Source: Bacteroidota bacterium (GTDB taxonomy: Bacteria; Bacteroidota; Bacteroidia; B-17B0; Aurantibacillaceae). Taken from it: a stretch of 64,000 nt of DNA. Positions 1-64,000 of the stretch are shown one piece after another. Within the stretch, counting starts at the first letter, position 1. The number at the start of each line of letters is the position of its first letter. The position numbers and the translations under genes were made by a program. The stretch is taken from contig SYAL01000047.1 of the NCBI GenBank assembly GCA_005787585.1, positions 62,001 to 126,000 of the forward strand, written 5' to 3'. The notes beneath the pieces were generated by a model. It saw nothing but the letters and a program-made list of their open reading frames with translations, made no database searches and was not told the origin of the DNA.

Positions 1-400
1 TCCTTTTGAAAAAGGGATAAGAAAATCTTTAAACTTTGGTCACACCATTGGTCATGCTATAGAATCAGAGTTCTTAAATTCAAAGGCGCCTTTACTTCAT
101 GGAGAAGCTGTTCTTATTGGCTTATTAATAGAAAGTAGAATTTCATATCAAAAACAATTAATTCCAAAATCTGTACTTTTAGAAATTTATTTAGTTTTAA
201 CTTCTCATTTCAAGCCTCGGTCAATATCTAAAATATCTATTTCTTCAATTATTAATCGAATTAAAAATGATAAAAAGACATCAAAAAATATTTTTTTATT
301 TTCTTTAATTAATGGTATTGGCTCTTTTAAACTAGATGTTATTGTAAGCGAAACTCAAATTAAAAAAGCGATAATGGACCACAATAAATTGATTAGATGA
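1..400 (+). CDS. aroB: 3-dehydroquinate synthase, C-terminal part (5' end outside window)
   Basis: This is the tail of 3-dehydroquinate synthase, the second shikimate-pathway enzyme, which converts DAHP to 3-dehydroquinate in the cytoplasm. The frame is open from base 2 to the TGA at 398-400 and gives about 132 residues. The visible motifs NFGHTIGHAIE and HGEAV hold the histidines that bind the catalytic zinc in this family. The stop overlaps the aroA start as ATGA, so the two shikimate genes are translationally coupled. The N-terminal NAD-binding half lies outside the window. Identity is clear from the zinc-site motifs and from the next gene. Confidence 0.93.
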   Translation, partial: PFEKGIRKSLNFGHTIGHAIESEFLNSKAPLLHGEAVLIGLLIESRISYQKQLIPKSVLLEIYLVLTSHFKPRSISKISISSIINRIKNDKKTSKNIFLFSLINGIGSFKLDVIVSETQIKKAIMDHNKLIR

Positions 401-1635
401 TTCAAATAATTGCCCCGAAACTTCCAATTAATTGCAGTATTAATTTATCTGGTTCAAAAAGTATTAGTAATCGTTTATTATTATTAAGGCAAATATTAGA
501 TTTAAAAATCGAAATAAAAAATTTATCAGATTCAGAAGATACTAAGATTTTATTAAAAGCGCTTCGTCAAATTAAAGAAGAAAAAAATAAAAATATAAAT
601 GTTTTTGATGCCGGAACTGACATGCGGTTTTTAACTGCATTACTAGCAATTAAAAAAGGGAAGTGGACGATAACTGGTTCTGATAGAATGAAAAAAAGAC
701 CTATAGGCAAATTAGTTTCTGCATTAAAAAGTTTAGGCGCTGAAATAAAATTTCTTGAAAAAAAAGACTATCCACCTTTAGAAATTAAAGGCAAAATTCT
801 TTTAGGCGGTATTTTAAAAATTGATGCGAGCCAGAGTAGTCAATTTATTTCTGCTCTACTTCTTATTGCTCCAAAATTAAAAAATGGATTAATTTTAACT
901 TTGAAAAATCGAATTGTATCGTCGCCTTATATTGAGATGACGGTTGCCCTTTTAAAAAAATTTAAAGTCCCTATTTCTAAACACAAAAATACTTATACTG
1001 TTAATTCGAACTCAAAATCAAAACAAATAAATAAAATAAAAATAGAGTCCGATTGGTCATCGGCATCATATTGGTATAGTATTTGTGCATTATCAAAAAA
1101 TGCCATAATAGAACTAAATTTTTTAAATAAAATAAGCTTACAGTCAGATTCAATACTTCCCGAACTTTATAAAAAATTGGGCGTAGAAACAAAATATAAA
1201 AAAAATTCTATTATTATTTATCAAAAAAAATTAAAAATAAAATCTATTAATTATGATTTTATAAATTGTCCTGATATTGCTCAAACATTCGCAGTTACTT
1301 GTTTTGGATTAGGTGTTTGTGCTAAATTAATTGGTTTATCTACTTTAAAGTTTAAAGAAAGTGATAGGATTATTGCTTTAAAAACAGAATTAGAAAAAAT
1401 GGGAGCTAAATTAGCGATAACAAATAATTCAATTGAATTAAAAAAATCAAAACCTATACTTTTTAAAGGCATAGTCGAAACCTATAAAGATCATCGGATG
1501 GCGATGAGTTTTACCCCTTTAGCTTTAGTTTATAAATCAATTAAAATTGCTAATCCAGATATTGTTTCAAAGTCTTATCCCCGTTTTTGGAAAGATTTGA
1601 AATCAGTTGGTTTTAGTGTAAATTTATGCTCATAA
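397..1635 (+). CDS. aroA: 3-phosphoshikimate 1-carboxyvinyltransferase (EPSP synthase)
   Basis: EPSP synthase transfers enolpyruvate from PEP to shikimate-3-phosphate, the sixth step towards chorismate. The 412-residue product is close to the usual length of about 420-430. Visible motifs are LSGSKSISNR near the N-terminus (the substrate-binding Lys/Ser region), GTDMRFLTALLA around residue 75, KESDRI around residue 320 and DHRMAMS near residue 365. The ATG overlaps the aroB stop by four bases. The tatC start follows three bases after the stop, so aroB-aroA-tatC read as one transcription unit. Lysine and asparagine are abundant, as elsewhere in this AT-rich genome. The assignment is secure. Confidence 0.96.
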   Translation: MIQIIAPKLPINCSINLSGSKSISNRLLLLRQILDLKIEIKNLSDSEDTKILLKALRQIKEEKNKNINVFDAGTDMRFLTALLAIKKGKWTITGSDRMKKRPIGKLVSALKSLGAEIKFLEKKDYPPLEIKGKILLGGILKIDASQSSQFISALLLIAPKLKNGLILTLKNRIVSSPYIEMTVALLKKFKVPISKHKNTYTVNSNSKSKQINKIKIESDWSSASYWYSICALSKNAIIELNFLNKISLQSDSILPELYKKLGVETKYKKNSIIIYQKKLKIKSINYDFINCPDIAQTFAVTCFGLGVCAKLIGLSTLKFKESDRIIALKTELEKMGAKLAITNNSIELKKSKPILFKGIVETYKDHRMAMSFTPLALVYKSIKIANPDIVSKSYPRFWKDLKSVGFSVNLCS

Positions 1636-1638
1636 TTT

Positions 1639-2478
1639 ATGGCTTTTTTCGATTCATTTAAAAATAAATCAAATGCCTCCCAAATGTCATTTCTTCAACA
1701 TATAGATGCGTTTAGATGGCATCTGGTTAGAAGTGTGGCTTTTATTTTAATATTTTCGATAGCTGCTTTTTGTTACAATAATTTTATTTTTGATACAATT
1801 ATTTTTGGGCCATTAAATCAAAATTTTATTTCTTACCGAGCTCTTTGTTCTTTAGGGCATAAAATTGGCGCTGGTAATATTATGTGTATGATAATAAAAC
1901 CAGCTCATCTTCAAACTTTAAGCGCTTCTGAACAATTTTTTAATCATATGTGGATTTCTTTTTTATGTGGAATAATTATCGGCTTCCCTTTTATACTATG
2001 GGAATTATGGAAATTTATTCGTCCAGCATTAAGAAATAAAGAAATCGGGCCTGTAAAAACATTTATATTTATTGCTTCTATATTATTTTTAATCGGTGTC
2101 TTTTTTGGCTATTTTTTATTATTCCCAATGAGTTATAATTTTTTAATCAATTATCAAGTTTCTTCAAGTGGCATAGTTCAAACTCAAAATACATTTGATG
2201 ATTATATCTCATTAATCAGCACCATGACATTAGTAGCAGGTATAATTTTCGAAATGCCTATTTTAGTTTATTTTTTAACCCGCATGACTTTAATTACCCC
2301 TTCTTTTATGCGTAAATACCGAAAACACGCTTTGGTAATAATATTAATTGCTGCTGCAGTAATCACCCCTAGTCCTGATGTTACCTCTCAAATGATAGTT
2401 GCTGTTCCAATGTATTTATTGTATGAAATAAGTGTTTTTATATCGGTTTGGGTAATAAAGAAACATAAATTAAGCTGA
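1639..2478 (+). CDS. tatC: Sec-independent (Tat) protein translocase subunit TatC
   Basis: TatC is the integral inner-membrane receptor of the twin-arginine translocation system and recognises signal peptides of folded cargo. The 279-residue protein begins with a short cytoplasmic segment containing MSFLQHIDAFRWHLVRS, which corresponds to the conserved N-terminal 'HLxELRxR' region. About six hydrophobic segments follow, with the typical FPFILWELWKFIRPAL stretch in the middle. The loop between the first two membrane segments is longer than in E. coli, as is common in Bacteroidota. It lies three bases behind aroA. No tatA or tatB gene is visible in the window. Confidence 0.95.
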   Translation: MAFFDSFKNKSNASQMSFLQHIDAFRWHLVRSVAFILIFSIAAFCYNNFIFDTIIFGPLNQNFISYRALCSLGHKIGAGNIMCMIIKPAHLQTLSASEQFFNHMWISFLCGIIIGFPFILWELWKFIRPALRNKEIGPVKTFIFIASILFLIGVFFGYFLLFPMSYNFLINYQVSSSGIVQTQNTFDDYISLISTMTLVAGIIFEMPILVYFLTRMTLITPSFMRKYRKHALVIILIAAAVITPSPDVTSQMIVAVPMYLLYEISVFISVWVIKKHKLS

Positions 2479-2544
2479 AAATTAATATAGTTATTTAGCA
2501 ATTATTTAGTTTTATGCTTAAAATTTATTTTGATTTTATTTGAT

Positions 2545-3303
2545 TTAGCATTTTAATTGCCTATAAAATTCTGAAGCAATTATCGAACATGCTATAGCCG
2601 CATTAAGAGACTCTATCTTATTATTATTAGCTGGAATAGAAATTAATCGTGATGTTTTTTTTAAATTTTCTTCACTTATGCCATTTGCTTCATTGCCAAT
2701 AATAATTAAGCCGTTTTTTAAAATCTCTTTGTAAATACTTTTCCCCTTTAAAACTGTTCCGTAAATATTTTTAATATTATTCTTTTGGATTAGTTCATTT
2801 AATTCTATATATACTAAGCCCACTCTCAAAAACGAGCCCATTGTAGCTTGAATTACTTTTGGATTATACAACTCACAACTTGTTGGCGAACAATAAATAG
2901 TATTTATGCCAAACCAATCTGCTAAACGAATTATGGTGCCCATATTCCCTGGATCTCGAATATCATCTAGATAAAAAGTAAAATTATTATTAAAATTAAA
3001 TATTAAAGCGCGCTCTTTAAAATAATTACAAATTGCTACAACCTGATTTGGATTAATTTGATTACTTATTTTTTTTAATTCATCTTCCGTAATTTTCGTA
3101 ACTTTTATTTGTAATTGCCTTAGTTTTAATGTGTTTTTATGAATAAAATCGTTTGTGGCAAAAATATGTTCAATTATTATTGGCGATTCATTTATTATTT
3201 CATTAACAGTTTTTAAGCCTTCTGCAAGGAATATTTTTTTTTCTTCTCGATTTTTTTTTATTTGAAGTGCCTGTATTTCTTTTATTTGATTTTTACTAAG
3301 CAT
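2545..3303 (-). CDS. SpoU/TrmH-family RNA 2'-O-methyltransferase
   Basis: This SPOUT-class enzyme should transfer a methyl group from SAM to a ribose 2'-OH in rRNA or tRNA. The 252-residue protein has an N-terminal substrate-binding domain (roughly residues 1-95). The C-terminal knot domain shows the three SpoU motifs: DDIRDPGNMGTIIRLADWFG near residue 115, IIIGNEANGIS near residue 200 and SIPANNNKIESLNAAIA near residue 225. The motif order and length fit the TrmH/RlmB group, but which nucleotide it modifies cannot be read from sequence. It is divergent from the TamL-like gene with only 36 bases between the starts. Confidence 0.9.
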   Translation of the reverse strand: MLSKNQIKEIQALQIKKNREEKKIFLAEGLKTVNEIINESPIIIEHIFATNDFIHKNTLKLRQLQIKVTKITEDELKKISNQINPNQVVAICNYFKERALIFNFNNNFTFYLDDIRDPGNMGTIIRLADWFGINTIYCSPTSCELYNPKVIQATMGSFLRVGLVYIELNELIQKNNIKNIYGTVLKGKSIYKEILKNGLIIIGNEANGISEENLKKTSRLISIPANNNKIESLNAAIACSIIASEFYRQLKC

Positions 3304-3339
3304 AATTTACCCTAAATTAGCATAATTTATTGATTCATT

Positions 3340-5859
3340 TTGAAATTAAAAATAAAAATAGAAAACAAAGGTTATACTGAAATTCGAGTAATTTATTTTA
3401 TACTGTCCCTTTCTATCTTCTTTATTTTTTCCTGCAATTCTTCAAAAAAATTATTACCTAATCAATATATTTTGGATAAAATTGATGTAGAAAATGTTAA
3501 AGCAACAAATTTACCTAAAGAAAATTTTGAAGCTTTTTATAGACAAAAGCCGAATAGGAAGTTTTTACGAAAAATTGATTTTTATGTCTGGTGGTATAAT
3601 TTATTTGATGAACAAAAAATAAATCAAAAAAAAATAAACCGAAATTTATCATACGATCAAAAAAACACAAATACGTATTTGCGTTTCGAAAAGTTAAATG
3701 CCAAACGTCTTAAAAAAGGTAAAAAACCAAAAACTCCTAAATTAAAAAATCTTGAAACCCCTATTTTACTAGAAAGTATTCGAGATATTGGAGAGCCTGC
3801 TGTTATATTAGACTCCACACTTATAAAACAAACAAAGATCCAAATATCTAAATACTTATTTAGTAAAGGGTTTTTAAATAATGAAGTAACTGATAGCATC
3901 TATATCAAAAGTAAATCAAAACGCGCATCGGTAATGTTTAATCTAATTCCAAAAAAGGTTTATAAGATTCAAAGTATTAATTATAAAATAGACGATGTTA
4001 ATCTTGGCTCATTAATTTTAAATGATAGTTCTAATTGTCTTTTAAAAAGAGGGATGAATTATGATTCTGAAGCTCTTTTGTCAGAACGACACAGAATTAC
4101 AGAACTTCTACTAAATAATGGATATTACTATTTTGAAAGTGCATATATTAACTTTGATGTAGATTCAAATTATAATAATCACAATGTTTCTATATTAATC
4201 CATCTAAAACAATTTGAAAAATCATTGGAAAGCAACTTAGATTCAACTATTTATTTAAATCACCCTCGTTATTTATTAGAAAATATTTATGTAATAACAG
4301 AATCTATTGTCGGAAATATTAAAGAAGCAAATTTTAAGGATTCTATTAAAAGTATTTTAAACGAGCTTATTTTTCTATCTAATGATAATCTAGCTTATAA
4401 AAAATCGCTATTTTTAGACAATATAAATCTATATAAAGGTCAATGGTTTAGAAAAGATTCAGCTGAACAAGCCTATAAACAGTTATTAAGTCTTGGTGTA
4501 TTTAAAAATGTAACAATTCAATTTTTTTTAAATAATAAAATCTTTAATCGTTTAGATTGCTATATCGTTTGTTCTCCAATGATTAAACAATCAATCACTT
4601 CTCAGATAGAAGGAACAAATACAAGTGGAAATATTGGTATAGATGGAAGTGTGGTTTATCAAAATAGAAATTTTTTTAAAGCAGGCGAGTTATTAGAACT
4701 AAAACTTGAGGGAAACATAATAGCTCAAACACAATTTAACTCCGATATTACAGATGATTATGGCATAAACCAATTACAAAAAAAATTTAATACTATTCAA
4801 TTTGGTCCCGAACTTACATTTTCTATTCCAAGGGCGTTTTTCCCATTTTCATTATTAAAATTTAAAAAAAGTGTGACACCTCAAACTTTCATTAAAACAT
4901 CTTTAAATTATCAATCAAGTCCTAAATTTAATAGAGTTATTTCTGATATTAATTATGGATTTTATTTAAAAAACCGTCAAAAACAAATTAAACACGAATT
5001 AGTGCCAATAGAAATTTACTATGTTAATGCAACTCTTTCTGATGAATTCTCGAATAATCTCAATGAATTAAAAGATGCCTTTTTATTAAATTCATTTCAG
5101 AATCATATTACCACTTTAAGTAAATATGTGTTCACCTTTAATTCAAAAGAAAACTTTAATATCGATAAAAAAGCCTCTTATTACCTAAGAATTAATATTC
5201 AATCATCAGGCACAATTTTAAGAAATCTTTATAAACTATCTGGTACAAAAAGCGATTCATTGAACCAGTATTTAATTGACAAAATTCCTTTTGCCCAATT
5301 TATAAAAACCGATTTAGACTTTAGAACTAATGTTCCTATAACTAAAAAAACAAAATTAGTTTATCGAATAGCCGCTGGTATTGGTAAGCCTTTATATAAT
5401 TTAAATGTGTTGCCATATGAACAAAGTTTTTTTAGTGGGGGGCCAAATAGTATAAGGGCCTGGAGAGCCAGAACATTAGGCCCAGGTGGTTATAATCCTT
5501 ATAATAATTTAAGTCAATTTGATAAAATTGGAGATATTTTAATGGAAGGAAACATCGAATTTCGCTTTCCAATGTTTGCTTCTTTTAATGGAGCATTTTT
5601 TATTGATGCAGGAAATATTTGGAGGATTCAGCCAGATATTAATAAAAAAGATGGAGAGTTTTTAATAAATAAGTTTGCAGATCAAATAGCTATTGGGTCT
5701 GGATTTGGATTGAGATGGGATCTTAACTTTTTTGTAATTCGTTTAGATATTGGCATTCCTTTAAAAGATCCTAAACTTTTATCTGGTGACCGCTGGACTT
5801 TTGATAAAAAACCTTTAAATTACTCTGTTCTTAACTTCGGTATTGGTTATCCATTTTAA
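3340..5859 (+). CDS. TamL-like lipidated Omp85 outer-membrane protein
   Basis: This is a BamA/TamA-type outer-membrane barrel protein of 839 residues. The only usable start is the TTG at 3340, because no ATG occurs before residue 190. The N-terminus is a lipoprotein-like signal with a hydrophobic run ending FFIFSC (Cys32), which is the hallmark of the Bacteroidota TamL variant. A soluble POTRA-like region occupies roughly residues 40-430, and a C-terminal 16-strand-type barrel follows with the motif GGPNSIRAWRARTLGPGGY at about residue 705. The C-terminus ends in aromatic YPF, as Omp85 proteins do. The role is probably insertion of a subset of outer-membrane proteins or lipid traffic, inferred from the family. 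No tamB gene is adjacent. Confidence 0.85.
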   Translation: MKLKIKIENKGYTEIRVIYFILSLSIFFIFSCNSSKKLLPNQYILDKIDVENVKATNLPKENFEAFYRQKPNRKFLRKIDFYVWWYNLFDEQKINQKKINRNLSYDQKNTNTYLRFEKLNAKRLKKGKKPKTPKLKNLETPILLESIRDIGEPAVILDSTLIKQTKIQISKYLFSKGFLNNEVTDSIYIKSKSKRASVMFNLIPKKVYKIQSINYKIDDVNLGSLILNDSSNCLLKRGMNYDSEALLSERHRITELLLNNGYYYFESAYINFDVDSNYNNHNVSILIHLKQFEKSLESNLDSTIYLNHPRYLLENIYVITESIVGNIKEANFKDSIKSILNELIFLSNDNLAYKKSLFLDNINLYKGQWFRKDSAEQAYKQLLSLGVFKNVTIQFFLNNKIFNRLDCYIVCSPMIKQSITSQIEGTNTSGNIGIDGSVVYQNRNFFKAGELLELKLEGNIIAQTQFNSDITDDYGINQLQKKFNTIQFGPELTFSIPRAFFPFSLLKFKKSVTPQTFIKTSLNYQSSPKFNRVISDINYGFYLKNRQKQIKHELVPIEIYYVNATLSDEFSNNLNELKDAFLLNSFQNHITTLSKYVFTFNSKENFNIDKKASYYLRINIQSSGTILRNLYKLSGTKSDSLNQYLIDKIPFAQFIKTDLDFRTNVPITKKTKLVYRIAAGIGKPLYNLNVLPYEQSFFSGGPNSIRAWRARTLGPGGYNPYNNLSQFDKIGDILMEGNIEFRFPMFASFNGAFFIDAGNIWRIQPDINKKDGEFLINKFADQIAIGSGFGLRWDLNFFVIRLDIGIPLKDPKLLSGDRWTFDKKPLNYSVLNFGIGYPF

Positions 5860-6035
5860 TTTCGAGTCTATTTTGTTACACTTATTTATAAAATAATATT
5901 ATATAAATTTATAAATTAATCCCAATTATAATTTTAATAGATTTCGTTTCCAAAAGCTACTCTAAAATAAATGAAAAAAAATCATAATTAATTGAGTTTA
6001 ATTTTGATATAAAATTGATATATAATAGTTTAAAA

Positions 6036-7853
6036 TCAAACTTTAAAAAAACGCTCAATACTTTTTTCTGTTTGTTTACTTAATTTTAGTTCAGGGGCAT
6101 GATGTGGTTTTTTTCTTGCATCAATAATCATTGGCCCTTCACAAGACCAATGTTTATTCTCTGTTTTCTCTCCTACTCCATATATATCATAACTTGGATT
6201 GCTTCTGGTATAGGTAATCCAAACATAATCATTTAAATTATCTGAAGCTGGCTTAAATTCAAAATCATCGTATATTATAATTTGAACAATTCCATTAAAC
6301 TCTTCTTTTTTCTTCTCAATCCAATCCGCCAATTTTTTTATTTCCAACTTAGCATTGTTGTAATTGGTAAATGGGCTCAATGTAATTGCGATTACACCAT
6401 CCATAATTAATACGGGCTTACAAATAAATTCACAATTATTTATTTCATCTGGTATAATTAAGCTAAGCTCTCTTTTTTGTTTACCATAAGCCGCCATCAC
6501 TAACTTACTGCCTTGGTTTAGATCATTGCCGCTATAATCTAAAGTGTCTATAGATGTTTTTGTATAAAAATGTAAATCGCGACTCAAATCTATTCTTTCA
6601 AAAACATGTTTAAAAAAATTTTTAATATTATGACAATTAATTTCTTTATCGGGGTCGCCACTAATAATTAAATATTTTGCCAAACTTAATTGACCTGTTC
6701 CTAAAATATGGTTAGCCTGTGTTAATAATTCGGCAGGTGCTTCGTTTATTAAAAAAGGAGTGTAACGTTCGCTGCCAACAGCTAGTAACAAAGGATGAAC
6801 TCCAGCGGCATCTACCGCATTAATTTCTTTAATTCCAGGTATTTCTTTAGCCACAGCACTTCCACTTATTTCATGAATTAAAGCGCCAAAAGCAGTATCT
6901 TCTTGGGGCGGTCTACCAACAACTGTAAATGGCCAAATTGCATTTTGTTTTGCATATACTTTATGAACCCGCATTAATGGAAAAGGATGTTGTAAACTAT
7001 AGTATCCTAAATGGTCTCCAAAAGGACCTTCAGGCTTGTTTTCATTAGGATACACTTCTCCAGTAATAACAAAATCTGCATCTAAAGAAATACAAAAGCC
7101 ATCATGATAATCATATTTAAATCTTTTTCCTGCCAAAGCTCCAGCAAAAATTAATTCGCTTATTCCCTCAGGTAAAGGCATTACTGCCGCTAAAGAATGA
7201 GCAGGGGGGCCCCCAATAAAAACACTTACTTTTAAAGGCTTATTTTGTTTATTAGTTTTTGACTGATGAACGCCTATGCCCCTGTGTAGCTGATAATGAA
7301 GTCCTATTTCTTTATTTAAGTCATAAGCGTTGCCATTAAGTTGAATTCGATACATACCCAAATTAGAATTCATAACACCAGGCTGATCAATATCTTCAGA
7401 ATAAACTTGGGGCAATGTGATAAATGCACCTCCATCCATTGGCCAATGATGAATTAATGGCAGATCAGAAATTTGAATTTCTTCAAATCCAGCTGTTTTA
7501 AAAGATCCTTTTTTTGGCAGTGCTTTAATGGCTGAAATCGCTAATGATAAATAACGCCATGGTTTCTTAATTGCCAGCATTGGATTGTTTCTTAAAACAA
7601 CCATATTTTTAACAGGCTCAAATGTATCGCGAAACATAAATTTACTTCGATCAATGGAGCCAAATAAATTACTTACAGCTTTGTATTTACATCCTTTTAT
7701 ATTTTCAAATAAAATGGCTTGAGCTCCTTTTTCAAATTGTTTTAAATGGATGGCCGCCATTTCTAGATAGGGATCAACCTCTTCTGTAATTCTAATTAAA
7801 TGTCCATTTTTTTCAAGGTCAAGAATACAATCGTTTAAACTTTTATATGCCAT
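6036..7853 (-). CDS. UbiD-family (prenylated-FMN) decarboxylase, probably in menaquinone synthesis
   Basis: This 605-residue protein belongs to the UbiD family of prenylated-FMN-dependent aromatic decarboxylases. Recognisable stretches include the N-terminal SLNDCILDLEKNGHLIRITEEV, VVGRPPQEDTAFGALIHE in the middle, and EGPFGDHLGYYS, which holds conserved Glu/Asp of the active-site region. It is longer than E. coli UbiD (about 500) but matches the 600-residue Bacteroidota form. This organism carries mqnC nearby, so the likely role is decarboxylation of a futalosine-pathway naphthoate intermediate (the MqnL role). That role is inferred from context, since the two genes are not co-transcribed. 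The UbiX-type prenyl-FMN synthase is not in the window. Confidence 0.87.
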   Translation of the reverse strand: MAYKSLNDCILDLEKNGHLIRITEEVDPYLEMAAIHLKQFEKGAQAILFENIKGCKYKAVSNLFGSIDRSKFMFRDTFEPVKNMVVLRNNPMLAIKKPWRYLSLAISAIKALPKKGSFKTAGFEEIQISDLPLIHHWPMDGGAFITLPQVYSEDIDQPGVMNSNLGMYRIQLNGNAYDLNKEIGLHYQLHRGIGVHQSKTNKQNKPLKVSVFIGGPPAHSLAAVMPLPEGISELIFAGALAGKRFKYDYHDGFCISLDADFVITGEVYPNENKPEGPFGDHLGYYSLQHPFPLMRVHKVYAKQNAIWPFTVVGRPPQEDTAFGALIHEISGSAVAKEIPGIKEINAVDAAGVHPLLLAVGSERYTPFLINEAPAELLTQANHILGTGQLSLAKYLIISGDPDKEINCHNIKNFFKHVFERIDLSRDLHFYTKTSIDTLDYSGNDLNQGSKLVMAAYGKQKRELSLIIPDEINNCEFICKPVLIMDGVIAITLSPFTNYNNAKLEIKKLADWIEKKKEEFNGIVQIIIYDDFEFKPASDNLNDYVWITYTRSNPSYDIYGVGEKTENKHWSCEGPMIIDARKKPHHAPELKLSKQTEKSIERFFKV

Positions 7854-8019
7854 TGTGCTAAAACAAGTGATTATAATTTTTGTTTATTTATTTTCTATTT
7901 TACAAATACTACAATGGTTTTATTAGATTTGTGAAGTTATAAATTTTTATTTAGTTCTCTGCCTGAGTTAAAAATTAAAGTGTTTATTAAAAAAAAATTT
8001 ATTTTCTTCATTCAATTTT

Positions 8020-8027
8020 TAAATTTG
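8020..8027 (+). promoter_or_regulatory. Possible -7 promoter element of the MazG-like gene
   Basis: TAAATTTG matches the Bacteroidota -7 consensus TAnnTTTG and ends 15 bases before the ATG at 8043. I see no convincing -33 TTG at the expected distance, so this is a partial promoter match only. Confidence 0.4.
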
Positions 8028-8042
8028 TAGACATTAATTGAT

Positions 8043-8369
8043 ATGCAAATATTAGAGGCACAAAAACAAATTGACGAGTGGATTAAAAAATTTGGAGTTC
8101 GTTATTTTAATGAACTAACCAATACAGCCATTTTAATGGAAGAAGTTGGCGAAGTTGCTCGAATAATGGCTCGACGTTACGGCGAACAAAGCGAAAAAGA
8201 AAGCGATAAAAATAAAAGTTTAGAAGACGAATTAGCCGATGTATTGTTTGTTTTAATTTGCATTGCTAATCAAACAGGTGTTAATTTGGAAGAGGCCTTA
8301 CAAAAAAATTTAACAAAAAAAACAAATCGCGATTTTGTTAGGCATTTAAATAACGACAAATTAAAATAA
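8043..8369 (+). CDS. MazG-like nucleotide pyrophosphohydrolase
   Basis: This small 108-residue all-alpha protein should hydrolyse nucleoside triphosphates to monophosphate and pyrophosphate, a house-cleaning activity. The metal-binding signature is complete: EEVGEVARIM near residue 30 (the ExxE half) and EDELADVLFVLI near residue 62 (the ExxD half). The helical pattern and length fit the single-domain MazG-like group rather than the two-domain E. coli MazG. It is transcribed alone, with a TAnnTTTG element just upstream, and runs convergently into purT with two bases between the stops. The substrate is unknown. Confidence 0.88.
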   Translation: MQILEAQKQIDEWIKKFGVRYFNELTNTAILMEEVGEVARIMARRYGEQSEKESDKNKSLEDELADVLFVLICIANQTGVNLEEALQKNLTKKTNRDFVRHLNNDKLK

Positions 8370-8371
8370 AT

Positions 8372-9535
8372 TTATTGTAAGGTGATTTGTTTAGCTAAAG
8401 CAACTGCTTTTTCTTTTGTTATTTTTATATCTGTTCCAAAATTATCGCTACACAAAACCACTGCCATTCGCCTAAATGGTCTTGTGCTAGGCTTATTGAA
8501 AATTTTAATATCTGTATTATCGTTTTGTAAAACATCGGCTATTCCTAAAAAATTTGGGCGTCCGCCCTCTTTTTTTGCAAGAACAACAGCTGATGCTCCA
8601 TTTTTTAATAAATCTATTTTTGGAATAGGCAAGCCTAAAATAGCCCTTGCATGTAATTCAAACTCGTTAAAGTTTTGTGTATTAGCTAAAGTTACCATGC
8701 CAGTGTCGTGTGGTCTTGGTGATAGCTCGCTAAAATAAACTCCTTTTTCTGTTAAGAAAAACTCTATCCCCCATATGCCATTTCCCCCCAATACTCTTGT
8801 TACCCTTTCAGCCATTTGTTGAGCTACTTTTAAATCTCTATCACTAATTGAGCAAGGCTGCCAACTTTCCTGGTAATCGCCACGCTCCTGCCTGTGTCCT
8901 ATAGGCGAACAAAATAAAGTAGGACCATTTTTTTGCGTTACAGTTAATAAAGTAATCTCTGAATTAAATTTAATAAATTCTTCTATAATCACTTCTTTAT
9001 AGTCTCCGCGAGACCCTTCCATGGCGTAAGTCCAACTTTTTAGAATGTCAGATTCTTCTTTTATTAGGCTTTGCCCTTTGCCACTACTACTCATTAATGG
9101 TTTCACCACACAGGGAATTCCAATTTTTGAAACTGCGATTTTAAACTCTTCAAATGTTGCCGCGTATAAATAATTAGCGGTACACAGGTTTAAATCTTTA
9201 GCCGCTAAATCTCGAATTGCCTTTCTGTTCATAGTAAAATTCGCAGCCTTGGCACTAGGAACTACTGTAATTCCTTGCTTTTCGTAATCATAAAAACGCT
9301 CTGTTCTTATCGCTTCAATTTCGGGTACAATTATATCGGGCTTATGCTTAGCTATAATTAAATCTAAAGCGTCTCCATCTAACATGTTTATAATTTCAAA
9401 TTCATGGGAGACTTGCATTGCTGGAGCTTCGCCATAACTATCAACAGCAATTACATATTGTCCTAACCGCTGCAAAGCAATTGCGACTTCTTTTCCTAGC
9501 TCTCCACTTCCGAGAATCATTATTTTTTTTTGCAT
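8372..9535 (-). CDS. purT: Formate-dependent phosphoribosylglycinamide formyltransferase 2
   Basis: PurT uses ATP and formate to formylate GAR to FGAR, the third step of de novo purine synthesis, without needing formyl-THF. The 387-residue protein is the normal length. It starts with a Rossmann-type pre-ATP-grasp domain ([20 protein letters not shown]) and continues with an ATP-grasp domain holding [15 protein letters not shown] (about residue 140) and the magnesium-site region [12 protein letters not shown] (about residue 270). It starts six bases after the mqnC stop on the same strand, so the two probably form an operon. purH, a later enzyme of the same pathway, lies 12 kb away. Confidence 0.95.
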
Positions 9536-9541
9536 AAAATT

Positions 9542-10669
9542 TTAATAATTTATTATTTGCTCTTGTATGGCTTCGGGAATTTCTCTGTATTCATACTGTT
9601 GTGTTCTTAATTGAGGATTAAATCCTGCCTCTCTTATTGCCTCTTGAATCGTTTTATAAGTAAATCGATGTGGAGCCCCTGCTGCACTTACTACATTTTC
9701 TTCAATCATTATACTACCAAAATCATTTGCTCCTGCTTGTAAACAAATTTGAGCTGTTGCTTTTCCTATAGTTAACCAACTTGCTTGAATGTTAATAATA
9801 TTAGGCAACATTATTCTGCTTAATGCAATCATTCGGATATACTCATTGGAGGTAACAGTATTTTTTATTCCCTTTAAGCGATTTAACAGGGTCCCGTCGT
9901 CCTGAAAAGGCCATGGAATAAAAGCTAAAAATCCTTTGGCGTGCTCGGGTTTTTGCGTCTGTACTTCTCGTAATAAAACTAAGTGTTCAAATCTTTCGTA
10001 AATTGTTTCTACGTGCCCAAACATCATGGTAGCGCTTGTAGTAATATTTAATTGATGGCAAGCCTTCATTACCTCAAGCCATTCTCGTCCCGAACATTTG
10101 CCTTTGCTAATTAATCGTCTTACTCTATCGTTTAAAATTTCTGCACCTGCTCCAGGCAAGCTATCTAGGCCCGCTTCAATTAATGCTTTTAAAACTTCGT
10201 GATGTGTGCTTTTTTCTAATTTAGTAATATGCGCAATTTCAGGGGGGCCCAAAGAGTGTAGCTTAATTTGAGGATAATGTGATTTAATTTCTTTAAATAA
10301 TTTAACATAAAAAGCTAATCCTAAATCAGGGTGATGTCCGCCCTGTAAAAGAAGTTGATCACCACCAAAACGAATGGTTTCTTCAATTTTTTTTTGGTAG
10401 GTTTTAAAATCGGTAATGTAGGCTTCTTTGTGGCCAGGTATTCTATAAAAGTTACAAAATTTACAATTTGCAATGCATACGTTTGTTGTATTTAAGTTTC
10501 TATCTATTTGCCATGTAACATCGTTCGAGTTTTTTTTTTGAATTTTTTTTAACTCATTTGCAATAAACATTAGTTCAGCAGTATTCGCATTTTCGTATAA
10601 AAAAACTCCTTCTTCTATACTTAAAAACTCAAAATTTAGAGCTCGTAGCAAAAGCGAATCAACTGTCAT
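9542..10669 (-). CDS. mqnC: Cyclic dehypoxanthine futalosine synthase (radical SAM)
   Basis: MqnC is a radical-SAM enzyme that cyclises dehypoxanthine futalosine in the futalosine menaquinone pathway. The [4Fe-4S] motif CIANCKFC (CxxxCxxC) appears near residue 70, followed by QGGHHPDLGL, LPGAGAEIL and MMFGHVET, all typical of the MqnC/MqnE group. EGVFLYENA in the N-terminal part is also characteristic. I prefer the ATG at 10669 (MTVDSLLLRAL, 375 residues). A TTG at 10684 would add five residues but overlaps a TAAATTTG promoter-like sequence at 10682-10689. It lies directly upstream of purT. It implies that this organism makes menaquinone by the futalosine rather than the MenA-H route. Confidence 0.93.
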   Translation of the reverse strand: MTVDSLLLRALNFEFLSIEEGVFLYENANTAELMFIANELKKIQKKNSNDVTWQIDRNLNTTNVCIANCKFCNFYRIPGHKEAYITDFKTYQKKIEETIRFGGDQLLLQGGHHPDLGLAFYVKLFKEIKSHYPQIKLHSLGPPEIAHITKLEKSTHHEVLKALIEAGLDSLPGAGAEILNDRVRRLISKGKCSGREWLEVMKACHQLNITTSATMMFGHVETIYERFEHLVLLREVQTQKPEHAKGFLAFIPWPFQDDGTLLNRLKGIKNTVTSNEYIRMIALSRIMLPNIINIQASWLTIGKATAQICLQAGANDFGSIMIEENVVSAAGAPHRFTYKTIQEAIREAGFNPQLRTQQYEYREIPEAIQEQIINY

Positions 10670-10718
10670 AATCTTTTTAAACAAATTTAACCACTGTAAT
10701 GTTCAATCTAAATAATAA

Positions 10719-10754
10719 TAAAGCCCGTTTCATACATTTACGAAACGGGCTTTA
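10719..10754 (-). terminator. Rho-independent terminator after the 10773-12824 gene
   Basis: A perfect 12-base inverted repeat (AAAGCCCGTTTC at 10720-10731 and its complement at 10742-10753, extended by one more A/T pair) encloses a 10-base loop. On the minus strand it lies 19 bases past the stop of the secreted protein gene and is followed by a T-rich tract. It separates that gene from mqnC, which therefore needs its own promoter. Confidence 0.88.
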
Positions 10755-10772
10755 AAAAAAATTTATATTATA

Positions 10773-12824
10773 TTAATTTTTTAACAACTTTATTGTTTTA
10801 ATTTCAAACCCGTCGGCATTATATGTTTTTAAAATATAAGACCCCTTTATTAATTCTGAAGTGTTGATTCTATCAGTCTCATTTACTTCAGTTTTTAAAA
10901 TAACCTGCCCTAAAATATTATAAATTTCAATTCTTCCTTTTAATCCGCTAATATTTAATTCGTTAGTAAATGGATTAGGGAAAATAGAACTTTCTGTATT
11001 ATTTCCTAGCTCATTTTCAATTCCAGTACAAAGCGAAACTGTTACTGATTTTGCAACTGAGGCCGAAGCGCATCCTACAGAACTTGTCCCGATTGCATTA
11101 AACACTTTCGTTCCAACTGATGTGGCTGTGTATGTTATTGGATTAGAATTTGAATTTATTTGTCCAGACCAAACATAAGTGTCTGCACCCGATGCAGTAA
11201 GAGTTACCACTTGATCTATACAAGCCGTAACTTTATTTGCAAAAATTGTTACAGTAGGATTAGCTTCTACTGATAAAGTAACTTGGCCCAAACTAACACA
11301 ACCGTTTGAGGTACCAGAAATTGTGAAAGAATAAGCTCCTGGGGCAGTTGGGGTTGGCGTAGATTTTGGGTTTGCAGTGCTGCCTAAATAAAAATATGTA
11401 TTTGCTCCCGAAGCATTAATTGTAATAGAGCCAACACCAGCACATAAAACTGAGGGGGTAAGCGAAACTGCTAATACAGGACTAGGATTTACGGTAATTG
11501 AAATGCTATTTGTTCCAAAACAAACCACAGGAAAACTCCCTGAAATTCCAACTACTGTATAAATAGAGGAGGCCCCAGGAGTAACCGTAATCACAGGAGT
11601 GGTTGCTCCGTTGCTCCAAGAATAATTAGTTGCTGCGCTTAATGCAGATAGGGTTACTGTTCCACCAGAACAAAGAACTGATGAACTAGAAATTATTGCC
11701 ATAGATAGTTGCGCGCCAAGTGTAATGGTGGCAGTTTTTACATTTGGGCAATTGCCCCCGGCGGCATATCCAGTAACGGTATAAATTGTTGTTGCATTAG
11801 GCGTAACAACTATTGAAGAATTTGTTGATCCAGTATTCCAAGAGTAGCTACTTGCACCATTAGCAGTTAAAGTTGCTGAAGTTACAGGGCTTGAACAAAC
11901 AGTAAAACTTGAAACGTTTACATTTGGAGAAGCTGTAACAGTAACAACAGCAGTTTGAGTTCCTATGCAATTAGATGCGCCAGTACCCGATACAACATAG
12001 GTTGTGGTAATTGATGGAGAAACAATTGTTGAAGTGCCGGTTTGACCTGAACCCCAAGTAAATGTTGTGGCTGCGTTGGTCCCCGAACTTGTTGCTGTTA
12101 AACCAACAGTTCCGCCCGAACAAACGCCCGGCAATGTTTGTGCCACATTAATTATTGGCTGATTACAAGGATTCGATATTTTTACAGCATCTATTCCAAT
12201 GTAATTACTCTCGTTTCCGCTCGGCCCTCCATCATTTACAAAATAACGAAGCGCAAAACGACCAACAGTTGGCCCAGCTAATCCGCTAACCGTAATAGAA
12301 TAAACTGCCCAAGTATCAGGATATCCATTTACAGAATTTCCTACAACAACGCTGGAATTGTTTACCCCTAAATTTGGATTAATATCTAACATTAAAGTTG
12401 TATAGGTACCTATGCTTGATGTACCAGAGGGTATTGCAATATTGTCTGTTGGGCTCATTCTTAATTGCAATCTATCGGCAAACTGAATAGGAGCTATAGT
12501 TCGAGTGGCAAACTCAAAAACAAGTCCATTTGAAATATTTAACGAAGGGGTAATTAACCAAGTGCTTATACCTCCGGCACCTGAGCAATTATTAAAATTC
12601 ATTCCCACATAATCATTTGCCGAGCCATTGAAAGCCGGGAAAACGCTGGCACCATTACCCTGGAAAACGGATGTTGTTCCAACAGGTAGAGAATTATTAA
12701 TAATAACCCAGCCCTGCGTTGCGGCAGACCATGTGCTGGTGAAGTTTTCAGTAAACAAAATTTGTGCATTTAAAAAAAATGTCACGCATGTTAAAACAAA
12801 CGAAAGTAAAGTTTTTCTTTTCAT
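10773..12824 (-). CDS. T9SS-secreted cell-surface protein with anchor-J-like and Ig-like domains
   Basis: This 683-residue exported protein starts with a signal peptide ending near NAQ (residue 20). Residues 22-215 resemble the 'choice-of-anchor J' jelly-roll domain (motifs WVIINNSLP, STWLITPSLNIS and GIDAVKISNPC). Residues 220-600 contain about five serine/threonine-rich Ig-like repeats of 70-80 residues with recurring Y.W..G and VTP..T..YTVTG patterns, each with a pair of cysteines. The last 75 residues form a type A T9SS sorting domain (FPNPFTNELNISG ... GSYILKTYN ... IKLLKN). Such proteins are exported by the Por system and anchored or released at the cell surface; binding to a polymer is only a guess. 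Confidence 0.85.
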   Translation of the reverse strand: MKRKTLLSFVLTCVTFFLNAQILFTENFTSTWSAATQGWVIINNSLPVGTTSVFQGNGASVFPAFNGSANDYVGMNFNNCSGAGGISTWLITPSLNISNGLVFEFATRTIAPIQFADRLQLRMSPTDNIAIPSGTSSIGTYTTLMLDINPNLGVNNSSVVVGNSVNGYPDTWAVYSITVSGLAGPTVGRFALRYFVNDGGPSGNESNYIGIDAVKISNPCNQPIINVAQTLPGVCSGGTVGLTATSSGTNAATTFTWGSGQTGTSTIVSPSITTTYVVSGTGASNCIGTQTAVVTVTASPNVNVSSFTVCSSPVTSATLTANGASSYSWNTGSTNSSIVVTPNATTIYTVTGYAAGGNCPNVKTATITLGAQLSMAIISSSSVLCSGGTVTLSALSAATNYSWSNGATTPVITVTPGASSIYTVVGISGSFPVVCFGTNSISITVNPSPVLAVSLTPSVLCAGVGSITINASGANTYFYLGSTANPKSTPTPTAPGAYSFTISGTSNGCVSLGQVTLSVEANPTVTIFANKVTACIDQVVTLTASGADTYVWSGQINSNSNPITYTATSVGTKVFNAIGTSSVGCASASVAKSVTVSLCTGIENELGNNTESSIFPNPFTNELNISGLKGRIEIYNILGQVILKTEVNETDRINTSELIKGSYILKTYNADGFEIKTIKLLKN

Positions 12825-12921
12825 AAAAAGTATTTTTTAAATTTAGTGTTAATTGTTTTATAAAAAAAATTTAAATAAACATGATTTTTTTTTTCAATAA
12901 CAAAATTAAAATTTAATGGAC

Positions 12922-14115
12922 CTAATCCGTCTGTTTTTTTAAAAGAGCCATATAAAATCCATCAAAGCCTTGGCTTGGCAGTAATAATTTATCTTTAATT
13001 AACTCGAAGTTAGGATTATTTTGTAAAAAACAATCTACTTGTTTTCTATTTTCGATTGGCAAAATACTGCAGGTACTATAGACTAATAAGCCGCCAGATT
13101 TGAGGGTCTTTGAATATTCTGTAATTATTTTTTGCTGAATAGCAATTGTTCGATTAATTGATTCGTGGGTTAATTTCCATTTTGCATCAGGGTTTCGTCT
13201 TAAAACACCTAAACCACTGCAAGGAACATCTAACAATAATCTATCTGCTTGATTATTTAACTCAGCTATTGTTTTGCCTTCTTCAATAACTCTTGTTTCT
13301 AAATTAAAAACTCCTGCTCTCAGTGATCTCCTTTTTAGCTCTTTAAGTTTAAATTCCTCAATATCTAAACTAATTATTTTTCCTTTATTTTTCATTAGGG
13401 CAGCAAGATGAAGGCTTTTGCCACCTGCCCCAGCGCAAGCATCAATTACTAAATCATTCGATTTTGGCTCCATAAACTCACCAATTAATTGCGATCCTGC
13501 ATCTTGTAATTCAAACCAGCCCTCTTTAAACGCTTTGTTTTGAAATATATTTACTCTTTTTACAAGTTCAAGTGCATCAATAGCTCCTTTTACAAAAAGA
13601 GTTTCAATACCATCTTTTTTTAAACTTTCGGCTAATTTATCACGAGTAGTTTTTAGTGTGTTAGCCCTTAAAAAAACTGGTGCCTGGCGGTTCATTGCGA
13701 TAGCTTCTGTTTCCCATTCAGTTTTTCCCATCTCAGCAATACAATAATCCCAGAGCCAATCTGGATAAGATTCATAAATTGGTAAATTTGTTCTTAAACC
13801 TTCTTTTTTTACCAGAATATCAATGGGGTTAACGTGTTTAAATTCTTGCCAATCTGGAATTTGATTATTTTTAATGACTAACCAAACTGCAGTTATAAAC
13901 CAAAAATTATTATCAGTTTCGGCCAAATACGAGTATAATCTATAATTGCGTGTAATATCGTAAACAGCCTCGGCCACAAAACGCCTGTCTCTGCTGCCCC
14001 ACTGTATGTTTTGTTTGAATATTTTTTCTAGGGCTTTATCGGCGAATCTATTTTTGATAAAAATTTCTCGAAGGGTTAATGCTACTGAATTAACCAAGTT
14101 TTTATAAATTTTCAT
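12922..14115 (-). CDS. RsmB/NOP-family RNA (cytosine-C5) methyltransferase
   Basis: This 397-residue class-I SAM-dependent enzyme should methylate C5 of a cytosine in rRNA. The catalytic domain shows CAGAGGKSLHLAALM (SAM binding, about residue 230), LLDVPCSGLGVLRRNPD (motif IV with the conserved PC, about residue 295) and LVYSTCSILPIENRKQV (motif VI with the nucleophilic Cys, about residue 345). The N-terminal 150 residues resemble the NusB-like/RsmB accessory region but are divergent. It begins 14 bases after the stop of the gliding-associated protein gene, so read-through transcription from that gene is possible. The exact target base is not determinable here. Confidence 0.88.
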   Translation of the reverse strand: MKIYKNLVNSVALTLREIFIKNRFADKALEKIFKQNIQWGSRDRRFVAEAVYDITRNYRLYSYLAETDNNFWFITAVWLVIKNNQIPDWQEFKHVNPIDILVKKEGLRTNLPIYESYPDWLWDYCIAEMGKTEWETEAIAMNRQAPVFLRANTLKTTRDKLAESLKKDGIETLFVKGAIDALELVKRVNIFQNKAFKEGWFELQDAGSQLIGEFMEPKSNDLVIDACAGAGGKSLHLAALMKNKGKIISLDIEEFKLKELKRRSLRAGVFNLETRVIEEGKTIAELNNQADRLLLDVPCSGLGVLRRNPDAKWKLTHESINRTIAIQQKIITEYSKTLKSGGLLVYSTCSILPIENRKQVDCFLQNNPNFELIKDKLLLPSQGFDGFYMALLKKQTD

Positions 14116-14129
14116 TTAAATTAATCCGC

Positions 14130-16853
14130 TTAGCGCATGACTTGGAAATAGCCCTTTATTGTTCGTTTAACTATGCCTCTTAATCTTATTTCGTAAACAT
14201 GGCATAAATAAAAAAATGTACCTTCACTAACCGGTTGATTGCTAAAAGTGCTCAATCCATTCCACTCAAAATATGGATCCTCTGTATTATAAACTAAATT
14301 ACCCCAACGATCATAAATATTTAAATTAATTTGTTTGATTTGTCTAATTTTAATAGCTTTAAAATAATCATTTGCCTGATCAGCATTAGGGGTTATTATA
14401 TTTGGTAATTCATATAAAGGGCAATTGTCTAAACAAAACTCTGAACTTAAAGGGCTAATATTTCCAATCGAATCTATTGCTTGAATTGCATAACAACCTG
14501 AAAGTGAAATTAAAAAATCTGGAGAATAAACAGTTGAATTGGCGCCATAAAAAGTATCTACCACGCTAAAATTATCAAAAAGAGTTGGCTTAAAAAATAA
14601 AACATATTTAATAACGTCGTCGCTTTCTTTACAAATAAGTTTTGGGTTAGGCCATTTAATTTTAATATAGCCAAGAGGGCAATCTGATTCAATTGCTAAA
14701 GTTGGGGAACATGGGCTGATGAAATCATATGCAGTAACACAAACCTCTTGCGAATTATTAAAAAGAGGTTTTAAAATCGAAGTGTCTGAATACTGGCCTT
14801 CGCTTAAAATTTTATAGCAGTAATTATATCGATTAACTATTTTTACTGAATCAACAAATGAATTTAATGTTGTGGTAGCAACAAACGAATATGTTAAACT
14901 AAGAGGAGTTTTTTTGTAAATTGTATACTTATAATTTGTCCATGGTGTATTTGCCTGCCACGATAATTTAATTTTTCTATCGCTTGGCTCTGCCGTTAAA
15001 TATACTGAATTGGCTATCTGTGATGATCCAAAAATAACAGAGCCTGCAATAAACTCAATTTTATATTGTGCGTTTAAGGTTTGAGTATTAAGTCCGGTAT
15101 GAGTATACGTTTTGGATAAACCCAAAAAATAAGTACTTGTGTTATTATATATATTTGTAAAGCTATTGGTTGATGATGAGCGAAATTTAATATTTAACTG
15201 ATAAGGTCCAGGAAAAGCAATGGTATCTAAATCACTGGGCGAAACAATGGGGTTTTCCCATTTAATTTTGATTGAACCGTCAGATACTCCAGTTGAAAGT
15301 AAATCTACATTTAAAATAATTGGGATGTCTCTTTTAAGTTTAGCACAAACCATTGAACTTGCAAATGTTTCTGAACTGTCTTTGTAAGCCGCTACTAATA
15401 TATAGCCATAATTTTGCCCAATTATTAATCCGTTTCCATTATTATTATCAATAAAAGAATAGGTAGTAGAATTGGTTTGTCCTAAAAAAACAAATCCATC
15501 ATTTAAAGGAACGCCAGTTTTGCATTGAGATAAGGGGTATGGTGTACAATTATTTTTACGATAAATTTTATAAAAAACTAATGGGTTATTTGTTGGCGAA
15601 CATGATGAGGGCGTCCAAGTTATTTTTATATTAGAGCCAATAGGGATAGCTGATACATCTTTTACAGAAGGAGGAACAACTCGAATTTTATATGTATTAA
15701 ATCCAACTAAATTAACCGGAAAGCCGTTATCTTTAACTTTAAAAACCGATTCATAGGGTCTAAGCTGAATATGATTACAACTTGTTTGCCATGTAAACAA
15801 AGAGGTATATGTGGCTATAGCACTTGTATTGCTAATAACTGCTTTAGGGCTTGATGCAGCAAATGCACCGGCATTACCTTCTAATTTTACGATACTAGAA
15901 ATAAATGGACTTGGTGTTTGGTCAACAATGATTAATTTTTTTTGGATTAAAGTCCCCGCTTCTACGCATGTATCTTGAGGAACTATAATACTTGGCGGGC
16001 TGTTGTTTGGACAAACATCTACAACAACCTGCATGTCTCTTAGTACATAACCCATAAGTTGGTATACTCCGCTTGTATTTTTTCTCCATTCTTTAACAAT
16101 AAAAGCTACGTTATACTCTGCTTTATATTTTGGAGAGCACCAAGTTAATAATCCTGTACTTGAGTTGATATTAAAAGTACCGCCTTCAGAACTAGGACTA
16201 AAATATCCATCCACGGTTTGTCCATTCCCCTTTCGAGGTGTAGAAATTTCGTAAGTTAGCAAATCGCCATCGGGATCGTATGCTCCTGGGTTATGATAAA
16301 AGCATTTATCTTTACAAGCTCTATCAATAGGTTGATAATTAAAAATAGGTGAACTATTCGCACAATTAAAATTATTTATAACTAAAAGCGATTCTACATA
16401 AAAGGCTTGGTCGCTTGAATTAATCATGTTGTGAACTCCTGCATTTCTATTAGGGTCAATCATCCTAATCAAATAACTGCCTGCACCAGCATAAACATGA
16501 GTTATGGTGTAAGTATTAAGTTTAACATTATAATTTGCTAAATTAATGATTTCTTCCCCACACTGGGCTAGCGGAGGGCAATTGCAACCCGAATAGCCCC
16601 CATTAACACGATAGGCAATTCCAATTTGTCCGTCACCAAAATAAACAGTATCAGCACATCTGTCAGCAACATCTTGCCCAAAATCAGTATAAACAGTTAC
16701 AGTAATCAAATAACTGTAAGTTGGCACAGAAACGCCTCCCACTAATTTAGTAAATGGCTCAACACGTTTATAAGAAATTTCACCTGCACGATTATGAGAT
16801 GAATAACAAAAAATGGAGACAAAAACAAACAGTATAAATAATATTTTATTCAC
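14130..16853 (-). CDS. T9SS type B (gliding motility-associated C-terminal domain) surface protein
   Basis: This large exported protein of 907 residues has a signal peptide ending near CYSSHNRAGEISY; the HNRAGEIxY start of the mature protein is typical of this Bacteroidota family. Residues 25-400 are PKD/Ig-like, with DPDGDLLTYEISTPR as a cadherin-like calcium-site pattern. Residues 400-800 hold several fibronectin III-like modules (ITWTPSSCSP, IKWENP, LSWQANTPW, IKWPNP). The last 90 residues are a type B sorting domain with NIITPNADQANDYFK, INLNIYDRWGNLVYN and WNG, as in SprB-type gliding proteins. It is likely a surface adhesin; no specific ligand can be inferred. Confidence 0.87.
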   Translation of the reverse strand: MNKILFILFVFVSIFCYSSHNRAGEISYKRVEPFTKLVGGVSVPTYSYLITVTVYTDFGQDVADRCADTVYFGDGQIGIAYRVNGGYSGCNCPPLAQCGEEIINLANYNVKLNTYTITHVYAGAGSYLIRMIDPNRNAGVHNMINSSDQAFYVESLLVINNFNCANSSPIFNYQPIDRACKDKCFYHNPGAYDPDGDLLTYEISTPRKGNGQTVDGYFSPSSEGGTFNINSSTGLLTWCSPKYKAEYNVAFIVKEWRKNTSGVYQLMGYVLRDMQVVVDVCPNNSPPSIIVPQDTCVEAGTLIQKKLIIVDQTPSPFISSIVKLEGNAGAFAASSPKAVISNTSAIATYTSLFTWQTSCNHIQLRPYESVFKVKDNGFPVNLVGFNTYKIRVVPPSVKDVSAIPIGSNIKITWTPSSCSPTNNPLVFYKIYRKNNCTPYPLSQCKTGVPLNDGFVFLGQTNSTTYSFIDNNNGNGLIIGQNYGYILVAAYKDSSETFASSMVCAKLKRDIPIILNVDLLSTGVSDGSIKIKWENPIVSPSDLDTIAFPGPYQLNIKFRSSSTNSFTNIYNNTSTYFLGLSKTYTHTGLNTQTLNAQYKIEFIAGSVIFGSSQIANSVYLTAEPSDRKIKLSWQANTPWTNYKYTIYKKTPLSLTYSFVATTTLNSFVDSVKIVNRYNYCYKILSEGQYSDTSILKPLFNNSQEVCVTAYDFISPCSPTLAIESDCPLGYIKIKWPNPKLICKESDDVIKYVLFFKPTLFDNFSVVDTFYGANSTVYSPDFLISLSGCYAIQAIDSIGNISPLSSEFCLDNCPLYELPNIITPNADQANDYFKAIKIRQIKQINLNIYDRWGNLVYNTEDPYFEWNGLSTFSNQPVSEGTFFYLCHVYEIRLRGIVKRTIKGYFQVMR

Positions 16854-17058
16854 AGTTTACAATAATATATATAAAGTTATGCTTTTATTTACATCTCCAC
16901 AATAAATATTCTTTGATTTAAGAAATGATAACAATTCGTTTTTTAAATTAGATAGTTTAAAAATATTACTATTAAAAAACGATTGTTTTTATTTATAAAA
17001 CTAAAAAGATATATACAATTTATATTACTTTTATCCTTTAAATTTAACCCAAAATAAA

Positions 17059-19011
17059 ATGGGAAATACTCATAATAGTAATTTTGAAAAAATAACTTTT
17101 GCTGGCTTACTCTTAACTCTTGGTATAATTTACGGAGACATTGGTACATCGCCCCTATATGTGATGAAAGCTATTGTTGGCGATAAAGCCATTAATGGCG
17201 AAATGATGATTGGCGGAATGTCACTTGTGTTTTGGACATTAACATTACAAACCACCATCAAATATGTGATTTTTACCCTTAAGGCAGATAACAATGGGGA
17301 AGGCGGTATTTTTTCGCTTTTTACATTAATAAAAAAAGCAAAACGAAAATGGTTAATATGGCCTGCTATAATTGGTGGCTGTTGCATATTAGGCGAAGGT
17401 ATTATTACCCCCCCTATTTCGGTGGCATCTGCTGTTGAAGGTTTAAAATTAATCCCTCGTTTTAGTAATATCGCAACCATTCCGATTGTAATTATAATTA
17501 TTACAGGTTTATTTTTTATTCAACAATTTGGCACTAAATTTATTGGTAAATATTTTGGTCCCGTTATGCTAATTTGGTTTTTAACATTAGGCATCATGGG
17601 GATTATAGGCTTGTCTCACGATTATACGGTTTTAAAATCACTAAACCCATATCACGGTATTAAATTATTAATTAATCACCCAGGTGGGTTTTGGATTTTA
17701 AGTTCTGTTTTTTTGTGTACAACTGGAGCCGAAGCCCTTTACTCCGATATGGGGCATTGTGGCCGAAACAATATTCGTCGCAGTTGGATTTTTGTAAAAG
17801 TAATGCTTGTGCTTAATTATATGGGACAAACAGCTTGGTTAGTTTCAATGGACGGTAAATATTTAAAAGGTGCTAATCCTTTTTATTCTATTATGCCAGA
17901 ATGGTTTTTGCCATTAGGTATTAGTATTGCTACTATTGCTACCATTGTTGCCTCTCAAGCATTAATTAGTGGGTCTTTTACCTTAATTAATGAGGCCATG
18001 CGATTAAGCTTTTGGCCAAAAGTTAGAATTAAATATCCAACAGAATTAAAAGGACAAATGTATATTCCTTCTATTAATTGGATCTTATATTTTGGATGCA
18101 TTAGTATCGTTTTATTTTTTAGAGAATCTAAAAATATGGAAGCCGCTTATGGTTTAACTATTATTTTAGGTATGATTATGTCGTCGCGTTTACTCGCGTT
18201 TTTTATGCGTTTAAAAAAATATCCGCTTTGGTTTTTAAATATTTTTATTGTTGTTTATATTGTTATTGAAGGCGCTTTCTTAATTGCCAATTTAGAAAAA
18301 TTCCCAAAAGGCGGATATATTACTTTGGTTATTGCATTAATTTTAGCAACAATTATGGGATGTTGGTACATGGCTAAACTTATTAGACAAAGGTACGTCG
18401 AATTGGTTCCCCTCAAAAAATACACCCTATTGCTTAGTGACTTAAGTAAAGACAATTCAATTCAAAAATATGCCACCCATTTAGTTTATATGACTAGTGC
18501 AAATAATCCATTAGAAATTGAATCTAAAATTATTTATTCTATTTTACAAAAAAGACCTAAAAGAGCTGATATCTACTGGTTTGTTCATGTAGATGTGATG
18601 GACGAGCCCTATAAAATGGAATATAAAGTAACTCATATTGAAGCAGAAGATATTATTCGAGTTGATTTTAAAATCGGTTTCAGAATTGCCCCACGAGTTA
18701 ATTTAATGTTTAGAAAAGTGGTTGCTGATTTGGTTAAAAATAAAGAAGTAGATATTACCAGCCGCTACGAATCGCTTAACAGAAATAATGTAATTGGAGA
18801 TTTTAAATTTGTAGTGTTAGAAAAATTCTTGTCGTATGAAAATGATCTGCCATTTTTCGAAAATTTAATCTTAAACTTTTACTTTACTTTAAACCGATTT
18901 AGTTTAAGTGAAGCTCGAGCATTCGGCTTAGACAGCAGTTCGGTTAAGATAGAAAAATTTCCTTTGGTGATTAATCCAACTAAAGATTTAAATTTAGTTC
19001 GCATTGAATAA
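17059..19011 (+). CDS. kup: KUP/HAK/KT-family potassium uptake transporter
   Basis: Kup is a potassium:proton symporter of the inner membrane. The 650-residue protein has about 12 hydrophobic segments in the first 440 residues and a hydrophilic cytoplasmic tail afterwards. The family signature GIIYGDIGTSPLYV lies near residue 22, with NNGEGGIF around residue 75 and GEGIITPPISV around residue 110, all in conserved KUP regions. The ATG at 17059 places the first motif at the expected distance. The gene is transcribed alone and runs convergently towards the secreted protein gene at 19041, with only 29 bases between the stops. Confidence 0.95.
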   Translation: MGNTHNSNFEKITFAGLLLTLGIIYGDIGTSPLYVMKAIVGDKAINGEMMIGGMSLVFWTLTLQTTIKYVIFTLKADNNGEGGIFSLFTLIKKAKRKWLIWPAIIGGCCILGEGIITPPISVASAVEGLKLIPRFSNIATIPIVIIIITGLFFIQQFGTKFIGKYFGPVMLIWFLTLGIMGIIGLSHDYTVLKSLNPYHGIKLLINHPGGFWILSSVFLCTTGAEALYSDMGHCGRNNIRRSWIFVKVMLVLNYMGQTAWLVSMDGKYLKGANPFYSIMPEWFLPLGISIATIATIVASQALISGSFTLINEAMRLSFWPKVRIKYPTELKGQMYIPSINWILYFGCISIVLFFRESKNMEAAYGLTIILGMIMSSRLLAFFMRLKKYPLWFLNIFIVVYIVIEGAFLIANLEKFPKGGYITLVIALILATIMGCWYMAKLIRQRYVELVPLKKYTLLLSDLSKDNSIQKYATHLVYMTSANNPLEIESKIIYSILQKRPKRADIYWFVHVDVMDEPYKMEYKVTHIEAEDIIRVDFKIGFRIAPRVNLMFRKVVADLVKNKEVDITSRYESLNRNNVIGDFKFVVLEKFLSYENDLPFFENLILNFYFTLNRFSLSEARAFGLDSSSVKIEKFPLVINPTKDLNLVRIE

Positions 19012-19040
19012 TAAAAATATTAATTTAAAATTATTGAATT

Positions 19041-20906
19041 TTAATTAATAACTATTTTTTTAATTAAATTAGTTTTATGATTCCCCGTTATTTTTAAAAA
19101 ATAAATACCCGCGACTAAATCTTTTGTTGAAAAACTAAACTTATTTTCTTTACCCTTTACCCAATCGCTTAAAAGAACCTCAACTAATTTTCCTTGTGCA
19201 TCTAGCAATTGAAAGTTAAGATATTCAGGGTTTGCCAAAGAAATGTCTACGCTAAAAATTTGATGGCTAGGGTTAGGATAAACCATCGTTTGTTCTATGT
19301 TATTTCTTTCGTTTTTAATGTTTACATTTGATACAACTGTATCTGAAATTGATAAACTATCTAATTTTAATTCTGCAACCCATGCAGCATGAGCTTTTGG
19401 ATAGTTTGATCCTCCATTATAAGCATAATAACCACTCATCCAAACAATACCATTGCCATTATATTTTCTTTGCGAACCCGAATAATCTCCCCATCTTTCT
19501 TGGCCACCAGTTAATAAGTTTATATAATTTACGCCATTGCGAATTCTTAAAACATCCGAAAAATTTCCACTGCCATCGGCACGTATAGCTGAGCAACCAG
19601 GGAAAACTTTATTTGAACTATGATCAAAAGAAATGATTGAAGTATTGTCTGATACAGAATTGCCCGCATATGATATATTTGGATAAGCAAAATCCATAGT
19701 ATCGTTTGGAATAATATATCCTGTAACAGATGGTTGAGCAGATTGCAAATTAGAAATTACACCATAATAAATTGTAGGATGGTTATTGGCAGGATTGTTT
19801 GTATTGTGTACGTATTGAATAATATTATTTTCATAAAATGCTCCTAAATTTCTGGCATCATTAGTTGCTAAAGATTCGGTAGCTATTGTTTGGCGGCCAT
19901 CGGGGGGCATATAATACGTTTGATTACTTATTAAGGCTTTTGTTGTTACTGTGTTAGATGGCGAGCCTATCGTATCAGTTACATTTACTAAAAAAACAGT
20001 GTCGTTTTGATTGGCTAAATTTCTGTTTGAAAGAAAATACATATTTGGCGAATAAAGTTTTTTTCCACCTTTTACAGGACATAAATTGCGAATAGCCTTA
20101 CCATTAAATTTTATATTTGAATGAAGGGTTGCATTTATTGGCAGGCCTGCATATCCACTGTCTTTTTTCATTTGCCAAACTAAGGTTTCAACAAAACCTG
20201 TTTGCCATGAACTATTATTAGTGAGTAAATTTATACTTAAAAACAATTCTTTTTCTGTCATTCCTATCATTGGATAATCTGACCACAAATTATTATTTAA
20301 CGGGTTGCCCGGCAAGGCATATAAATTCCAATTGCCGTTTGGGCTGTTGGTTTGCGAAAAACCAACTATTATTTTGCTTGTCGAATCAACATAGCCCACT
20401 AAACATACCAAAACAAATTTATCCGATCGCGGATCGTACATTACTTTAGGATCAAATTCTTGGTGCCTATTGTTTATTGGAGTAGTAAAGGCTGCCAGCG
20501 ACTTTCCGGGCAAAGTAACATTTGTTTTCGTATTTCTTATAAAAATACTTTTATTAATTACCGAAACCACAATGCCTGAATCAGAAATAGCCATGTCGTT
20601 ATCGTTTGGTGTACCAAAATTAAACCCATTACCAAAAAAGTTTTTTCCTAATACTAGTGAAGGAAGGGCTATGTTTGTTGAACTAAACGATTTATTTTGC
20701 TGTTCGGGATAAGCGTAAATTTCTTTTTTTTTTGGCCCTTGAGCTGGCATCTCTTTTACTAAAATAGAGGGACTGTAATCTATTTTAATCGAATCGTAAT
20801 TTGTAACCGCTTGTTTTTTTATTATAAATTTTGTTTTAACTGGTGCCGTTTGAGAAAAGGAATTTAAAATAAATAAAAACAAAAATAATGAGGTAAATAT
20901 TTTCAT
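19041..20906 (-). CDS. T9SS type A secreted protein, possible beta-propeller
   Basis: This 621-residue exported protein has a signal peptide ending near NSFSQ (residue 19). The middle (residues 75-500) contains recurring D-rich blade-like segments such as NDNDMAISDSG, VMYDPRSDKFVLV and DYPMIGMTEKELFLSIN, which look like a beta-propeller, but I do not recognise a defined catalytic family. The C-terminal 80 residues form a type A sorting domain (VYPNPSHQIFSVDIS ... LVAGIYFLKITG ... KKIVIN), so it should leave the cell through the Por system. It is transcribed alone, convergent with kup. The function is unknown. Confidence 0.8.
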   Translation of the reverse strand: MKIFTSLFLFLFILNSFSQTAPVKTKFIIKKQAVTNYDSIKIDYSPSILVKEMPAQGPKKKEIYAYPEQQNKSFSSTNIALPSLVLGKNFFGNGFNFGTPNDNDMAISDSGIVVSVINKSIFIRNTKTNVTLPGKSLAAFTTPINNRHQEFDPKVMYDPRSDKFVLVCLVGYVDSTSKIIVGFSQTNSPNGNWNLYALPGNPLNNNLWSDYPMIGMTEKELFLSINLLTNNSSWQTGFVETLVWQMKKDSGYAGLPINATLHSNIKFNGKAIRNLCPVKGGKKLYSPNMYFLSNRNLANQNDTVFLVNVTDTIGSPSNTVTTKALISNQTYYMPPDGRQTIATESLATNDARNLGAFYENNIIQYVHNTNNPANNHPTIYYGVISNLQSAQPSVTGYIIPNDTMDFAYPNISYAGNSVSDNTSIISFDHSSNKVFPGCSAIRADGSGNFSDVLRIRNGVNYINLLTGGQERWGDYSGSQRKYNGNGIVWMSGYYAYNGGSNYPKAHAAWVAELKLDSLSISDTVVSNVNIKNERNNIEQTMVYPNPSHQIFSVDISLANPEYLNFQLLDAQGKLVEVLLSDWVKGKENKFSFSTKDLVAGIYFLKITGNHKTNLIKKIVIN

Positions 20907-20998
20907 ATGTTTTGGTTATAACAATAAAGATATTAAAAATTTAATCGGTTTTTAAATTGTAATTAATTATTCGAAATTATTTTTTATTCTACTAAATC

Positions 20999-22525
20999 CT
21001 AATGTTTAAAATGACGAATACCAGTGGTAACCATAGCCATGCCATGAGCATCACAATAAGCAATGCTTTCTTTATCTTTTATAGAGCCACCGGGCTGTAT
21101 TACTGCCTTTATACCCACTTCATTTGCAAGTTCTACACAATCAGGAAATGGAAAAAATGCATCGCTGGCCATTACTGCTCCATTTAAATCAAAGCCAAAA
21201 TTTTGGGCTTTTAAAATGGCTTGTTTTAATGCATCTACTCGCGAGGTTTGCCCTGTGCCACTTGCAATTAACTGCGCATTTTTAGCAAACACAATGGTGT
21301 TTGATTTGGTGTGCTTTACCAATTTATTAGCAAATAATAAATCTGCTAGTTGGCTTTCGGTGGGCGAAATAGTTGTTACTGTTTTTAAATCTGCTTCTGT
21401 TTCTGATTTTAAATCTTTGTCCTGCGCAATAACGCCATTTAATAAATTACGAAATGATGTTTTTGGTAACTCAACTTTATTTTGAATTAAAACTATTCGA
21501 TTTGCTTTTGATTTTAAAATTTCTAACCCTTCCTCTTGATAAGAAGGGGCAATAACCACTTCGCAAAATAATTTATTTATTTCAATTGCTGTTTCTAAAT
21601 CAATGGCCCGATTAGCAATTAAAATACCACCAAACGCCGAAACTGGGTCGCAGACCAAAGCTGTTACATACGCCAGATAAATTGTGTCTCGAGAGGCAAG
21701 GCCACATGCGTTATTGTGTTTTAAAATAGCAAATGTTGGTGCAGTAAAATCTGACAATAAATTTACGGCAGCATCAACATCTAATAAATTATTGTATGAT
21801 AATTCTTTGCCATTTAATTTAGTAAACATTAAATCTAAGTCGCCATAAAAAACACCTTTTTGATGCGGGTTTTCGCCATAACGGAGGGCCTCACTTTTTT
21901 GAACGCTTTGTTTAAAAACTGGCAATTGCTCGCTTTGATTAAAATAATTAAAAATTGCGGTATCGTAATGCGAACTTGTAGCAAAGGCTTTGGCAGCAAA
22001 CTGTTTTCGGTCTGCGATATCGCTTGAGCCATTTTTTGTTTCTAATAAAGTTTGTAAGTGGCCATAATCAGTACTTGATGAAACTATTAACACATCATTA
22101 AAATTTTTAGCTGCTGCACGTATTAAAGAAATGCCTCCAATATCAATTTTTTCAATGGTGATTTGCTCTGAGGCTTTAACAGCAACAGTTGCTTCAAAGG
22201 GATACAAATCTACAATAACCAAATCAATATCAGGGATGTGGTGCTGGGCTTTTTCTTTTTGATCAGAGGTGTTTTCGCGGCGATTTAAAATACCACCAAA
22301 AATAACAGGATGCAGAGTTTTTACACGGCCACCAAAAATTTCAGGATAATTTGTTAGGGCCTCTATTGCTGTTACCGGAATTTTTAAACTTTCGATAAAA
22401 GAAAAGGTGCCGCCGGTGCTGTATAATTTAATATTTAAACTGTGTAATTTTTTTATAATTGGCTCTAAATTATCTTTGTAATACACAGATATTAAAGCGC
22501 TTTTAATGGGTTTTAATTGGCTCAT
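20999..22525 (-). CDS. purH: Bifunctional AICAR formyltransferase / IMP cyclohydrolase
   Basis: PurH catalyses the last two steps of IMP synthesis. The 508-residue product has the N-terminal MGS-like cyclohydrolase domain (SALISVYYKDNLEPIIKKL, STGGTFSFIES, IFGGRVKTLHPVIFGGIL, residues 1-190) and the C-terminal formyltransferase domain, with KHNNACG around residue 265 holding the catalytic Lys-His pair and ASDAFFPFPDCVELA near residue 455. The length and domain order are normal. It has its own promoter (22540-22568) and is separated from the upstream lipoprotein cluster by a terminator at 22595-22626. PurT for an earlier step is in the same window. Confidence 0.96.
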   Translation of the reverse strand: MSQLKPIKSALISVYYKDNLEPIIKKLHSLNIKLYSTGGTFSFIESLKIPVTAIEALTNYPEIFGGRVKTLHPVIFGGILNRRENTSDQKEKAQHHIPDIDLVIVDLYPFEATVAVKASEQITIEKIDIGGISLIRAAAKNFNDVLIVSSSTDYGHLQTLLETKNGSSDIADRKQFAAKAFATSSHYDTAIFNYFNQSEQLPVFKQSVQKSEALRYGENPHQKGVFYGDLDLMFTKLNGKELSYNNLLDVDAAVNLLSDFTAPTFAILKHNNACGLASRDTIYLAYVTALVCDPVSAFGGILIANRAIDLETAIEINKLFCEVVIAPSYQEEGLEILKSKANRIVLIQNKVELPKTSFRNLLNGVIAQDKDLKSETEADLKTVTTISPTESQLADLLFANKLVKHTKSNTIVFAKNAQLIASGTGQTSRVDALKQAILKAQNFGFDLNGAVMASDAFFPFPDCVELANEVGIKAVIQPGGSIKDKESIAYCDAHGMAMVTTGIRHFKH

Positions 22526-22539
22526 GATGTAAATAATAA

Positions 22540-22568
22540 CAAAGATACCATTTGAAATTAAATACCAA
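22540..22568 (-). promoter_or_regulatory. Bacteroidota-type promoter of purH
   Basis: On the minus strand TTG (22568-22566), an 18-base spacer and TATCTTTG (22547-22540) match the Bacteroidota primary sigma factor consensus TTG-N17-23-TAnnTTTG. The -7 element ends 14 bases before the purH ATG, so the 5' leader would be very short. Confidence 0.65.
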
Positions 22569-22594
22569 GTTAATGTTTAAAAAAGATGTTTAAA

Positions 22595-22626
22595 CAAACA
22601 AACCCAGCAAAAGCTGGGCTTGTTTA
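22595..22626 (-). terminator. Terminator between the FISUMP lipoprotein gene and purH
   Basis: An inverted repeat with core CCCAGC-AAAA-GCTGGG (22603-22608 / 22613-22618) extends outward to about 14 pairs with one mismatch. It stands between the stop of the lipoprotein gene at 22681 and the purH promoter. The flanking sequence is T-rich on the minus strand. It probably ends transcription of the 22.7-26.8 kb cluster. Confidence 0.75.
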
Positions 22627-22630
22627 ACCA

Positions 22631-22680
22631 AAAAAAAATCGAAAAATACACCCGAAAAAAATAGTCAAATTGTCAAATAG
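22631..22680 (-). repeat. Conserved 3' flank shared by FISUMP/DUF1566 genes (copy 1)
   Basis: The 40 bases at 22631-22670 are nearly identical to 60733-60774: each reads A8, TCGAAAAA, a short spacer, CCCGAAAAAAATA and TCAAAT. Both copies lie immediately 3' of the stop codon of a minus-strand FISUMP/DUF1566-type gene. The alignment was made by eye. The sequence is AT-rich, but the two interior CG-containing blocks make chance similarity unlikely. Confidence 0.6.
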
Positions 22681-23457
22681 TCAATCCCTCAGACAACGCA
22701 CAGAAAACCCATACCGCTCATTGGAGTCGTACCTGCCCACACCGCCATTATTGTGGTACAAGCCGCGGTACCAGGCGTCACTGGCATTGTTCTCTGACGA
22801 ACTCCACCAGTCACCGTCAGCGCCAATGGTGTAGAAATACCCATTGTAGTTACGACAACCGCCCGGAAGCCCTGCAAAGCCTGAGCTGTTGGTGCCGTTC
22901 CCATTATTTAGCCAACCACTGCTGTTTTTCATTTTTGTGCCGGCTACTGATGTTCCTCCCAAATAAGTGGTTAGTGTTGTCCACTCTGCATCTGTGGGTA
23001 TGTGATAGCCATTTGGTGCCAAACCACGCGGGTCGTTTACTGCATACCAATTATATAACTTGCCATAAGTTGTGCCATTGGCAGTATTGTTTGCGTAATA
23101 ACACCAAGCGCCGGTTGTTAAATTTGCCCAATTGCTTGCGACTTGAACCTCGGGTATAGGGTCTCCATTGCGGTAGGTTGCTACATCAAGGTTTTCTTTT
23201 GTCCAGGTTTGTGTACCTATTTGAACTTCTGGAATAACACAAGGTCTTTGAATACTATCTGCAGGCGGAGTGCTCTTGCAACCAGATGGGCTTGAGGTAT
23301 AGGTTCTGGTTTGAATATTGTTTGAACATGCCGTCCAGTCGGAATATTGAAATGAGCAAGGTGGATCAATTATTTTTAAATCTAAATTTTTTTTACAAGC
23401 CACTATTATTAGTATTAATACTACTGTTAATGCTGTTATTAAATTTAGTTTTTTCAT
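22681..23457 (-). CDS. FISUMP-domain lipoprotein
   Basis: This 258-residue lipoprotein has a signal peptide ending LIIVAC, with Cys21 as the lipidation site. Residues 70-258 form a 'Fibrobacter succinogenes major paralogous' (FISUMP) domain, recognisable from IGTQTWTKENLDVATYRNGD, GKLYNWYAVNDPRGLAPNGYH, IPTDAEWTTL, GLPGGCRNYNG, WWSSSE and the end GFSVRCLRD. The family has a C-type-lectin/sulfatase-modifying-like fold and unknown function at the cell surface. The region before it (residues 35-65) is cysteine-rich (WTACSNN, SPSGCKSTPP), like a thrombospondin-1 module. It is the last gene of a six-gene minus-strand run. Related genes occur at 33424 and more distantly at 60778. Confidence 0.85.
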   Translation of the reverse strand: MKKLNLITALTVVLILIIVACKKNLDLKIIDPPCSFQYSDWTACSNNIQTRTYTSSPSGCKSTPPADSIQRPCVIPEVQIGTQTWTKENLDVATYRNGDPIPEVQVASNWANLTTGAWCYYANNTANGTTYGKLYNWYAVNDPRGLAPNGYHIPTDAEWTTLTTYLGGTSVAGTKMKNSSGWLNNGNGTNSSGFAGLPGGCRNYNGYFYTIGADGDWWSSSENNASDAWYRGLYHNNGGVGRYDSNERYGFSVRCLRD

Positions 23458-23509
23458 TTTTTTTATACTTAAAAAATAATTATAAATGGTAGTTTATTTT
23501 TAAAATAAC

Positions 23510-23941
23510 TTACTTTTTAGCGCTTAAAATACGAAGTTTAATTGCGCTATTTATTGTTTTAGAGCCATTAGAGCGGCCTTGATTGGTTATGTAATAAAGC
23601 ATTTTATTAGTAGCCGCATCAAAAACAACATACAAACTCGATTCGTCTTTATATCTTTTAGAGCCGCCTCTAAGCGAAGACTCTTCGTATAAAACATTAC
23701 GATCTACGCTTTGATATTCGCGCTTGTATAAATAAAGCAAAACTTTGGTTTGATTTTCGATAATTGAGTATACATCTTTTGGATCAACACCCAAAGTTGC
23801 TGTTACTTCGTTTAAATACATGCCTTCACGTAAATTAAACATTTTTTCGGTTGTGGTGCAATAGTTATTTTGAACAACCTTACAATTTGTTATCGAAAAT
23901 ATGAAAACAACTGCCATTAATTTTAATATGTTTTTTTTCAT
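23510..23941 (-). CDS. Small BamE/SmpA-like lipoprotein A (copy 1)
   Basis: This 143-residue predicted lipoprotein has a signal ending SITNC (Cys20). The core MFNLREGMYLNEVTATLGVDP followed by a Tyr-rich strand and YVVFDAATNKMLYYIT resembles the BamE/SmpA-type fold, in which a G-M-x-x-x-E-V helix precedes 'LG.P' and a 'v.F' strand. That is a pattern-based inference. A paralogue of the same length sits at 24938-25369, sharing GVDPKDVYSII, SLRGGSKRYKDE and TNKMLYY. It lies 51 bases behind the larger lipoprotein B at 23993 and 52 bases before the FISUMP gene. No function is known; envelope localisation is likely. Confidence 0.75.
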   Translation of the reverse strand: MKKNILKLMAVVFIFSITNCKVVQNNYCTTTEKMFNLREGMYLNEVTATLGVDPKDVYSIIENQTKVLLYLYKREYQSVDRNVLYEESSLRGGSKRYKDESSLYVVFDAATNKMLYYITNQGRSNGSKTINSAIKLRILSAKK

Positions 23942-23992
23942 TGTTTATTTTTTAAAATTTAATTTTATGTAATAACTAGTTTAAATATTGAA

Positions 23993-24904
23993 TTAATTTT
24001 GTTTAAATAAATTTGGCTTTTCTATGTTTGCATTTTCTTCGTCTCTTTTTTGTTTTTTTGCCGCGTTTTCTTCATTACTTTTTTGCTTTTTTGCCTTTTT
24101 TACAGGTATTTCTGGACTTGCATTATTATCCTCATCGCTTACAGGTTCGGTTAAAGAAATAATGGTTTTCTTTTTAGATGGCGAAAAAGCATTTCTTAAT
24201 GAGTTAGAATTAGAGCCCAAACTAATTGTAATATTTGCATTAGGATTAGAAGCAATTCTTTCTACAATATCACAATTTGTACATTCTTTCTTTTTATCTA
24301 CTTCTATATTAGCGGTTTTAGGTTTAATAGGAATAAATTCTAAATTACACTCAGATATTGGTCTTTTTTTATTAAAGTTAGGATTAACCTTAAGCCCACA
24401 TTCTACATATTTACAGCTTCCGTCAGATACAACAGCATTTTTATTGTAATTTATACTCTCCGGATCCATACAACCAGCTACTCCTTTTTCGCTACATGCG
24501 TCTTTTACACCAACAATATCATCCATTAATGATTCTAAATCTTTTTTTCCGGCATCTGTAATAAGGGAGTTTAATTTACCATTTCTAAATACTAAATAAG
24601 CATCTTCTGGTTTTTCATATTGTAATTGTCCTGAAGACAAGCCGCTTTCGAGTTCTTGACTTTTGGCGTTTAATTTGTGGCAAGATTTTTTGTATTTGTA
24701 TTGGTGCACTTCGCAATCTTGAGACCAGCCGGCCAAAATATCATAAGGGCTAGTATTGCCTAAATTAATTTTTACTTGTGCTTTTGGGGTGCCAATTGTT
24801 AAAGCCGCTAATTCTTTTGAAGAAACAAAATTAGGCACTATTTTATATGTAACACAGCTACTTAAAAATAAAGCTGTGATTATTATTAAAGTTATTTTTT
24901 TCAT
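23993..24904 (-). CDS. Lipoprotein B (copy 1) with BamE-like and GCMDPESINYN modules
   Basis: This 303-residue lipoprotein has a signal ending LFLSSC (Cys17). Residues 28-115 read like a BamE-type unit (ELAALTIGTPKAQVKINLGN ... YLVFRNGKLNSLITDAG). Around residue 145 is GCMDPESINYNKNAVVSDG followed by SC, the cysteine-flanked 'GCTDP..NYN..A..DDGSC' module common in Bacteroidota surface proteins. Around residue 205 is a CTNCDIVER motif. The last 70 residues are a low-complexity Lys/Glu/Asn-rich tail that the paralogue at 25402 (234 residues) lacks. It is in tandem with the small lipoprotein A genes on both sides, with gaps of 33-51 bases. The function is unknown. Confidence 0.75.
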   Translation of the reverse strand: MKKITLIIITALFLSSCVTYKIVPNFVSSKELAALTIGTPKAQVKINLGNTSPYDILAGWSQDCEVHQYKYKKSCHKLNAKSQELESGLSSGQLQYEKPEDAYLVFRNGKLNSLITDAGKKDLESLMDDIVGVKDACSEKGVAGCMDPESINYNKNAVVSDGSCKYVECGLKVNPNFNKKRPISECNLEFIPIKPKTANIEVDKKKECTNCDIVERIASNPNANITISLGSNSNSLRNAFSPSKKKTIISLTEPVSDEDNNASPEIPVKKAKKQKSNEENAAKKQKRDEENANIEKPNLFKQN

Positions 24905-24937
24905 AATTAGATATAAAAATTATTTAATTTAAAGGGA

Positions 24938-25369
24938 TTATTTATTAGTTAATAATTTTAATTTTAAGGCTTCATTCAATTTTTTAGAACCAGATTTTCT
25001 TCCTTTTTCGGTTACGTAATAAAGCATCTTATTTGTTGTTGCATCAAAAACTACGTACAAATTATTTTCGTCTTTATATCGCTTTGAGCCGCCTCTTAAA
25101 CTTTGTTCGTCTTTTTCAAATTTTGCATTAATTTGCTGGTGCTCGAGCTTGTAGGCATAAACTAACACTTTTGTTTGGGTTTCGATAATAGAATAAACGT
25201 CTTTAGGGTCAACTCCTAATGTAGTTGAAACTTCGTTTAAATACATGCCTTGATGTATGTTAAATATTTTTTCTACAGTTGTGCAAGGGTAATTCATAGA
25301 TGGTATAACAACCGCACAATTAGAAAATAAAAGTAGTATTGCAAAAATATATAAGATGTTTTTTTTCAT
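24938..25369 (-). CDS. Small BamE/SmpA-like lipoprotein A (copy 2)
   Basis: This 143-residue lipoprotein (signal ending LLFSNC, Cys18) is a paralogue of the gene at 23510. Shared blocks include MYLNEV, TLGVDPKDVYSII, SLRGGSKRYKDE and LYVVFDA. The N- and C-termini differ more than the core, as expected of an old duplication. It sits between the two lipoprotein B genes. No catalytic residues are apparent. The BamE-like fold is inferred from the pattern GM...EV..TLG...V and the 'VVFD' strand; binding to another envelope protein is the most natural role for such a fold. Confidence 0.75.
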   Translation of the reverse strand: MKKNILYIFAILLLFSNCAVVIPSMNYPCTTVEKIFNIHQGMYLNEVSTTLGVDPKDVYSIIETQTKVLVYAYKLEHQQINAKFEKDEQSLRGGSKRYKDENNLYVVFDATTNKMLYYVTEKGRKSGSKKLNEALKLKLLTNK

Positions 25370-25401
25370 TTTTTTTAGTTTTAACTATTTATATTTTAAA
25401 T

Positions 25402-26106
25402 TTAATTATCTCCCGAAAGATTGAGATTAACATTAACGCCTGATTTTCCATTAGATAATCTGTCTATAATGTCGCAATTGCTGCAGGGTTTCTTTTTTTC
25501 AACAGTATTTTCTACTGGTTTTTTTACTGCAATACATTTTGTGTTACAAGATGATACGGGCCTGTTTTTATTATAATCAGGATTTTTTACAAAATCACAA
25601 GGGCAGTATTCGCAATTTCCATCAGCAATAATAGCATCTTCGTTATAATTTAAACTTTCAGGATCCATACATCCGCGAAGATTTTTTTCACCACACACGT
25701 CTGTAATTTTTGTTACATCTTTAAGTAGTTCTTCTAATTCACCTTTACCAATATCAGTTAATAAGGAACTTAGCTTGCCGTTTTTGTAAACCAAATAAGC
25801 ATTAGCATCTTCATTGGGATATAGTTTTCTGCCATTGGTTAAGCCACTTTCTAAGTCTTCTTCAGAAGGAAATAGCTCTTTTTGTGTTTGTTTATATTTG
25901 TAGTGGTGCACTTCGCAACCTTGCGACCAGCCAGCTAAAATATCAAATGGGTTGGTGTTGCCTAAATTAGTTTTTACTTGATTTTTTGTAGAACCAATTG
26001 TTAAACTCGCTAATTCTTTAGACGAAACGTAATTAGGTATAGTTAAAAAAGTTCTGCAACTTGATAAAACTAAAGTGCTAACTAAAATTAATAATGTTTG
26101 TTTCAT
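25402..26106 (-). CDS. Lipoprotein B (copy 2) with BamE-like and GCMDPESLNYN modules
   Basis: This 234-residue lipoprotein (signal ending LVLSSC, Cys17) is a paralogue of the gene at 23993. It keeps the N-terminal unit (SSKELASLTIGSTKNQVKTN, NTNPFDILAGWSQGCEVHHY), the cysteine-flanked module RGCMDPESLNYNEDAIIADG near residue 145 and the CSNCDIIDR motif near residue 208. It lacks the charged tail of the other copy. It follows the outer-membrane barrel gene by 45 bases and precedes lipoprotein A copy 2 by 32 bases. The A and B genes evidently duplicated as a pair. The function is unknown. Confidence 0.75.
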   Translation of the reverse strand: MKQTLLILVSTLVLSSCRTFLTIPNYVSSKELASLTIGSTKNQVKTNLGNTNPFDILAGWSQGCEVHHYKYKQTQKELFPSEEDLESGLTNGRKLYPNEDANAYLVYKNGKLSSLLTDIGKGELEELLKDVTKITDVCGEKNLRGCMDPESLNYNEDAIIADGNCEYCPCDFVKNPDYNKNRPVSSCNTKCIAVKKPVENTVEKKKPCSNCDIIDRLSNGKSGVNVNLNLSGDN

Positions 26107-26151
26107 GTTTTGGTTTGTTTGTTTATATAATTTTTAAATTTTGGTTTTAAT

Positions 26152-26814
26152 TTATAACATGTATCCGATTGAAAAAGTAAATAAATAGTTATTATCTCTC
26201 CACAGTGGATAATTGTAATACAATCCGGGGTTAATTGTAAATCTTGAAGTTGAAAATGAAATTTGTACTTTTTTAAATTCAATACCAAGATTAACTTGAA
26301 GCGTGTTGTATAAATAAAAGCGAGAAGGATGATCAAAGGATGTGTCAAAATTATTTATTTTCATTAAAATAGAATTATCAATTTCATCCTTATATGAAGT
26401 TTTATCAGAAAGCGTTAAAGCCAGTTTTGGCCCAGCAGAAACAAAAAATAATGCAGACTTAATATAAAAATATTTTTTTATTAAAATTGGAATGTGCAAT
26501 TCTGTAATTTTTCTTACTTTAGAAAAGTTGTGATAAGCATTGTCGGAGAAATAGGCATAATATGAATTTGTGACAATTTTTTTACTGTTTTTAAAGTTTA
26601 AGTATAAGCCAGTTTCTAAAGATAAAAGTAATTTGTTTGAAAGCACCTTTTCATAAGTAACACCATAGCTTTTTGAATTCCAGCGATTACTAGCTTTAGG
26701 ATATCTAGTAGCATCTCCTTGATCTAAAATAATTTTAAATCCTATTTTTTGCTGAGCATTAATTGCAGTAGTAAAAATAAACAATAATAAAAAAGATGGT
26801 AATATTGTTTTCAT
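26152..26814 (-). CDS. Outer-membrane beta-barrel protein (small, PorT-like)
   Basis: This 220-residue exported protein has a signal peptide ending INAQ (residue 21). The mature part has alternating hydrophobic/polar strands (SLETGLYLNFKNS, LHIPILIKKYF, ALFFVSAGPKLALTL, NTLQVNLGIEFKKV, YLFTFSIGYML), the pattern of an eight-stranded outer-membrane barrel as in the PorT-like/OMP_b-brl families. It is the first gene of the minus-strand run that continues with the lipoproteins at 26106-22681, so it may supply the membrane partner of those lipoproteins. That partnership is inferred from gene order alone. Confidence 0.72.
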   Translation of the reverse strand: MKTILPSFLLLFIFTTAINAQQKIGFKIILDQGDATRYPKASNRWNSKSYGVTYEKVLSNKLLLSLETGLYLNFKNSKKIVTNSYYAYFSDNAYHNFSKVRKITELHIPILIKKYFYIKSALFFVSAGPKLALTLSDKTSYKDEIDNSILMKINNFDTSFDHPSRFYLYNTLQVNLGIEFKKVQISFSTSRFTINPGLYYNYPLWRDNNYLFTFSIGYML

Positions 26815-26939
26815 ATTTATTTGTTTAATTTGTGAATTTAAACAGTTAAATAAAAAATAAAAAATGATTTCAGTTTCTAAAAGCGATAAAGCTATATCTT
26901 GAAACTAATAATTAACCTTAATAAGGGTATTTTAGGCAA

Positions 26940-28292
26940 CTATTTAATCAATTGGTTTAAAAGACTAAGGTTTATTGAGTAATTAAATTTACGCTTATCT
27001 TTTGTGCATTTAGTTCTTCGAAATAAATTAGAGGGCAGGCTTTTTAAAACACGGAAACGCCTAAGCTTTCGGCTATTTCCAGTTAAAAAATTAATGTTAA
27101 AAAAAGCATCAAATTCGTCACAAGATAATGTCGCAGAATTTTCTTTTTTTATATTTTTAAGCGCTATAATTAAATCAGGGTTTAAATTATTATAACTTTT
27201 TATAGGGGCTAGACCTAAATCATCTTTATTTTCGTGGCTTAGAGCCGGTATAGTGTCGATTAAATCTTTACTAATTTCGTGGTTTTTAATCGAATTATGA
27301 CTTATTTGTATAGATTTACTCGAATTAAAGCGCTGTTTTTTTAAAAAATACATGATTATGAAACCAAATAAAACCAAAATAAGAGATAAAAGAGCTAAAT
27401 AAAAAGGTGAAATTTGATTTAGGGAATAAAAATTGGGTTTTTCCCAAGTAATTTTATTGATGAGTTTTATATTGTTTTTCCAATATTGATCTAAATTAAT
27501 TTGTTTTGTTTTTTCCTTAAATAAATAAAAAATATTATTACTATCAATTCTCACTAGTTGTGTGGAAGGCGAAAGGCAATTGGCTTCGTTATTTAATAAT
27601 AAATAGCTGTTGCTTTTAGGTGAAATTATAAGGCTTTGAAGGCCTAAAATTATAAATACATAATCACGAGTATACAAAATAGAACCGTAAACATAAGTTG
27701 AATTAATTTCTGCTGTTTTTGGGTAAAAAAAACCGATTTTTTCCCATAAAAATGTGTTTAAATTTAAGCGATATCCGCTTTGCTCTTTTGTTTCTGCCGT
27801 TACATTGTTGCCAGACTTAACATTCCAAAAGGAGTATAAATATTGGCCAGAAATAAAAGCTGGGCCAGAAATAAATGGAGGAATTTCGCCCTTGCATTCA
27901 ACAAAAATCCATTCTTTGCTCTGAACATTAAACTTTTTTAAAATATTATTTGTAACAAAAAAACCATATCCGCCTAAACAATAAATCTCTTTATTAAAAT
28001 TAAATAAAAATCGATTATTATCACAACTATGAAAATTAGAGTGATCCATTCTAATTAAAGAGTCTCCACTTAATTTAAATAAATAATGAAAGCCGTTTAA
28101 ATTATAAAAGATCTCTTTGCCAATGTATTGAAAAGAAGCTGCTCCATTATTAAAACTATTAGAATTTAACTTGGTTTCTGGAAATTTGCTAGCCAGCAAT
28201 AAATTAATTTGATTTTCTTGTTTGGTAGTTAATATTTGCGCTGAAAAATTATGAAAACAATAAATAAATAAATAACAAAATATTTTTTTCAT
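26940..28292 (-). CDS. Membrane protein: periplasmic kelch-like region, one TM helix, cytoplasmic C-terminal domain
   Basis: This 450-residue protein has a signal peptide ending NFSAQ (residue 19). Residues 45-285 contain kelch/propeller-like segments (NKEIYCLGGYGFFVTNNILKK, FISGPAFISGQYLYSFWN, YVYGSILYTRDYVFIILG). A single strong transmembrane helix (LALLSLILVLFGFIIMYFL) lies at about residues 298-318 and is followed by KKQR. The cytoplasmic part ends with LSCDEFDAFFNINFL, RKLRRFRVLKSLPS and RTKCTKDKRKFNY, a basic segment that looks like a small winged-helix-type domain. The topology suggests a sensor with outside recognition and inside output. I do not recognise a named family, and DNA binding is speculation from basic charge. 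Confidence 0.65.
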   Translation of the reverse strand: MKKIFCYLFIYCFHNFSAQILTTKQENQINLLLASKFPETKLNSNSFNNGAASFQYIGKEIFYNLNGFHYLFKLSGDSLIRMDHSNFHSCDNNRFLFNFNKEIYCLGGYGFFVTNNILKKFNVQSKEWIFVECKGEIPPFISGPAFISGQYLYSFWNVKSGNNVTAETKEQSGYRLNLNTFLWEKIGFFYPKTAEINSTYVYGSILYTRDYVFIILGLQSLIISPKSNSYLLLNNEANCLSPSTQLVRIDSNNIFYLFKEKTKQINLDQYWKNNIKLINKITWEKPNFYSLNQISPFYLALLSLILVLFGFIIMYFLKKQRFNSSKSIQISHNSIKNHEISKDLIDTIPALSHENKDDLGLAPIKSYNNLNPDLIIALKNIKKENSATLSCDEFDAFFNINFLTGNSRKLRRFRVLKSLPSNLFRRTKCTKDKRKFNYSINLSLLNQLIK

Positions 28293-28350
28293 AGTTTAAT
28301 ACCTGGTAATCATCTAAAAAAATTCGTTTGTTTTAATTGAATTTAAAAGA

Positions 28351-28403
28351 TATTATCTATAAAGATAATCATAAAATTAAATTCACAAAGTGAATTTAAT
28401 TTT
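28351..28403 (-). terminator. Strong inverted repeat at the end of metH
   Basis: A perfect 14-base inverted repeat (28373-28386 and 28390-28403, loop AAA) overlaps the metH stop codon. A second smaller one (ATTATC/GATAAT, 28352-28357 and 28364-28369) follows it on the minus strand. The stems are AT-only apart from two G/C pairs, and the descending arm is T-rich. It probably acts as the metH terminator or mRNA 3' end stabiliser. Confidence 0.6.
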
Positions 28404-31400
28404 AAAGCATAGCGGGCCCTAACCATTTTTGAGCCTCTTGAAGTTTTATTTTTTTTCGTTCGGCATAACTTTGAACTTGCTCGTTATTTATTTTACCTAA
28501 ACCAAAATAATGTGATTGTGGGTGCGCCATATAAAGTCCGCTAACAGCGGCAGTTGGAACCATGGCAAGGCTTTCTGTTAAAAATATATCGGTATTTTTT
28601 TCAACCTCTAATAATTTCCAAATGGTTAGTTTTTCGGTATGATCTGGCTGCGCGGGGTAGCCTGGCGCTGGACGAATTCCGTCATATTCTTCTTTAATTA
28701 AGTCGTCATTTTTAAAATTTTCATCTTTTGCGTAAGCCCAAATTTCGGTTCGTACTTTTTTGTGCATTAACTCCGCAAAGGCTTCGGCTAATCTGTCTGC
28801 TAATGCTTTTAACATAATGGCACTGTAATCGTCGTTGTCAGCTTCAAACTTTTTTATATGCTCATCAATGCCAATACCTGTTGTTAAAGCAAAAGCGCCT
28901 AAATAATCTTGCTTTCCTTTAGGAGCAATAAAATCAGATAAAGCAACATTATATTGGCCTGCAGGTTTTTTACTTTGCTGCCTCAACGAATAAAATGTTG
29001 CTAATACATTTCCTTTTTCATCATAAACTTCGGTATCATCGTCGTTTATCGTATTTGCTGGATATATTCCAATTACTGCATTAGCTTGCAACCATTTTTG
29101 TGAAATTATTTTGTTGAGCATACTCTGAGCATCGTTAAATAATTTGGTTGCTTCAATTCCGCGAGTTGCATCTGTTAATATTTTTGGGTACGAGCCCTTC
29201 ATTTCCCAACTGTGAAAAAAAGGAGTCCAATCTATGTATTCTGAAATTTCTTTTAAATCGTAGCTATTAAACACTTTGTTTCCAATAAAAGAAGGTTTGG
29301 TAATATTTGTTTTGGACCAATCTATCTGAAATTTATTTTGCCGCGCTTCGGATAATGAAATTAATTTATTTTGAGATTGAGCATTTTTGTTTTGATCTCG
29401 AACGCGCTCATAGTCTTTATTTAAGTTATCAATAAATCCTTGGCGCAATTCGTTTGAAATTAAACTACTTGTAACCGGAACAGACTTACTGGCATCGTTT
29501 ACATGAACAACCGGACCCGAATAGTTTGGAGCTATTTTAACGGCGGTATGTACTTTTGAAGTTGTAGCGCCTCCAATTAATAAAGGGAGTTTAAAGTTTA
29601 AACGCTCCATTTCTTTCGCAACATAAACCATTTCGTCTAAGGAAGGAGTTATTAAACCGCTTAAGCCAATAATATCTACGTTATTTTTTTTAGCTTCTTC
29701 TAAAATTTTATCACAAGAAATCATTACGCCTAAATCAATAATTTCATAATTATTACAAGCTAAAACAACGCCAACAATATTTTTACCAATATCATGCACA
29801 TCGCCTTTAACCGTTGCCAAAAGAATCTTTCCACGCCCCCTGACCCCCGAAGGTGGAACTTCTTCTGCACTTCTTTGCTCGTTATAGTCATTTTGGTTAT
29901 GTAAGGTTTTTTGTACCTGATTTAAAACAGCATCAATATCTGCTAGTACTTCATCATTCGTAAATCTCAAAACAGTAAATCCAATTGACTCTAACCAAGA
30001 CTGACGAAATTCATCTTTTTCCTTTATTTCCGGCAATTGATGAATCAAGCCGTCTATTTCGATAACTAACCTCTTCTTTAAACAAACAAAATCTGTAATA
30101 TATTTTCCAATTATATGCTGCCTCCTAAATTTATAATTCTCGAGTTTTTTTGATTTAAGACAGTCCCACAAAATTGATTCTGCTTGAGTTGGATTAGCTC
30201 TATGATTTTTAGCAAAATCTTTTAATAGAGTATAGTATTGCGGGTCAGCCCACTCATAGCCGAATTCTGTCCCCTTTCCTTCGGAAAGGGCTAGGGATTG
30301 GCTGTTCTTCTTCTCCTCCAATAAAAAAGGCTCTAAATAAGCAACTGCTTTTTTCATTACCCTTGCGCTTTTTACGACTTGAGGTAAAAACATTTTTCCG
30401 CTGCCAAACAAATCGCCAACAATGTTCATTCCATCCATTAATGGACCTTCAATAACATGTAATGGCCTACCTAATTTAAGTCGCGCCTCTTCGGTATCTA
30501 AATCAATAAATTCTACTAAGCCTTTAACCAGCGAGTAGCTCAATCTTTCTTCAACCGTTCCTTTTCTCCACTCTTGGTCTTTTTCAGTTTTTTCTTTAGT
30601 AATTCCTTTCAAAGATTCAGCATGTTCAACTAATCTTTCGGTTGCATCATTTCTTCTATTTAATAAAACATCTTCAACCAATTCTAACAATGTTTTTTCG
30701 ATATTATCGTAAACTTCCAATTGAGCTGGATTAACAATGCCCATATCCATTCCATGCTTTACTGCGTGGTATAAAAAGGCAGAGTGAATAGCCTCTCTTA
30801 CATGATCGTTTCCACGAAAAGAAAAAGAGACATTACTAACACCTCCGCTTACTTTTGCATAAGGTAAATTTTCTTTTATCCATTTTGTTGAATTAAAAAA
30901 ATCTAAGGCGTTTAGACGGTGCTCTTCCATTCCTGTTGCAACAGGAAAAATATTTGGATCAAAAATAATATCTTGTGGCGGAAAATGTACTTTGTTTACT
31001 AAAATATCGTATGCGCGGCGGCAAATATCTTTTCTGCGCTGAAACGTATCGGCCTGCCCTACTTCATCAAACGCCATAATAATTACAGCCGCGCCATATT
31101 GTTTTATTTTATGGGCTTGTTCAATAAATTTAAGTTCGCCTTCTTTTAATGAAATCGAATTTACAATTGCTTTTCCTTGAACGCATTTCAGTCCAGCTTC
31201 AATTACCGACCACTTTGAAGAATCAATCATTATCGGCACTCGCGAAATATCGGGTTCAGAAGCAATTAAATTTAAAAAAGTGGTCATTGCTGATTCTCCG
31301 TCTAACATGCCTTCGTCCATATTCACATCAATAACTTGGGCGCCTCCATCAACCTGATCTTTTGCAATTGAAAGGGCTTCTTCATAATTTCCTTCCTTAA

Positions 31401-32520
31401 TTAACCTCAGAAATTTTTTTGAGCCTGTTACATTTGTTCGTTCGCCCACATTTAAAAAATTACTTTCGGGGGTAAGAGAAAAAGGCTCTAATCCGCTTAA
31501 ATGCATTATGGTATCGGCGCTTGGCTTTTTTCGTGGAATTGCATTTTTTGCAATTTCGGCAATGCGTTTTATATGAGCTGGGGTTGTGCCACAACATCCT
31601 CCTACAATATTCAAAAATCCTGCTTTTAGAAATTCTTCGATTTGGTGGCCCATTTCGTGCGCGTCTTGATCGTATTCGCCAAACTGATTTGGCAGACCCG
31701 CATTTGGATAAGCGCTCACATAAAAAGGTGCTTTATTTGATAGCTCTTCTAAATAAGGCCTCATGTCTTTAGCGCCTAATGCACAGTTTAAGCCAACGCT
31801 TAATAAGTCAACATGCGAAACGGAATTTAAAAAAGCTTCGGTAGTTTGACCAGATAAAGTTCTTCCGCTAGCATCGGTTATAGTTCCCGAAACCATCACA
31901 GGCATTTTTTTATTAATACTTTCGCAATAATTTTGTATAGCAAATAATGCGGCTTTAGCGTTAAGTGTATCAAAAATAGTTTCGATTAATAATAAATCTG
32001 AGCCTCCGTCAATTAATCCACGAACTTGCTCAGTATAAGCTTCAACTAATTCATCAAAAGTTATGGCTCTATAACCGGGATCGTTAACATTGGGCGATAA
32101 AGAGAGCGTTCGGTTGGTTGGCCCAATGGCGCCGGCAACAAATTTTGGAATATGGGCAAATTCAGGAAATTCGATTTTATACTCTAAAATTGAGGCTTTG
32201 GCAAGTTTAGCAGATTCAAAATTTAATTCGTAAACAAATTCCTGCATGTCGTAGTCGGCCATGGCAATTGTTGTATCGCTAAAAGTATTTGTTTCAATAA
32301 TATCTGCCCCTGCTTTTAAATACTCTTTATGTATTGTTTTTATAATTTGAGGTTGGGTGATAGATAGCAGGTCGTTATTGCCTTGTAAATCTTTGTGCCA
32401 ATCCGAAAAACGCTTACCTCTAAAATCTTTTTCAGTTAATTTATATTGTTGAATCATGCTGCCCATAGCACCATCTATAACTAAAACTCTTTTTTCTAAC
32501 TCTTGTTGTATTGTTGTCAT
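28402..32520 (-). CDS. metH: Cobalamin-dependent methionine synthase with inserted DUF559 domain
   Basis: MetH methylates homocysteine using methyl-THF and cobalamin. Domain order: homocysteine-binding (residues 1-330, zinc ligands Cys246, Cys309, Cys310), pterin-binding (about 350-620), cobalamin cap (about 650-738), B12-binding (898-1040, with GDVHDIG giving lower-ligand His909), and reactivation domain (about 1060-1372, with [15 protein letters not shown]). The protein is about 150 residues longer than a usual MetH because residues 739-896, in the linker between cap and B12 domains, are a complete DUF559 (PD-(D/E)XK-like) domain. The reading frame is intact throughout and all MetH motifs are kept, so the enzyme may still work. 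Expression is governed by the SAM-I riboswitch just upstream. The neighbours are unrelated. Confidence 0.95.
29833..30306 (-). mobile_element. In-frame DUF559 nuclease-like insertion inside metH
   Basis: Residues 739-896 of MetH have no counterpart in normal MetH, where a short linker joins [10 protein letters not shown] to [15 protein letters not shown]. The core (762-873, bases 29902-30237) is a full DUF559 domain. It contains [27 protein letters not shown] and [10 protein letters not shown], keeping Glu781, Asp810, Glu821 and Asp823 of the PD-(D/E)XK site, and it ends with [10 protein letters not shown]. The ends are GC-richer than the host: one has an 8-base hairpin CCCTTTCC-TTC-GGAAAGGG (30272-30290), and the other reads GCCCCCTGACCCCCGAAGG (29835-29853) beside a TTCCAC/GTGGAA inverted repeat. 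I read it as a selfish element that inserted without breaking the frame. Confidence 0.82.
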
Positions 32521-32529
32521 ATATAAAAT

Positions 32530-32561
32530 AAAAAACCCTTCTGTTTTTAAAATCAGAAGGG
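32530..32561 (-). terminator. Riboswitch-controlled terminator before metH
   Basis: An 8-base perfect stem (CCCTTCTG, with CAGAAGGG at its other arm; 32536-32543 and 32554-32561) with a 10-base loop is followed on the minus strand by TTTTTT. The tail ends about ten bases before the metH ATG at 32520. The position downstream of the SAM-I aptamer makes it the expression platform. Confidence 0.87.
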
Positions 32562-32599
32562 ATTAGTGCATATTAAATTTGATAAACTAATTGTTTCCG

Positions 32600-32757
32600 A
32601 CTTATTTTTTTCGATTATTATCGAAACGAATTTCCACCTTCTCGTTAGCTATAAAGCGAATGATGAAAAAATTGAAGAATAATTTTCATTTGCTTAATAG
32701 CTTTTTAAGGGTTGGTAAAGCTTCTTAGGGCGTATCCCTCAGCTTTTCTTAATAAGT
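32600..32757 (-). promoter_or_regulatory. SAM-I riboswitch aptamer controlling metH
   Basis: Read on the minus strand, the leader starts ACTTATTAAGAAAAGCTGAG and continues GGATACGCCCTAAGAAGC, TTTACCAACCC. This follows the SAM-I consensus CTTATcAAGAgaGG.gGAGGGA.tGGCCC..tGAA.CC..GCAACC. Helix P1 pairs ACTTATT (32757-32751) with AATAAGT (32606-32600). P3 is a long AGCTATTAAGC...GCTTTATAGCT stem. GAAGGTGGAAATTC matches the conserved GGTGctAAtTCC joint, and P4 is TTTCGAT-AATA-ATCGAAA. When SAM is plentiful it should favour the terminator at 32530-32561 and switch metH off. Confidence 0.9.
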
Positions 32758-32775
32758 ATTTTAAAGAACTGATCA

Positions 32776-32783
32776 CAAAGATA
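32776..32783 (-). promoter_or_regulatory. -7 promoter element of the metH leader
   Basis: TATCTTTG on the minus strand is an exact match to TAnnTTTG and ends 18 bases upstream of the first base of the riboswitch P1 helix. That is where a transcript beginning just before the aptamer would need it. No clear TTG is seen at -33. Confidence 0.5.
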
Positions 32784-32939
32784 TAAAAAAATTAAAAATA
32801 TTAAAAATAATAAATATTTAGATTAATAGAAAAGCTAATTTTTATTTAGATATGCATATCTTTAAGTTAAGAAAAATCGAAATTCAAAATTTAAGTATCT
32901 CTTACAAAATAGTAGTCACGAATTAATCTAATTAAAAAT

Positions 32940-33356
32940 ATGAAAAAAAAATTTGTTTTATTTTTTATCATTACTTCTTTCTTTTCTTTTTCTCAAAAAG
33001 GGTTAAAAAAAGTCCTTGAAAATATGGAAGCACAAGAGCTAGCTTGGAATAATGGAGATGTTAATGGCTTTATGAATTATTATTGGAATAACGATAGTTT
33101 AAAATTTATAGGGAGCAAAGGTATTACTTGTGGATGGCAAAAAACTTTAAATAATTATTTAATATCTTATCCAAATAAAGAAGCTATGGGCGTTTTAACT
33201 TTTTCCATTATAGAGGCCACTCAACTTTCTAAAAAAAATATTTTTGTTATTGGGCAGTGGGCACTAAAAAAAGATAAGCCAATGGGCGGACATTTTACTT
33301 TGCTTTGGAAAAAAATAAATGGTAAATGGTTAATTATTGCTGATCACACAAGTTGA
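32940..33356 (+). CDS. Secreted DUF4440/SnoaL-like protein
   Basis: This 138-residue protein has a signal peptide ending FSFSQ (residue 19). The rest fits the cone-shaped NTF2/SnoaL-like fold of the DUF4440 group, with an N-terminal helix LENMEAQELAWNNGDVNGFM, the strand NDSLKFIGSKGIT, a GWQKTLNNY helix and the closing strands GGHFTLLWKKINGKWLIIADHTS. In this family the pocket is sometimes catalytic, but no active-site residues can be named here. It is transcribed alone between metH and the FISUMP gene. It probably acts in the periplasm. Confidence 0.82.
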   Translation: MKKKFVLFFIITSFFSFSQKGLKKVLENMEAQELAWNNGDVNGFMNYYWNNDSLKFIGSKGITCGWQKTLNNYLISYPNKEAMGVLTFSIIEATQLSKKNIFVIGQWALKKDKPMGGHFTLLWKKINGKWLIIADHTS

Positions 33357-33423
33357 TTATTTTATATCATAAAATTTACTCTGTTTATTATTTCCCCTAA
33401 TAAAAAATAATCCCTAAATCAAA

Positions 33424-34146
33424 TTATTTATCCTTTATACAGCGCAAAGAAAACCCTCTTTTTTTCGAATCCTCCCAACTTGAAAGTATATCATCATCGT
33501 AGCTAAGCTGTCTACTCCAAGCGTCCTGTCCCAATTCATTAGTAGAATCAACACTAGAAGAGGTCCACCAATAGCCATAAAAAAGTAAATAATCAAATTT
33601 TGCTGTTTCTTTTCTTGTACCACCAGGAAGACCCGAAAACTTCCCTGAATTAGAACCGTTACCTTCAATACCACCAATTCCCCATCCACTAGTTGCTTTT
33701 AATTTTACTCCAACTAAACTTTGGTCTCCTAAATAACTAGTCATTTCTTTCCATTCAGCATTTGATGGGATATGATACCCTTCTGGTGCAATACCTCTTG
33801 TATCATTGATGGCATACCAGTTATATAGCTTTCCGTAAATTGAATCATTAGTTGCTTTGTTATTATAATAACACCAAGCCCCTGATGTTAAACTTTTCCA
33901 CATAATAGAATCTTGAACTTGAGGAATAGTGTCTCCATTTCGATATTTGCTAACCTTTAAATTACTGGTTGTCCAGGTTTGCGTATTAATTACCACAGTA
34001 TTATATTGATTACCTTCAATATCCGTTACAGATGGACCCTCTGTTATCTTTAATACCGGTTTGGGCGGAATTGGGTCTAGCTTTAAACAAGCGGCTGTTG
34101 AAATTGAAAAAAAGCTTAACCAAAATAAATATTTTAAATTTTTCAT
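33424..34146 (-). CDS. FISUMP-domain lipoprotein
   Basis: This 240-residue lipoprotein has a signal ending STAAC (Cys20) followed by a proline-rich linker (DPIPPKPVLK). Residues 45-240 are a FISUMP domain: INTQTWTTSNLKVSKYRNGD, WCYYNNK, GKLYNWYAINDTRGIAPEGYH, IPSNAEWKEMTSYLG, GLPGGTRKE, WWTSS and a C-terminal RGFSLRCIKDK. It is a clear relative of the protein at 22681 but lacks its cysteine-rich N-terminal module. It stands alone, convergent with the DUF4440 gene. TATATTTG at 34168-34161 (minus strand) is a possible -7 box. The function of the family is unknown. Confidence 0.84.
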   Translation of the reverse strand: MKNLKYLFWLSFFSISTAACLKLDPIPPKPVLKITEGPSVTDIEGNQYNTVVINTQTWTTSNLKVSKYRNGDTIPQVQDSIMWKSLTSGAWCYYNNKATNDSIYGKLYNWYAINDTRGIAPEGYHIPSNAEWKEMTSYLGDQSLVGVKLKATSGWGIGGIEGNGSNSGKFSGLPGGTRKETAKFDYLLFYGYWWTSSSVDSTNELGQDAWSRQLSYDDDILSSWEDSKKRGFSLRCIKDK

Positions 34147-34346
34147 TCAAAATTTTAAATCAAATATACAAATTATTAATAACTTAAAAAAAATCGTCTT
34201 TTTAATTTATAAAAAATCATGATTTTTCAAGCTATATAAATAATATTAAACGCCCACATGACAAAATTATAATTTTATCTTTCTCAATTTCGTTGTTAAA
34301 AAACTAAAAACAACTAAATTAAATTAGTCGCTTTTGCTCATTTTAT

Positions 34347-34354
34347 TATCTTTG
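34347..34354 (+). promoter_or_regulatory. -7 promoter element of the uppS-bamA-skp operon
   Basis: TATCTTTG matches TAnnTTTG and ends 16 bases before the uppS ATG. A TTG at 34334-34336 is too close to be the -33 element, so the promoter call rests on the -7 box and its position. Confidence 0.45.
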
Positions 34355-34370
34355 TATTACTTGTAACCCT

Positions 34371-35126
34371 ATGGATTATTTACAATCTATCAATCAATCC
34401 TCCATTCCGCAACATGTTGCTATTATTATGGATGGTAATGGGCGTTGGGCAAAGCAACAAGGTGAAGATAGAATTTTTGGCCATCACGAAGGTGTTAACT
34501 CAGTTAGAGAGATCGTTGAGGCCTGCGGAGAAATTGGTGTAAAGTTTCTTACTTTATATGCCTTTAGTACCGAAAATTGGAACCGACCAAAAGAAGAAGT
34601 TGATGGACTTATGGAATTATTAGTAGGAACGATTAGTTCGGAAACAAAAAATCTTAACGATAAAGGCATTCGCCTTGAAGCGATTGGCGATTTAAAAAGC
34701 CTGCCCGAAACATGCCAAAATCAACTTCAAAACTCTATAAAAATTACCTCAAAAAATAATAAACTTACCCTTATCCTTGCGCTAAGTTATTCGAGTAAAT
34801 GGGAAATTACAAATTCATTGAAAGAAATTGGTAATAAAATTGCTGCAGGAACTCTTTCGCCTGATGAAATAACATCTGAACTTATTGATTCGCATTTAAA
34901 TACTCGATTATGGCCTAACCCTGAATTAATGATTAGAACCAGTGGCGAAAGGCGAATTAGTAACTTTTTATTATGGCAATTGGCTTACGCAGAATTTTAT
35001 TTTACTGATGTTTTATGGCCTGAATTTAGAAAGAATGATTTTTTTGAAGCAATTGTTTCCTATCAAAATAGAGAGCGTAGATTTGGAAAAACTAGCGACC
35101 AGCTTTTAACCCCTCCATCTAAATGA
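34371..35126 (+). CDS. uppS: Undecaprenyl diphosphate synthase (cis-prenyltransferase)
   Basis: This enzyme condenses FPP with isopentenyl diphosphates to make the C55 lipid carrier for peptidoglycan and other wall polymers. The 251-residue protein is the usual length. Key motifs are HVAIIMDGNGRWAKQQG near residue 20 (catalytic Asp and substrate Gly/Arg), TLYAFSTENWNRP near residue 63, and RTSGERRISNFLLWQLAYAE followed by FYFTDVLWPEF near residue 190. The stop overlaps the bamA start (ATGA), so the pair is translationally coupled. The order uppS-bamA-skp-skp is the conserved Bacteroidota envelope-assembly cluster. It competes with carotenoid synthesis for prenyl diphosphates. Confidence 0.96.
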   Translation: MDYLQSINQSSIPQHVAIIMDGNGRWAKQQGEDRIFGHHEGVNSVREIVEACGEIGVKFLTLYAFSTENWNRPKEEVDGLMELLVGTISSETKNLNDKGIRLEAIGDLKSLPETCQNQLQNSIKITSKNNKLTLILALSYSSKWEITNSLKEIGNKIAAGTLSPDEITSELIDSHLNTRLWPNPELMIRTSGERRISNFLLWQLAYAEFYFTDVLWPEFRKNDFFEAIVSYQNRERRFGKTSDQLLTPPSK

Positions 35127-37699
35127 ATAAAAGGCTTGTAAAAATTTTTATCTTTTTATCTTTTTATTCATCTGTATATTCTCAAGTATCAGACAGTTTA
35201 TTTCTGAACTCTGCTCGTAATCCAAAAAAATATAGATTGGCCCCTATTCAAATTGAAGGTGCAGATTATACTGATAAAAACGTTATTAGCTTACTATCCG
35301 GATTAATAGCTGGCGAAGAAATTGCTGTGCCAGGCGATAAAATTTCTGAAGCCATTAAAAAATTATGGAAACAAGGGCTTTTTGAAGATGTTCAAATTAT
35401 TCAAAATAAAATAATTGGCAACGATATATTTCTAAATATAAAAGTTACCGAAAGACCAAGATTAACAAAATTTAAATTTAGTGGCGATATAAAAAAAGGC
35501 GAGGCCGAAGACCTCAGACCAAAAATTAACTTAATGCAAGAGCGAGTTGTTACAGACTACGCTTTGGGCAATATTAAAAATATAGTTAAAGATTATTTTT
35601 TAGACAAAGGATTTTTTTTTAATAAAATTGATATAACTCAAACTAAAGACCCTAATTCAAAAACACCACATACCATTATTACTATTTCGGTAGAAAAAGG
35701 ACAAAAAATTAAAATTCAAGAAGTTAATATTTCTGGCAACACTATCTTTAAGGCCTGGCAACTGAGAAGAAAATTAGAGGATAGTAAACGCCTACGCTGG
35801 TATAATCCTTTTAATAATGGAAAATATTTAGAGGGTAATTTACAAAAAGATTTACCTGCTATTATAGAAAAATATAATGCCAAAGGTTTCAGGGATGCAA
35901 GAATAATAAAAGACTCTGTATATTTTATAAGCCCAAGTCGAGTGGCAATTGACATAAAAATTGACGAAGGGCACAAATATTATTTTGGAAAATTTAACTG
36001 GTTTGGTAATACCAAATACAGAAATGGGCAGCTAGATACTATTTTAAATATAAAGCCAGGCGAAGTTTATAATCAAAGTAAACTTGATCAAAAATTATTT
36101 ATGAATCCTAATGGTTACGACATTTCGAGTTTATATTTAGATGATGGATATCTTTTTTTTCAAGCTAATCAGCAAGAAAGTAATATAAGAAACGATACAA
36201 TTGATTTTGATGTTTTAATGTATGAGGGCAAACAAGCTATTATTAATAAAATAACTGTTAAAGGAAACGAAAAAACAAATGATCATGTTATTTTTAGAGA
36301 AATTAGAACAAGGCCAGGCCAATTGTTTAGGCGTTCAGACATCATGCGTACCAATAGAGAATTAGCTCAACTAGGTTTTTTTGACCCTGAAAAACTGGAC
36401 GTGAAACCAAGTCCAAATGCGGAAGATGGAACCGTTGATATAGAATATATTGTTGAAGAAAAATCAAACGATCAAATTGAGCTCAGTGGCGGTTGGGGTG
36501 GTAATAACTCAATTAATTCTACTCCTGGTGGAAGTCCAGTAGGTGGCATAGGGATTGTTGGTACGCTTGGCGTTACCTTTAATAACTTTTCGACAAAAAA
36601 CTTTTTTAAAAAAGATTCGTGGAGGCCTCTACCAAGTGGCGATGGACAAAGATTAAGTATTCGCGCCCAAACTAATGGCGTTTACTATCAATCTTATAAC
36701 TTCTCGTTTACCGAACCCTGGCTGGGAGGTAAAAAACCTAACTCGCTTTCGGTTTCTGCCTTTCATTCTTTATTTAATTCAACTGGTGCTGCTGCATCGA
36801 ATCCAAATCGTCAAAGTATGAGTATTTATGGAACAGCTGTTGGTATAGGAAAAAGATTAAAATGGCCAGATAATTATTTTAACTTAAATGCAAATATTAG
36901 TTACAACTATTATGATTTAAATAATTATAATGCATTTATTATAAAAACTGGTTTCTCTAACGATTTAAATCTTGGTATCAATATTTCGAGAAACTCTATA
37001 GATGCTCCAATTTATCCTAAATCAGGCTCTTCTTTTTTAATTCATGGTCAATTAACTCCTCCATACTCATTATTAAATGAAAAAGATTATTCTAAATTAA
37101 GTAACTCCGAACGTTATCGTTTTATCGAGTACCAAAAATATAAAATCACAGCCGAATGGTTTACCCAACTTACCAATAAAAAAGCTGCCGAAGGTAAAGA
37201 GGCGAGAAACTTGGTGCTTAGAACAAAAGTTGGGTTTGGGTTTTTGGGCTATTATAATAAACAAACTGGCGTTTCTCCATTTGAGCGTTTTTATATGGGT
37301 GGAAGCGGAATCAGCGGGTTCCAAAACTTTGTAGCGCGAGAAATTATTGGATTAAGAGGCTATAAAGACAATAGTGTTTCATCAAATTTAGGTGACCCTA
37401 TTTGCTCTCGCTATACCATGGAATTGCGTTTCCCAATTAGTTTAAATCCACAAGCTACTATTTTTATTCTAGGCTTTGCTGAGGCAGGAAATACTTGGAA
37501 TAATTTTAAAAAATATAACCCCTTCGATGTTAAACGAAGTGCGGGCGTTGGCCTAAGAGTGTTTTTACCTATGTTTGGATTGCTGGGCCTCGACTATGGC
37601 TGGGGTTTTGATAAGCCTAATGGAAGCAATGATCCGTCTAATGGCAACGGAAATGGACAATTTCATTTTACTATTGGCGGAACCCTTGGAGAGTTGTAA
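35123..37699 (+). CDS. bamA: Outer-membrane protein assembly factor BamA
   Basis: BamA is the Omp85 insertase at the heart of the outer-membrane protein assembly machine. The 858-residue protein has a signal peptide ending VYSQ (residue 20) and five POTRA-like units across residues 35-430 (PIQIEGADYTDKNVI, KIQEVNISGNTIF, IINKITVKGNEKTND are typical unit starts). A 16-strand barrel follows, with the family motif RFYMGGSGISGFQNF near residue 715 and a Phe-rich C-terminus (FHFTIGGTLGEL). It overlaps uppS by four bases and is followed by two Skp genes. The window also holds the second Omp85 protein, the lipidated TamL-like one at 3340. Confidence 0.94.
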   Translation: MNKRLVKIFIFLSFYSSVYSQVSDSLFLNSARNPKKYRLAPIQIEGADYTDKNVISLLSGLIAGEEIAVPGDKISEAIKKLWKQGLFEDVQIIQNKIIGNDIFLNIKVTERPRLTKFKFSGDIKKGEAEDLRPKINLMQERVVTDYALGNIKNIVKDYFLDKGFFFNKIDITQTKDPNSKTPHTIITISVEKGQKIKIQEVNISGNTIFKAWQLRRKLEDSKRLRWYNPFNNGKYLEGNLQKDLPAIIEKYNAKGFRDARIIKDSVYFISPSRVAIDIKIDEGHKYYFGKFNWFGNTKYRNGQLDTILNIKPGEVYNQSKLDQKLFMNPNGYDISSLYLDDGYLFFQANQQESNIRNDTIDFDVLMYEGKQAIINKITVKGNEKTNDHVIFREIRTRPGQLFRRSDIMRTNRELAQLGFFDPEKLDVKPSPNAEDGTVDIEYIVEEKSNDQIELSGGWGGNNSINSTPGGSPVGGIGIVGTLGVTFNNFSTKNFFKKDSWRPLPSGDGQRLSIRAQTNGVYYQSYNFSFTEPWLGGKKPNSLSVSAFHSLFNSTGAAASNPNRQSMSIYGTAVGIGKRLKWPDNYFNLNANISYNYYDLNNYNAFIIKTGFSNDLNLGINISRNSIDAPIYPKSGSSFLIHGQLTPPYSLLNEKDYSKLSNSERYRFIEYQKYKITAEWFTQLTNKKAAEGKEARNLVLRTKVGFGFLGYYNKQTGVSPFERFYMGGSGISGFQNFVAREIIGLRGYKDNSVSSNLGDPICSRYTMELRFPISLNPQATIFILGFAEAGNTWNNFKKYNPFDVKRSAGVGLRVFLPMFGLLGLDYGWGFDKPNGSNDPSNGNGNGQFHFTIGGTLGEL

Positions 37700-37768
37700 T
37701 TTAAAATATGTTAATTACACTCTATTTGCAATTTTACTTCGTTTTATTCTTAATTTTAAAAAAAAAAT

Positions 37769-38293
37769 ATGAAAAATAAAGCTGCATTTTTACTTGTTAT
37801 TTTATTAAGTAATTTATTTGCCTTTACTCAAAGTGGCGCTAAGTTTGGTTATGTTGATAGCGAATATATTCTAAGCCAAATTCCTGAATATAAAGCTGCT
37901 CAGAGCGAACTAGACAAAACTAGCCTAGTTTGGCAAAAAGAAATTGACAGCAAATATTCAGAAGTAGATAAACTTTATAAGGCCTATCAAGCAGACGCTA
38001 TTCTTCTTACCGATGAGATGAAAAAAAAACGAGAAAACGAAATTATTAATCGTGAAAAAGAAGTGAAAGATTTACAAAAACAAAGATTTGGTGTAGATGG
38101 AGAGTTATTTAAAAAACGCCAAGAATTGGTTAAGCCTATTCAGGATAAAGTTTATAACGCCATTAAAGCTGTGGCCGAAAAAAATGGACTAGGCTTTATT
38201 ATGGATAAAAGTGGGCAAATTTCGCTGCTTTACGCTAGTACAAAATACGATAAAAGTGATGAAGTATTAACTGTTCTTGGTTATAAAAAATAA
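37769..38293 (+). CDS. OmpH/Skp-family periplasmic chaperone 1
   Basis: Skp-type chaperones hold unfolded outer-membrane proteins between the Sec translocon and BamA. The 174-residue protein has a signal peptide ending FAFTQ (residue 20), the OmpH start FGYVDSEYILSQIPEYKAAQ, and a long coiled-coil hairpin rich in Lys/Glu/Gln (about residues 45-125). It ends with a short beta segment, KNGLGFIMDKSGQISLLYAS. It follows bamA by 69 bases and precedes a second Skp gene by 30 bases. Bacteroidota usually have two such genes here. The ATG at 37769 gives a clean signal peptide. Confidence 0.9.
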   Translation: MKNKAAFLLVILLSNLFAFTQSGAKFGYVDSEYILSQIPEYKAAQSELDKTSLVWQKEIDSKYSEVDKLYKAYQADAILLTDEMKKKRENEIINREKEVKDLQKQRFGVDGELFKKRQELVKPIQDKVYNAIKAVAEKNGLGFIMDKSGQISLLYASTKYDKSDEVLTVLGYKK

Positions 38294-38323
38294 ACTACAT
38301 TTGTAAAAATAAAATATAAAATC

Positions 38324-38938
38324 ATGACTAAATTATTATTTAAAAAAGCAATACTAATTATTGCGGCAACCACTACGTTTTCTTTGGTAAATGCTCAAAA
38401 AATAGCTCATTTAAGCTTCGACTCATTAGTTGGATTAATGCCTGAAACAAAAACTGCTACAGAGGCCGCTCAAATCTATTTAAAAGGCCTTGAACAAGAA
38501 ATTGTTGCAATGCAAACCGAATTTGAAAGTAAATATAAAGACTACTTAGAAAAAGAACTTACTATGGGCGACCTTCTTAAAAAAAATAAACAAGAAGATT
38601 TACAACAACTTCAAAAACGAATTGAAGACTTTAAAACTCAAGCAGGGCAAGATTATCAAAGAAAACAAGCCGAATTAACTGCACCAATTATTTCAAAAGC
38701 AAAAAAGGGTATTGAAGCTGTTGCTAAAGAAGGTGGCTATAAATATGTTTTAGACGTTAGTCTTCAAAGCACTTCGGTACTTTATAGCGAGCCCAGCGAT
38801 GATGTTCTTGCCTCTGTTAGAAAAAAATTAGAAACTATGCCTTTAGCTGTTATCCCAGGTACAAATAACTCTTCTAACAACAGCAATAAAACAATGCCGG
38901 CTCCTAATAAAAACAACGGGGCGAAAGGCACAAAATAA
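38324..38938 (+). CDS. OmpH/Skp-family periplasmic chaperone 2
   Basis: This 204-residue second Skp-like chaperone has a signal peptide ending LVNAQ (residue 24). The OmpH core is IAHLSFDSLVGLMPETKTA, followed by coiled-coil arms (about residues 50-130) and a closing segment GYKYVLDVSLQSTSVLY. It differs from the first copy by a C-terminal Asn/Pro/Lys-rich tail (NNSSNNSNKTMPAPNK), probably disordered. It is the last gene of the uppS-bamA-skp-skp operon, and a terminator-like hairpin lies 25 bases beyond the stop. It may form trimers with itself or with copy 1; the sequence does not say which. Confidence 0.88.
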   Translation: MTKLLFKKAILIIAATTTFSLVNAQKIAHLSFDSLVGLMPETKTATEAAQIYLKGLEQEIVAMQTEFESKYKDYLEKELTMGDLLKKNKQEDLQQLQKRIEDFKTQAGQDYQRKQAELTAPIISKAKKGIEAVAKEGGYKYVLDVSLQSTSVLYSEPSDDVLASVRKKLETMPLAVIPGTNNSSNNSNKTMPAPNKNNGAKGTK

Positions 38939-38963
38939 TTTATATTTTATTTTAATAAATAAA

Positions 38964-38987
38964 AGGCCCTCTTTAAACAAAGGGTCT
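38964..38987 (+). terminator. Terminator of the uppS-bamA-skp-skp operon
   Basis: AGGCCCTCTTT and AAAGGGTCT form a stem with one bulged base, one G-T pair and a four-base loop, followed by a T-rich run (ATTTATTTG). It lies between the second skp gene and the MerR-type regulator. Confidence 0.68.
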
Positions 38988-39014
38988 ATTTATTTGTTGT
39001 ATAGGTTTTAAATT

Positions 39015-39899
39015 TTGTCTACCAAATATTCCATAAAAGATCTTGAGCGCATTTCTGGCATAAAAGCTCACACGCTTCGTATTTGGGAACAGCGTTACGA
39101 TATTTTAAGCCCAAAAAGAACCATAACTAATATCAGATATTACAACGATGCTGATTTAAAAAAAGTAATCAACGTTTCTTTGCTTAATAATAATGGTTAC
39201 AAAATTTCATTTATTGCTAAACTAAATCACGAAAATTTAATCACCGAAGTTGAGAAGTTTTTTAATGACTACAAGAAAGAAAGTTTACAAATAGAAAGTT
39301 TAGTAATTTCATTACTAAACATGGACGAAGATCGTTTTGAAAATACCATTAATAAGTCAATTATTCATTTTGGTTTTGAAAATACAATCGAAAAAATAAT
39401 ATTTCCTTTTATTCAACACATGGGCAATATGTGGCAATCTGGGACCATTACGCCTGCTCAAGAGCATTATATTTCAAATCTTATTCGTCAAAAATTAATA
39501 GCCGGAATAGATAAATTACCACCTGTGTTAACAAATAATCCTAAAACCTACTTGTTTTATCTGCCCAGTCAAGAGCTTCATGAAATGAGTCTTCTCTACG
39601 CTTGTTATTTATGTAAAGCCAGAGGATATAAATGTCTTTACTTAGGGCAAAGTGTGCCTCTTGATGACCTTGACTCAATTGTAAATTCCATAAATCCCGA
39701 TGTAATTGTTTCAATTTTAACCGCCACGCTAAAAGGTATAAGTCTTAACGATTATTTAAATAGTTTTACTAAAAAATTAAAAGAAACAGAGATTTTATTT
39801 AGTGGACGATTATTTTTTTCGGAAGACGAAAAATATAAATTGCCATCAAAAAAAATGAACCTTTTTAAAAATTTTACTGAGTTTAAAACTTTTATTTAA
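39015..39899 (+). CDS. MerR-family regulator with cobalamin-binding domain (CarH-like)
   Basis: This 294-residue protein starts at TTG 39015, which gives the MerR helix-turn-helix in full (YSIKDLERISGIKAHTLRIW, then EQRY). Residues 75-170 are a four-helix cap. Trp140 and Glu150-His151, in NMWQSGTITPAQEH, keep the ten-residue spacing of the Trp131/Glu141 pair that contacts adenosylcobalamin in Thermus CarH; CarH's His132 is Gln here. The C-terminal Rossmann-like domain has ELHE, with His189 in the position of the lower axial ligand. Such proteins repress carotenoid and stress genes in the dark and release DNA in light. The crt genes lie 11 kb away, so regulation of them is only inferred. It is monocistronic. 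Confidence 0.85.
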   Translation: MSTKYSIKDLERISGIKAHTLRIWEQRYDILSPKRTITNIRYYNDADLKKVINVSLLNNNGYKISFIAKLNHENLITEVEKFFNDYKKESLQIESLVISLLNMDEDRFENTINKSIIHFGFENTIEKIIFPFIQHMGNMWQSGTITPAQEHYISNLIRQKLIAGIDKLPPVLTNNPKTYLFYLPSQELHEMSLLYACYLCKARGYKCLYLGQSVPLDDLDSIVNSINPDVIVSILTATLKGISLNDYLNSFTKKLKETEILFSGRLFFSEDEKYKLPSKKMNLFKNFTEFKTFI

Positions 39900-39966
39900 T
39901 TTCCCTTTTAAATTATTTTTTATTCGATTCTTTTTGGTCTAGTTTTTTGCCGTAAATTAGAGCATT

Positions 39967-41430
39967 GTGCAGCCCTTAGTTTTATATAACACACTTACTC
40001 GAAAAAAAGAAGAATTCAAGCCTATTAATTCTCCTTTTGTGGGATTGTATGTTTGCGGCCCTACCGTATACAGTGATGTGCATTTAGGAAATTGCCGTAC
40101 ATTTATTTCGTTCGATTTAATTTATCGCTACTTATTACACCTTGGTTATAAAGTGCGCTATGTTCGAAACATTACCGATGCAGGACATTTAGAGGGTGAT
40201 CAAGATGAGGGTGATGATAAATTTGCGAAAAAAGCAAAACTCGAAAAACTTGAGCCAATGGAAATAGTTCAAAAGTATAGCCTTGGTTTTCACAACATCA
40301 TGCGAGAATTTAATACCCTTCCACCAAGCATTGAGCCTACGGCTACCGGCCATATTTGCGAGCAAATTGAAATGATTAAAGAAATTATTAATAAAAATTT
40401 AGCTTACGAAATAAATGGCAACGTTTATTTTGATGTAGAAAAATATAATAAATTATTTAATTACGGGCAACTTACTAATAGAAAATTAGAAGAGTTGCTC
40501 GATGGAACAAGAGTGCTTACCGGCCAAGATGAAAAAAGGGGTCGCTTAGATTTTGCTCTTTGGATAAAAGCTAAGCCTGAAACTATAATGCACTGGCCAT
40601 CTCCATGGGGCTCAGGCTTTCCGGGATGGCACATTGAATGTTCGGCCATGAGTAAAAAATATTTAGGCGAAACTTTTGATATTCATGGCGGCGGCATGGA
40701 TTTGCAAGCAACTCATCACACTAACGAAATAGCTCAATCTCAAGCCTATTGTAATAAAAATCCAGTAAATTATTGGCTACACACCAATATGCTGACCGTT
40801 AACGGCGCAACAATGTCGAAAAGTAAAGGCAATGGCTTTTTGCCTGGCGAATTATTTGCTGGCAATCATCCATTATTAGAAAAAGGATATGCGCCAATGG
40901 CAGTTAAATTTTTTATGTTACAAACTCACTACCGAAGCCCGCTAGACTTTAGTAATGATGCTCTTCAGGCTAGCGAAAAAGGGTTTGAGCGACTGATGGA
41001 AGGTTACAATACTTTAAATTATTTAAAAGCCGATTCCATATCTAACGAAAATATTATTGAGTTGCAATTAAACTGTTATGCTGCAATGAACGACGATTTT
41101 AATACCTCTGTTTTAATTGCACATTTATTTGATGCCCTAAAAATTATTAATTCGGCTAACGATAAAAAAACAAAACTTACACAAGATGATATTGATTTAT
41201 TAAAATCAATTTATCAAAATTTTGTATTTGATGTACTGGGATTAAAGAATGAAAAAATCGATTCTAAAACAAGCCAAGCTTTATCAAAAGTAATGGATTT
41301 AATTATAGATATTCGTACAAAAGTAAAAACTGATAAAAACTTTGAACTAAGCGATAAAATTCGGGATAAGCTAAATGATGCAGGTATTCAAATTAAAGAT
41401 ACTAAAGAAGGTGCTACATGGAAAATATAA
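39967..41430 (+). CDS. cysS: Cysteinyl-tRNA synthetase
   Basis: This class-I aminoacyl-tRNA synthetase charges tRNA-Cys. The 487-residue product begins at GTG 39967, which gives the standard start PLVLYNTLTRKKEEF. The HIGH-type motif is GPTVYSDVHLGNCRTF near residue 32. Zinc ligands are visible at YVCGP and at GWHIECSAM, with HHTNE nearby. The KMSKS-type loop is TMSKSKGNG near residue 280. A helical anticodon-binding domain with DFNTS and LSDKIRDKLNDAGI fills the C-terminus. It precedes the glutaminyl-peptide cyclotransferase gene by 10 bases, so the two are probably co-transcribed. No oddities seen. Confidence 0.96.
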   Translation: MQPLVLYNTLTRKKEEFKPINSPFVGLYVCGPTVYSDVHLGNCRTFISFDLIYRYLLHLGYKVRYVRNITDAGHLEGDQDEGDDKFAKKAKLEKLEPMEIVQKYSLGFHNIMREFNTLPPSIEPTATGHICEQIEMIKEIINKNLAYEINGNVYFDVEKYNKLFNYGQLTNRKLEELLDGTRVLTGQDEKRGRLDFALWIKAKPETIMHWPSPWGSGFPGWHIECSAMSKKYLGETFDIHGGGMDLQATHHTNEIAQSQAYCNKNPVNYWLHTNMLTVNGATMSKSKGNGFLPGELFAGNHPLLEKGYAPMAVKFFMLQTHYRSPLDFSNDALQASEKGFERLMEGYNTLNYLKADSISNENIIELQLNCYAAMNDDFNTSVLIAHLFDALKIINSANDKKTKLTQDDIDLLKSIYQNFVFDVLGLKNEKIDSKTSQALSKVMDLIIDIRTKVKTDKNFELSDKIRDKLNDAGIQIKDTKEGATWKI

Positions 41431-41440
41431 AACCGCTCTT

Positions 41441-42277
41441 ATGATAATTTATTTTAAAAATACAATTATTATTATTTGTGGTATGCTATTTTTTTTTTCC
41501 TGTTCAAACGAAAAAGCTAAATCCGAAAAAATTTCTGACCTCAGCGAAATAAAAAATCCTATTGCTCAAATTCAATATAGCGTAACTAATAAATATCCAC
41601 ACGACATTGGCTCTTTTACCGAGGGGTTATTATTTTATAACAACACCCTGTTCGAAAGTACTGGCTCTCCTTCTAACTTGCCTCAAACAAAATCAGTGTT
41701 TGGACCAGTTGATTTAAAAACTGGTAAAATTGATGTAAAAGTCGAGCTAGATAAAAATATTTATTTTGGAGAAGGTTTGGTTTTTATTAAAAATAAAATC
41801 TGTCAAATAACTTATACCAACCAGATTGGCTTTGTTTACGATGCTAAAACTTTTAAAAAAATAAATCAATTTTCTTACACCAATAAAGAGGGCTGGGGTC
41901 TAACTACCGACGGCACTTATATTATTATGAGCGACGGAACTTTTAACTTAAGCTATTTAAATGCCGACGATTTTACCTTAGTAAAAAATTTATCGGTAAC
42001 CGATGCTGGTTATGGTTTAGATAATTTAAATGAGTTAGAATATATTAATGGATTTATTTATGCAAATGTGTGGACAACACAAACCATAGTTAAAATTAAC
42101 CCAAGCAATGGTGAGGTGGTGGGCAAAATAGATATTAATGCTTTATTTGATGAGGCGAAAAAAATTAATCCTTCAATTGCAGAAACTAATGGTATTGCTT
42201 ATGACTCTATTAATGATAAGATTTTAGTAACTGGTAAATTTTGGCCAAAAATTTACGAAATTGATTTTGAACATTAA
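41441..42277 (+). CDS. Glutaminyl-peptide cyclotransferase, lipoprotein form
   Basis: This enzyme should convert N-terminal glutamine of exported proteins to pyroglutamate. The 278-residue protein starts at ATG 41441, ten bases after cysS. An upstream in-frame ATG at 41375 lies inside cysS and would bury the signal peptide, so I reject it. The signal ends FFFSC (Cys21), suggesting lipidation. The five-bladed propeller of the bacterial/plant-type enzyme is recognisable from HDIGSFTEGLLFYNNTLFES, GEGLVFIKNKICQITY, GWGLTTDGTYIIMSDG and LNELEYINGFIYANVW. A periplasmic partner of T9SS cargo is plausible, because many exported Bacteroidota proteins begin with Gln after signal cleavage (an inference). 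Confidence 0.88.
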   Translation: MIIYFKNTIIIICGMLFFFSCSNEKAKSEKISDLSEIKNPIAQIQYSVTNKYPHDIGSFTEGLLFYNNTLFESTGSPSNLPQTKSVFGPVDLKTGKIDVKVELDKNIYFGEGLVFIKNKICQITYTNQIGFVYDAKTFKKINQFSYTNKEGWGLTTDGTYIIMSDGTFNLSYLNADDFTLVKNLSVTDAGYGLDNLNELEYINGFIYANVWTTQTIVKINPSNGEVVGKIDINALFDEAKKINPSIAETNGIAYDSINDKILVTGKFWPKIYEIDFEH

Positions 42278-42446
42278 TTGAGTTAACTCATTCTGCCAAA
42301 AAAATAAATTAATATTAAAATTTATATTCCTTTACAAATCAAACAGCCCGGCTAATCTGATAAATTAATCTAACCTTGTTAAAAGAGGATTTGTTAAAAT
42401 TTTATTTTTTGTAACTATTTTCATTTTTTACGTTTGAATGGTAAAG

Positions 42447-43445
42447 ATGAAAGCAAACTTTAAATATTTAATCATCGTATTTTTAACGCTGATTGCCTTT
42501 AAGGGATTATGCAATATTAATCCCAATTTAAAAACAACAATACTGGTTGAAACTATTGTTAATAAAGATTATGGGAAAATGCTTTTTTGAATTTTGCCAG
42601 AATTTTTGCTCAGACTTACATCAATTTGCTTCAGGAAAATTATTCGGGTCCAAGAAACTGGATTAGTTATGAAAACGATATACTAATTGAAAAAAAAATT
42701 TGACGAATCGAATAAAAATGATTTAATCAAAGAATTTGGTACTGTAATTCATGAATCTACTCATCATAGAAATAATCATGATAACATTTTTGTATCTCCC
42801 GGAATAGATATCTTTATCAGTGATGAAGAGCAAAGCATTATACCCGATTTTTTTAAATCAGAAAACATTCACAATTATTTGCCAACTGATGCTGAACAAA
42901 AATTATTTTGATTTAAGACATACATAGGTGCCTCAAGCTATGTGTCTGCAAATTTAAATGGTCTTTGGGGTTTAATAGACGAATACTCCGCTTACCAAAA
43001 TGGCACACGAGCAGATTTAATGGCCTACGAAAATGCTTTAGCTCAATTGGATACAGCTACCGCTATTTGTTTTTACAAATCGGCTCTTTCAAGCTATTAT
43101 GCCTATTATGAATTTAGATCGTTTATTGGTGCTTACCTTAGTTATGCCAAAGATCATCGTCCAGATCTTTACAATCGAATTATGAACTTTTCTAACCTAA
43201 AAAAGGCCTTTGCCCTTAACTCTTTATTTTATGAGGAAAGTATTAATAAAATTTACAGCGCCAAAAAAAATCTAAAACGCCAATATTTAAAAGTTGATTG
43301 GTATTTAGATTATAATATAGAACATCACGAAAAATATGCAAAAGATTGTATGAATAATTTTAATCAAATTTTAAGTTTATTTGAATCGCCTTTTAAAACC
43401 GAATCAAAACTTAATCTCTCGTATAAAAAAAATAGTTCAAACTAA
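42447..43445 (+). pseudogene. Broken gene for an exported HEXXH zincin-like protein
   Basis: One gene of about 330 codons can be followed from ATG 42447 to TAA 43445 only through three lesions. The first frame (signal peptide ending FKGLCNINP) stops at TGA 42588-42590 in a T run. The message continues one base back as ARIFAQTYINLLQENY. It shifts forward one base in the A9 run at 42690-42698, continues to an in-frame TGA at 42909-42911, and then reads on in the same frame as FKTYIGASSYVSANLNGLWG. The middle holds VIHESTHHRNNHD, a HEXXH zinc motif, and LIDEYSAY downstream could hold the third ligand. I do not know the family. All lesions could be real decay; sequencing error at two homopolymers is the alternative, but it would not explain the internal TGA. 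Confidence 0.75.
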
Positions 43446-43553
43446 ACGATTACAAAAAAATAAATACTATAAAGTCTAAAGCATCTAAAATTGAAAAAAA
43501 TCTAAAAAAATATCAAAATATTTAAAAAATCATCCAAATAATAATAGTGACCT

Positions 43554-44097
43554 ATGAAAACAGTCGTAATAATCCTCGGACTAAATATTGGATAAGTATT
43601 CGCACAACCAGTAGATTTAGATAGAATTGTAAAACGTAGTACACTATGCTGCCAAAGATTGATATTACGCAAAACAAGGGGATTTTCCCTTTGATTCGGC
43701 CTCCAGGCCCTTATATTTTCGGGCTATTACCCCACAACTTAACAATAATTTTAACAAATACTTTCAAAGAAAATTTGATTTTATTAAGAAAAAAATACTT
43801 TACTTATATAATGAAAGGTTTCATTTCGGTATAGATTCAATTACATCAATTAAAAAGTTGGATGACCATACTATACAAGTAGAATTATTCCTTAAAAGTA
43901 AAGAAGTTCAGATGAAAGAAGATCCCGATAAAACCGGCGAAATAGTATCATATGAAAATTTTGTTGTTGACTTCAAACAAAATCGAGTTTCTTACAATTA
44001 TAAATTCATGTTACAAAATAAATTTTGGACAGGAGTTATGGTTGAGCCAACACTTGGAAAATTAATTGTGAATAGATTTTCACAAGAATTAATTTAA
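43554..44097 (+). pseudogene. Broken gene for a small exported protein
   Basis: ATG 43554 opens a signal-peptide-like stretch (MKTVVIILGLNIG) interrupted by TAA at 43593-43595. The same frame continues VFAQPVDLDRIVKR, giving a normal signal cleavage site after AQ. The frame must then move forward one base near 43637-43641 to continue VHYAAKD, stop at TGA 43660-43662, and go on as YYAKQGDFPFDSASRPLYF through to TAA 44095-44097, ending IVNRFSQELI. The product would be about 180 residues and I do not recognise it. It follows another broken gene, so the interval looks like a decaying island. Confidence 0.65.
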
Positions 44098-44168
44098 AAA
44101 AAGTTCAAAAGGTCAGGTTAAAACTCGATCTTTTTTTTCATTTGAGATATTTATAAATAAAAATTAAA

Positions 44169-44330
44169 ATGAAAAAAATTATAAAACTTACTGAGTCAGA
44201 TTTATATCGAATAGTAAAAAAAGTCATCTCTGAACAATTACCACAAAATAATAAGGTCCCAACCCAAGGAAGACCCAATAAAAAACCTATATCAACCACA
44301 CAAAAAAAGTTTAAAGACACCAATTGGTAA
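44169..44330 (+). CDS. Tiny KLTESDL-type protein (53 residues)
   Basis: ATG 44169 to TAA 44330 encodes 53 residues starting MKKIIKLTESDLYRIVKKVI followed by SEQ. The pattern K-L-T-E-S-D-L-x-x-I-V-x-x-V-I-x-E is a recurrent N-terminal tag of small proteins in Bacteroidota and of structural proteins in some tailed phages, here followed by a basic Pro/Lys-rich tail. The family statement comes from my memory of such sequences, not from a search. It sits in the decayed island between two pseudogenes and an antisense remnant, with T-rich sequence upstream. Whether it is expressed is unknown. Confidence 0.5.
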   Translation: MKKIIKLTESDLYRIVKKVISEQLPQNNKVPTQGRPNKKPISTTQKKFKDTNW

Positions 44331-44336
44331 GTAAAA

Positions 44337-44505
44337 CAAATAGGAGGCATATTTTTCTAAAATTACCAATAGTATCTCTCTCTTCATAGAAAAAATCAAC
44401 AAGACCATATGTTTGTGGGGTATTAATTTGTAAAATAAATACGGGTTCATCTAGTGACCCATCATAACTATCAAAAATTAAAGCCGCATTATCATATTAT
44501 AAATT
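44337..44505 (-). pseudogene. Antisense remnant of an unrecognised gene
   Basis: The minus-strand translation of this interval is open for about 55 codons, without a start codon, and reads YDNAALIFDSYDGSLDEP, then FILQINTPQTYGLVDFFYEE and RDTIGNFRKI. This is amphipathic and Asp/Tyr-rich and looks like real protein rather than random reading of AT-rich DNA. It runs into the tiny ORF on the other strand. I take it as a leftover piece of a deleted gene. No family is recognised. The rest of 44331-44546 holds nothing else I can name. Confidence 0.3.
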
Positions 44506-44546
44506 TAAAGCTAAAATAAATTGCGTTAAATTTTTTTATAAATGTA

Positions 44547-46730
44547 TTATTTTAAAATTAGTTTTTTATTAAAACACTTGTTGTTTGTTTTTATTTGCAA
44601 ATTATATATTCCTTTGGCTAAATGGCCAAATTCTATTATTTTAGAGCTACTTATCCCCATTTGATTAAAAATAGGTTGGCCTGCTAAATTATATAAAACA
44701 AGATCAGCCATATCGCTAAAATTTAAAATTAAACTAATTTTACCATTGCTTGGGTTAGGAAAAACCTGAATGGTTTGCTCAATGTTATTTTGATTAAGCC
44801 CTACTTCATAAATATTAATAGTACAAATGGCAGTATCTGTAAGACATGGGTGCGTAGCAATTAATATCACGTTATAGGAGCCATTTAAATTATAAGTTAA
44901 ACTAGGGTTTGCTAAATTACTTGTGGCGCCATTACCAAAATCCCAAACATACGAAGAATTAATTGATGAAGTGTTCGTAAAAAAAACAGTGGCTCCAACA
45001 ACAGAATTGGTAAACGCAGCAATAGAAGCGATGTTGCTCATGTTATAGGCGGTATCGGCAATACCTTCGCTCATATTAAAATAAGTGCCGCTCGGCGAGC
45101 TTTCTAATTTTATAGCTCGCACCATGTAAGTGTAAACGCCTTTATAAATTAAACAATTATCCGTAAAGGTATTGCCGGCAATTGGCGCAGAATTAATTTT
45201 TACAAAATTTGTAGCGCTGTCGTTTTTAGAATAAATATTATATCCTATAATGTTGGTTTCGGAAGATGCCGCCCAAGAAATTAAACAATTGTTGCCTAAT
45301 CTAGTGGCAATAACATTTGACGCTGGAGCAACAATATCTTGTCTTAAGGTGGGGTCTCCCATTAATGCATTATGAATCCATTTGCCTGTAATATTAGTAG
45401 GGCTAGCATAATATAATCCATTAAAATTATTTTGAGTAATTAAAAGCCCGTATCCAATATTTTCGCCCAAGCCCATATGATGAAATTGATAATGAGGCCT
45501 TCCTGACCAAACGTTGGTTAAAGTTTTGCCCTGAGCTAAAGGAGCTTTTAAGAAATTATTTTGTGAATCCCAGTCGCCAAAATAAGAACCAAAAAGCATT
45601 GTAAAAACTCCTTTTAAATTGGCGCTAGCAAAATTAGCGGTTGTGCCTATGCCACTGGCGCTATTATAGGTTCCGCCTCCACAACCATAAGACCATAAAT
45701 AACTATTCGCATTTAAACTTGTAAAATAATCTGTTGCAAATATATTAGAGGGGCCAACTAACGCTGCAAAATTTTTGTATCCACTTGCAGCAAAAGCTTC
45801 GCTATTAAAATATCCAAAATTATCGTCAATAAGAGCTTGTTTATTGGGTATAAATATTTTTTTTCGATACTCGTGATTTTTATTTAAATAATTTTGTAGT
45901 AATTGCTGCTCGGTTAAAGTAAAACTAGGCATGCCATTAAAATCTACGCGGCCTATCTGTAACTCCACATTACCGGGAACTACGTTTTGATCAAACTTTC
46001 CATCACCCGGAAAATTTTGTGTTCGAGCAGGCGAAGCTGTAGTGGAATTAACTGAAACATCTGTCCAAATTCCATCAATATCGCCATAATAAACATCGGC
46101 GGGCCATGCGCCCAGATGATCGGGGTGGCCATCTGGATTTATGTTTCCACTATATGGTACCGGAATATGGCCAAATAAAAACAAGGCTTTTATTTTAGTT
46201 GAATCGATCGCGTAATCATTTAAAATTAAATTTTTAATATGCGTTACAGAGCCTGTTCTTAAAACGTTGTGCCTAATTACTTCCCAACCGTCTCCCTCAA
46301 CATCTTTAATAAAACGAGATATTTCGTTAGCTAATGGTAAAATAAAATTACTATCAACCATTAAAATTAATTTGCCTCTATTTTCAATTTCGGGAACACG
46401 AATGCCTGAATTAACATATCCGTATCCAACATATCCGACGCCTGTTCTAACAATTTTATATTCGTAATTTATCCCTACAGAAATGGTATTGTCAATATAC
46501 TGATTAGTTGTTCCGCTGAGATTAGCAATAGCTATTCCCCAATTTACGCTTGATTTTAGTTTGCGAAATACTTGATATTGTGAGGAGCTTGCGTTTCCAA
46601 TCCAGTTCAAAGTAATTTGAGTAGGATTTACTTGAACAGACACGTTAATTTGAACGGCGGCATCTGAGGAAGATTGAGCTTTTGAATATAAGCCGAAGAA
46701 AATAAAAACGCTTATAATAATATTTTTCAT
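44547..46730 (-). CDS. T9SS type A secreted protein with C25-like region, fibronectin III and PKD
   Basis: This 727-residue exported protein has a signal peptide ending YSKAQ (residue 19). Residues 25-105 are fibronectin III-like (ITLNWIGNASSSQYQVFRKL). Residues 115-470 resemble the caspase-like fold of C25 (gingipain) peptidases: ALFLFGHIPVPYSG, ADVYYGDIDGIWTDV, ELQIGRVDFNGMP, LWSYGCGGGTYN and ALMGDPTLR. Where gingipains have a catalytic His ('GHG') and Cys, this protein shows YGCGGG and MLFGSYFGDWD, so the active site looks altered. Residues 475-560 are another fibronectin III unit, 565-640 a PKD domain (YVWDFGNGATSNLANPSLTY), and the last 75 a type A sorting domain (VFPNPSNGKISLIL). It is probably a surface protein and may be inactive as a peptidase. 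Confidence 0.75.
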   Translation of the reverse strand: MKNIIISVFIFFGLYSKAQSSSDAAVQINVSVQVNPTQITLNWIGNASSSQYQVFRKLKSSVNWGIAIANLSGTTNQYIDNTISVGINYEYKIVRTGVGYVGYGYVNSGIRVPEIENRGKLILMVDSNFILPLANEISRFIKDVEGDGWEVIRHNVLRTGSVTHIKNLILNDYAIDSTKIKALFLFGHIPVPYSGNINPDGHPDHLGAWPADVYYGDIDGIWTDVSVNSTTASPARTQNFPGDGKFDQNVVPGNVELQIGRVDFNGMPSFTLTEQQLLQNYLNKNHEYRKKIFIPNKQALIDDNFGYFNSEAFAASGYKNFAALVGPSNIFATDYFTSLNANSYLWSYGCGGGTYNSASGIGTTANFASANLKGVFTMLFGSYFGDWDSQNNFLKAPLAQGKTLTNVWSGRPHYQFHHMGLGENIGYGLLITQNNFNGLYYASPTNITGKWIHNALMGDPTLRQDIVAPASNVIATRLGNNCLISWAASSETNIIGYNIYSKNDSATNFVKINSAPIAGNTFTDNCLIYKGVYTYMVRAIKLESSPSGTYFNMSEGIADTAYNMSNIASIAAFTNSVVGATVFFTNTSSINSSYVWDFGNGATSNLANPSLTYNLNGSYNVILIATHPCLTDTAICTINIYEVGLNQNNIEQTIQVFPNPSNGKISLILNFSDMADLVLYNLAGQPIFNQMGISSSKIIEFGHLAKGIYNLQIKTNNKCFNKKLILK

Positions 46731-46848
46731 TATTTAAAATTAATTTAGCTTTGACAAATAATTAGAGCTAAGTAAATATATAAAAATTTTTAATCTAAAT
46801 AGTTTTGTTTAGATTAGTTAATTGAATAATAAATTTGAAAAATTAGTC

Positions 46849-47238
46849 ATGCCTATAACTGAAATAAAATTAATATTCGTGTTTTTATTGTTTTTATTCT
46901 CAAATAATTATATGTTTTGCCAACAAATTAATCAAGGGAAAAATAAAGTTGAGGTATATAAAACTTACACGCAAAAAGTTTTAGGAAAAAATATTGGCTA
47001 TTATGTTGAATTTAAAAATAATGGTACAAAAAGTGTAGATGGACTTAAATGGATCGCTAATTTTTATGATAATTTTGGCGATTATAAGGGCAAAAGAGAA
47101 GGTAGTTGGGAATCGGATAATTTTATTTCAGCTTTAGCACCGGGAAAAACGACTAAAGATTTAGAAGCTAATTATGTAAAAGATGCAACAAAAGTTTTTA
47201 TAATAATTAAAGTTGTTCACTTTAAGGATGATAATTAA
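46849..47238 (+). CDS. Small secreted protein of unknown function
   Basis: From ATG 46849 the product is 129 residues with a signal peptide (IKLIFVFLLFLFSNNYMFCQ). An in-frame TTG at 46822 would add nine polar residues and is less likely. The mature part has a beta-sandwich-like pattern: VEVYKTYTQKVLGKNIGYYV, FKNNGTKSVDGLKWIANFYD, FISALAPGKTTKDLEANY and VFIIIKVVHF. That resembles DUF3157/FxLYD-type single Ig-like domains, but I do not claim a family. It is divergent from the T9SS gene and convergent with polA, 21 bases away. Confidence 0.68.
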   Translation: MPITEIKLIFVFLLFLFSNNYMFCQQINQGKNKVEVYKTYTQKVLGKNIGYYVEFKNNGTKSVDGLKWIANFYDNFGDYKGKREGSWESDNFISALAPGKTTKDLEANYVKDATKVFIIIKVVHFKDDN

Positions 47239-47259
47239 TTAATTTTTAAAATAACAAAT

Positions 47260-50091
47260 TTAATGTGCCTCTAGCCAATTCAATCCAACTCCTATACCAA
47301 CTTCAATCGGAACATTTAGAGGAAGTGCCTCGCGCATTAATTTTTCTATAATAGGTTTAACTATTTCCAATTCGGGTTTATAAACATCAAAAACTAATTC
47401 GTCGTGAACCTGCAAAAGCATTTTTGTTTTAAAATTATTGTTTTTTAATTCGTTATAAATATTAATCATGGCCATTTTAATCATATCTGCGGCGCTGCCT
47501 TGTATTGGAGCATTAATAGCATTTCTTTCGGCATAATTTCTTACTGTTGCATTATTCGAATTAATATCGCTCAGCCATCGTTTTCGTCCTAATAACGTTT
47601 TCACAAATCCATTTTTTCGAGCAAACTCAATCGTGTCATCCATATAGTTTTTGATTGCTCCATATTCTTTAAAATAATTATTAATTAAGTCCTGAGCTTC
47701 TTTTCGAGGAATATTTAAATTTGATGCTAAACCAAAAGCGCCTTGTCCATATATAATTCCAAAATTTACGCTTTTGCTTTTATATCTCATTTCTTTAGTT
47801 ACTTCATCTTCGTTAACGCCAAAAACTTTAGCAGCGGTAGCGGTATGAATATCTTTTTTTAATCTAAATGCTTCGCACATGTTTGTATCACCACTAATAC
47901 TGGCCACTATCCTTAATTCTATTTGAGAATAATCGGCGCTTAATAATATATGATTTTCGTCGCGAGGAATAAATGCTTTTCTAATTTGACGGCCTTTTTC
48001 TGTTCGAATAGGTATATTTTGAAGATTAGGATTATCGCTACTTAATCTACCTGTAACGGCAACAACCTGATTAAATGAGGTGTGAATTCGGCCGGTAGTA
48101 TTGTTTACAAGTTCGGGCAAGGTATCGACGTATGTATTTTTTAATTTTACCAATTCGCGATAATCTAAAATTTTTGCTACAATGGGATGCAAGCTTTCTA
48201 GTTTGCTTAACACGTCTTCGCCTGTTGCGTACTGACCTGTTTTTGTTTTCTTTGGTTTATCTATTATTTTTAAATACTCGAATAAAATTTCACCTACTTG
48301 TTTAGGTGAAGACACATTAAATTTTGTACCTGCAAAACTTTGAATCTCTTCCTCTACAACTGCAATATCGTTTTGTAATTGTACAGAAAATTCTTTTAAA
48401 GCTGGTACATCTATATTAATTCCTTCGCGTTCGATATTAGCGAGTACTATTATTAAAGGGAGTTCTACTTCAATGAATAGTTTTTCAAGATCGTTTTGGA
48501 TAAGTTTAGAAACAAAATTATTTTTCAATTGCAAGGTAATGTCTGCATCTTCGGCGGCATAATCTTTAATCAAATTTATGTCAACTGAGCGCATGCTTAA
48601 TTGATCGCTGCCTTTTTTACCAATTAAAGTGCTAATGCTTACTGGCGTATAATTTAAATATGTTTGAGCCAATATGTCCATGTTGTGTCTCATGTCGGGC
48701 ATTATTAAAAAATGAGCTACCATGGTATCAAACAATTTATTTTTAATATCTAACCCATAGTTTTTTAAAATCTGATAATCATATTTAATATTTTGGCCTA
48801 TAAGCGTTTTTGTTTCGTCTTCGAATATTGGCTTAAATAAATTTATTTGTTCTAAGGCTAATGATTTACTTTCGTTAATTGGCAGGTAATATGCTTCGTG
48901 TTCTTTTACCGAAAAAGAAAATCCAACTAATTCTGCGTTTAAGGTATTAAGTGAGGTGGTTTCAGTATCAAAACAAAACTCGTGATGTTGTTTTAAAAGT
49001 GCAATTAAATTAATTATTTTTTCTGTTGAATCAATTAGTTCGTAATTATGAATTACCTCATTTATAGTTTTAAAATTAGCAGCTGTTTCTTTTTGTGAAT
49101 TATTATCTGAGGCTTGCAAAAATAAATCTGTACTGGCAAACAAATCGGTTTGAGCGCTTTGCTGTTTTGGTTTTTCAATAATTTTTGTTTCGTTTAAAGC
49201 AATATCTTCATTTAAAATTTTTTGTGCAAACCCTCTAAACTCTAGTTCTTTAAAAATTTCTAATAAAGCCGGCTTATTTAATTTTTTTATGGCTAATTTT
49301 TCTTCTTCTAATTCAATAGGGCAGTCTAAAATAATTGTGGCTAATCTTTTAGACTGAATGGCAATGTCTTTATTATTTTCAACTTTTTCTTTGAGCTTTC
49401 CTTTTAATTGATGTGTATTTTGTAATATATTTTCGATGCTACCAAAATCTTTTATTAACTGTATTGCAGTTTTTTCTCCTACTCCTGAAATGCCAGGAAT
49501 ATTGTCGGCTTTATCGCCCATTAATCCTAAAATATCAATTAGTTGGGAAACTGATTTTATTTCCCATTTTTTACAAATTTCTTCGGCCCCAAGTATTTCG
49601 GCTCCGTTACCTAAACGGGCAGGCTTATAAATAAATGTATTTGCATCGACTAGTTGACCATAATCTTTATCTGGGGTCATCATATAAGTTGTAAATCCCG
49701 CTTTTTCGGCTTTAATGGCAAGGGTTCCAATTACATCATCGGCTTCAAAACCCGATATACCGTAAACTTCTATATTAAAAGCTTTAATTAATTCTACAAT
49801 AATGGGAATTGATTTTCTTAAATCTTCGGGCATTTCTTCTCGATTGGCTTTATAAGATTCAAATTCTATATGCCTTTGCGTTGGTCCTTCCACATCAAAA
49901 ACAACCGCAATATGGCTTGGCTTTTCTTTATTTAAAATTTCTAATAGGGTATTTGTAAATCCAAAAATTGCCGAAGTGTTAAATCCTTTTGAATTAATGC
50001 GCGGGTTATTACTAAAAGCGAAATATGCTCTATATATTAAAGCAAGAGCATCTAATAAAAATAATTTTTTTTCAGTTTGCTTTGTTATCAT
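47260..50091 (-). CDS. polA: DNA polymerase I
   Basis: Pol I fills repair gaps and removes RNA primers. The 943-residue protein has all three domains. The 5' nuclease comes first (KLFLLDALALIYRAYFAF, GFEADDVIGTLA, DKADNIPGISGVGEKTA; residues 1-290). The 3'-5' exonuclease domain keeps its metal residues (FDTETTSLN for motif I, YAAEDADI for motif III), so proofreading is probably active. The polymerase domain has motif A LLSADYSQIELRI, motif B RYKSKSVNFGIIYGQG and motif C LLQVHDELVFDV. Length and order are standard for Bacteroidota. It is transcribed alone, with 164 bases of unremarkable AT-rich DNA separating it from the carotenoid operon end. Confidence 0.97.
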   Translation of the reverse strand: MITKQTEKKLFLLDALALIYRAYFAFSNNPRINSKGFNTSAIFGFTNTLLEILNKEKPSHIAVVFDVEGPTQRHIEFESYKANREEMPEDLRKSIPIIVELIKAFNIEVYGISGFEADDVIGTLAIKAEKAGFTTYMMTPDKDYGQLVDANTFIYKPARLGNGAEILGAEEICKKWEIKSVSQLIDILGLMGDKADNIPGISGVGEKTAIQLIKDFGSIENILQNTHQLKGKLKEKVENNKDIAIQSKRLATIILDCPIELEEEKLAIKKLNKPALLEIFKELEFRGFAQKILNEDIALNETKIIEKPKQQSAQTDLFASTDLFLQASDNNSQKETAANFKTINEVIHNYELIDSTEKIINLIALLKQHHEFCFDTETTSLNTLNAELVGFSFSVKEHEAYYLPINESKSLALEQINLFKPIFEDETKTLIGQNIKYDYQILKNYGLDIKNKLFDTMVAHFLIMPDMRHNMDILAQTYLNYTPVSISTLIGKKGSDQLSMRSVDINLIKDYAAEDADITLQLKNNFVSKLIQNDLEKLFIEVELPLIIVLANIEREGINIDVPALKEFSVQLQNDIAVVEEEIQSFAGTKFNVSSPKQVGEILFEYLKIIDKPKKTKTGQYATGEDVLSKLESLHPIVAKILDYRELVKLKNTYVDTLPELVNNTTGRIHTSFNQVVAVTGRLSSDNPNLQNIPIRTEKGRQIRKAFIPRDENHILLSADYSQIELRIVASISGDTNMCEAFRLKKDIHTATAAKVFGVNEDEVTKEMRYKSKSVNFGIIYGQGAFGLASNLNIPRKEAQDLINNYFKEYGAIKNYMDDTIEFARKNGFVKTLLGRKRWLSDINSNNATVRNYAERNAINAPIQGSAADMIKMAMINIYNELKNNNFKTKMLLQVHDELVFDVYKPELEIVKPIIEKLMREALPLNVPIEVGIGVGLNWLEAH

Positions 50092-50255
50092 GCTATTCTT
50101 TTCTGCTTCAAATCTTAAAAATATATTTTATCAATATAATTTAATAAATATTCATAAAGGAAATTAAATTTACAAGTAATAAAAGACTTTTAAGGCTCTG
50201 TGGATAAATTTATGTGCCTAATTTATAAAAGAATTTTAAAGAAATTGATTGTATT

Positions 50256-50741
50256 TTATTTTTTCAAATCAATAGAATGGTTATTTAAACGCAAATAATT
50301 CGTAATGGTTAAGAAAAGATTAGGGTCTTTTTGTATCAAACTATGTATATTTTGTAAGATATATTTTTTATCTTGAATAATATTTTTCTGATAATTTAAA
50401 ATACTAGGAGCATGATCTTGAACAGCAAGTCTAATGTATCGAATTTCAATATTTACGCTATCTTTTAATACACAGTCGTTTAGTTTTTCTTTTCCTTCAT
50501 TAAAATAAGTTAATTTACTGATAGGATTAAATTTATATTTAGCAAGTGCCATTTGGGCTGCAGCTTTATAAGCATTTTTAAGCGGTTGAGAAATTCCTAT
50601 AATGTTATTTGAAATATTAAATAAAGCAATTGCTGAACTTTCTTTTTTATCTATAAGTGGAAATAAATTTCTCATTTTATTTAAATCTGAATTTAAACAA
50701 AAAGAAAAAAAATAAAAACTTATAATTAAAAAATTTATCAC
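50256..50741 (-). CDS. Unknown exported protein coupled to crtB
   Basis: This 161-residue protein begins at GTG 50741, which overlaps the crtB stop as GTGA, so its translation is coupled to crtB. The N-terminus is a hydrophobic signal (FLIISFYFFSFC, with Cys15 as a possible lipid site). The mature part is alpha-helical with alternating charges and contains KNAYKAAAQMALAKYKFNPI and LNDCVLKDSVNIEIRYIRLAV. I do not recognise the family. The third position in the crtI-crtB operon suggests a membrane or periplasmic role linked to carotenoids, but the evidence is gene order only. Confidence 0.72.
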   Translation of the reverse strand: MINFLIISFYFFSFCLNSDLNKMRNLFPLIDKKESSAIALFNISNNIIGISQPLKNAYKAAAQMALAKYKFNPISKLTYFNEGKEKLNDCVLKDSVNIEIRYIRLAVQDHAPSILNYQKNIIQDKKYILQNIHSLIQKDPNLFLTITNYLRLNNHSIDLKK

Positions 50742-51574
50742 AATAAATTAAAACTATTACGCAAATAGCTTCCGGCAAATAAAACTATTTTTTGAGAGTT
50801 TGGTATACGAATTCGCTCCTCTAATATAGATTGAGGTTGTAGTTTTTTTATTTTATTAAATAGGGCGCGATAATAAATATAAGCAACATAAACACCAAAA
50901 CGAGATTTTTTAGGAAGCTTACGAATACCAATAAGCCCTTCTTCAAAGTCTAATTCAATGTCGTTTTCTATGTCAAGCTTGCTTTCTTGATTTAACTCCT
51001 TAATATTGATATTAGGGAAATAGATTCTACCCATTCCGACGTAATCCGCATTCAAATCTCTTAAAAAATTTATTTTCTGAAAAGCCGATCCCAAAGACAT
51101 TGCAAAGGGCTTAAGCTCATTGTAAAGTCCATTATTATTTTCGGTAAAAACTCTTAAACACATTAATCCAACTGCCTCGGCGCTGCCTAAAATATATTTT
51201 TTATAACTTTCTACGGTATACTCTTTTTTATTTAAATCCATTTCCATGCTGCTTAAAAAAGAATCAATCAATTCTTTTTCGATATTGTATTTATTAGCAA
51301 CAGCTTGAAAACTATTTAATATTGGGCTTAAACTAATTTTTCTCTCGATGCTTAAATAAGTGTCGCGCTTAAATTCAGATAACAATGTTGATTTATCAAA
51401 TTCGTGAAAACTATCTACAATTTCATCTGCAAATCTAACAAAACCATAAATACTATAAATTGGATTTCGAAAATCTATATTTAAAAACCGAATACCTAAA
51501 CTAAAAGATGTGCTATATTTTTTAGTTACAGTTTTGCTTATTTTGATAGAAACCTCATCAAATAAATGTTTCAT
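50738..51574 (-). CDS. crtB: Phytoene synthase
   Basis: CrtB joins two GGPP molecules to phytoene, the first committed carotenoid step. The 278-residue protein carries both Asp-rich diphosphate-binding motifs: GFVRFADEIVDSFHE near residue 45 (DExxD type) and NFLRDLNADYVGMGRIYFP near residue 168. KYSTSFSLGIRFL at residue 19 is the typical squalene/phytoene synthase start. It is 40 bases downstream of crtI and overlaps the unknown gene at 50741 by four bases. The GGPP synthase gene needed upstream is not in the window. Confidence 0.96.
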   Translation of the reverse strand: MKHLFDEVSIKISKTVTKKYSTSFSLGIRFLNIDFRNPIYSIYGFVRFADEIVDSFHEFDKSTLLSEFKRDTYLSIERKISLSPILNSFQAVANKYNIEKELIDSFLSSMEMDLNKKEYTVESYKKYILGSAEAVGLMCLRVFTENNNGLYNELKPFAMSLGSAFQKINFLRDLNADYVGMGRIYFPNINIKELNQESKLDIENDIELDFEEGLIGIRKLPKKSRFGVYVAYIYYRALFNKIKKLQPQSILEERIRIPNSQKIVLFAGSYLRNSFNLL

Positions 51575-51614
51575 ATAAATCTGTCTATATTCAAATTTAA
51601 CTCTTTTTAAACAA

Positions 51615-53093
51615 TTAATTTTTAAAATAGTTTAATACCTGCTCGGCAACTAATTTACCGGATATAATTGAAGGCGGAACCCCAGGCCCAGGTACGGTTA
51701 ACTGCCCTGTATAAAATAAATTTTTAACTTTTTTATTTTTAATAGCCGGTTTAAGGTGGGCGGTTTGAAATAATGTATTTGCTAAGCCATAAGCATTTCC
51801 CTTAAAAGCATTATAATCCATAATAAAATTACTTGGTGCATAACTTTTAAAATGAACAATTTTTGTCGAAATGTCTACCCCTGTTTTTAACTTTATTCGT
51901 TCAACTACTATTTTAAAATAACTATCTCGAATTTCTTGATTGTCTTTTAAATCGGGGGCAACAGGTATTAAAATAAAGATATTCTCGCACTTTGGTGGAA
52001 CTATAGATTGATCCGTTTTACTAGGGCAGCAAACATAAAATAAAGGATTTTTTGGCCACTGAGGGTTGGTATATATTTGCTGGGAATGGTTCTCAAAATC
52101 TGTATCAAAAAATAAATTGTGATGCAATAAATTCGGAATTTTTTCTTTTAAACCTACATAATAAATCAAAGAACTTGGCGCCATTTTTCTGCTATTCCAG
52201 TAGGGCTCACTATAATTTCTGTAAACTGCTTCTAATAACTTTTGTTCAGTAAAATGATAATCTGCCGATGAAATAACTGCTTCAAATTCTGCTGTATTTT
52301 TTGAATTAAAAAAAATGCTTTTAGCAAGCTTTTGATCAACATATATTTTAGTTACATCTGCTTCTGTTTCAAATTTTACACCCAATTCTAAGGCTAATTT
52401 ATACATGCCTTCTGATATTTTTTGCATCCCTCCCATTGGGTACCAAGTCCCTAGAACTAAATCGGCGTAATTCATTAAACTATAAAGGGCCGGCGTATTT
52501 TGAGGTAATGCACCTAAAAATAAAACAGGAAATTCAAGTAAATGAATTAGTTTTTCGTTTTTAAATAGTTTTCTAACATGCTTACTCATGCTTTTAAATA
52601 CATCAAGTCTGAATATTCCTTTAATTAATTCTGAATCTAATAGCTCTGAAAAATTAATACCTGGTTTATAAACAAAATTATTAATTCCCACTTGATATTT
52701 ATATTCCGCCTCGGATAAAAAAGTTTTTAAATTACGGCTACTTCCAGGTTCATATTTTTCAAAAAGCATATATAAATCCTCTAGAGATGCTGGAACATCT
52801 AAATCATCATCCTTAAAAAATACTCTATATCCTGGATTTAATCTTACCAAATTATAATAATCTGATACTTTTTTTTCAAAATCACCAAAAAATTTTTCAA
52901 ATACGTCTGGCATCCAATACCAACTTGGACCCATGTCAAACAAAAAACCATCTTCTGAATAACATCTCGAACGGCCTCCAACTGAATTATGCTTCTCGTA
53001 AACACAAACTTCGTGGCCCCATTTGGCTAAATAACAAGCTGCCGAAAGCCCACTAAATCCCGCTCCAATAATGGCAACTTTTTTCTTTTTCAT
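51615..53093 (-). CDS. crtI: Phytoene desaturase (CrtI type)
   Basis: CrtI dehydrogenates phytoene to lycopene in several steps using FAD. From ATG 53093 the protein is 492 residues; an upstream in-frame TTG (53102) adds only three residues and is rejected. The FAD-binding motif KVAIIGAGFSGLSAACYLA is at the N-terminus, followed by VGGRSRCYSEDGFLFDMGPS. The C-terminal carotenoid-dehydrogenase signature is NLFYTGQLTVPGPGVPPSI. It is divergent from the crtD paralogue with 53 bases between the starts, and is followed by crtB. Two CrtI-like proteins with different C-termini are normal in pathways making 3',4'-didehydro carotenoids. Confidence 0.93.
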   Translation of the reverse strand: MKKKKVAIIGAGFSGLSAACYLAKWGHEVCVYEKHNSVGGRSRCYSEDGFLFDMGPSWYWMPDVFEKFFGDFEKKVSDYYNLVRLNPGYRVFFKDDDLDVPASLEDLYMLFEKYEPGSSRNLKTFLSEAEYKYQVGINNFVYKPGINFSELLDSELIKGIFRLDVFKSMSKHVRKLFKNEKLIHLLEFPVLFLGALPQNTPALYSLMNYADLVLGTWYPMGGMQKISEGMYKLALELGVKFETEADVTKIYVDQKLAKSIFFNSKNTAEFEAVISSADYHFTEQKLLEAVYRNYSEPYWNSRKMAPSSLIYYVGLKEKIPNLLHHNLFFDTDFENHSQQIYTNPQWPKNPLFYVCCPSKTDQSIVPPKCENIFILIPVAPDLKDNQEIRDSYFKIVVERIKLKTGVDISTKIVHFKSYAPSNFIMDYNAFKGNAYGLANTLFQTAHLKPAIKNKKVKNLFYTGQLTVPGPGVPPSIISGKLVAEQVLNYFKN

Positions 53094-53146
53094 GAACCAC
53101 AAATTTAAACAAATTTCAAATAAAATTGTTTAAAAATCGTACTTTT

Positions 53147-54625
53147 ATGGTAAAAAATATTAATAAAAAAATAAATATCATTGGTTCGGGTATTGCTGGT
53201 TTGGCAGCTGCAATTCGTCTATCTAAAAAAGGTTATCGAGTTACAGTTTTTGAAAAAAATAATTATTTAGGCGGCAAGTTATCTGAACTAAAATTAGGAT
53301 CATTCCGTTTCGATAAAGGCCCATCTTTACTCACCATGCCCCATTTAATTGACGAATTAAGTGACGGTGACAATAGTTTAATTCGTATGCCTTTCAACAA
53401 ACTCAACACCTTGGCCCATTATTTTTTTGAAGATGGCACTAAAATTAAAGCAAGTGGTGTAATCAACGAATTCGCAAAAGAATTATCTGAAAAACTTAAT
53501 GAAAATGAAACCGTTGTAATAAATCACCTCAAAAAAAGTGCTTTTTATTATAAAATTACTGCCGATTTATTTTTAACTCAATCACTGAGTAAAATAAAAA
53601 ACTTTTTAAACCTTAAAACCCTTAGGGGTATTTTGTGTATTCCAAAACTAAATTTATCAAAAACCATGCATTATCAAAATGCAATTACTTTTAAAAATAA
53701 TAAAACGGTTCAAATTTTTGACCGATACGCCACTTACAATGGCTCAAACCCATTTAAAGCGCCAGCCTTATTAAATATAATACCGCATTTAGAATTTGGC
53801 TTTGGGGCCTATTTGCCAAAAAACGGAATGCATCAAATTACAAAACATTTACATCAACTTGCCTTAAATTTAGGAGTTGAATTTAAATTAAATGCTCCTG
53901 TAGAAAAAATTAATATACAAAATAACAAAGTAGAGGGCCTTACCAGTAATGGTGTGTTTTATGAATGCGGCTCTGTATTAAGTGATGTGGATATTAATTC
54001 AGTTTATGAACATTTATTGCCAAAAAAATTTATACCAAAAAAATTATTAAGCCAAGAAAAATCTAGTAGTGCTTATGTTTTTTATTTTGGAATAAATAAA
54101 GTATTCAATGAGCTAGATGTTCACAATATTTTATTTTCAGAAAATTATAAGCAAGAGTTTAATTGCTTATTTAAAGAACAAAAGCCTTATCACGACCCTA
54201 CAATTTATATCAATATTACCTCTAAATTATGTAAATTAGATGCTCCGCCAAATTGCGAAAATTGGTTTGTGATGGTTAATGCCCCACACAACACAAAAAA
54301 AGAACCTATCACTTATGGCGCAGAATTAAGAAAACAAGTGCTTTCGAAAATTAATAGAATGTTAAACACCAACTTAGAGGCTCACATCATCGAAGAGGCT
54401 GTTTTAGACCCTTATGGGATTGAAGTGCAAACCTCATCGGTGGGCGGCTCGCTTTATGGCAATGCAAGTAATAATAAATTTTCGGCCTTTTTGCGCCATG
54501 CTAACTTTAGTGGCTCTATTAAAGGATTATATTTTCTTGGTGGCAGCGCTCATCCAGGTGGCGGAATTCCATTATGTTTACTAAGTGCTAAAATTGTAGA
54601 TAATTTATTTCCTAATCAAAACTAA
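53147..54625 (+). CDS. crtD: CrtD-like carotenoid 3,4-desaturase (CrtI paralogue)
   Basis: This second CrtI-type FAD oxidoreductase is 492 residues from ATG 53147. The TTG at 53126 would lengthen it by seven and put the start inside the intergenic promoter. The N-terminus is INIIGSGIAGLAAAIRLSKK and LGGKLSELKLGSFRFDKGPS; the C-terminal signature is LYFLGGSAHPGGGIPLCLLS, which differs from CrtI and resembles hydroxyneurosporene/CrtD-type desaturases. With the CruF hydratase encoded next, it should desaturate the 3',4' bond of 1'-hydroxy carotenoids. The last base overlaps the cruF start (TAATG). The CrtD assignment rests on context plus the diverged C-terminus. Confidence 0.85.
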   Translation: MVKNINKKINIIGSGIAGLAAAIRLSKKGYRVTVFEKNNYLGGKLSELKLGSFRFDKGPSLLTMPHLIDELSDGDNSLIRMPFNKLNTLAHYFFEDGTKIKASGVINEFAKELSEKLNENETVVINHLKKSAFYYKITADLFLTQSLSKIKNFLNLKTLRGILCIPKLNLSKTMHYQNAITFKNNKTVQIFDRYATYNGSNPFKAPALLNIIPHLEFGFGAYLPKNGMHQITKHLHQLALNLGVEFKLNAPVEKINIQNNKVEGLTSNGVFYECGSVLSDVDINSVYEHLLPKKFIPKKLLSQEKSSSAYVFYFGINKVFNELDVHNILFSENYKQEFNCLFKEQKPYHDPTIYINITSKLCKLDAPPNCENWFVMVNAPHNTKKEPITYGAELRKQVLSKINRMLNTNLEAHIIEEAVLDPYGIEVQTSSVGGSLYGNASNNKFSAFLRHANFSGSIKGLYFLGGSAHPGGGIPLCLLSAKIVDNLFPNQN

Positions 54626-55272
54626 TGCCAACTTTTTTAAAAAAATATTCGCTTTATTTTTTAATTCTAGTTTATGTTTCTGGAGCTATAGGCTTTGTTA
54701 TTAATCCCATATTTTTTATCCCATTTACACCACTTACCTTAACTTTAACGACATTTATTTTTCTAATTCATCAACCCATTACAAATAAAAAATTCGCTTT
54801 AGCTTTTTTCTCTATCGCCTTAATTGGATTTACGAGTGAAGTAATTGGCGTTAAAACATCTTATGTTTTTGGAGATTACTATTACGGTAATGCACTTGGT
54901 TACAAATTATTTGGAGTGCCTTTAACAATTTCGCTAAACTGGGCACTATTAATTATTACTAGTTTTTCAATCAGTTCTAAATTATTTAAAACGCCCGTGG
55001 CTCAATCAATTCTTTCGGCATTAATTACAACTTCAGTAGATTATTTGATTGAACAATTAGCCAACCAACTTGACTTTTGGTATTTTTCCGATGGAATCGC
55101 TGGCTTTCAAAACTATTTGGCCTGGTTTTGCATCTCATTTATTTCAAGTTTATTGTTTTCTAAAACTTTATTAAAATGCAATGTTAAAATTGCAGCAATA
55201 ATTATTGGCTTACAACTACTTTTTTTTAGTTTAATTCTTTTGTTCAAAAACTTTAACTTTACATCATCATGA
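54625..55272 (+). CDS. cruF: CruF-type carotenoid 1',2'-hydratase
   Basis: CruF adds water across the 1',2' double bond of the open carotenoid end. The 215-residue protein is very hydrophobic with about six to seven membrane helices. The family (DUF422) signature is clear in FTSEVIGVKTSYVFGDYYYG near residue 72 and FGVPLTISLNWALL near residue 98; DYLIEQLANQLDFW near residue 140 is the second conserved block. It starts on the last base of crtD (TAATG overlap) and its stop overlaps the crtZ start (ATGA), so crtD-cruF-crtZ are tightly coupled. Without CruF the pathway would give only cyclic xanthophylls. Confidence 0.87.
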   Translation: MPTFLKKYSLYFLILVYVSGAIGFVINPIFFIPFTPLTLTLTTFIFLIHQPITNKKFALAFFSIALIGFTSEVIGVKTSYVFGDYYYGNALGYKLFGVPLTISLNWALLIITSFSISSKLFKTPVAQSILSALITTSVDYLIEQLANQLDFWYFSDGIAGFQNYLAWFCISFISSLLFSKTLLKCNVKIAAIIIGLQLLFFSLILLFKNFNFTSS

Positions 55273-55745
55273 TTATTTTTTTAAATATTTTTATTGTATT
55301 AATAACTTTCGCTCTAACAGAATTTTCTGCTTGGGCTAATCATAAATATATTATGCATGGCTCAATGTGGTTTTTCCATTCAGATCATCATAAAAAAGAC
55401 CACTCGAGCTGGTTTGAACGAAACGATATTTTTTTCTTAATGTACGCGATCCCCAGCTGGCTATGTATTATGCTGGGTATGATGAATGGATATGCTTGGT
55501 ACACTTGGGTTGGTTTTGGAATTGCGCTTTATGGCTTAGCTTATTTTTTTGTGCACGATATTGTAATTCACCAAAGATTTAAAGTATTAACTAAATCAAA
55601 AAATTTATACGTTTTAGCACTAAGAAGAGCTCATAAAATGCACCATAAACACATAGGTAAAGAAGATGGCGAAAGTTTTGGTATGCTATTTATTCATCCC
55701 AAATATTTTGCCGAAGCAAAAAAACTAAAGCTTGCTAATAAATAG
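55269..55745 (+). CDS. crtZ: Beta-carotene 3-hydroxylase
   Basis: CrtZ is a membrane di-iron hydroxylase adding the 3-OH to beta-ionone rings. The 158-residue protein has all histidine clusters: HKYIMH (His25 and His30), FHSDHHKKDH (His37, His40, His41, His45), HDIVIHQRF and AHKMHHKHIG near residue 125. Four hydrophobic stretches anchor it in the membrane. It overlaps cruF by four bases and precedes crtY by nine. With CrtY it makes the hydroxylated ring end of saproxanthin, or zeaxanthin if both ends cyclise. Confidence 0.94.
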   Translation: MIIFLNIFIVLITFALTEFSAWANHKYIMHGSMWFFHSDHHKKDHSSWFERNDIFFLMYAIPSWLCIMLGMMNGYAWYTWVGFGIALYGLAYFFVHDIVIHQRFKVLTKSKNLYVLALRRAHKMHHKHIGKEDGESFGMLFIHPKYFAEAKKLKLANK

Positions 55746-55754
55746 TTTTTAAAA

Positions 55755-56909
55755 ATGTCTTCTCGTATTTCATATGATTTTATTATTGCTGGCATGGGAT
55801 GTGCCGGCCTTTCTATGGCAATGCAATTAATATCCTCTAAAGTAAAATTTGATAAAGTTTTGCTTATAGATAAAGACCTTAAAAATAAAAATGATAGAAC
55901 CTGGTGCTTTTGGACCAAAGAAAAAAATAATTGGTATAATAATATTATTTTTAATAAATGGGATTCTTTTATTTTTAAAAGCAACAACTTTGAAAAAAAA
56001 ATAAAATTAAGCCCCTATTTTTATTGTATGATTAAGGGAATAGATTTTTATTCCTTTTGTATAGGTGTTATAAAAAAAGATCATAGATTTGATGTCATTA
56101 CTGATTCTATTATTGATATAAAAAGCGAAAACAATCTTGGAATTTTAACCTGCTCCAATCAAACTTACCAATCTAAATTAATTTTTAATAGCGCGCTTCG
56201 AACTCAAAAAATTAAATCTAATCACGTTAATTATCTTCAGCATTTTAAAGGCTGGCTTATCAAAACCTCCGAATATGATTTTGATACTAACAATCCTATA
56301 TTTATGGATTTTTCTGTCGATCAAAAAAACGATTGTCGCTTTGTTTATATAATTCCTCAAAATAAAAACCAAGCTTTAATAGAATACACAGGCTTTTCGC
56401 CTAATACAATTGATGATGATGAATATAATTATGAATTAAATAATTATATAAAAAATAATTTATCTATAAAAACCTATCAAATTATTGAAACCGAAAAGGG
56501 ATCAATCCCTATGGCCGAAAGTAAATTTACTAATGAATTTGGTAAAAATATTGTTAATATAGGTACAGCTGGTGGAAACAGTAAGCCTAGCACCGGTTTT
56601 ACTTTTTATTTCATTCAAAAAAATTGTCAAAAAATTATTTCTCAATTAGAAAAAAATAAAAACAAAATAATTGCTTCAAGCCGTTCTAAAAAATATCTTT
56701 TTTACGATTCGGTTTTATTAAATGTAATGAATGACAAAAAAATATCTTCGAAAAAAATTTTTATCGATTTATTTAAAAAAAACTCCCCCGTTAATTTATT
56801 AGCATTTTTAAATGAAGAAACTTCATTTGTTAAAGATCTTAAAATAATGAACTCGGTCGAAAAATTAGTTTTCATTAAATCAGCTTTTAAAATCATACTT
56901 AAGCACTGA
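55755..56909 (+). CDS. crtY: Lycopene beta-cyclase (CrtY family)
   Basis: CrtY forms beta-ionone rings at the carotenoid ends using a reduced flavin. The 384-residue protein begins with the dinucleotide motif DFIIAGMGCAGLSMAMQL and has the cyclase signature NDRTWCFW near residue 50. GSIPMAESKF and GTAGGNSKPSTGFTF (about residues 250-280) are the other conserved CrtY blocks. It is the last gene of the crtD-cruF-crtZ-crtY operon. The length is normal. For the predicted monocyclic product it must act on one end while CruF/CrtD modify the other. Confidence 0.93.
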   Translation: MSSRISYDFIIAGMGCAGLSMAMQLISSKVKFDKVLLIDKDLKNKNDRTWCFWTKEKNNWYNNIIFNKWDSFIFKSNNFEKKIKLSPYFYCMIKGIDFYSFCIGVIKKDHRFDVITDSIIDIKSENNLGILTCSNQTYQSKLIFNSALRTQKIKSNHVNYLQHFKGWLIKTSEYDFDTNNPIFMDFSVDQKNDCRFVYIIPQNKNQALIEYTGFSPNTIDDDEYNYELNNYIKNNLSIKTYQIIETEKGSIPMAESKFTNEFGKNIVNIGTAGGNSKPSTGFTFYFIQKNCQKIISQLEKNKNKIIASSRSKKYLFYDSVLLNVMNDKKISSKKIFIDLFKKNSPVNLLAFLNEETSFVKDLKIMNSVEKLVFIKSAFKIILKH

Positions 56910-56944
56910 TTAATTTATCCTGATTAGGTAGCAATAAAATAATT

Positions 56945-57442
56945 TTATTCTGCAACAGGTGGTCTTCGAGAATCTAAAATACAAGGGGTATTCCAAGGGC
57001 AAGTATAAATAATCTCATTCTTATCTATTACTTTTATTTCTTTTACGGTTATAATTATTTCTTTTATCTCTTTTTTCCATTCTGTTTTTAAACAAACGAT
57101 ATCAAAATCTCCAATTGAAAAATCTGCTGGTATTTTTTTATAATATCGCCAGGCTTCGAACGCCTTGTATTTGCCTGGTTTTAAATTAATTTTAACCTCT
57201 CCATTTTCGTTAGTTTTAACTGAGTCCACTTTTCCTTTAGAAGAAATAATAATTATTGATTGATAACTATAAGGCTTTAATTTATTTAAATTAGCCATTA
57301 TTTCTTCTGAGGGCCTAGCTCCGCCGCAATAATACTGTCTATAATTAACTTCAAAATTTACTGTTTTTTTTTGTGCATTGACAATTAATGCCCCAAAAAA
57401 AATAATTATTATACTACATTTTTTAAATATCCGCATAATCAA
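56945..57442 (-). CDS. Secreted protein of unknown function with an Ig-like/carboxypeptidase-regulatory-like core
   Basis: This 165-residue protein has a signal peptide ending IVNAQ (residue 23). The core IIISSKGKVDSVKTNENGEV followed by KINLKPGKYKAFEAW resembles the beta-sandwich of carboxypeptidase regulatory-like domains (ENGEV...L.PG.Y pattern). Cysteines at YYCGGARP, FDIVCLK and YTCPWNTPCI probably form disulfides. The C-terminus is the odd basic RRPPVAE. It is convergent with crtY. I do not recognise a named family, and no link to carotenoids is evident. Confidence 0.68.
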   Translation of the reverse strand: MIMRIFKKCSIIIIFFGALIVNAQKKTVNFEVNYRQYYCGGARPSEEIMANLNKLKPYSYQSIIIISSKGKVDSVKTNENGEVKINLKPGKYKAFEAWRYYKKIPADFSIGDFDIVCLKTEWKKEIKEIIITVKEIKVIDKNEIIYTCPWNTPCILDSRRPPVAE

Positions 57443-57569
57443 ATTTAATCGATTTTTACTCTTCTTTTATATTAATCTTTTATTGCGCTTAATAAAAAAA
57501 TTATAAAAAATATTGCTATGAAATAAACTTTTAAGTATCTTAGAGTGTTATAAATAAATATATCCAAAA

Positions 57570-60500
57570 ATGAAAAAAATAATAATCGTTTTATTATCAA
57601 TCTTAAATTCAACAAACTTTATTGCTCAAAAGTGGGTTGAAATGGCTTCAAAGCCGAACGCTAATTTTTATGAAATACAGAAAGAATTTTATAGCTCGTT
57701 TAAAGAAAAAGACATAACCATAAAAAGTACAGGATATAAGGCCTTTAAACGTTGGGAGTATTTTGTGGGCCCAAGAGTTTATCCCAGTGGAGACTTATCT
57801 GTATTATCTCAATTATCAAAAAATTATACTGATTTCTTAACACAAAATAATATAAATATAAGCGATAACTTATTACAAGTGGCAGCTCCAACATCTGCCA
57901 CATGGGTTCCGGTCGGCCCAATGGGTGCTCCCACTGGTTTAGTTGGTGGATTTGCCAGAAAAGCTGGTCGTGATAACTTTTTAACTTTTATGCCAAGCAA
58001 TACCCTCACTATTTTTGCTGGAGCTGCTTATGGGGGTTTATGGCAAACAACTAATGGCGGCACTTCATGGTCAACTAATACTGATAATTTACCAGTAACT
58101 GCTGTTTCTGATCTAGCAATCGATCCAACAAATACCTTAGTTATGTATTTAGCAACAGGTGGTGCAGATGATCTTAATTCAGGTAACCCTTCTCCTTCTG
58201 ACGGCTTATTAAAAACTACCGATGGCGGCCTTTCTTGGTTTGCCTGTGGTTTAACATTTTCTGTTTCTCAAAATAGAGTGATTAGTAAGGTGCTTATCGA
58301 CCCAAGCAACCCTCAAGTAATTTTAGTTGCAACAAGTGTGGGTATTTATAAAAGTACCAATGGAGGCCTATCTTTTATTGCAATTAATTCTAATCTTACG
58401 TGGGATTTAAAATATCATCCTACAAATCCAAATATTGTTTATGCTACTGGTACAGTTTTTTCTCGATCTACAAATGGTGGCTCAAGCTTTACAACAATTT
58501 CATCTGGAATACCAATTTCTGGCTCCAACCGCATGCAAATTGCCGTTACACCTATATCACCCAACAACGTTTATGTGGTAGCAAGTAAAAGCGCCGATAG
58601 CCAATTTTTAGGTCTTTACCGTTCATTCGATAGTGGTGTCACCTTCAGTACCGCGTCTACTTCGCCAAATATTATTGGTAACTCTTGCTCTGGTACTTCT
58701 ACTGGTCAAGGGCAGGGCTGGTATGATTTATCTATTGCTGCCTCGCCCACTAATTCAAACGAAATTGTTGTTGGTGGGGTAAATGTTTGGCGATCTACAA
58801 ATAATGGCTCTTCTTGGTCAAATATTGGTTGTTGGATAGGTAATTCTTCAACCTACGTTCATGCTGATATTCATGAATTGGAATATGCCCCTAATGGTCG
58901 CCTTTATTCTAGTAACGATGGAGGAATCTTTTATTATACCGGTAATTCTTGGGTAGACATTACTGCTCAAAGAAACATAGCTCAAATTTATAAAATTGGA
59001 CTCTCTGCTCTTACCCCTAATTTATGGATTACTGGACATCAAGATAATGGTTCTAATATTAAAAACGGCTTAAATTACATCGCTAGTTTAGCCGGCGATG
59101 GTATGGATTGTTTTATTAATAGAACAAATAACAATATTATGTTTGCCGAACAATATAATGGTAGTTTTAATAGATCTACTAATGGTGGAGTCAGTTGGAC
59201 TAGTATAACAAACGGAATTACGGGCACTGGAGCTTGGGTAACTCCGTGGAAACAAGATCCAATTACAAATACTATCTATGGTGGGCGTAATCAAATGTTT
59301 AAATCTATAAATAATGGCTCAAATTGGACCCAAATGGGAACTACTGGGGGAACGGGCTCTATCATTGAATTTGCAATTGCCCCTTCAAATAATCAAGTTA
59401 TTTATGTTTTATATTCTGGCTCCATCCGCAAAACTATTGATGGTGGATTAACCTGGACCAATGCTTCAGGAACATTTCCTGGTAACCCAACATTTATAAC
59501 AATTCATCCTAATAATCCTAATATAGCTTGGGTAACAAAAGGCGACTATTCTGCTGGACAAAAGGTTTATCAAACTACAAACGGCGGTACTTCTTGGACT
59601 AATATTAGTTCAAATCTTCCTAATTTGCCTGCCAACTGTTCTGTTTACGAGCCAAGTTCAAATAATCGAATTTATATTGGTATGGATGTGGGCGTTTATT
59701 ATAAAGATAATTCATCCTCTACCTGGACTTTATATAATGCCGGCTTGCCTAATACTCCAATAATGGATATGGAAATGACGCCCGCGTCGCCCGGTATAAT
59801 TTTTGCCGCTACTTATGGTCGAGGTGTTTATTCTGCAGATGTTATTCAAACAGCGGCTGCCCCAGTTTCTGATTTTTCTTTTGATGGTAGCATGTGTGTT
59901 GGTACAAGCAAATCTTTAACTGATAATTCTTCAAATACCCCTAGTTCTTGGAGTTGGTCTATTGCTCCAAATACTGGCGTAACATTTAATTCTTTATCGA
60001 TACAAACTCCTACCCTCACTTTTTCAAATGCTGGAACTTATACCATTTCTTTAATTTCAGGTAACAGCTTTGGTCAAAGCGCAATAATCACAAAAACAAT
60101 TTTAGTTTCCAATACGCCAACTATTGTTTTATCTAGCAATAGTATTTCTGTTTGCGATCAAGATCCTGTAACAATAATTGCCTCGGGGGCTAATACTTAT
60201 ACCTGGAGTAATTTTGGAGGCAATAATGCTTCGGCTACCTATACTTTTGGTATAAATTTTACATACACTGTTTCTAGTTCTAACAATGGCTGTATTTCAT
60301 CTCAAACAGTAGAAGTTACTGTTATTAATTGCTTGGGTATATTAGATTTGATAGCAAATAATACAAGTTTTAATGTATACCCTAATCCAGCAATTAATGA
60401 AATAACTTTAAAAATAAACGTGCCAAAAGAACTGAATGTAGCCGTTGAGTTATTCAATGTTGCAGGTAAATTAATTTTAAAAGAAAATGCGAATTTTACA

Positions 60501-60614
60501 AAAGATAAAAATGATTTTAAACTTAATATTTCTTCTATAAGCGCTGGAGCTTACTATTTAAAATTAAGTTCTAAAAAGGGAAGCACTCAAACATTAAAAG
60601 TTTTTAAAGAGTAA
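57570..60614 (+). CDS. T9SS type A secreted protein with VPS10/BNR propeller and PKD domain
   Basis: This 1014-residue exported protein has a signal peptide ending NFIAQ (residue 19). Residues 110-760 contain many BNR/VPS10-type repeats of the form TTNGGTSWSTN, STNGGLSFIAIN, STNNGSSWSNIG, SINNGSNWTQM and TIDGGLTWTNA, forming two propellers like those in glycosidases and sortilins. Residues 770-850 are PKD-like (DFSFDGSMCVGTSKSLTD), and 850-925 an Ig-like domain. The last 75 residues are the sorting domain (VYPNPAINEITLKI ... KVFKE). It is probably a surface or extracellular binding protein or glycosidase; no catalytic acid can be named. It is transcribed alone. Confidence 0.85.
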   Translation: MKKIIIVLLSILNSTNFIAQKWVEMASKPNANFYEIQKEFYSSFKEKDITIKSTGYKAFKRWEYFVGPRVYPSGDLSVLSQLSKNYTDFLTQNNINISDNLLQVAAPTSATWVPVGPMGAPTGLVGGFARKAGRDNFLTFMPSNTLTIFAGAAYGGLWQTTNGGTSWSTNTDNLPVTAVSDLAIDPTNTLVMYLATGGADDLNSGNPSPSDGLLKTTDGGLSWFACGLTFSVSQNRVISKVLIDPSNPQVILVATSVGIYKSTNGGLSFIAINSNLTWDLKYHPTNPNIVYATGTVFSRSTNGGSSFTTISSGIPISGSNRMQIAVTPISPNNVYVVASKSADSQFLGLYRSFDSGVTFSTASTSPNIIGNSCSGTSTGQGQGWYDLSIAASPTNSNEIVVGGVNVWRSTNNGSSWSNIGCWIGNSSTYVHADIHELEYAPNGRLYSSNDGGIFYYTGNSWVDITAQRNIAQIYKIGLSALTPNLWITGHQDNGSNIKNGLNYIASLAGDGMDCFINRTNNNIMFAEQYNGSFNRSTNGGVSWTSITNGITGTGAWVTPWKQDPITNTIYGGRNQMFKSINNGSNWTQMGTTGGTGSIIEFAIAPSNNQVIYVLYSGSIRKTIDGGLTWTNASGTFPGNPTFITIHPNNPNIAWVTKGDYSAGQKVYQTTNGGTSWTNISSNLPNLPANCSVYEPSSNNRIYIGMDVGVYYKDNSSSTWTLYNAGLPNTPIMDMEMTPASPGIIFAATYGRGVYSADVIQTAAAPVSDFSFDGSMCVGTSKSLTDNSSNTPSSWSWSIAPNTGVTFNSLSIQTPTLTFSNAGTYTISLISGNSFGQSAIITKTILVSNTPTIVLSSNSISVCDQDPVTIIASGANTYTWSNFGGNNASATYTFGINFTYTVSSSNNGCISSQTVEVTVINCLGILDLIANNTSFNVYPNPAINEITLKINVPKELNVAVELFNVAGKLILKENANFTKDKNDFKLNISSISAGAYYLKLSSKKGSTQTLKVFKE

Positions 60615-60732
60615 GCAATTGGTGCAACGGTATTTTGTGGAGTTTAAATTCTTATAAACAATTTTCAAGATTAAGTCGTAGCTTATTTTTTATACTGGCA
60701 ACTCTTGATGTAAACTCATTTTTAATTATCTC

Positions 60733-60777
60733 AAAAAAAATCGAAAAAAATAGCCCCGAAAAAAATAATCAAATTAC
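60733..60777 (-). repeat. Conserved 3' flank shared by FISUMP/DUF1566 genes (copy 2)
   Basis: This is the counterpart of 22631-22670, reading A8, TCGAAAAAAA, TAGCCCCG, A7, TAATCAAATT, directly against the stop of the DUF1566-like gene. A looser relative precedes the FISUMP gene at 33424 (CCCCTAATAAAAAATAATCC, then CTAAATCAAATTATTTA around 33394-33428). The rest of 60615-60732 holds nothing recognisable. Confidence 0.6.
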
Positions 60778-61161
60778 TTAATTATTATAAAAACGAACAG
60801 CTCGAACGATACATTTGAATTGCTCATAAAAGAAATGCTGGTTTCCATTTTTAAACCTCTGTTTCCATGCAAATTCTCCAAAATTCTCAGAAGAACTCCA
60901 ATAATGCTTTTTTGAAAAGCCGCCAATTTTCTCTTTGTTTTCAAATAAAAAATCAAGCTCCTCTTTAGTTGGTAACCTCCAACCTTCTCCTAATTTCGAA
61001 CAAACCTCTTTAGCATCGTACCAATTCATTTTATTAGGAAAATCATATTGTGCTATTTCTAAATTACCTATTTGGATAGGCTTACCTATAATCTCTGACG
61101 GAGATTGGGATTTGCATAAACAAATAAAAAATAATAAAAAAAAACACAATAAATTTTTCAT
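60778..61161 (-). CDS. DUF1566/FISUMP-like secreted protein
   Basis: From ATG 61161 the product is 127 residues with a signal peptide (LLCFFLLFFICLCKSQ); an in-frame ATG at 61179 adds six polar residues and is less likely. The core WYDAKEVCSKLGEGWRLPTK plus EELDFLFENK, HYWSSSENFGEFAWKQRF and FKCIVRAVRFY matches the C-type-lectin-like DUF1566 (Lcl) domain, a relative of FISUMP domains. Two cysteines (EVC, KCIV) flank the core. It is divergent from nothing nearby and convergent with the BNR protein gene. The function is unknown. Confidence 0.78.
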   Translation of the reverse strand: MKNLLCFFLLFFICLCKSQSPSEIIGKPIQIGNLEIAQYDFPNKMNWYDAKEVCSKLGEGWRLPTKEELDFLFENKEKIGGFSKKHYWSSSENFGEFAWKQRFKNGNQHFFYEQFKCIVRAVRFYNN

Positions 61162-61253
61162 AAAATCTTGTTTAAACATATAAATTTTTTATTCATTAAA
61201 CAAACAAATTTTTAAAGAGCTCATATATTTTAAAAACAATCTTCATTTTTATT

Positions 61254-62750
61254 TTAAAGCTCTTTTCGCATTCTACCTACTGGTATTTCCAATTGCTCGC
61301 GGTATTTAGCAACAGTTCTTCGAGCAATATTATACCCTTTTAAGTTGAGCTTCGAGCAAAGCTCGTCATCTGTTAATGGTTTTTGTTTGTTTTCTAATTC
61401 AATAAGTCCTTTTAAAATATTTTTTATTTCTCTGCTACTTACATCCTCTCCGCTTTCAGTGCTCATGCTTTCGCTAAAAAAAGACTTTAATAAAAAAGTG
61501 CCGTACGGGGTTTGTACATATTTACTATTTGCCATTCTCGAAATTGTAGATAAGTCTAATTTTACACGATTAGCAATGTCTTTTAATATCATTGGCTTTA
61601 TTTTATTATCATCTCCAGTTGAAAAATACTCTAACTGATGTTCTAAAATTGCTTTCATACATAAAGAGAGTGTTGCATATCTTTGATGAATTGCTTGAAT
61701 AAACCAGCTGGCTGTTTCAATTTTACTTTTTATAAACCCTGATGCTTCTTTTGCATTTTTTTGTTTAGTTGATGAATACTCTTTTAGCATTTGAGTATAA
61801 TCTTTACTAATCTTTAAATCCGGTTTATTTCTACCGTTAATACTTAACTCTGGTATACCATCACTAACTGTAATAATAAAATCAGGTATAATTGTACTAA
61901 AATTACTTTCTTTTATTTCTGAATTGCCGGGTTTGGGGTTTAAGTGTTTAATCTCCTCAATAATTTCTTTTAGCTCGTCGTGGTTTATTTCTAATTTACG
62001 AATTATTTTATCGTAATGTTTTTTAGAAAACTCTTCCATATAATTTTTAATAATCTCCAAAGCAAAAAAAACTTCTTTTGTTTTATCTTTTTTTCTTTCT
62101 AACTGAAGGGTTAAACATTCTTGTAATGATCTTGCTCCAATGCCAGCAGGGTCAAAACTTTGGATTACTTTTAATACTTTATTTACTTCAGTTATATCGG
62201 TAGTAATATTATAATTAAAAGCTAAATCGTCAACAATTAAATCAATCTCTCTTCTTAAATAGCCATCTTCTTCTAAACATCCTATTAAATAAACACCAAT
62301 TGTATATTCGCAATCAGTAATTTCTTTTAATCCTAATTGCTGTTCTAATAACTCCTGAAATCCCAATCCACCAACAACTACTAATTCTTTTGAATCATCA
62401 TCTTGACCTGTATTAGAAATTTCATATTTATACGAATCTAATTCTTCGGCGTCCATATAATCTTCAACCTCAACATCGCTAACAGAAGTTTTTAAATCAT
62501 CTTCTTTTATTTCGTCAGTATCGTCAAATTCTTCCTCTGCATCGTTATCATCATTATTTTCGTTACTAAATAATTCCTCATCATTTATTTCGCCATCAGT
62601 TTCTTCTTCTAAAGCAGGGTTTGCCTCTAATTCTTCTTTAATTCTTTCTTCTAATGCAAGGGTTGGCAATTGCAACAACTTCATTAAAAGTATTTGTTGC
62701 GGCAATAACTTTTGAGACAACTTTAATTGCTGAAATTGCTTTAAGGCCAT
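61254..62750 (-). CDS. rpoN: RNA polymerase sigma-54 factor
   Basis: Sigma-54 directs RNA polymerase to -24/-12 promoters and needs AAA+ activators. The 498-residue protein starts with the Gln/Leu-rich region I (FQQLKLSQKLLPQQILLMKL) and has an acidic region II around residues 45-110. The core-binding region contains IQSFDPAGIGARSLQECL near residue 195. The DNA-binding part ends with the RpoN box ARRTVAKYREQL near residue 480. Some Bacteroidota keep sigma-54 and others lack it. It lies three bases behind tyrS, so the two are probably co-transcribed. No sigma-54 activator is visible here. Confidence 0.95.
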   Translation of the reverse strand: MALKQFQQLKLSQKLLPQQILLMKLLQLPTLALEERIKEELEANPALEEETDGEINDEELFSNENNDDNDAEEEFDDTDEIKEDDLKTSVSDVEVEDYMDAEELDSYKYEISNTGQDDDSKELVVVGGLGFQELLEQQLGLKEITDCEYTIGVYLIGCLEEDGYLRREIDLIVDDLAFNYNITTDITEVNKVLKVIQSFDPAGIGARSLQECLTLQLERKKDKTKEVFFALEIIKNYMEEFSKKHYDKIIRKLEINHDELKEIIEEIKHLNPKPGNSEIKESNFSTIIPDFIITVSDGIPELSINGRNKPDLKISKDYTQMLKEYSSTKQKNAKEASGFIKSKIETASWFIQAIHQRYATLSLCMKAILEHQLEYFSTGDDNKIKPMILKDIANRVKLDLSTISRMANSKYVQTPYGTFLLKSFFSESMSTESGEDVSSREIKNILKGLIELENKQKPLTDDELCSKLNLKGYNIARRTVAKYREQLEIPVGRMRKEL

Positions 62751-62752
62751 AA

Positions 62753-64000
62753 TTAACTAATAATGCACAAATAATAATTTCTTTTTCCTTTTTGAATTAG
62801 AATATAATTGTTATTTATTAAATCTATTGAGCTTATTTTATATTCGTGACTTTCAATTTTTACTTTATTAATGCCAATACCGCCACCCTGTATTAATTTT
62901 CTTGCTTCGCTTTTACTTGGCATAATGCTAGTTTTTTCGACCAAAAAATCTAAGACGTTTATCTCTTTTTCTAAATCAATTCTATTTAAATTAAATTGCG
63001 GTACACCATCAAATACATCTAAAAAGGTGTCCTCATTTAAATTAAATAAATCGCTAATAGTCCCATTAAATAAAATTGAGCTTGTTTCAATAGCCAAAAA
63101 ATAGTTGGCCTCTCCATGAACAATGGTTGTGATTTCTTTTGTTAACGCCTTTTGCAAAATTCGTTTTCCAGGGTCTTTATCATGATCAATAATCAATTCT
63201 TCAATTGTATTTTTTGATAAAAATGTAAATATTTTTATAAAGTTTTTTGCATCAACATCGCTTGTATTAATCCAAAATTGATAAAATTTATATGGTGATG
63301 TTTTTGTTTTATCTAACCAAATGGTTCCGCTTTCAGTTTTTCCGAATTTAGATCCGTCGGCTTTTTTTATTAATTGGGTTGTTAAACCAAAAGCTTCTGA
63401 ATTAGCTTTTCTTCTAATTATTTCTGTTCCGCTTGTTATGTTGCCCCACTGATCGGACCCACCCATTTGAAGTTTACAATTTTTATTTTTAAATAAATAA
63501 TAAAAATCGTAGCCTTGCAATAATTGATAACTAAATTCAGTAAAACTCATACCATTTTCTAATCTATTTTTTACAGAATCTTTAGCCATCATATAGCTTA
63601 TGGTTAAATGCTTGCCTACATCTCGAATAAAATTAAGAAAAGAATATTCTTTCATCCAATCGTAATTATTTACTAATTCGGCTCCAAATTGGGCCGATTT
63701 AAAATCTAAAAAAAACTCTAACTGTTTTTTTATTCCCGTAACATTTTTAAAAAGAACTTCTTCTGCTAATAAATTTCTTTCTGCCGACTTTCCGCTAGGG
63801 TCGCCAACCATTCCTGTTGCTCCACCAATCAAAGCAATTGGTTTATGACCTGCTTTTTGAAAATGCATTAAAGTGAAAATTTGCGATAAATGCCCTATAT
63901 GCAAGGAATCTGCAGTTGGATCAAAGCCAATATACCCTGTTACCAATTCTTTTTCTAATAAATGCTCAAGCCCTGGCATAACATCTTGTAATAATCCTCG
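62753..64000 (-). CDS. tyrS: Tyrosyl-tRNA synthetase (N-terminus cut by the window edge)
   Basis: This class-I synthetase charges tRNA-Tyr. The frame is open to the last base of the window; reading back from 64000 it starts [18 protein letters not shown], so the ATG at 63979 is internal and the true start lies outside. Visible motifs are [19 protein letters not shown] (HIGH), [12 protein letters not shown] (tyrosine binding) and KFGKTESG (KMSKS type, about residue 215 of the visible part). The C-terminal S4-like RNA-binding domain carries [17 protein letters not shown]. rpoN follows three bases after the stop. Confidence 0.95.

What the first reader, a model, noticed from the sequence alone, without database searches (positions are those of the whole stretch)
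23510..26106. Tandem duplication of a two-lipoprotein module
Two small lipoproteins of 143 residues (A) alternate with two larger ones (B, 303 and 234 residues) in the order B-A-B-A, with gaps of 32-51 bases. A matches A and B matches B along most of their length, so the pair duplicated as a unit. Both A and B show BamE-like GM/TIG...EV..LG patterns, suggesting that each pair forms a heteromer, next to an outer-membrane barrel gene (26152). I know of no described system with this arrangement.
Basis: partly seen in the sequence, partly recalled or inferred. Interest (0 to 1): 0.6.

Follow-up and report, generated by a model that had tools for sequence, protein, structure and literature searches.

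The report
Paired BamE-fold lipoproteins beside a barrel
Four neighbouring genes encode two copies of a two-lipoprotein pair, related in fold to the E. coli outer-membrane assembly protein BamE; the pair recurs as a unit in five bacterial families, nearly always next to (once fused to) an outer-membrane barrel gene, so it is probably a dedicated partner of that barrel, though this has not been tested at the bench.

Summary
Confirmed: on the minus strand, barrel - B1 - A1 - B2 - A2, with gaps of 45, 32, 33 and 51 bases. A tree shows A and B as two clades with the same branching order; in both, the duplication falls at the same node, so the pair did duplicate as a unit, before the window genome and two relatives split. 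In five Bacteroidia families every A found sits beside a B (12 of 12 genomes). A barrel gene is adjacent in 8 of the 10 loci where it could be seen, and fused to an A in a ninth. The fold is BamE/BLIP-like (Foldseek: the first 32 hits all belong to that superfamily; hhalign to E. coli BamE E 1.7e-5), but Pfam BamE membership is not met. B carries an extra domain with conserved cysteines. Best explanation: periplasm-facing lipoproteins dedicated to one cognate barrel, working like TpgA with AtaA, not a general BAM subunit. The heteromer is untested: my fused-chain model failed (pLDDT 31). New variant of a known kind; moderate interest.

The parts
26152..26814 (-). outer-membrane beta-barrel protein, 220 aa, signal peptide without lipobox
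   Evidence: Pfam OMP_b-brl_2 E 7e-7, above cut-off; one of only four such matches in the 1.76 Mb held of this genome
25402..26106 (-). B1 lipoprotein, 234 aa: BamE/BLIP-like domain (about residues 25-135) plus cysteine-rich C-terminal part
   Evidence: weak Pfam BamE match E 0.013
24938..25369 (-). A1 lipoprotein, 143 aa, single BamE/BLIP-like domain
   Evidence: AlphaFold2 model and Foldseek
23993..24904 (-). B2 lipoprotein, 303 aa: as B1 plus a low-complexity Lys/Glu-rich tail of about 70 residues
23510..23941 (-). A2 lipoprotein, 143 aa
   Evidence: dN/dS 0.13 against the Erken orthologue
25606..25674 (-). GC[MT]DPxSxNYNxxAxxxDGxCxY motif within B1 (residues 145-167)
   Evidence: conserved in the B rows; similar motifs in viral contigs

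Best explanation
A and B are lipoproteins of the inner (periplasmic) leaflet of the outer membrane, both built on a BamE/BLIP-like domain, that act as an obligate pair serving one cognate outer-membrane barrel encoded in the same operon. Most likely A and B together bind the periplasmic face of that barrel, helping it to assemble, keeping it in place or closing it, in the way TpgA serves AtaA, while B's cysteine-rich C-terminal domain gives a second binding surface. In the lineage of the window the pair was duplicated in tandem and the copies diverged, so that one barrel may use two pairs, or the second pair has gained another client. Shown by sequence: lipoboxes, homology, co-inheritance of A with B, recurrent barrel neighbour, one fusion. 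Inferred: heteromer, binding to the barrel, role in assembly or anchoring.
For: A and B are separate clades with the same branching order over five families, and both are duplicated at the same node. A beside B in 12 of 12 genomes despite a patchy distribution. Barrel gene next to the pair in the window, G016, G343 (PorP/SprF, E 3e-60), G323, G687, G657, G623 and G288, and A fused to a C-terminal barrel in G109 (OMP_b-brl E 2e-4 for that part). A single-lipoprotein sister group lies next to a barrel in G010, G017, G062 and G066. The own genome has only four PF13568 matches, so adjacency by chance is about 0.5% (my estimate, about 1,600 genes). Fold: Foldseek ranks 1-32 are all BamE, BLIP, OsmE, BLP or TpgA-N, best E 4e-3, probability 1.00; hhalign to E. 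coli BamE probability 78, E 1.7e-5. TpgA-N (9vnj), a barrel-binding relative, is among the hits; TpgA is encoded next to its barrel AtaA and needed for its surface display (PMC5861075, PMC13082670). No acidic residues follow the lipobox Cys in any A or B row, against the surface-lipoprotein pattern of PMC12578637.
Against: No direct evidence of binding: the fused B2-A2 model was uninformative (pLDDT 31). The A1 model is of moderate confidence (pLDDT 64) and no Foldseek hit is below 1e-3. The barrels are not one orthologous family (hhalign probability 4-8%), so the partner would have been exchanged repeatedly. G249 has the pair without a nearby barrel. The barrels of G016, G623, G288, G323 and G687 have no Pfam match of their own, and my crude strand-alternation score did not separate barrels from other proteins.
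Confidence: 0.5

Rival explanations
1. Ordinary paralogue expansion: a family of small periplasmic lipoproteins that multiply by tandem duplication. A and B act independently, and neighbouring barrels reflect nothing more than clustering of envelope genes.
For: Tandem copies of the wider family also occur elsewhere without any A/B distinction (G538, G724, G175). The barrels are unrelated to each other.
Against: A and B are old, separate clades with matching branching order, never found apart. Chance adjacency to a barrel is about 0.5% in the own genome, and the G109 fusion ties A to a barrel.
Confidence: 0.25
2. Accessory subunits of the general BAM machine, replacing the BamE that Bacteroidota are reported to lack (PMC12578637).
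For: BamE-like fold and remote similarity; no match above the BamE cut-off in the held part of the genome; lipidated and without surface signal.
Against: Very patchy: A/B pairs in two of the 87 family genomes and a few per cent of the class sample; linked to varied barrels, not to bamA, which lies about 8 kb away; the published Bacteroidota BAM complexes contain no such subunit.
Confidence: 0.1
3. BLIP-like inhibitors or regulators of a periplasmic or surface enzyme, for instance a caspase-like peptidase, with the barrel as the export or display partner.
For: The fold is shared with BLIP inhibitors, and a partner-binding inhibitory role was proposed for this superfamily (PMC2954215). In five genomes the sister lipoprotein clade lies in an operon with a caspase (C14) gene; G016 has a CHAT gene two genes upstream.
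Against: No caspase gene seen beside the A+B pairs themselves in the window or in the stretches read in G109, G249, G343, G323, G687 or G288.
Confidence: 0.15

Closest known systems
TpgA with trimeric autotransporter AtaA (Acinetobacter)
   Same: BamE/SmpA-fold domain encoded in the operon of one barrel and binding that barrel's periplasmic side (PMC5861075, PMC13082670); the TpgA-N structure 9vnj is among the Foldseek hits
   Different: TpgA has an OmpA-like peptidoglycan-binding domain and is not lipidated; here there are two lipoproteins, no OmpA domain on A or B, and the partner is not a trimeric autotransporter
BamE (PF04355) of the BAM complex
   Same: small outer-membrane lipoprotein, same fold, alignable lipobox and TTxxKLxxLxxGMxxxEVxxxLG stretch
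   Different: below the family's curated cut-off; patchy, paired, and linked to varied barrels rather than to BamA
BLIP, OsmE and DUF3192 (BLIP-like superfamily of PMC2954215)
   Same: fold; weak Pfam DUF3192 matches in 7 of 20 members
   Different: no obligate two-gene pair, barrel neighbour or cysteine-rich domain is described for them in the passages I read
SadB with SadA (Salmonella)
   Same: small lipoprotein that assists surface display of one autotransporter (title and abstract of PMC3953254)
   Different: the abstract describes it as trimeric and similar to MATH domains, not BamE-like

Membership tests
BamE (Pfam PF04355) | score at or above the curated cut-off of 23.2 bits | tested here: not met
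   best in own genome 16.8 bits (B1); members of A4 match at best E 4.6e-4
BamE (Pfam PF04355) | BamE/BLIP-like fold | tested here: met
   A1 only: Foldseek ranks 1-2 BamE of Neisseria, many BamE chains below, best E 4e-3; B not modelled successfully
BamE (Pfam PF04355) | outer-membrane lipoprotein signal | tested here: met
   lipobox Cys at residues 17-20 in the four window proteins; no acidic export signal after it
BamE (Pfam PF04355) | physical part of the BAM complex | not testable with these tools
   needs pull-down or structure
TpgA-type barrel partner | encoded with one barrel gene | tested here: met
   barrel adjacent or fused in 9 of 10 loci with complete flanks; some of these barrels lack Pfam support
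TpgA-type barrel partner | OmpA-like peptidoglycan-binding domain | tested here: not met
   no such Pfam match in the window A or B proteins
TpgA-type barrel partner | binds the periplasmic side of the barrel | not testable with these tools
   needs multimer prediction or binding assay
[quoted passage not shown]
   no acidic residue in those positions in any A or B row; criterion from PMC12578637

The most novel reading that the evidence does not exclude
A and B form an obligate heteromeric lipoprotein complex, with a disulphide-rich domain on B, that is a portable assembly, anchoring or gating partner for individual barrels in Bacteroidia, exchanged between unrelated barrels: a barrel-specific counterpart of BamE in a phylum reported to lack it.
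Probability: 0.35. Interest if true: 0.6.

Novelty: new variant of a known kind. Interest (0 to 1): 0.45.

Why it matters
Recent structures show that Bacteroidota assemble outer-membrane proteins with a BAM complex lacking BamE. A two-lipoprotein module with a BamE-like fold, inherited as a pair and tied to single barrels, would show how barrel-specific helpers evolve and gives a small, testable system of three genes. It also offers a function for a group of proteins that match no Pfam or NCBIfam family above its curated cut-off.

Tried and rejected
Fused-chain AlphaFold2 of B2-A2, made possible because the two genes are in frame: pLDDT 31, pTM 0.16, no information on an interface. hhalign between the barrels of different loci: no relationship. 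Strand-alternation score for barrels: does not discriminate, not used. Sigma-70 promoter-like sites: 28 found against 31 expected by shuffling; terminator-like sites: 5 found against 3.6 expected. Viral contigs: no A relatives, only the short GC[MT]DP motif of B. Considered and rejected: assembly artefact (same order in G016); membership of Pfam BamE (below cut-off); surface lipoproteins (no export signal).

Full report
Observation. The four lipoprotein genes are present as described, on the minus strand, in transcription order B1 (26106-25402, 234 aa), A1 (25369-24938, 143 aa), B2 (24904-23993, 303 aa), A2 (23941-23510, 143 aa), with gaps of 32, 33 and 51 bases; the barrel gene (26814-26152) lies 45 bases upstream of B1. 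A1 and A2 are 63% identical, B1 and B2 52%. In addition A and B are homologous to each other over about 108 residues (28%, E 4e-8), so all four genes are paralogues of one domain; B has an added C-terminal part.

Relatives. A search of the own genome finds only these four. The same barrel-B-A-B-A order is in G016 of the same genus, which is contig CANKBS010000051; a third relative, the Erken bin contig CAILUU010000044, shows B2-A2 up to its contig edge. Profile searches over the family (87 genomes), a class sample (395), four further family sets (240, 64, 10 and 7) and a phylum sample (395) give a patchy distribution. The sets overlap; handles up to G744 were printed, so more than 700 distinct genomes were covered. 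The pair also occurs in G343, G323, G687, G657, G623, G288, G315, G109 and G249. For G657 the B gene is cut by a contig break, but the two contig ends overlap in sequence; for G315 and G623 the B gene is truncated by the contig end but readable. Thus every A-clade gene found has a B beside it: 12 of 12 genomes in five families. Two more divergent B-like plus lipoprotein pairs are in G460 and G597.

Tree. With 44 domain sequences, B forms one clade (support 100/99) and A another (93/84), and both show the same order: (G109, G249), (G288, G315), then the genus of G323, then G343, then the window lineage split into copies 1 and 2 (the same picture with fewer rows). The duplication therefore most simply happened once for the pair, after the split from G343 and before the window, G016 and Erken genomes separated. 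Against the Erken relative, dN/dS is 0.13 for A2 and 0.29 for B2; in the window-G016 comparison synonymous sites are near saturation, but the barrel has the highest amino-acid change (dN 0.42 against 0.12-0.28).

Fold. Members match Pfam BamE (9 of 20, best E 4.6e-4) and DUF3192 (7 of 20) only weakly; where the cut-off was shown they are below it. A profile search of PDB sequences gives five BamE chains among six weak hits, and hhalign to E. coli BamE gives probability 78, E 1.7e-5, over the lipobox and the following stretch. The AlphaFold2 model of A1 (10 sequences, pLDDT 64, pTM 0.55) has the helix-helix-strands order, and Foldseek ranks 1-32 against the PDB all belong to the BamE/BLIP superfamily (BamE, BLIP, BLP, OsmE and the TpgA N-terminal domain complex), best E 4e-3 with probability 1.00. 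BamE, BLIP and DUF3192 are one superfamily (PMC2954215). I conclude that the fold is BamE/BLIP-like with good but not overwhelming support for A, and by homology for B.

B domain. Eight cysteines beyond the lipobox are invariant in the 11 B proteins with complete sequences. They include one in the BamE-like domain, those of the GC[MT]DPxSxNYNxxAxxxDGxC motif and a C-x2-C motif. In the periplasm these would be expected to form disulphides; this is inference.

Barrel link. A barrel gene is next to the pair in the window (PF13568 E 7e-7), G016 (52% identical to it), G343 (PorP/SprF E 3e-60), G657 (OMP_b-brl E 0.002, below cut-off) with its relatives G323 and G687, and, on inspection only, G623 and G288. 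In G109 a second A is fused to a C-terminal barrel (OMP_b-brl E 2e-4 for that part, below cut-off). G249 has no barrel nearby; in G315 and Erken the contig ends. The sister group of single lipoproteins is next to a barrel and a caspase (C14) gene in G010, G017, G062 and G066; G014 has an LRR protein in place of the barrel, with a barrel-like end by inspection only. The own genome has four PF13568 matches in 1.76 Mb; with about 1,600 genes (my estimate), chance adjacency is near 0.5%. The barrels are not orthologous, which fits a portable partner but also weakens the argument for one fixed function.

Localisation. Each A and B has a lipobox, and none has acidic residues just after the cysteine, so they should face the periplasm (criterion quoted in PMC12578637).

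Mechanism. The best-supported reading is an A+B lipoprotein pair dedicated to one barrel. The closest working parallel is TpgA, whose BamE-fold domain binds the barrel AtaA encoded in the same operon and which is needed for AtaA's surface display (PMC5861075, PMC13082670). The steps from co-inheritance to complex formation and from adjacency to binding are inferred. The one direct test available, a fused B2-A2 model, failed. Rivals are simple paralogue expansion, BAM accessory subunits, and BLIP-like regulation of a peptidase.

Novelty. Published Bacteroidota BAM complexes contain no BamE (PMC12578637, PMC12611786), and the library searches made here did not turn up this arrangement; most subscription papers and all preprints are outside that library. 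I rate it a new variant of a known kind.

Noticed in passing
window 28402-32520 (-): Cobalamin-dependent methionine synthase with an in-frame DUF559 endonuclease-like domain (residues 767-873, Pfam E 1.7e-35) inserted between the two B12-binding domains.
   Followed up: partly
L061:6355-8907, L060:132-2784, L069:4402-7072, L073:5069-7709: Operons of a BamE-like lipoprotein, an outer-membrane barrel and a caspase-like (C14) protein in four genomes of the window's own family; a fifth (L058:7479-11099) has an LRR protein in place of the barrel.
   Followed up: partly
L209:5468-6668: Tandem pair of the same wider lipoprotein family next to a gene with a weak match to T6SS VasE (E 0.008).
   Followed up: no
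L056:7469-11027 (-): CHAT-domain protein (E 1e-14) with a TPR-like protein and a sigma-factor-like ORF upstream of the barrel-B-A-B-A cluster in G016; not seen in the window.
   Followed up: no
window 25606-25674 and L148-L174: The GC[MT]DPxSxNYNxxAxxxDGxC motif of B also occurs in 27 IMG/VR viral contig loci.
   Followed up: no
L135:7075-7917: Single BamE-like lipoprotein (280 aa) in G355 with a C-terminal part that looks like a barrel by eye but has no Pfam match; possibly a second, independent fusion.
   Followed up: partly
L062:6974-7420, L063:7161-7634, L067:6204-6662, L075:5947-6402: A separate subgroup of about 150-residue lipoproteins with a C-terminal hydrophobic stretch, single copy, with no barrel neighbour seen.
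   Followed up: no

Follow-up and report, generated by a model that had tools for sequence, protein, structure and literature searches.

A DUF559 nuclease domain in frame within a Bacteroidota methionine synthase, probably a copy of a homing-type selfish element

The metH locus and its in-frame insert

The window, by which we mean the whole 64,000-nucleotide stretch of DNA that was analysed, carries on its reverse strand a gene for methionine synthase with a nuclease-like domain inserted in frame, and the features of this locus are as follows.

28402..32520, reverse strand: metH, B12-dependent methionine synthase, a single open frame of 1372 aa, insert included
30307..32520, reverse strand: N-terminal part of MetH up to the cobalamin cap, from Pfam and site reading in relatives
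29833..30306, reverse strand: in-frame insert of 158 codons, missing from 28 of the 30 relatives read, with junctions given to within a few codons
30272..30300, reverse strand: 5' end arm of the element, in which 30272-30290 form a perfect 8-bp hairpin (fold z -2.5)
29902..30222, reverse strand: DUF559 nuclease domain, MetH residues 767-873, from Pfam, alignment and model, with E781, D810, E821, D823, H827 and D836 as catalytic-type residues
29836..29859, reverse strand: 3' end arm of the element, a palindrome one base short of perfect (fold z 0.5)
28402..29832, reverse strand: B12-binding and activation domains of MetH, from Pfam and site reading in relatives

Not a single stop interrupts the 1372 codons of this ORF, which as a whole was recognised as methionine synthase by NCBIfam (2055 bits, cut-off 1497), and the homocysteine, pterin, cap, B12 and activation domains of MetH were all found with Pfam. 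Between the cap and the B12 domain Pfam also placed DUF559 (residues 767-873, E 1.7e-35), contained in an insert of residues 739-896 which maps to 29833-30306, and whose ends can be placed to within a few codons, as the linker differs in length among relatives. This bears out the earlier note on this DNA, which had described an in-frame DUF559 domain within a MetH that is otherwise intact and has an open frame. The four residues listed there as kept, Glu781, Asp810, Glu821 and Asp823, are indeed the same in all 45 rows of an alignment of in-host copies, as are His827 and Asp836. On either side of the insert MetH has dN/dS values of 0.05 and 0.13 while the insert is present, and such low values in an insert-bearing gene suggest that MetH works with the insert. 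The MetE family was not matched in any of seven genomes with an insert in MetH, which include the window's own genome (G000), an incomplete 1.76 Mb draft at 73% completeness in which DUF559 was matched once.

Occupied and empty sites in two genera

MetH was matched in 37 of 40 genomes of the window's own genus, and the insertion site could be read in 30, of which two were occupied (G000 and G004) and 28 were empty; the other seven of the 37 were judged by frame length alone (550-1255 aa vs 1385-1386 aa). The check for an empty site in close relatives proposed in the earlier note thus found 28 of 30 MetH genes without the insert, and in G004 the same place is taken by a DUF559 domain 99% identical to that of the window. 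The inserts of G000 and G004 have synonymous differences at 5/66 sites and their hosts at 103/432 (p 0.002), and this lower divergence of the insert suggests that it was passed on after the hosts had parted.

In a second genus, with a MetH match in 34 of 36 genomes, the linker site was occupied in 1/28 and a site in the activation domain in 9/28 of the genes read, and two different element lineages were found at one MetH site. Remnants were also present in MetH of this genus, in the form of an internal deletion (L215), solo arms (L198 and L223) and an end scar (L219), and in L206 the arms are decayed and the frame is still open. A long AcsA frame was found in 4/31 genomes of the second genus; the AcsA site was read in 15 of 30 loci, the others not matching the pattern.

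Distribution in host proteins of the Bacteroidota

The earlier note had also suggested a phylum search for DUF559 at other in-frame sites. A total of 158 distinct DUF559 copies was pooled, each in a frame that extends 200 aa or more past the domain. Their hosts include at least 40 MetH (four sites), 35 LeuS (two sites), 16 IleS, 9 AcsA, 9 RecG and 5 MetG, as well as RecJ, SpoIIE-type phosphatases, MutS, MCM, ValS and UvrA; the host labels are motif patterns, and the 30 copies left unclassified by them include L345 in MetH and L084 and L133 in LeuS. Using Pfam, the host family was found beside DUF559 in 18 of the 19 hosts checked (a set that left out L086), with L391 giving DUF559 alone. DUF559 was present in 36 of 60 relatives and, at E 1e-15, in 153 of 395 genomes of the class, and among the matches listed, frames of 700-1900 aa hold many of the best DUF559 matches and six rows have internal stops. 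Proportions are uninformative in the stretches read from these genomes, since 80 of them (79 from the matches listed for the class, one from the relatives) were picked for frames of at least 359 aa and 60 mostly for short frames.

In named records, where the loci were unselected by frame, 62 of the best 80 of at least 574 matches lay in frames running more than 250 aa past the domain and 18 in shorter ones, a figure which leans to the in-host lineage because the query was the alignment of 45 in-host copies and only the best 80 of at least 574 are counted. By reading, in four of the 18 shorter frames DUF559 forms a fusion with a gene at one of its ends. In two MAGs (L391 and L397) the element is flanked by an acetyltransferase-like gene, to the end of which it is fused in frame, and by an argininosuccinate synthase-like gene (both named by eye). 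By title, the named-record loci (best 80 of at least 574) are from Bacteroidota except for one bin labelled Nitrotoga; this contig, L385 (Candidatus Nitrotoga by label), clusters with MetH of Flavobacterium and is probably a binning error.

A search with a LeuS fragment showed a long LeuS frame (at least 1078 aa) with insert in 19 of 27 genomes (G132 included), and LeuS was found at one locus in 27/27, with the insert present in the single-contig genomes G346 and G170. The loop of the LeuS editing domain that hosts the element contains other short in-frame repeats in sister species (L166, L168, L176, L178 and L181), for example tandem ACTCAAGACTAACG units or a CGACTCCGCTCAGGGTGAC repeat.

Phylogeny, site fidelity and transfer

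The domain tree was made with 173 domains, 93 in-host and 80 stand-alone, after dropping domains of less than 80 aa, repeated domain sequences and, in one set, frames with long X runs; it is short and weakly resolved, with many forks open. A single group without any stand-alone member holds 75 of the 93 in-host rows (SH-aLRT 88), and is enclosed by a group of 85 rows of which two are stand-alone (support 81), with 10 in-host rows falling outside. Within 45 residues upstream of the first catalytic Glu, Met is absent from 31/75 rows of the in-frame group vs 6/80 of the stand-alone copies.

For 61 of 77 rows the nearest in-host relative occupies the same site, and for two it belongs to the same genome; it should be added that four rows were relabelled by hand and that sister species raise the same-site figure. 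Both same-genome rows are SpoIIE-type phosphatase paralogues of G043 with the element at the matching site: the paralogues are 29-33% identical and their inserts 98% identical, with a pS of 0.15 for the insert vs 0.79 for the host (p 8e-22). Two further copies, L074 and L129, are in different hosts of one genome (G224) and, outside the 77 rows, are mutually nearest in-host rows, the pattern expected from a jump within one genome. G043 has 46 match rows to a single SpoIIE-type phosphatase domain, some of which are pieces of one gene. This large set of phosphatase paralogues seems to serve as landing sites. Of the seven sites read in G043, all from the protein, L315 has the full element, L325 has what look like two arms without nuclease, L317 has an apparent solo arm and four have neither element nor arms. 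Overall the phosphatase site was read in 17 of 30 loci, with the others not matching the pattern.

Element and host trees were compared for 25 copies in the MetH linker, with the tested clades picked from the trees. Two host clades imposed on the element alignment gave AU p-values of 0.025 and 0.055, and two element clades on the host alignment 2e-4 and 8e-7; hence there is conflict in three of four AU tests, and the distances are correlated (Spearman 0.36). In 15 close pairs, by tests uncorrected for their number, synonymous divergence was significantly lower in the insert than in the host in five pairs and not significantly different in the other 10, which implies that much of the inheritance is vertical and that same-site closeness is partly due to descent. 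In the history of the element, vertical descent occurs alongside transfer, the latter between paralogues as well as between lineages.

Ends, arms and remnants

Beyond the earlier note, the family is found in many enzymes and many of its copies have inverted end repeats resembling REPs. Tests on the arms used 91 elements with enough flank, or 144 whose arms scored 17 or more. In the 91 elements the two arms of an element have a mean match of 18.9 to each other, vs 11.8 to the arms of other elements and 8.2 after shuffling; none of 5000 permutations was as high, the own partner was best in 18 and the own-arm score was at least 15 in 61/91. The window's copy scores 11 against this mean of 18.9, and its 3' arm, in which the palindrome is imperfect by one base where that of G004 is perfect, folds no better than shuffled sequence (z 0.5), so the copy in the window may be immobile. 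Besides the insert's own arms, no other copies of the two arm sequences were found within the window.

In 149 copies the ends of the element code for Pro-, Gly- and Ser-rich stretches, with 0.2-0.5% Cys vs 0.8% in the hosts. Among the long-frame copies 87 had readable arms, and in 82 of these a sense frame runs through the junction once the flanks are joined, a figure which follows partly from how the copies were chosen. Stand-alone copies that split a host gene were considered as well and rejected: a spanning frame was seen in 9 of 55 copies with readable arms (six sense, two antisense, one both) and in 10 of 63 controls. With a rate so close to the control, stand-alone copies are mostly located between genes, and there they carry similar arms.

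These repeats raise the alternative of a REP-like transposable element, in which the inverted hairpin repeats are what moves, carried to many places either by the DUF559 nuclease or by another enzyme in trans, and the in-frame copies are the survivors. It draws on the match between own arms in the 91 elements, the apparent solo arms and two-arm nuclease-less derivatives at the same sites, the similar arms of the stand-alone copies between genes and the two G224 copies that are nearest each other in different hosts. A DDE-type transposon leaves a target site duplication, whereas here an adjoining direct repeat of at least 2 bp was found in 18 of the 144 elements (stand-alone copies included) vs approximately 12 in shuffles, which is no clear target duplication. 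The prevalence of relatives at the same site (61/77) over those in the same genome (2/77) also speaks against it, and so does the grouping of 75/93 in-host rows without a stand-alone member, which is not what a random draw from one pool would look like. We consider this explanation rather unlikely.

Nuclease fold, residues and selection

The AlphaFold model of the domain has a pLDDT of 87, and its best PDB matches in Foldseek were 3hrl (endonuclease-like, E 2e-6) and the catalytic domain of I-Bth0305I (E 4e-5, TM 0.80 on target length), with weaker fold matches below, among which Vsr ranked 13 (E 0.065). There is also a sequence match to I-Bth0305I-type EDxHD (E 3.8e-4). A model of MetH 640-1000 has DUF559 between low-confidence linkers, and with a pTM of 0.43 its placement is not readable. 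Catalysis by EDxHD nucleases involves conserved acidic residues and a His, and in the in-frame group the E, D, E, D and D are present in 74/74 rows and the H in 73/74, and across all groups the six catalytic-type residues hardly vary. In the insert Pfam shows nuclease families alone, with no additional DNA-binding module.

The insert is under purifying selection, with dN/dS values of 0.045-0.11 in the 10 of 18 pairs for which they were computable. Such selection, together with the many core enzymes among the hosts, would fit an accessory domain kept for the benefit of the host, for instance a guard or regulator nuclease tied to an essential enzyme. However, the domain is sporadic within genera and has many unrelated hosts as well as decayed and deleted derivatives, and the defence library was matched solely by way of its homing endonuclease model (E 1e-6), making a host function of this kind an unlikely reason for its presence.

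Absence of recognisable splicing

Inteins consist of a splicing domain with Cys, Ser or Thr and His-Asn as junction residues. Using Pfam, no intein family was found among 20 host proteins (MetH searched to E 1e-3, the others to 1e-10), and no Rfam family reached its gathering score in the MetH gene. We have therefore rejected an intein, for which there is no splicing family and with which the tracking of DNA repeats by the ends does not agree, as well as an intron or other RNA in the MetH gene. Removal of the insert after translation or from the RNA by unrecognised splicing or cleavage would account for its tolerance by essential enzymes, but besides the lack of such families the ends follow DNA repeats and contain little Cys. 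In empty genes the loops themselves vary in length (LeuS, MetH), so that tolerance needs no splicing, and we judge removal to be very improbable. An assembly chimera or a one-off domain fusion, for which the draft state of the 73% complete genome could be invoked, has a negligible chance of being correct: the insert is neither an assembly error nor ancestral, because G004 shares it at the same place while 28 of the 30 MetH genes read in the genus are without it, and named isolates, such as Flavobacterium frigidimaris DSM 15937 and Winogradskyella sediminis DSM 28134 with their copies in the MetH linker, have the same site occupied, and 158 distinct long-frame copies exist.

A homing-type element retained in its host protein

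We conclude that the insert is probably one copy of a selfish element of the homing type with an EDxHD/Vsr-like nuclease fold, which stays in the host protein and would spread by site cutting and copying through recombination. The suggestion in the earlier note of a selfish or homing-type element, expressed within its host without the blocks of an intein, is supported by the sporadic occupancy, the occurrence at one site in distant families, the conflict between trees, the paralogue copy, the conserved residues, the dN/dS values and the fold. The copies reside in frame, in hosts with a single locus, and are faithful to their sites; from this pattern, the transfers, the selection and the predicted fold, we infer DNA cutting and homing, and that the protein is not processed. 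The nuclease would be translated as part of the host enzyme and would cut an allele or paralogue with an empty site, into which the element would then be copied by recombination. Many copies are bounded by inverted hairpin-containing repeats, and the element would have no splicing partner, unlike homing endonucleases borne by inteins or introns. Its survival would depend on residence in loops and interdomain linkers adjoining conserved motifs, with the Pro/Gly/Ser-rich linkers coded at the element ends allowing the host to work with an extra domain.

The odds are about even that these copies represent a separate class of unspliced homing domains, in frame in core enzymes, which bring their own repeat-encoded flexible linkers, home into the corresponding loops of orthologues and paralogues, and leave solo repeats and remnants behind. 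If so, the element shapes loop length in core enzymes across the phylum. It would also be a way of life for selfish DNA without the need of splicing, and how a mobile domain is tolerated becomes directly testable, with permissive insertion sites in core enzymes being indicated. For DUF559, a domain of unknown function, a function is suggested for one lineage. Fractured genes and a new family of homing endonucleases have reportedly been described together; among the matches listed in the open full-text literature no paper on in-frame DUF559 was present, the 14 that mention DUF559 having other subjects by their titles, and as subscription literature was outside this scope, priority is not certain. 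According to an excerpt of the literature, homing endonucleases are held to enter coding genes together with introns or inteins, which do not persist in the product (PMC3943268). In the present case a nuclease with this fold seems to invade without a removal step, in the case of LeuS in the sole locus found of 19 genomes.

Comparison with known systems

The Rickettsia palindromic elements are said (Ogata and co-workers) to be palindromic DNA in frame in protein genes, kept in the protein and without a nuclease gene. They are thus similar to the element described here in being in-frame palindromic DNA that is kept in the protein, and they differ in that a nuclease forms the core of the insert here. 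REPtrons, according to an excerpt, carry an HUH tyrosine transposase, and REPs inside genes are known (PMC3733652). As with REPtrons (RAYT), we found a gene bracketed by inverted palindromic repeats and apparent solo repeats elsewhere, although the gene is a DUF559 nuclease without HUH tyrosine transposase and the copies collected are in coding frames. Inteins favour conserved regions, as stated in an extract of PMC2814812, and both inteins and the element are in frame, inside core proteins and near conserved motifs, whereas here no splicing domain was found and the sites are, by reading, loops of variable length. Finally, the EDxHD homing endonucleases are described in an excerpt as phage-derived, with group I association, and as long multi-domain DNA-binding proteins (PMC3943268). 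Compared to these and I-Bth0305I, we found no intron and no extra DNA-binding module, while the predicted fold and the catalytic-type residues are alike, and so is the site-faithful and sporadic distribution.
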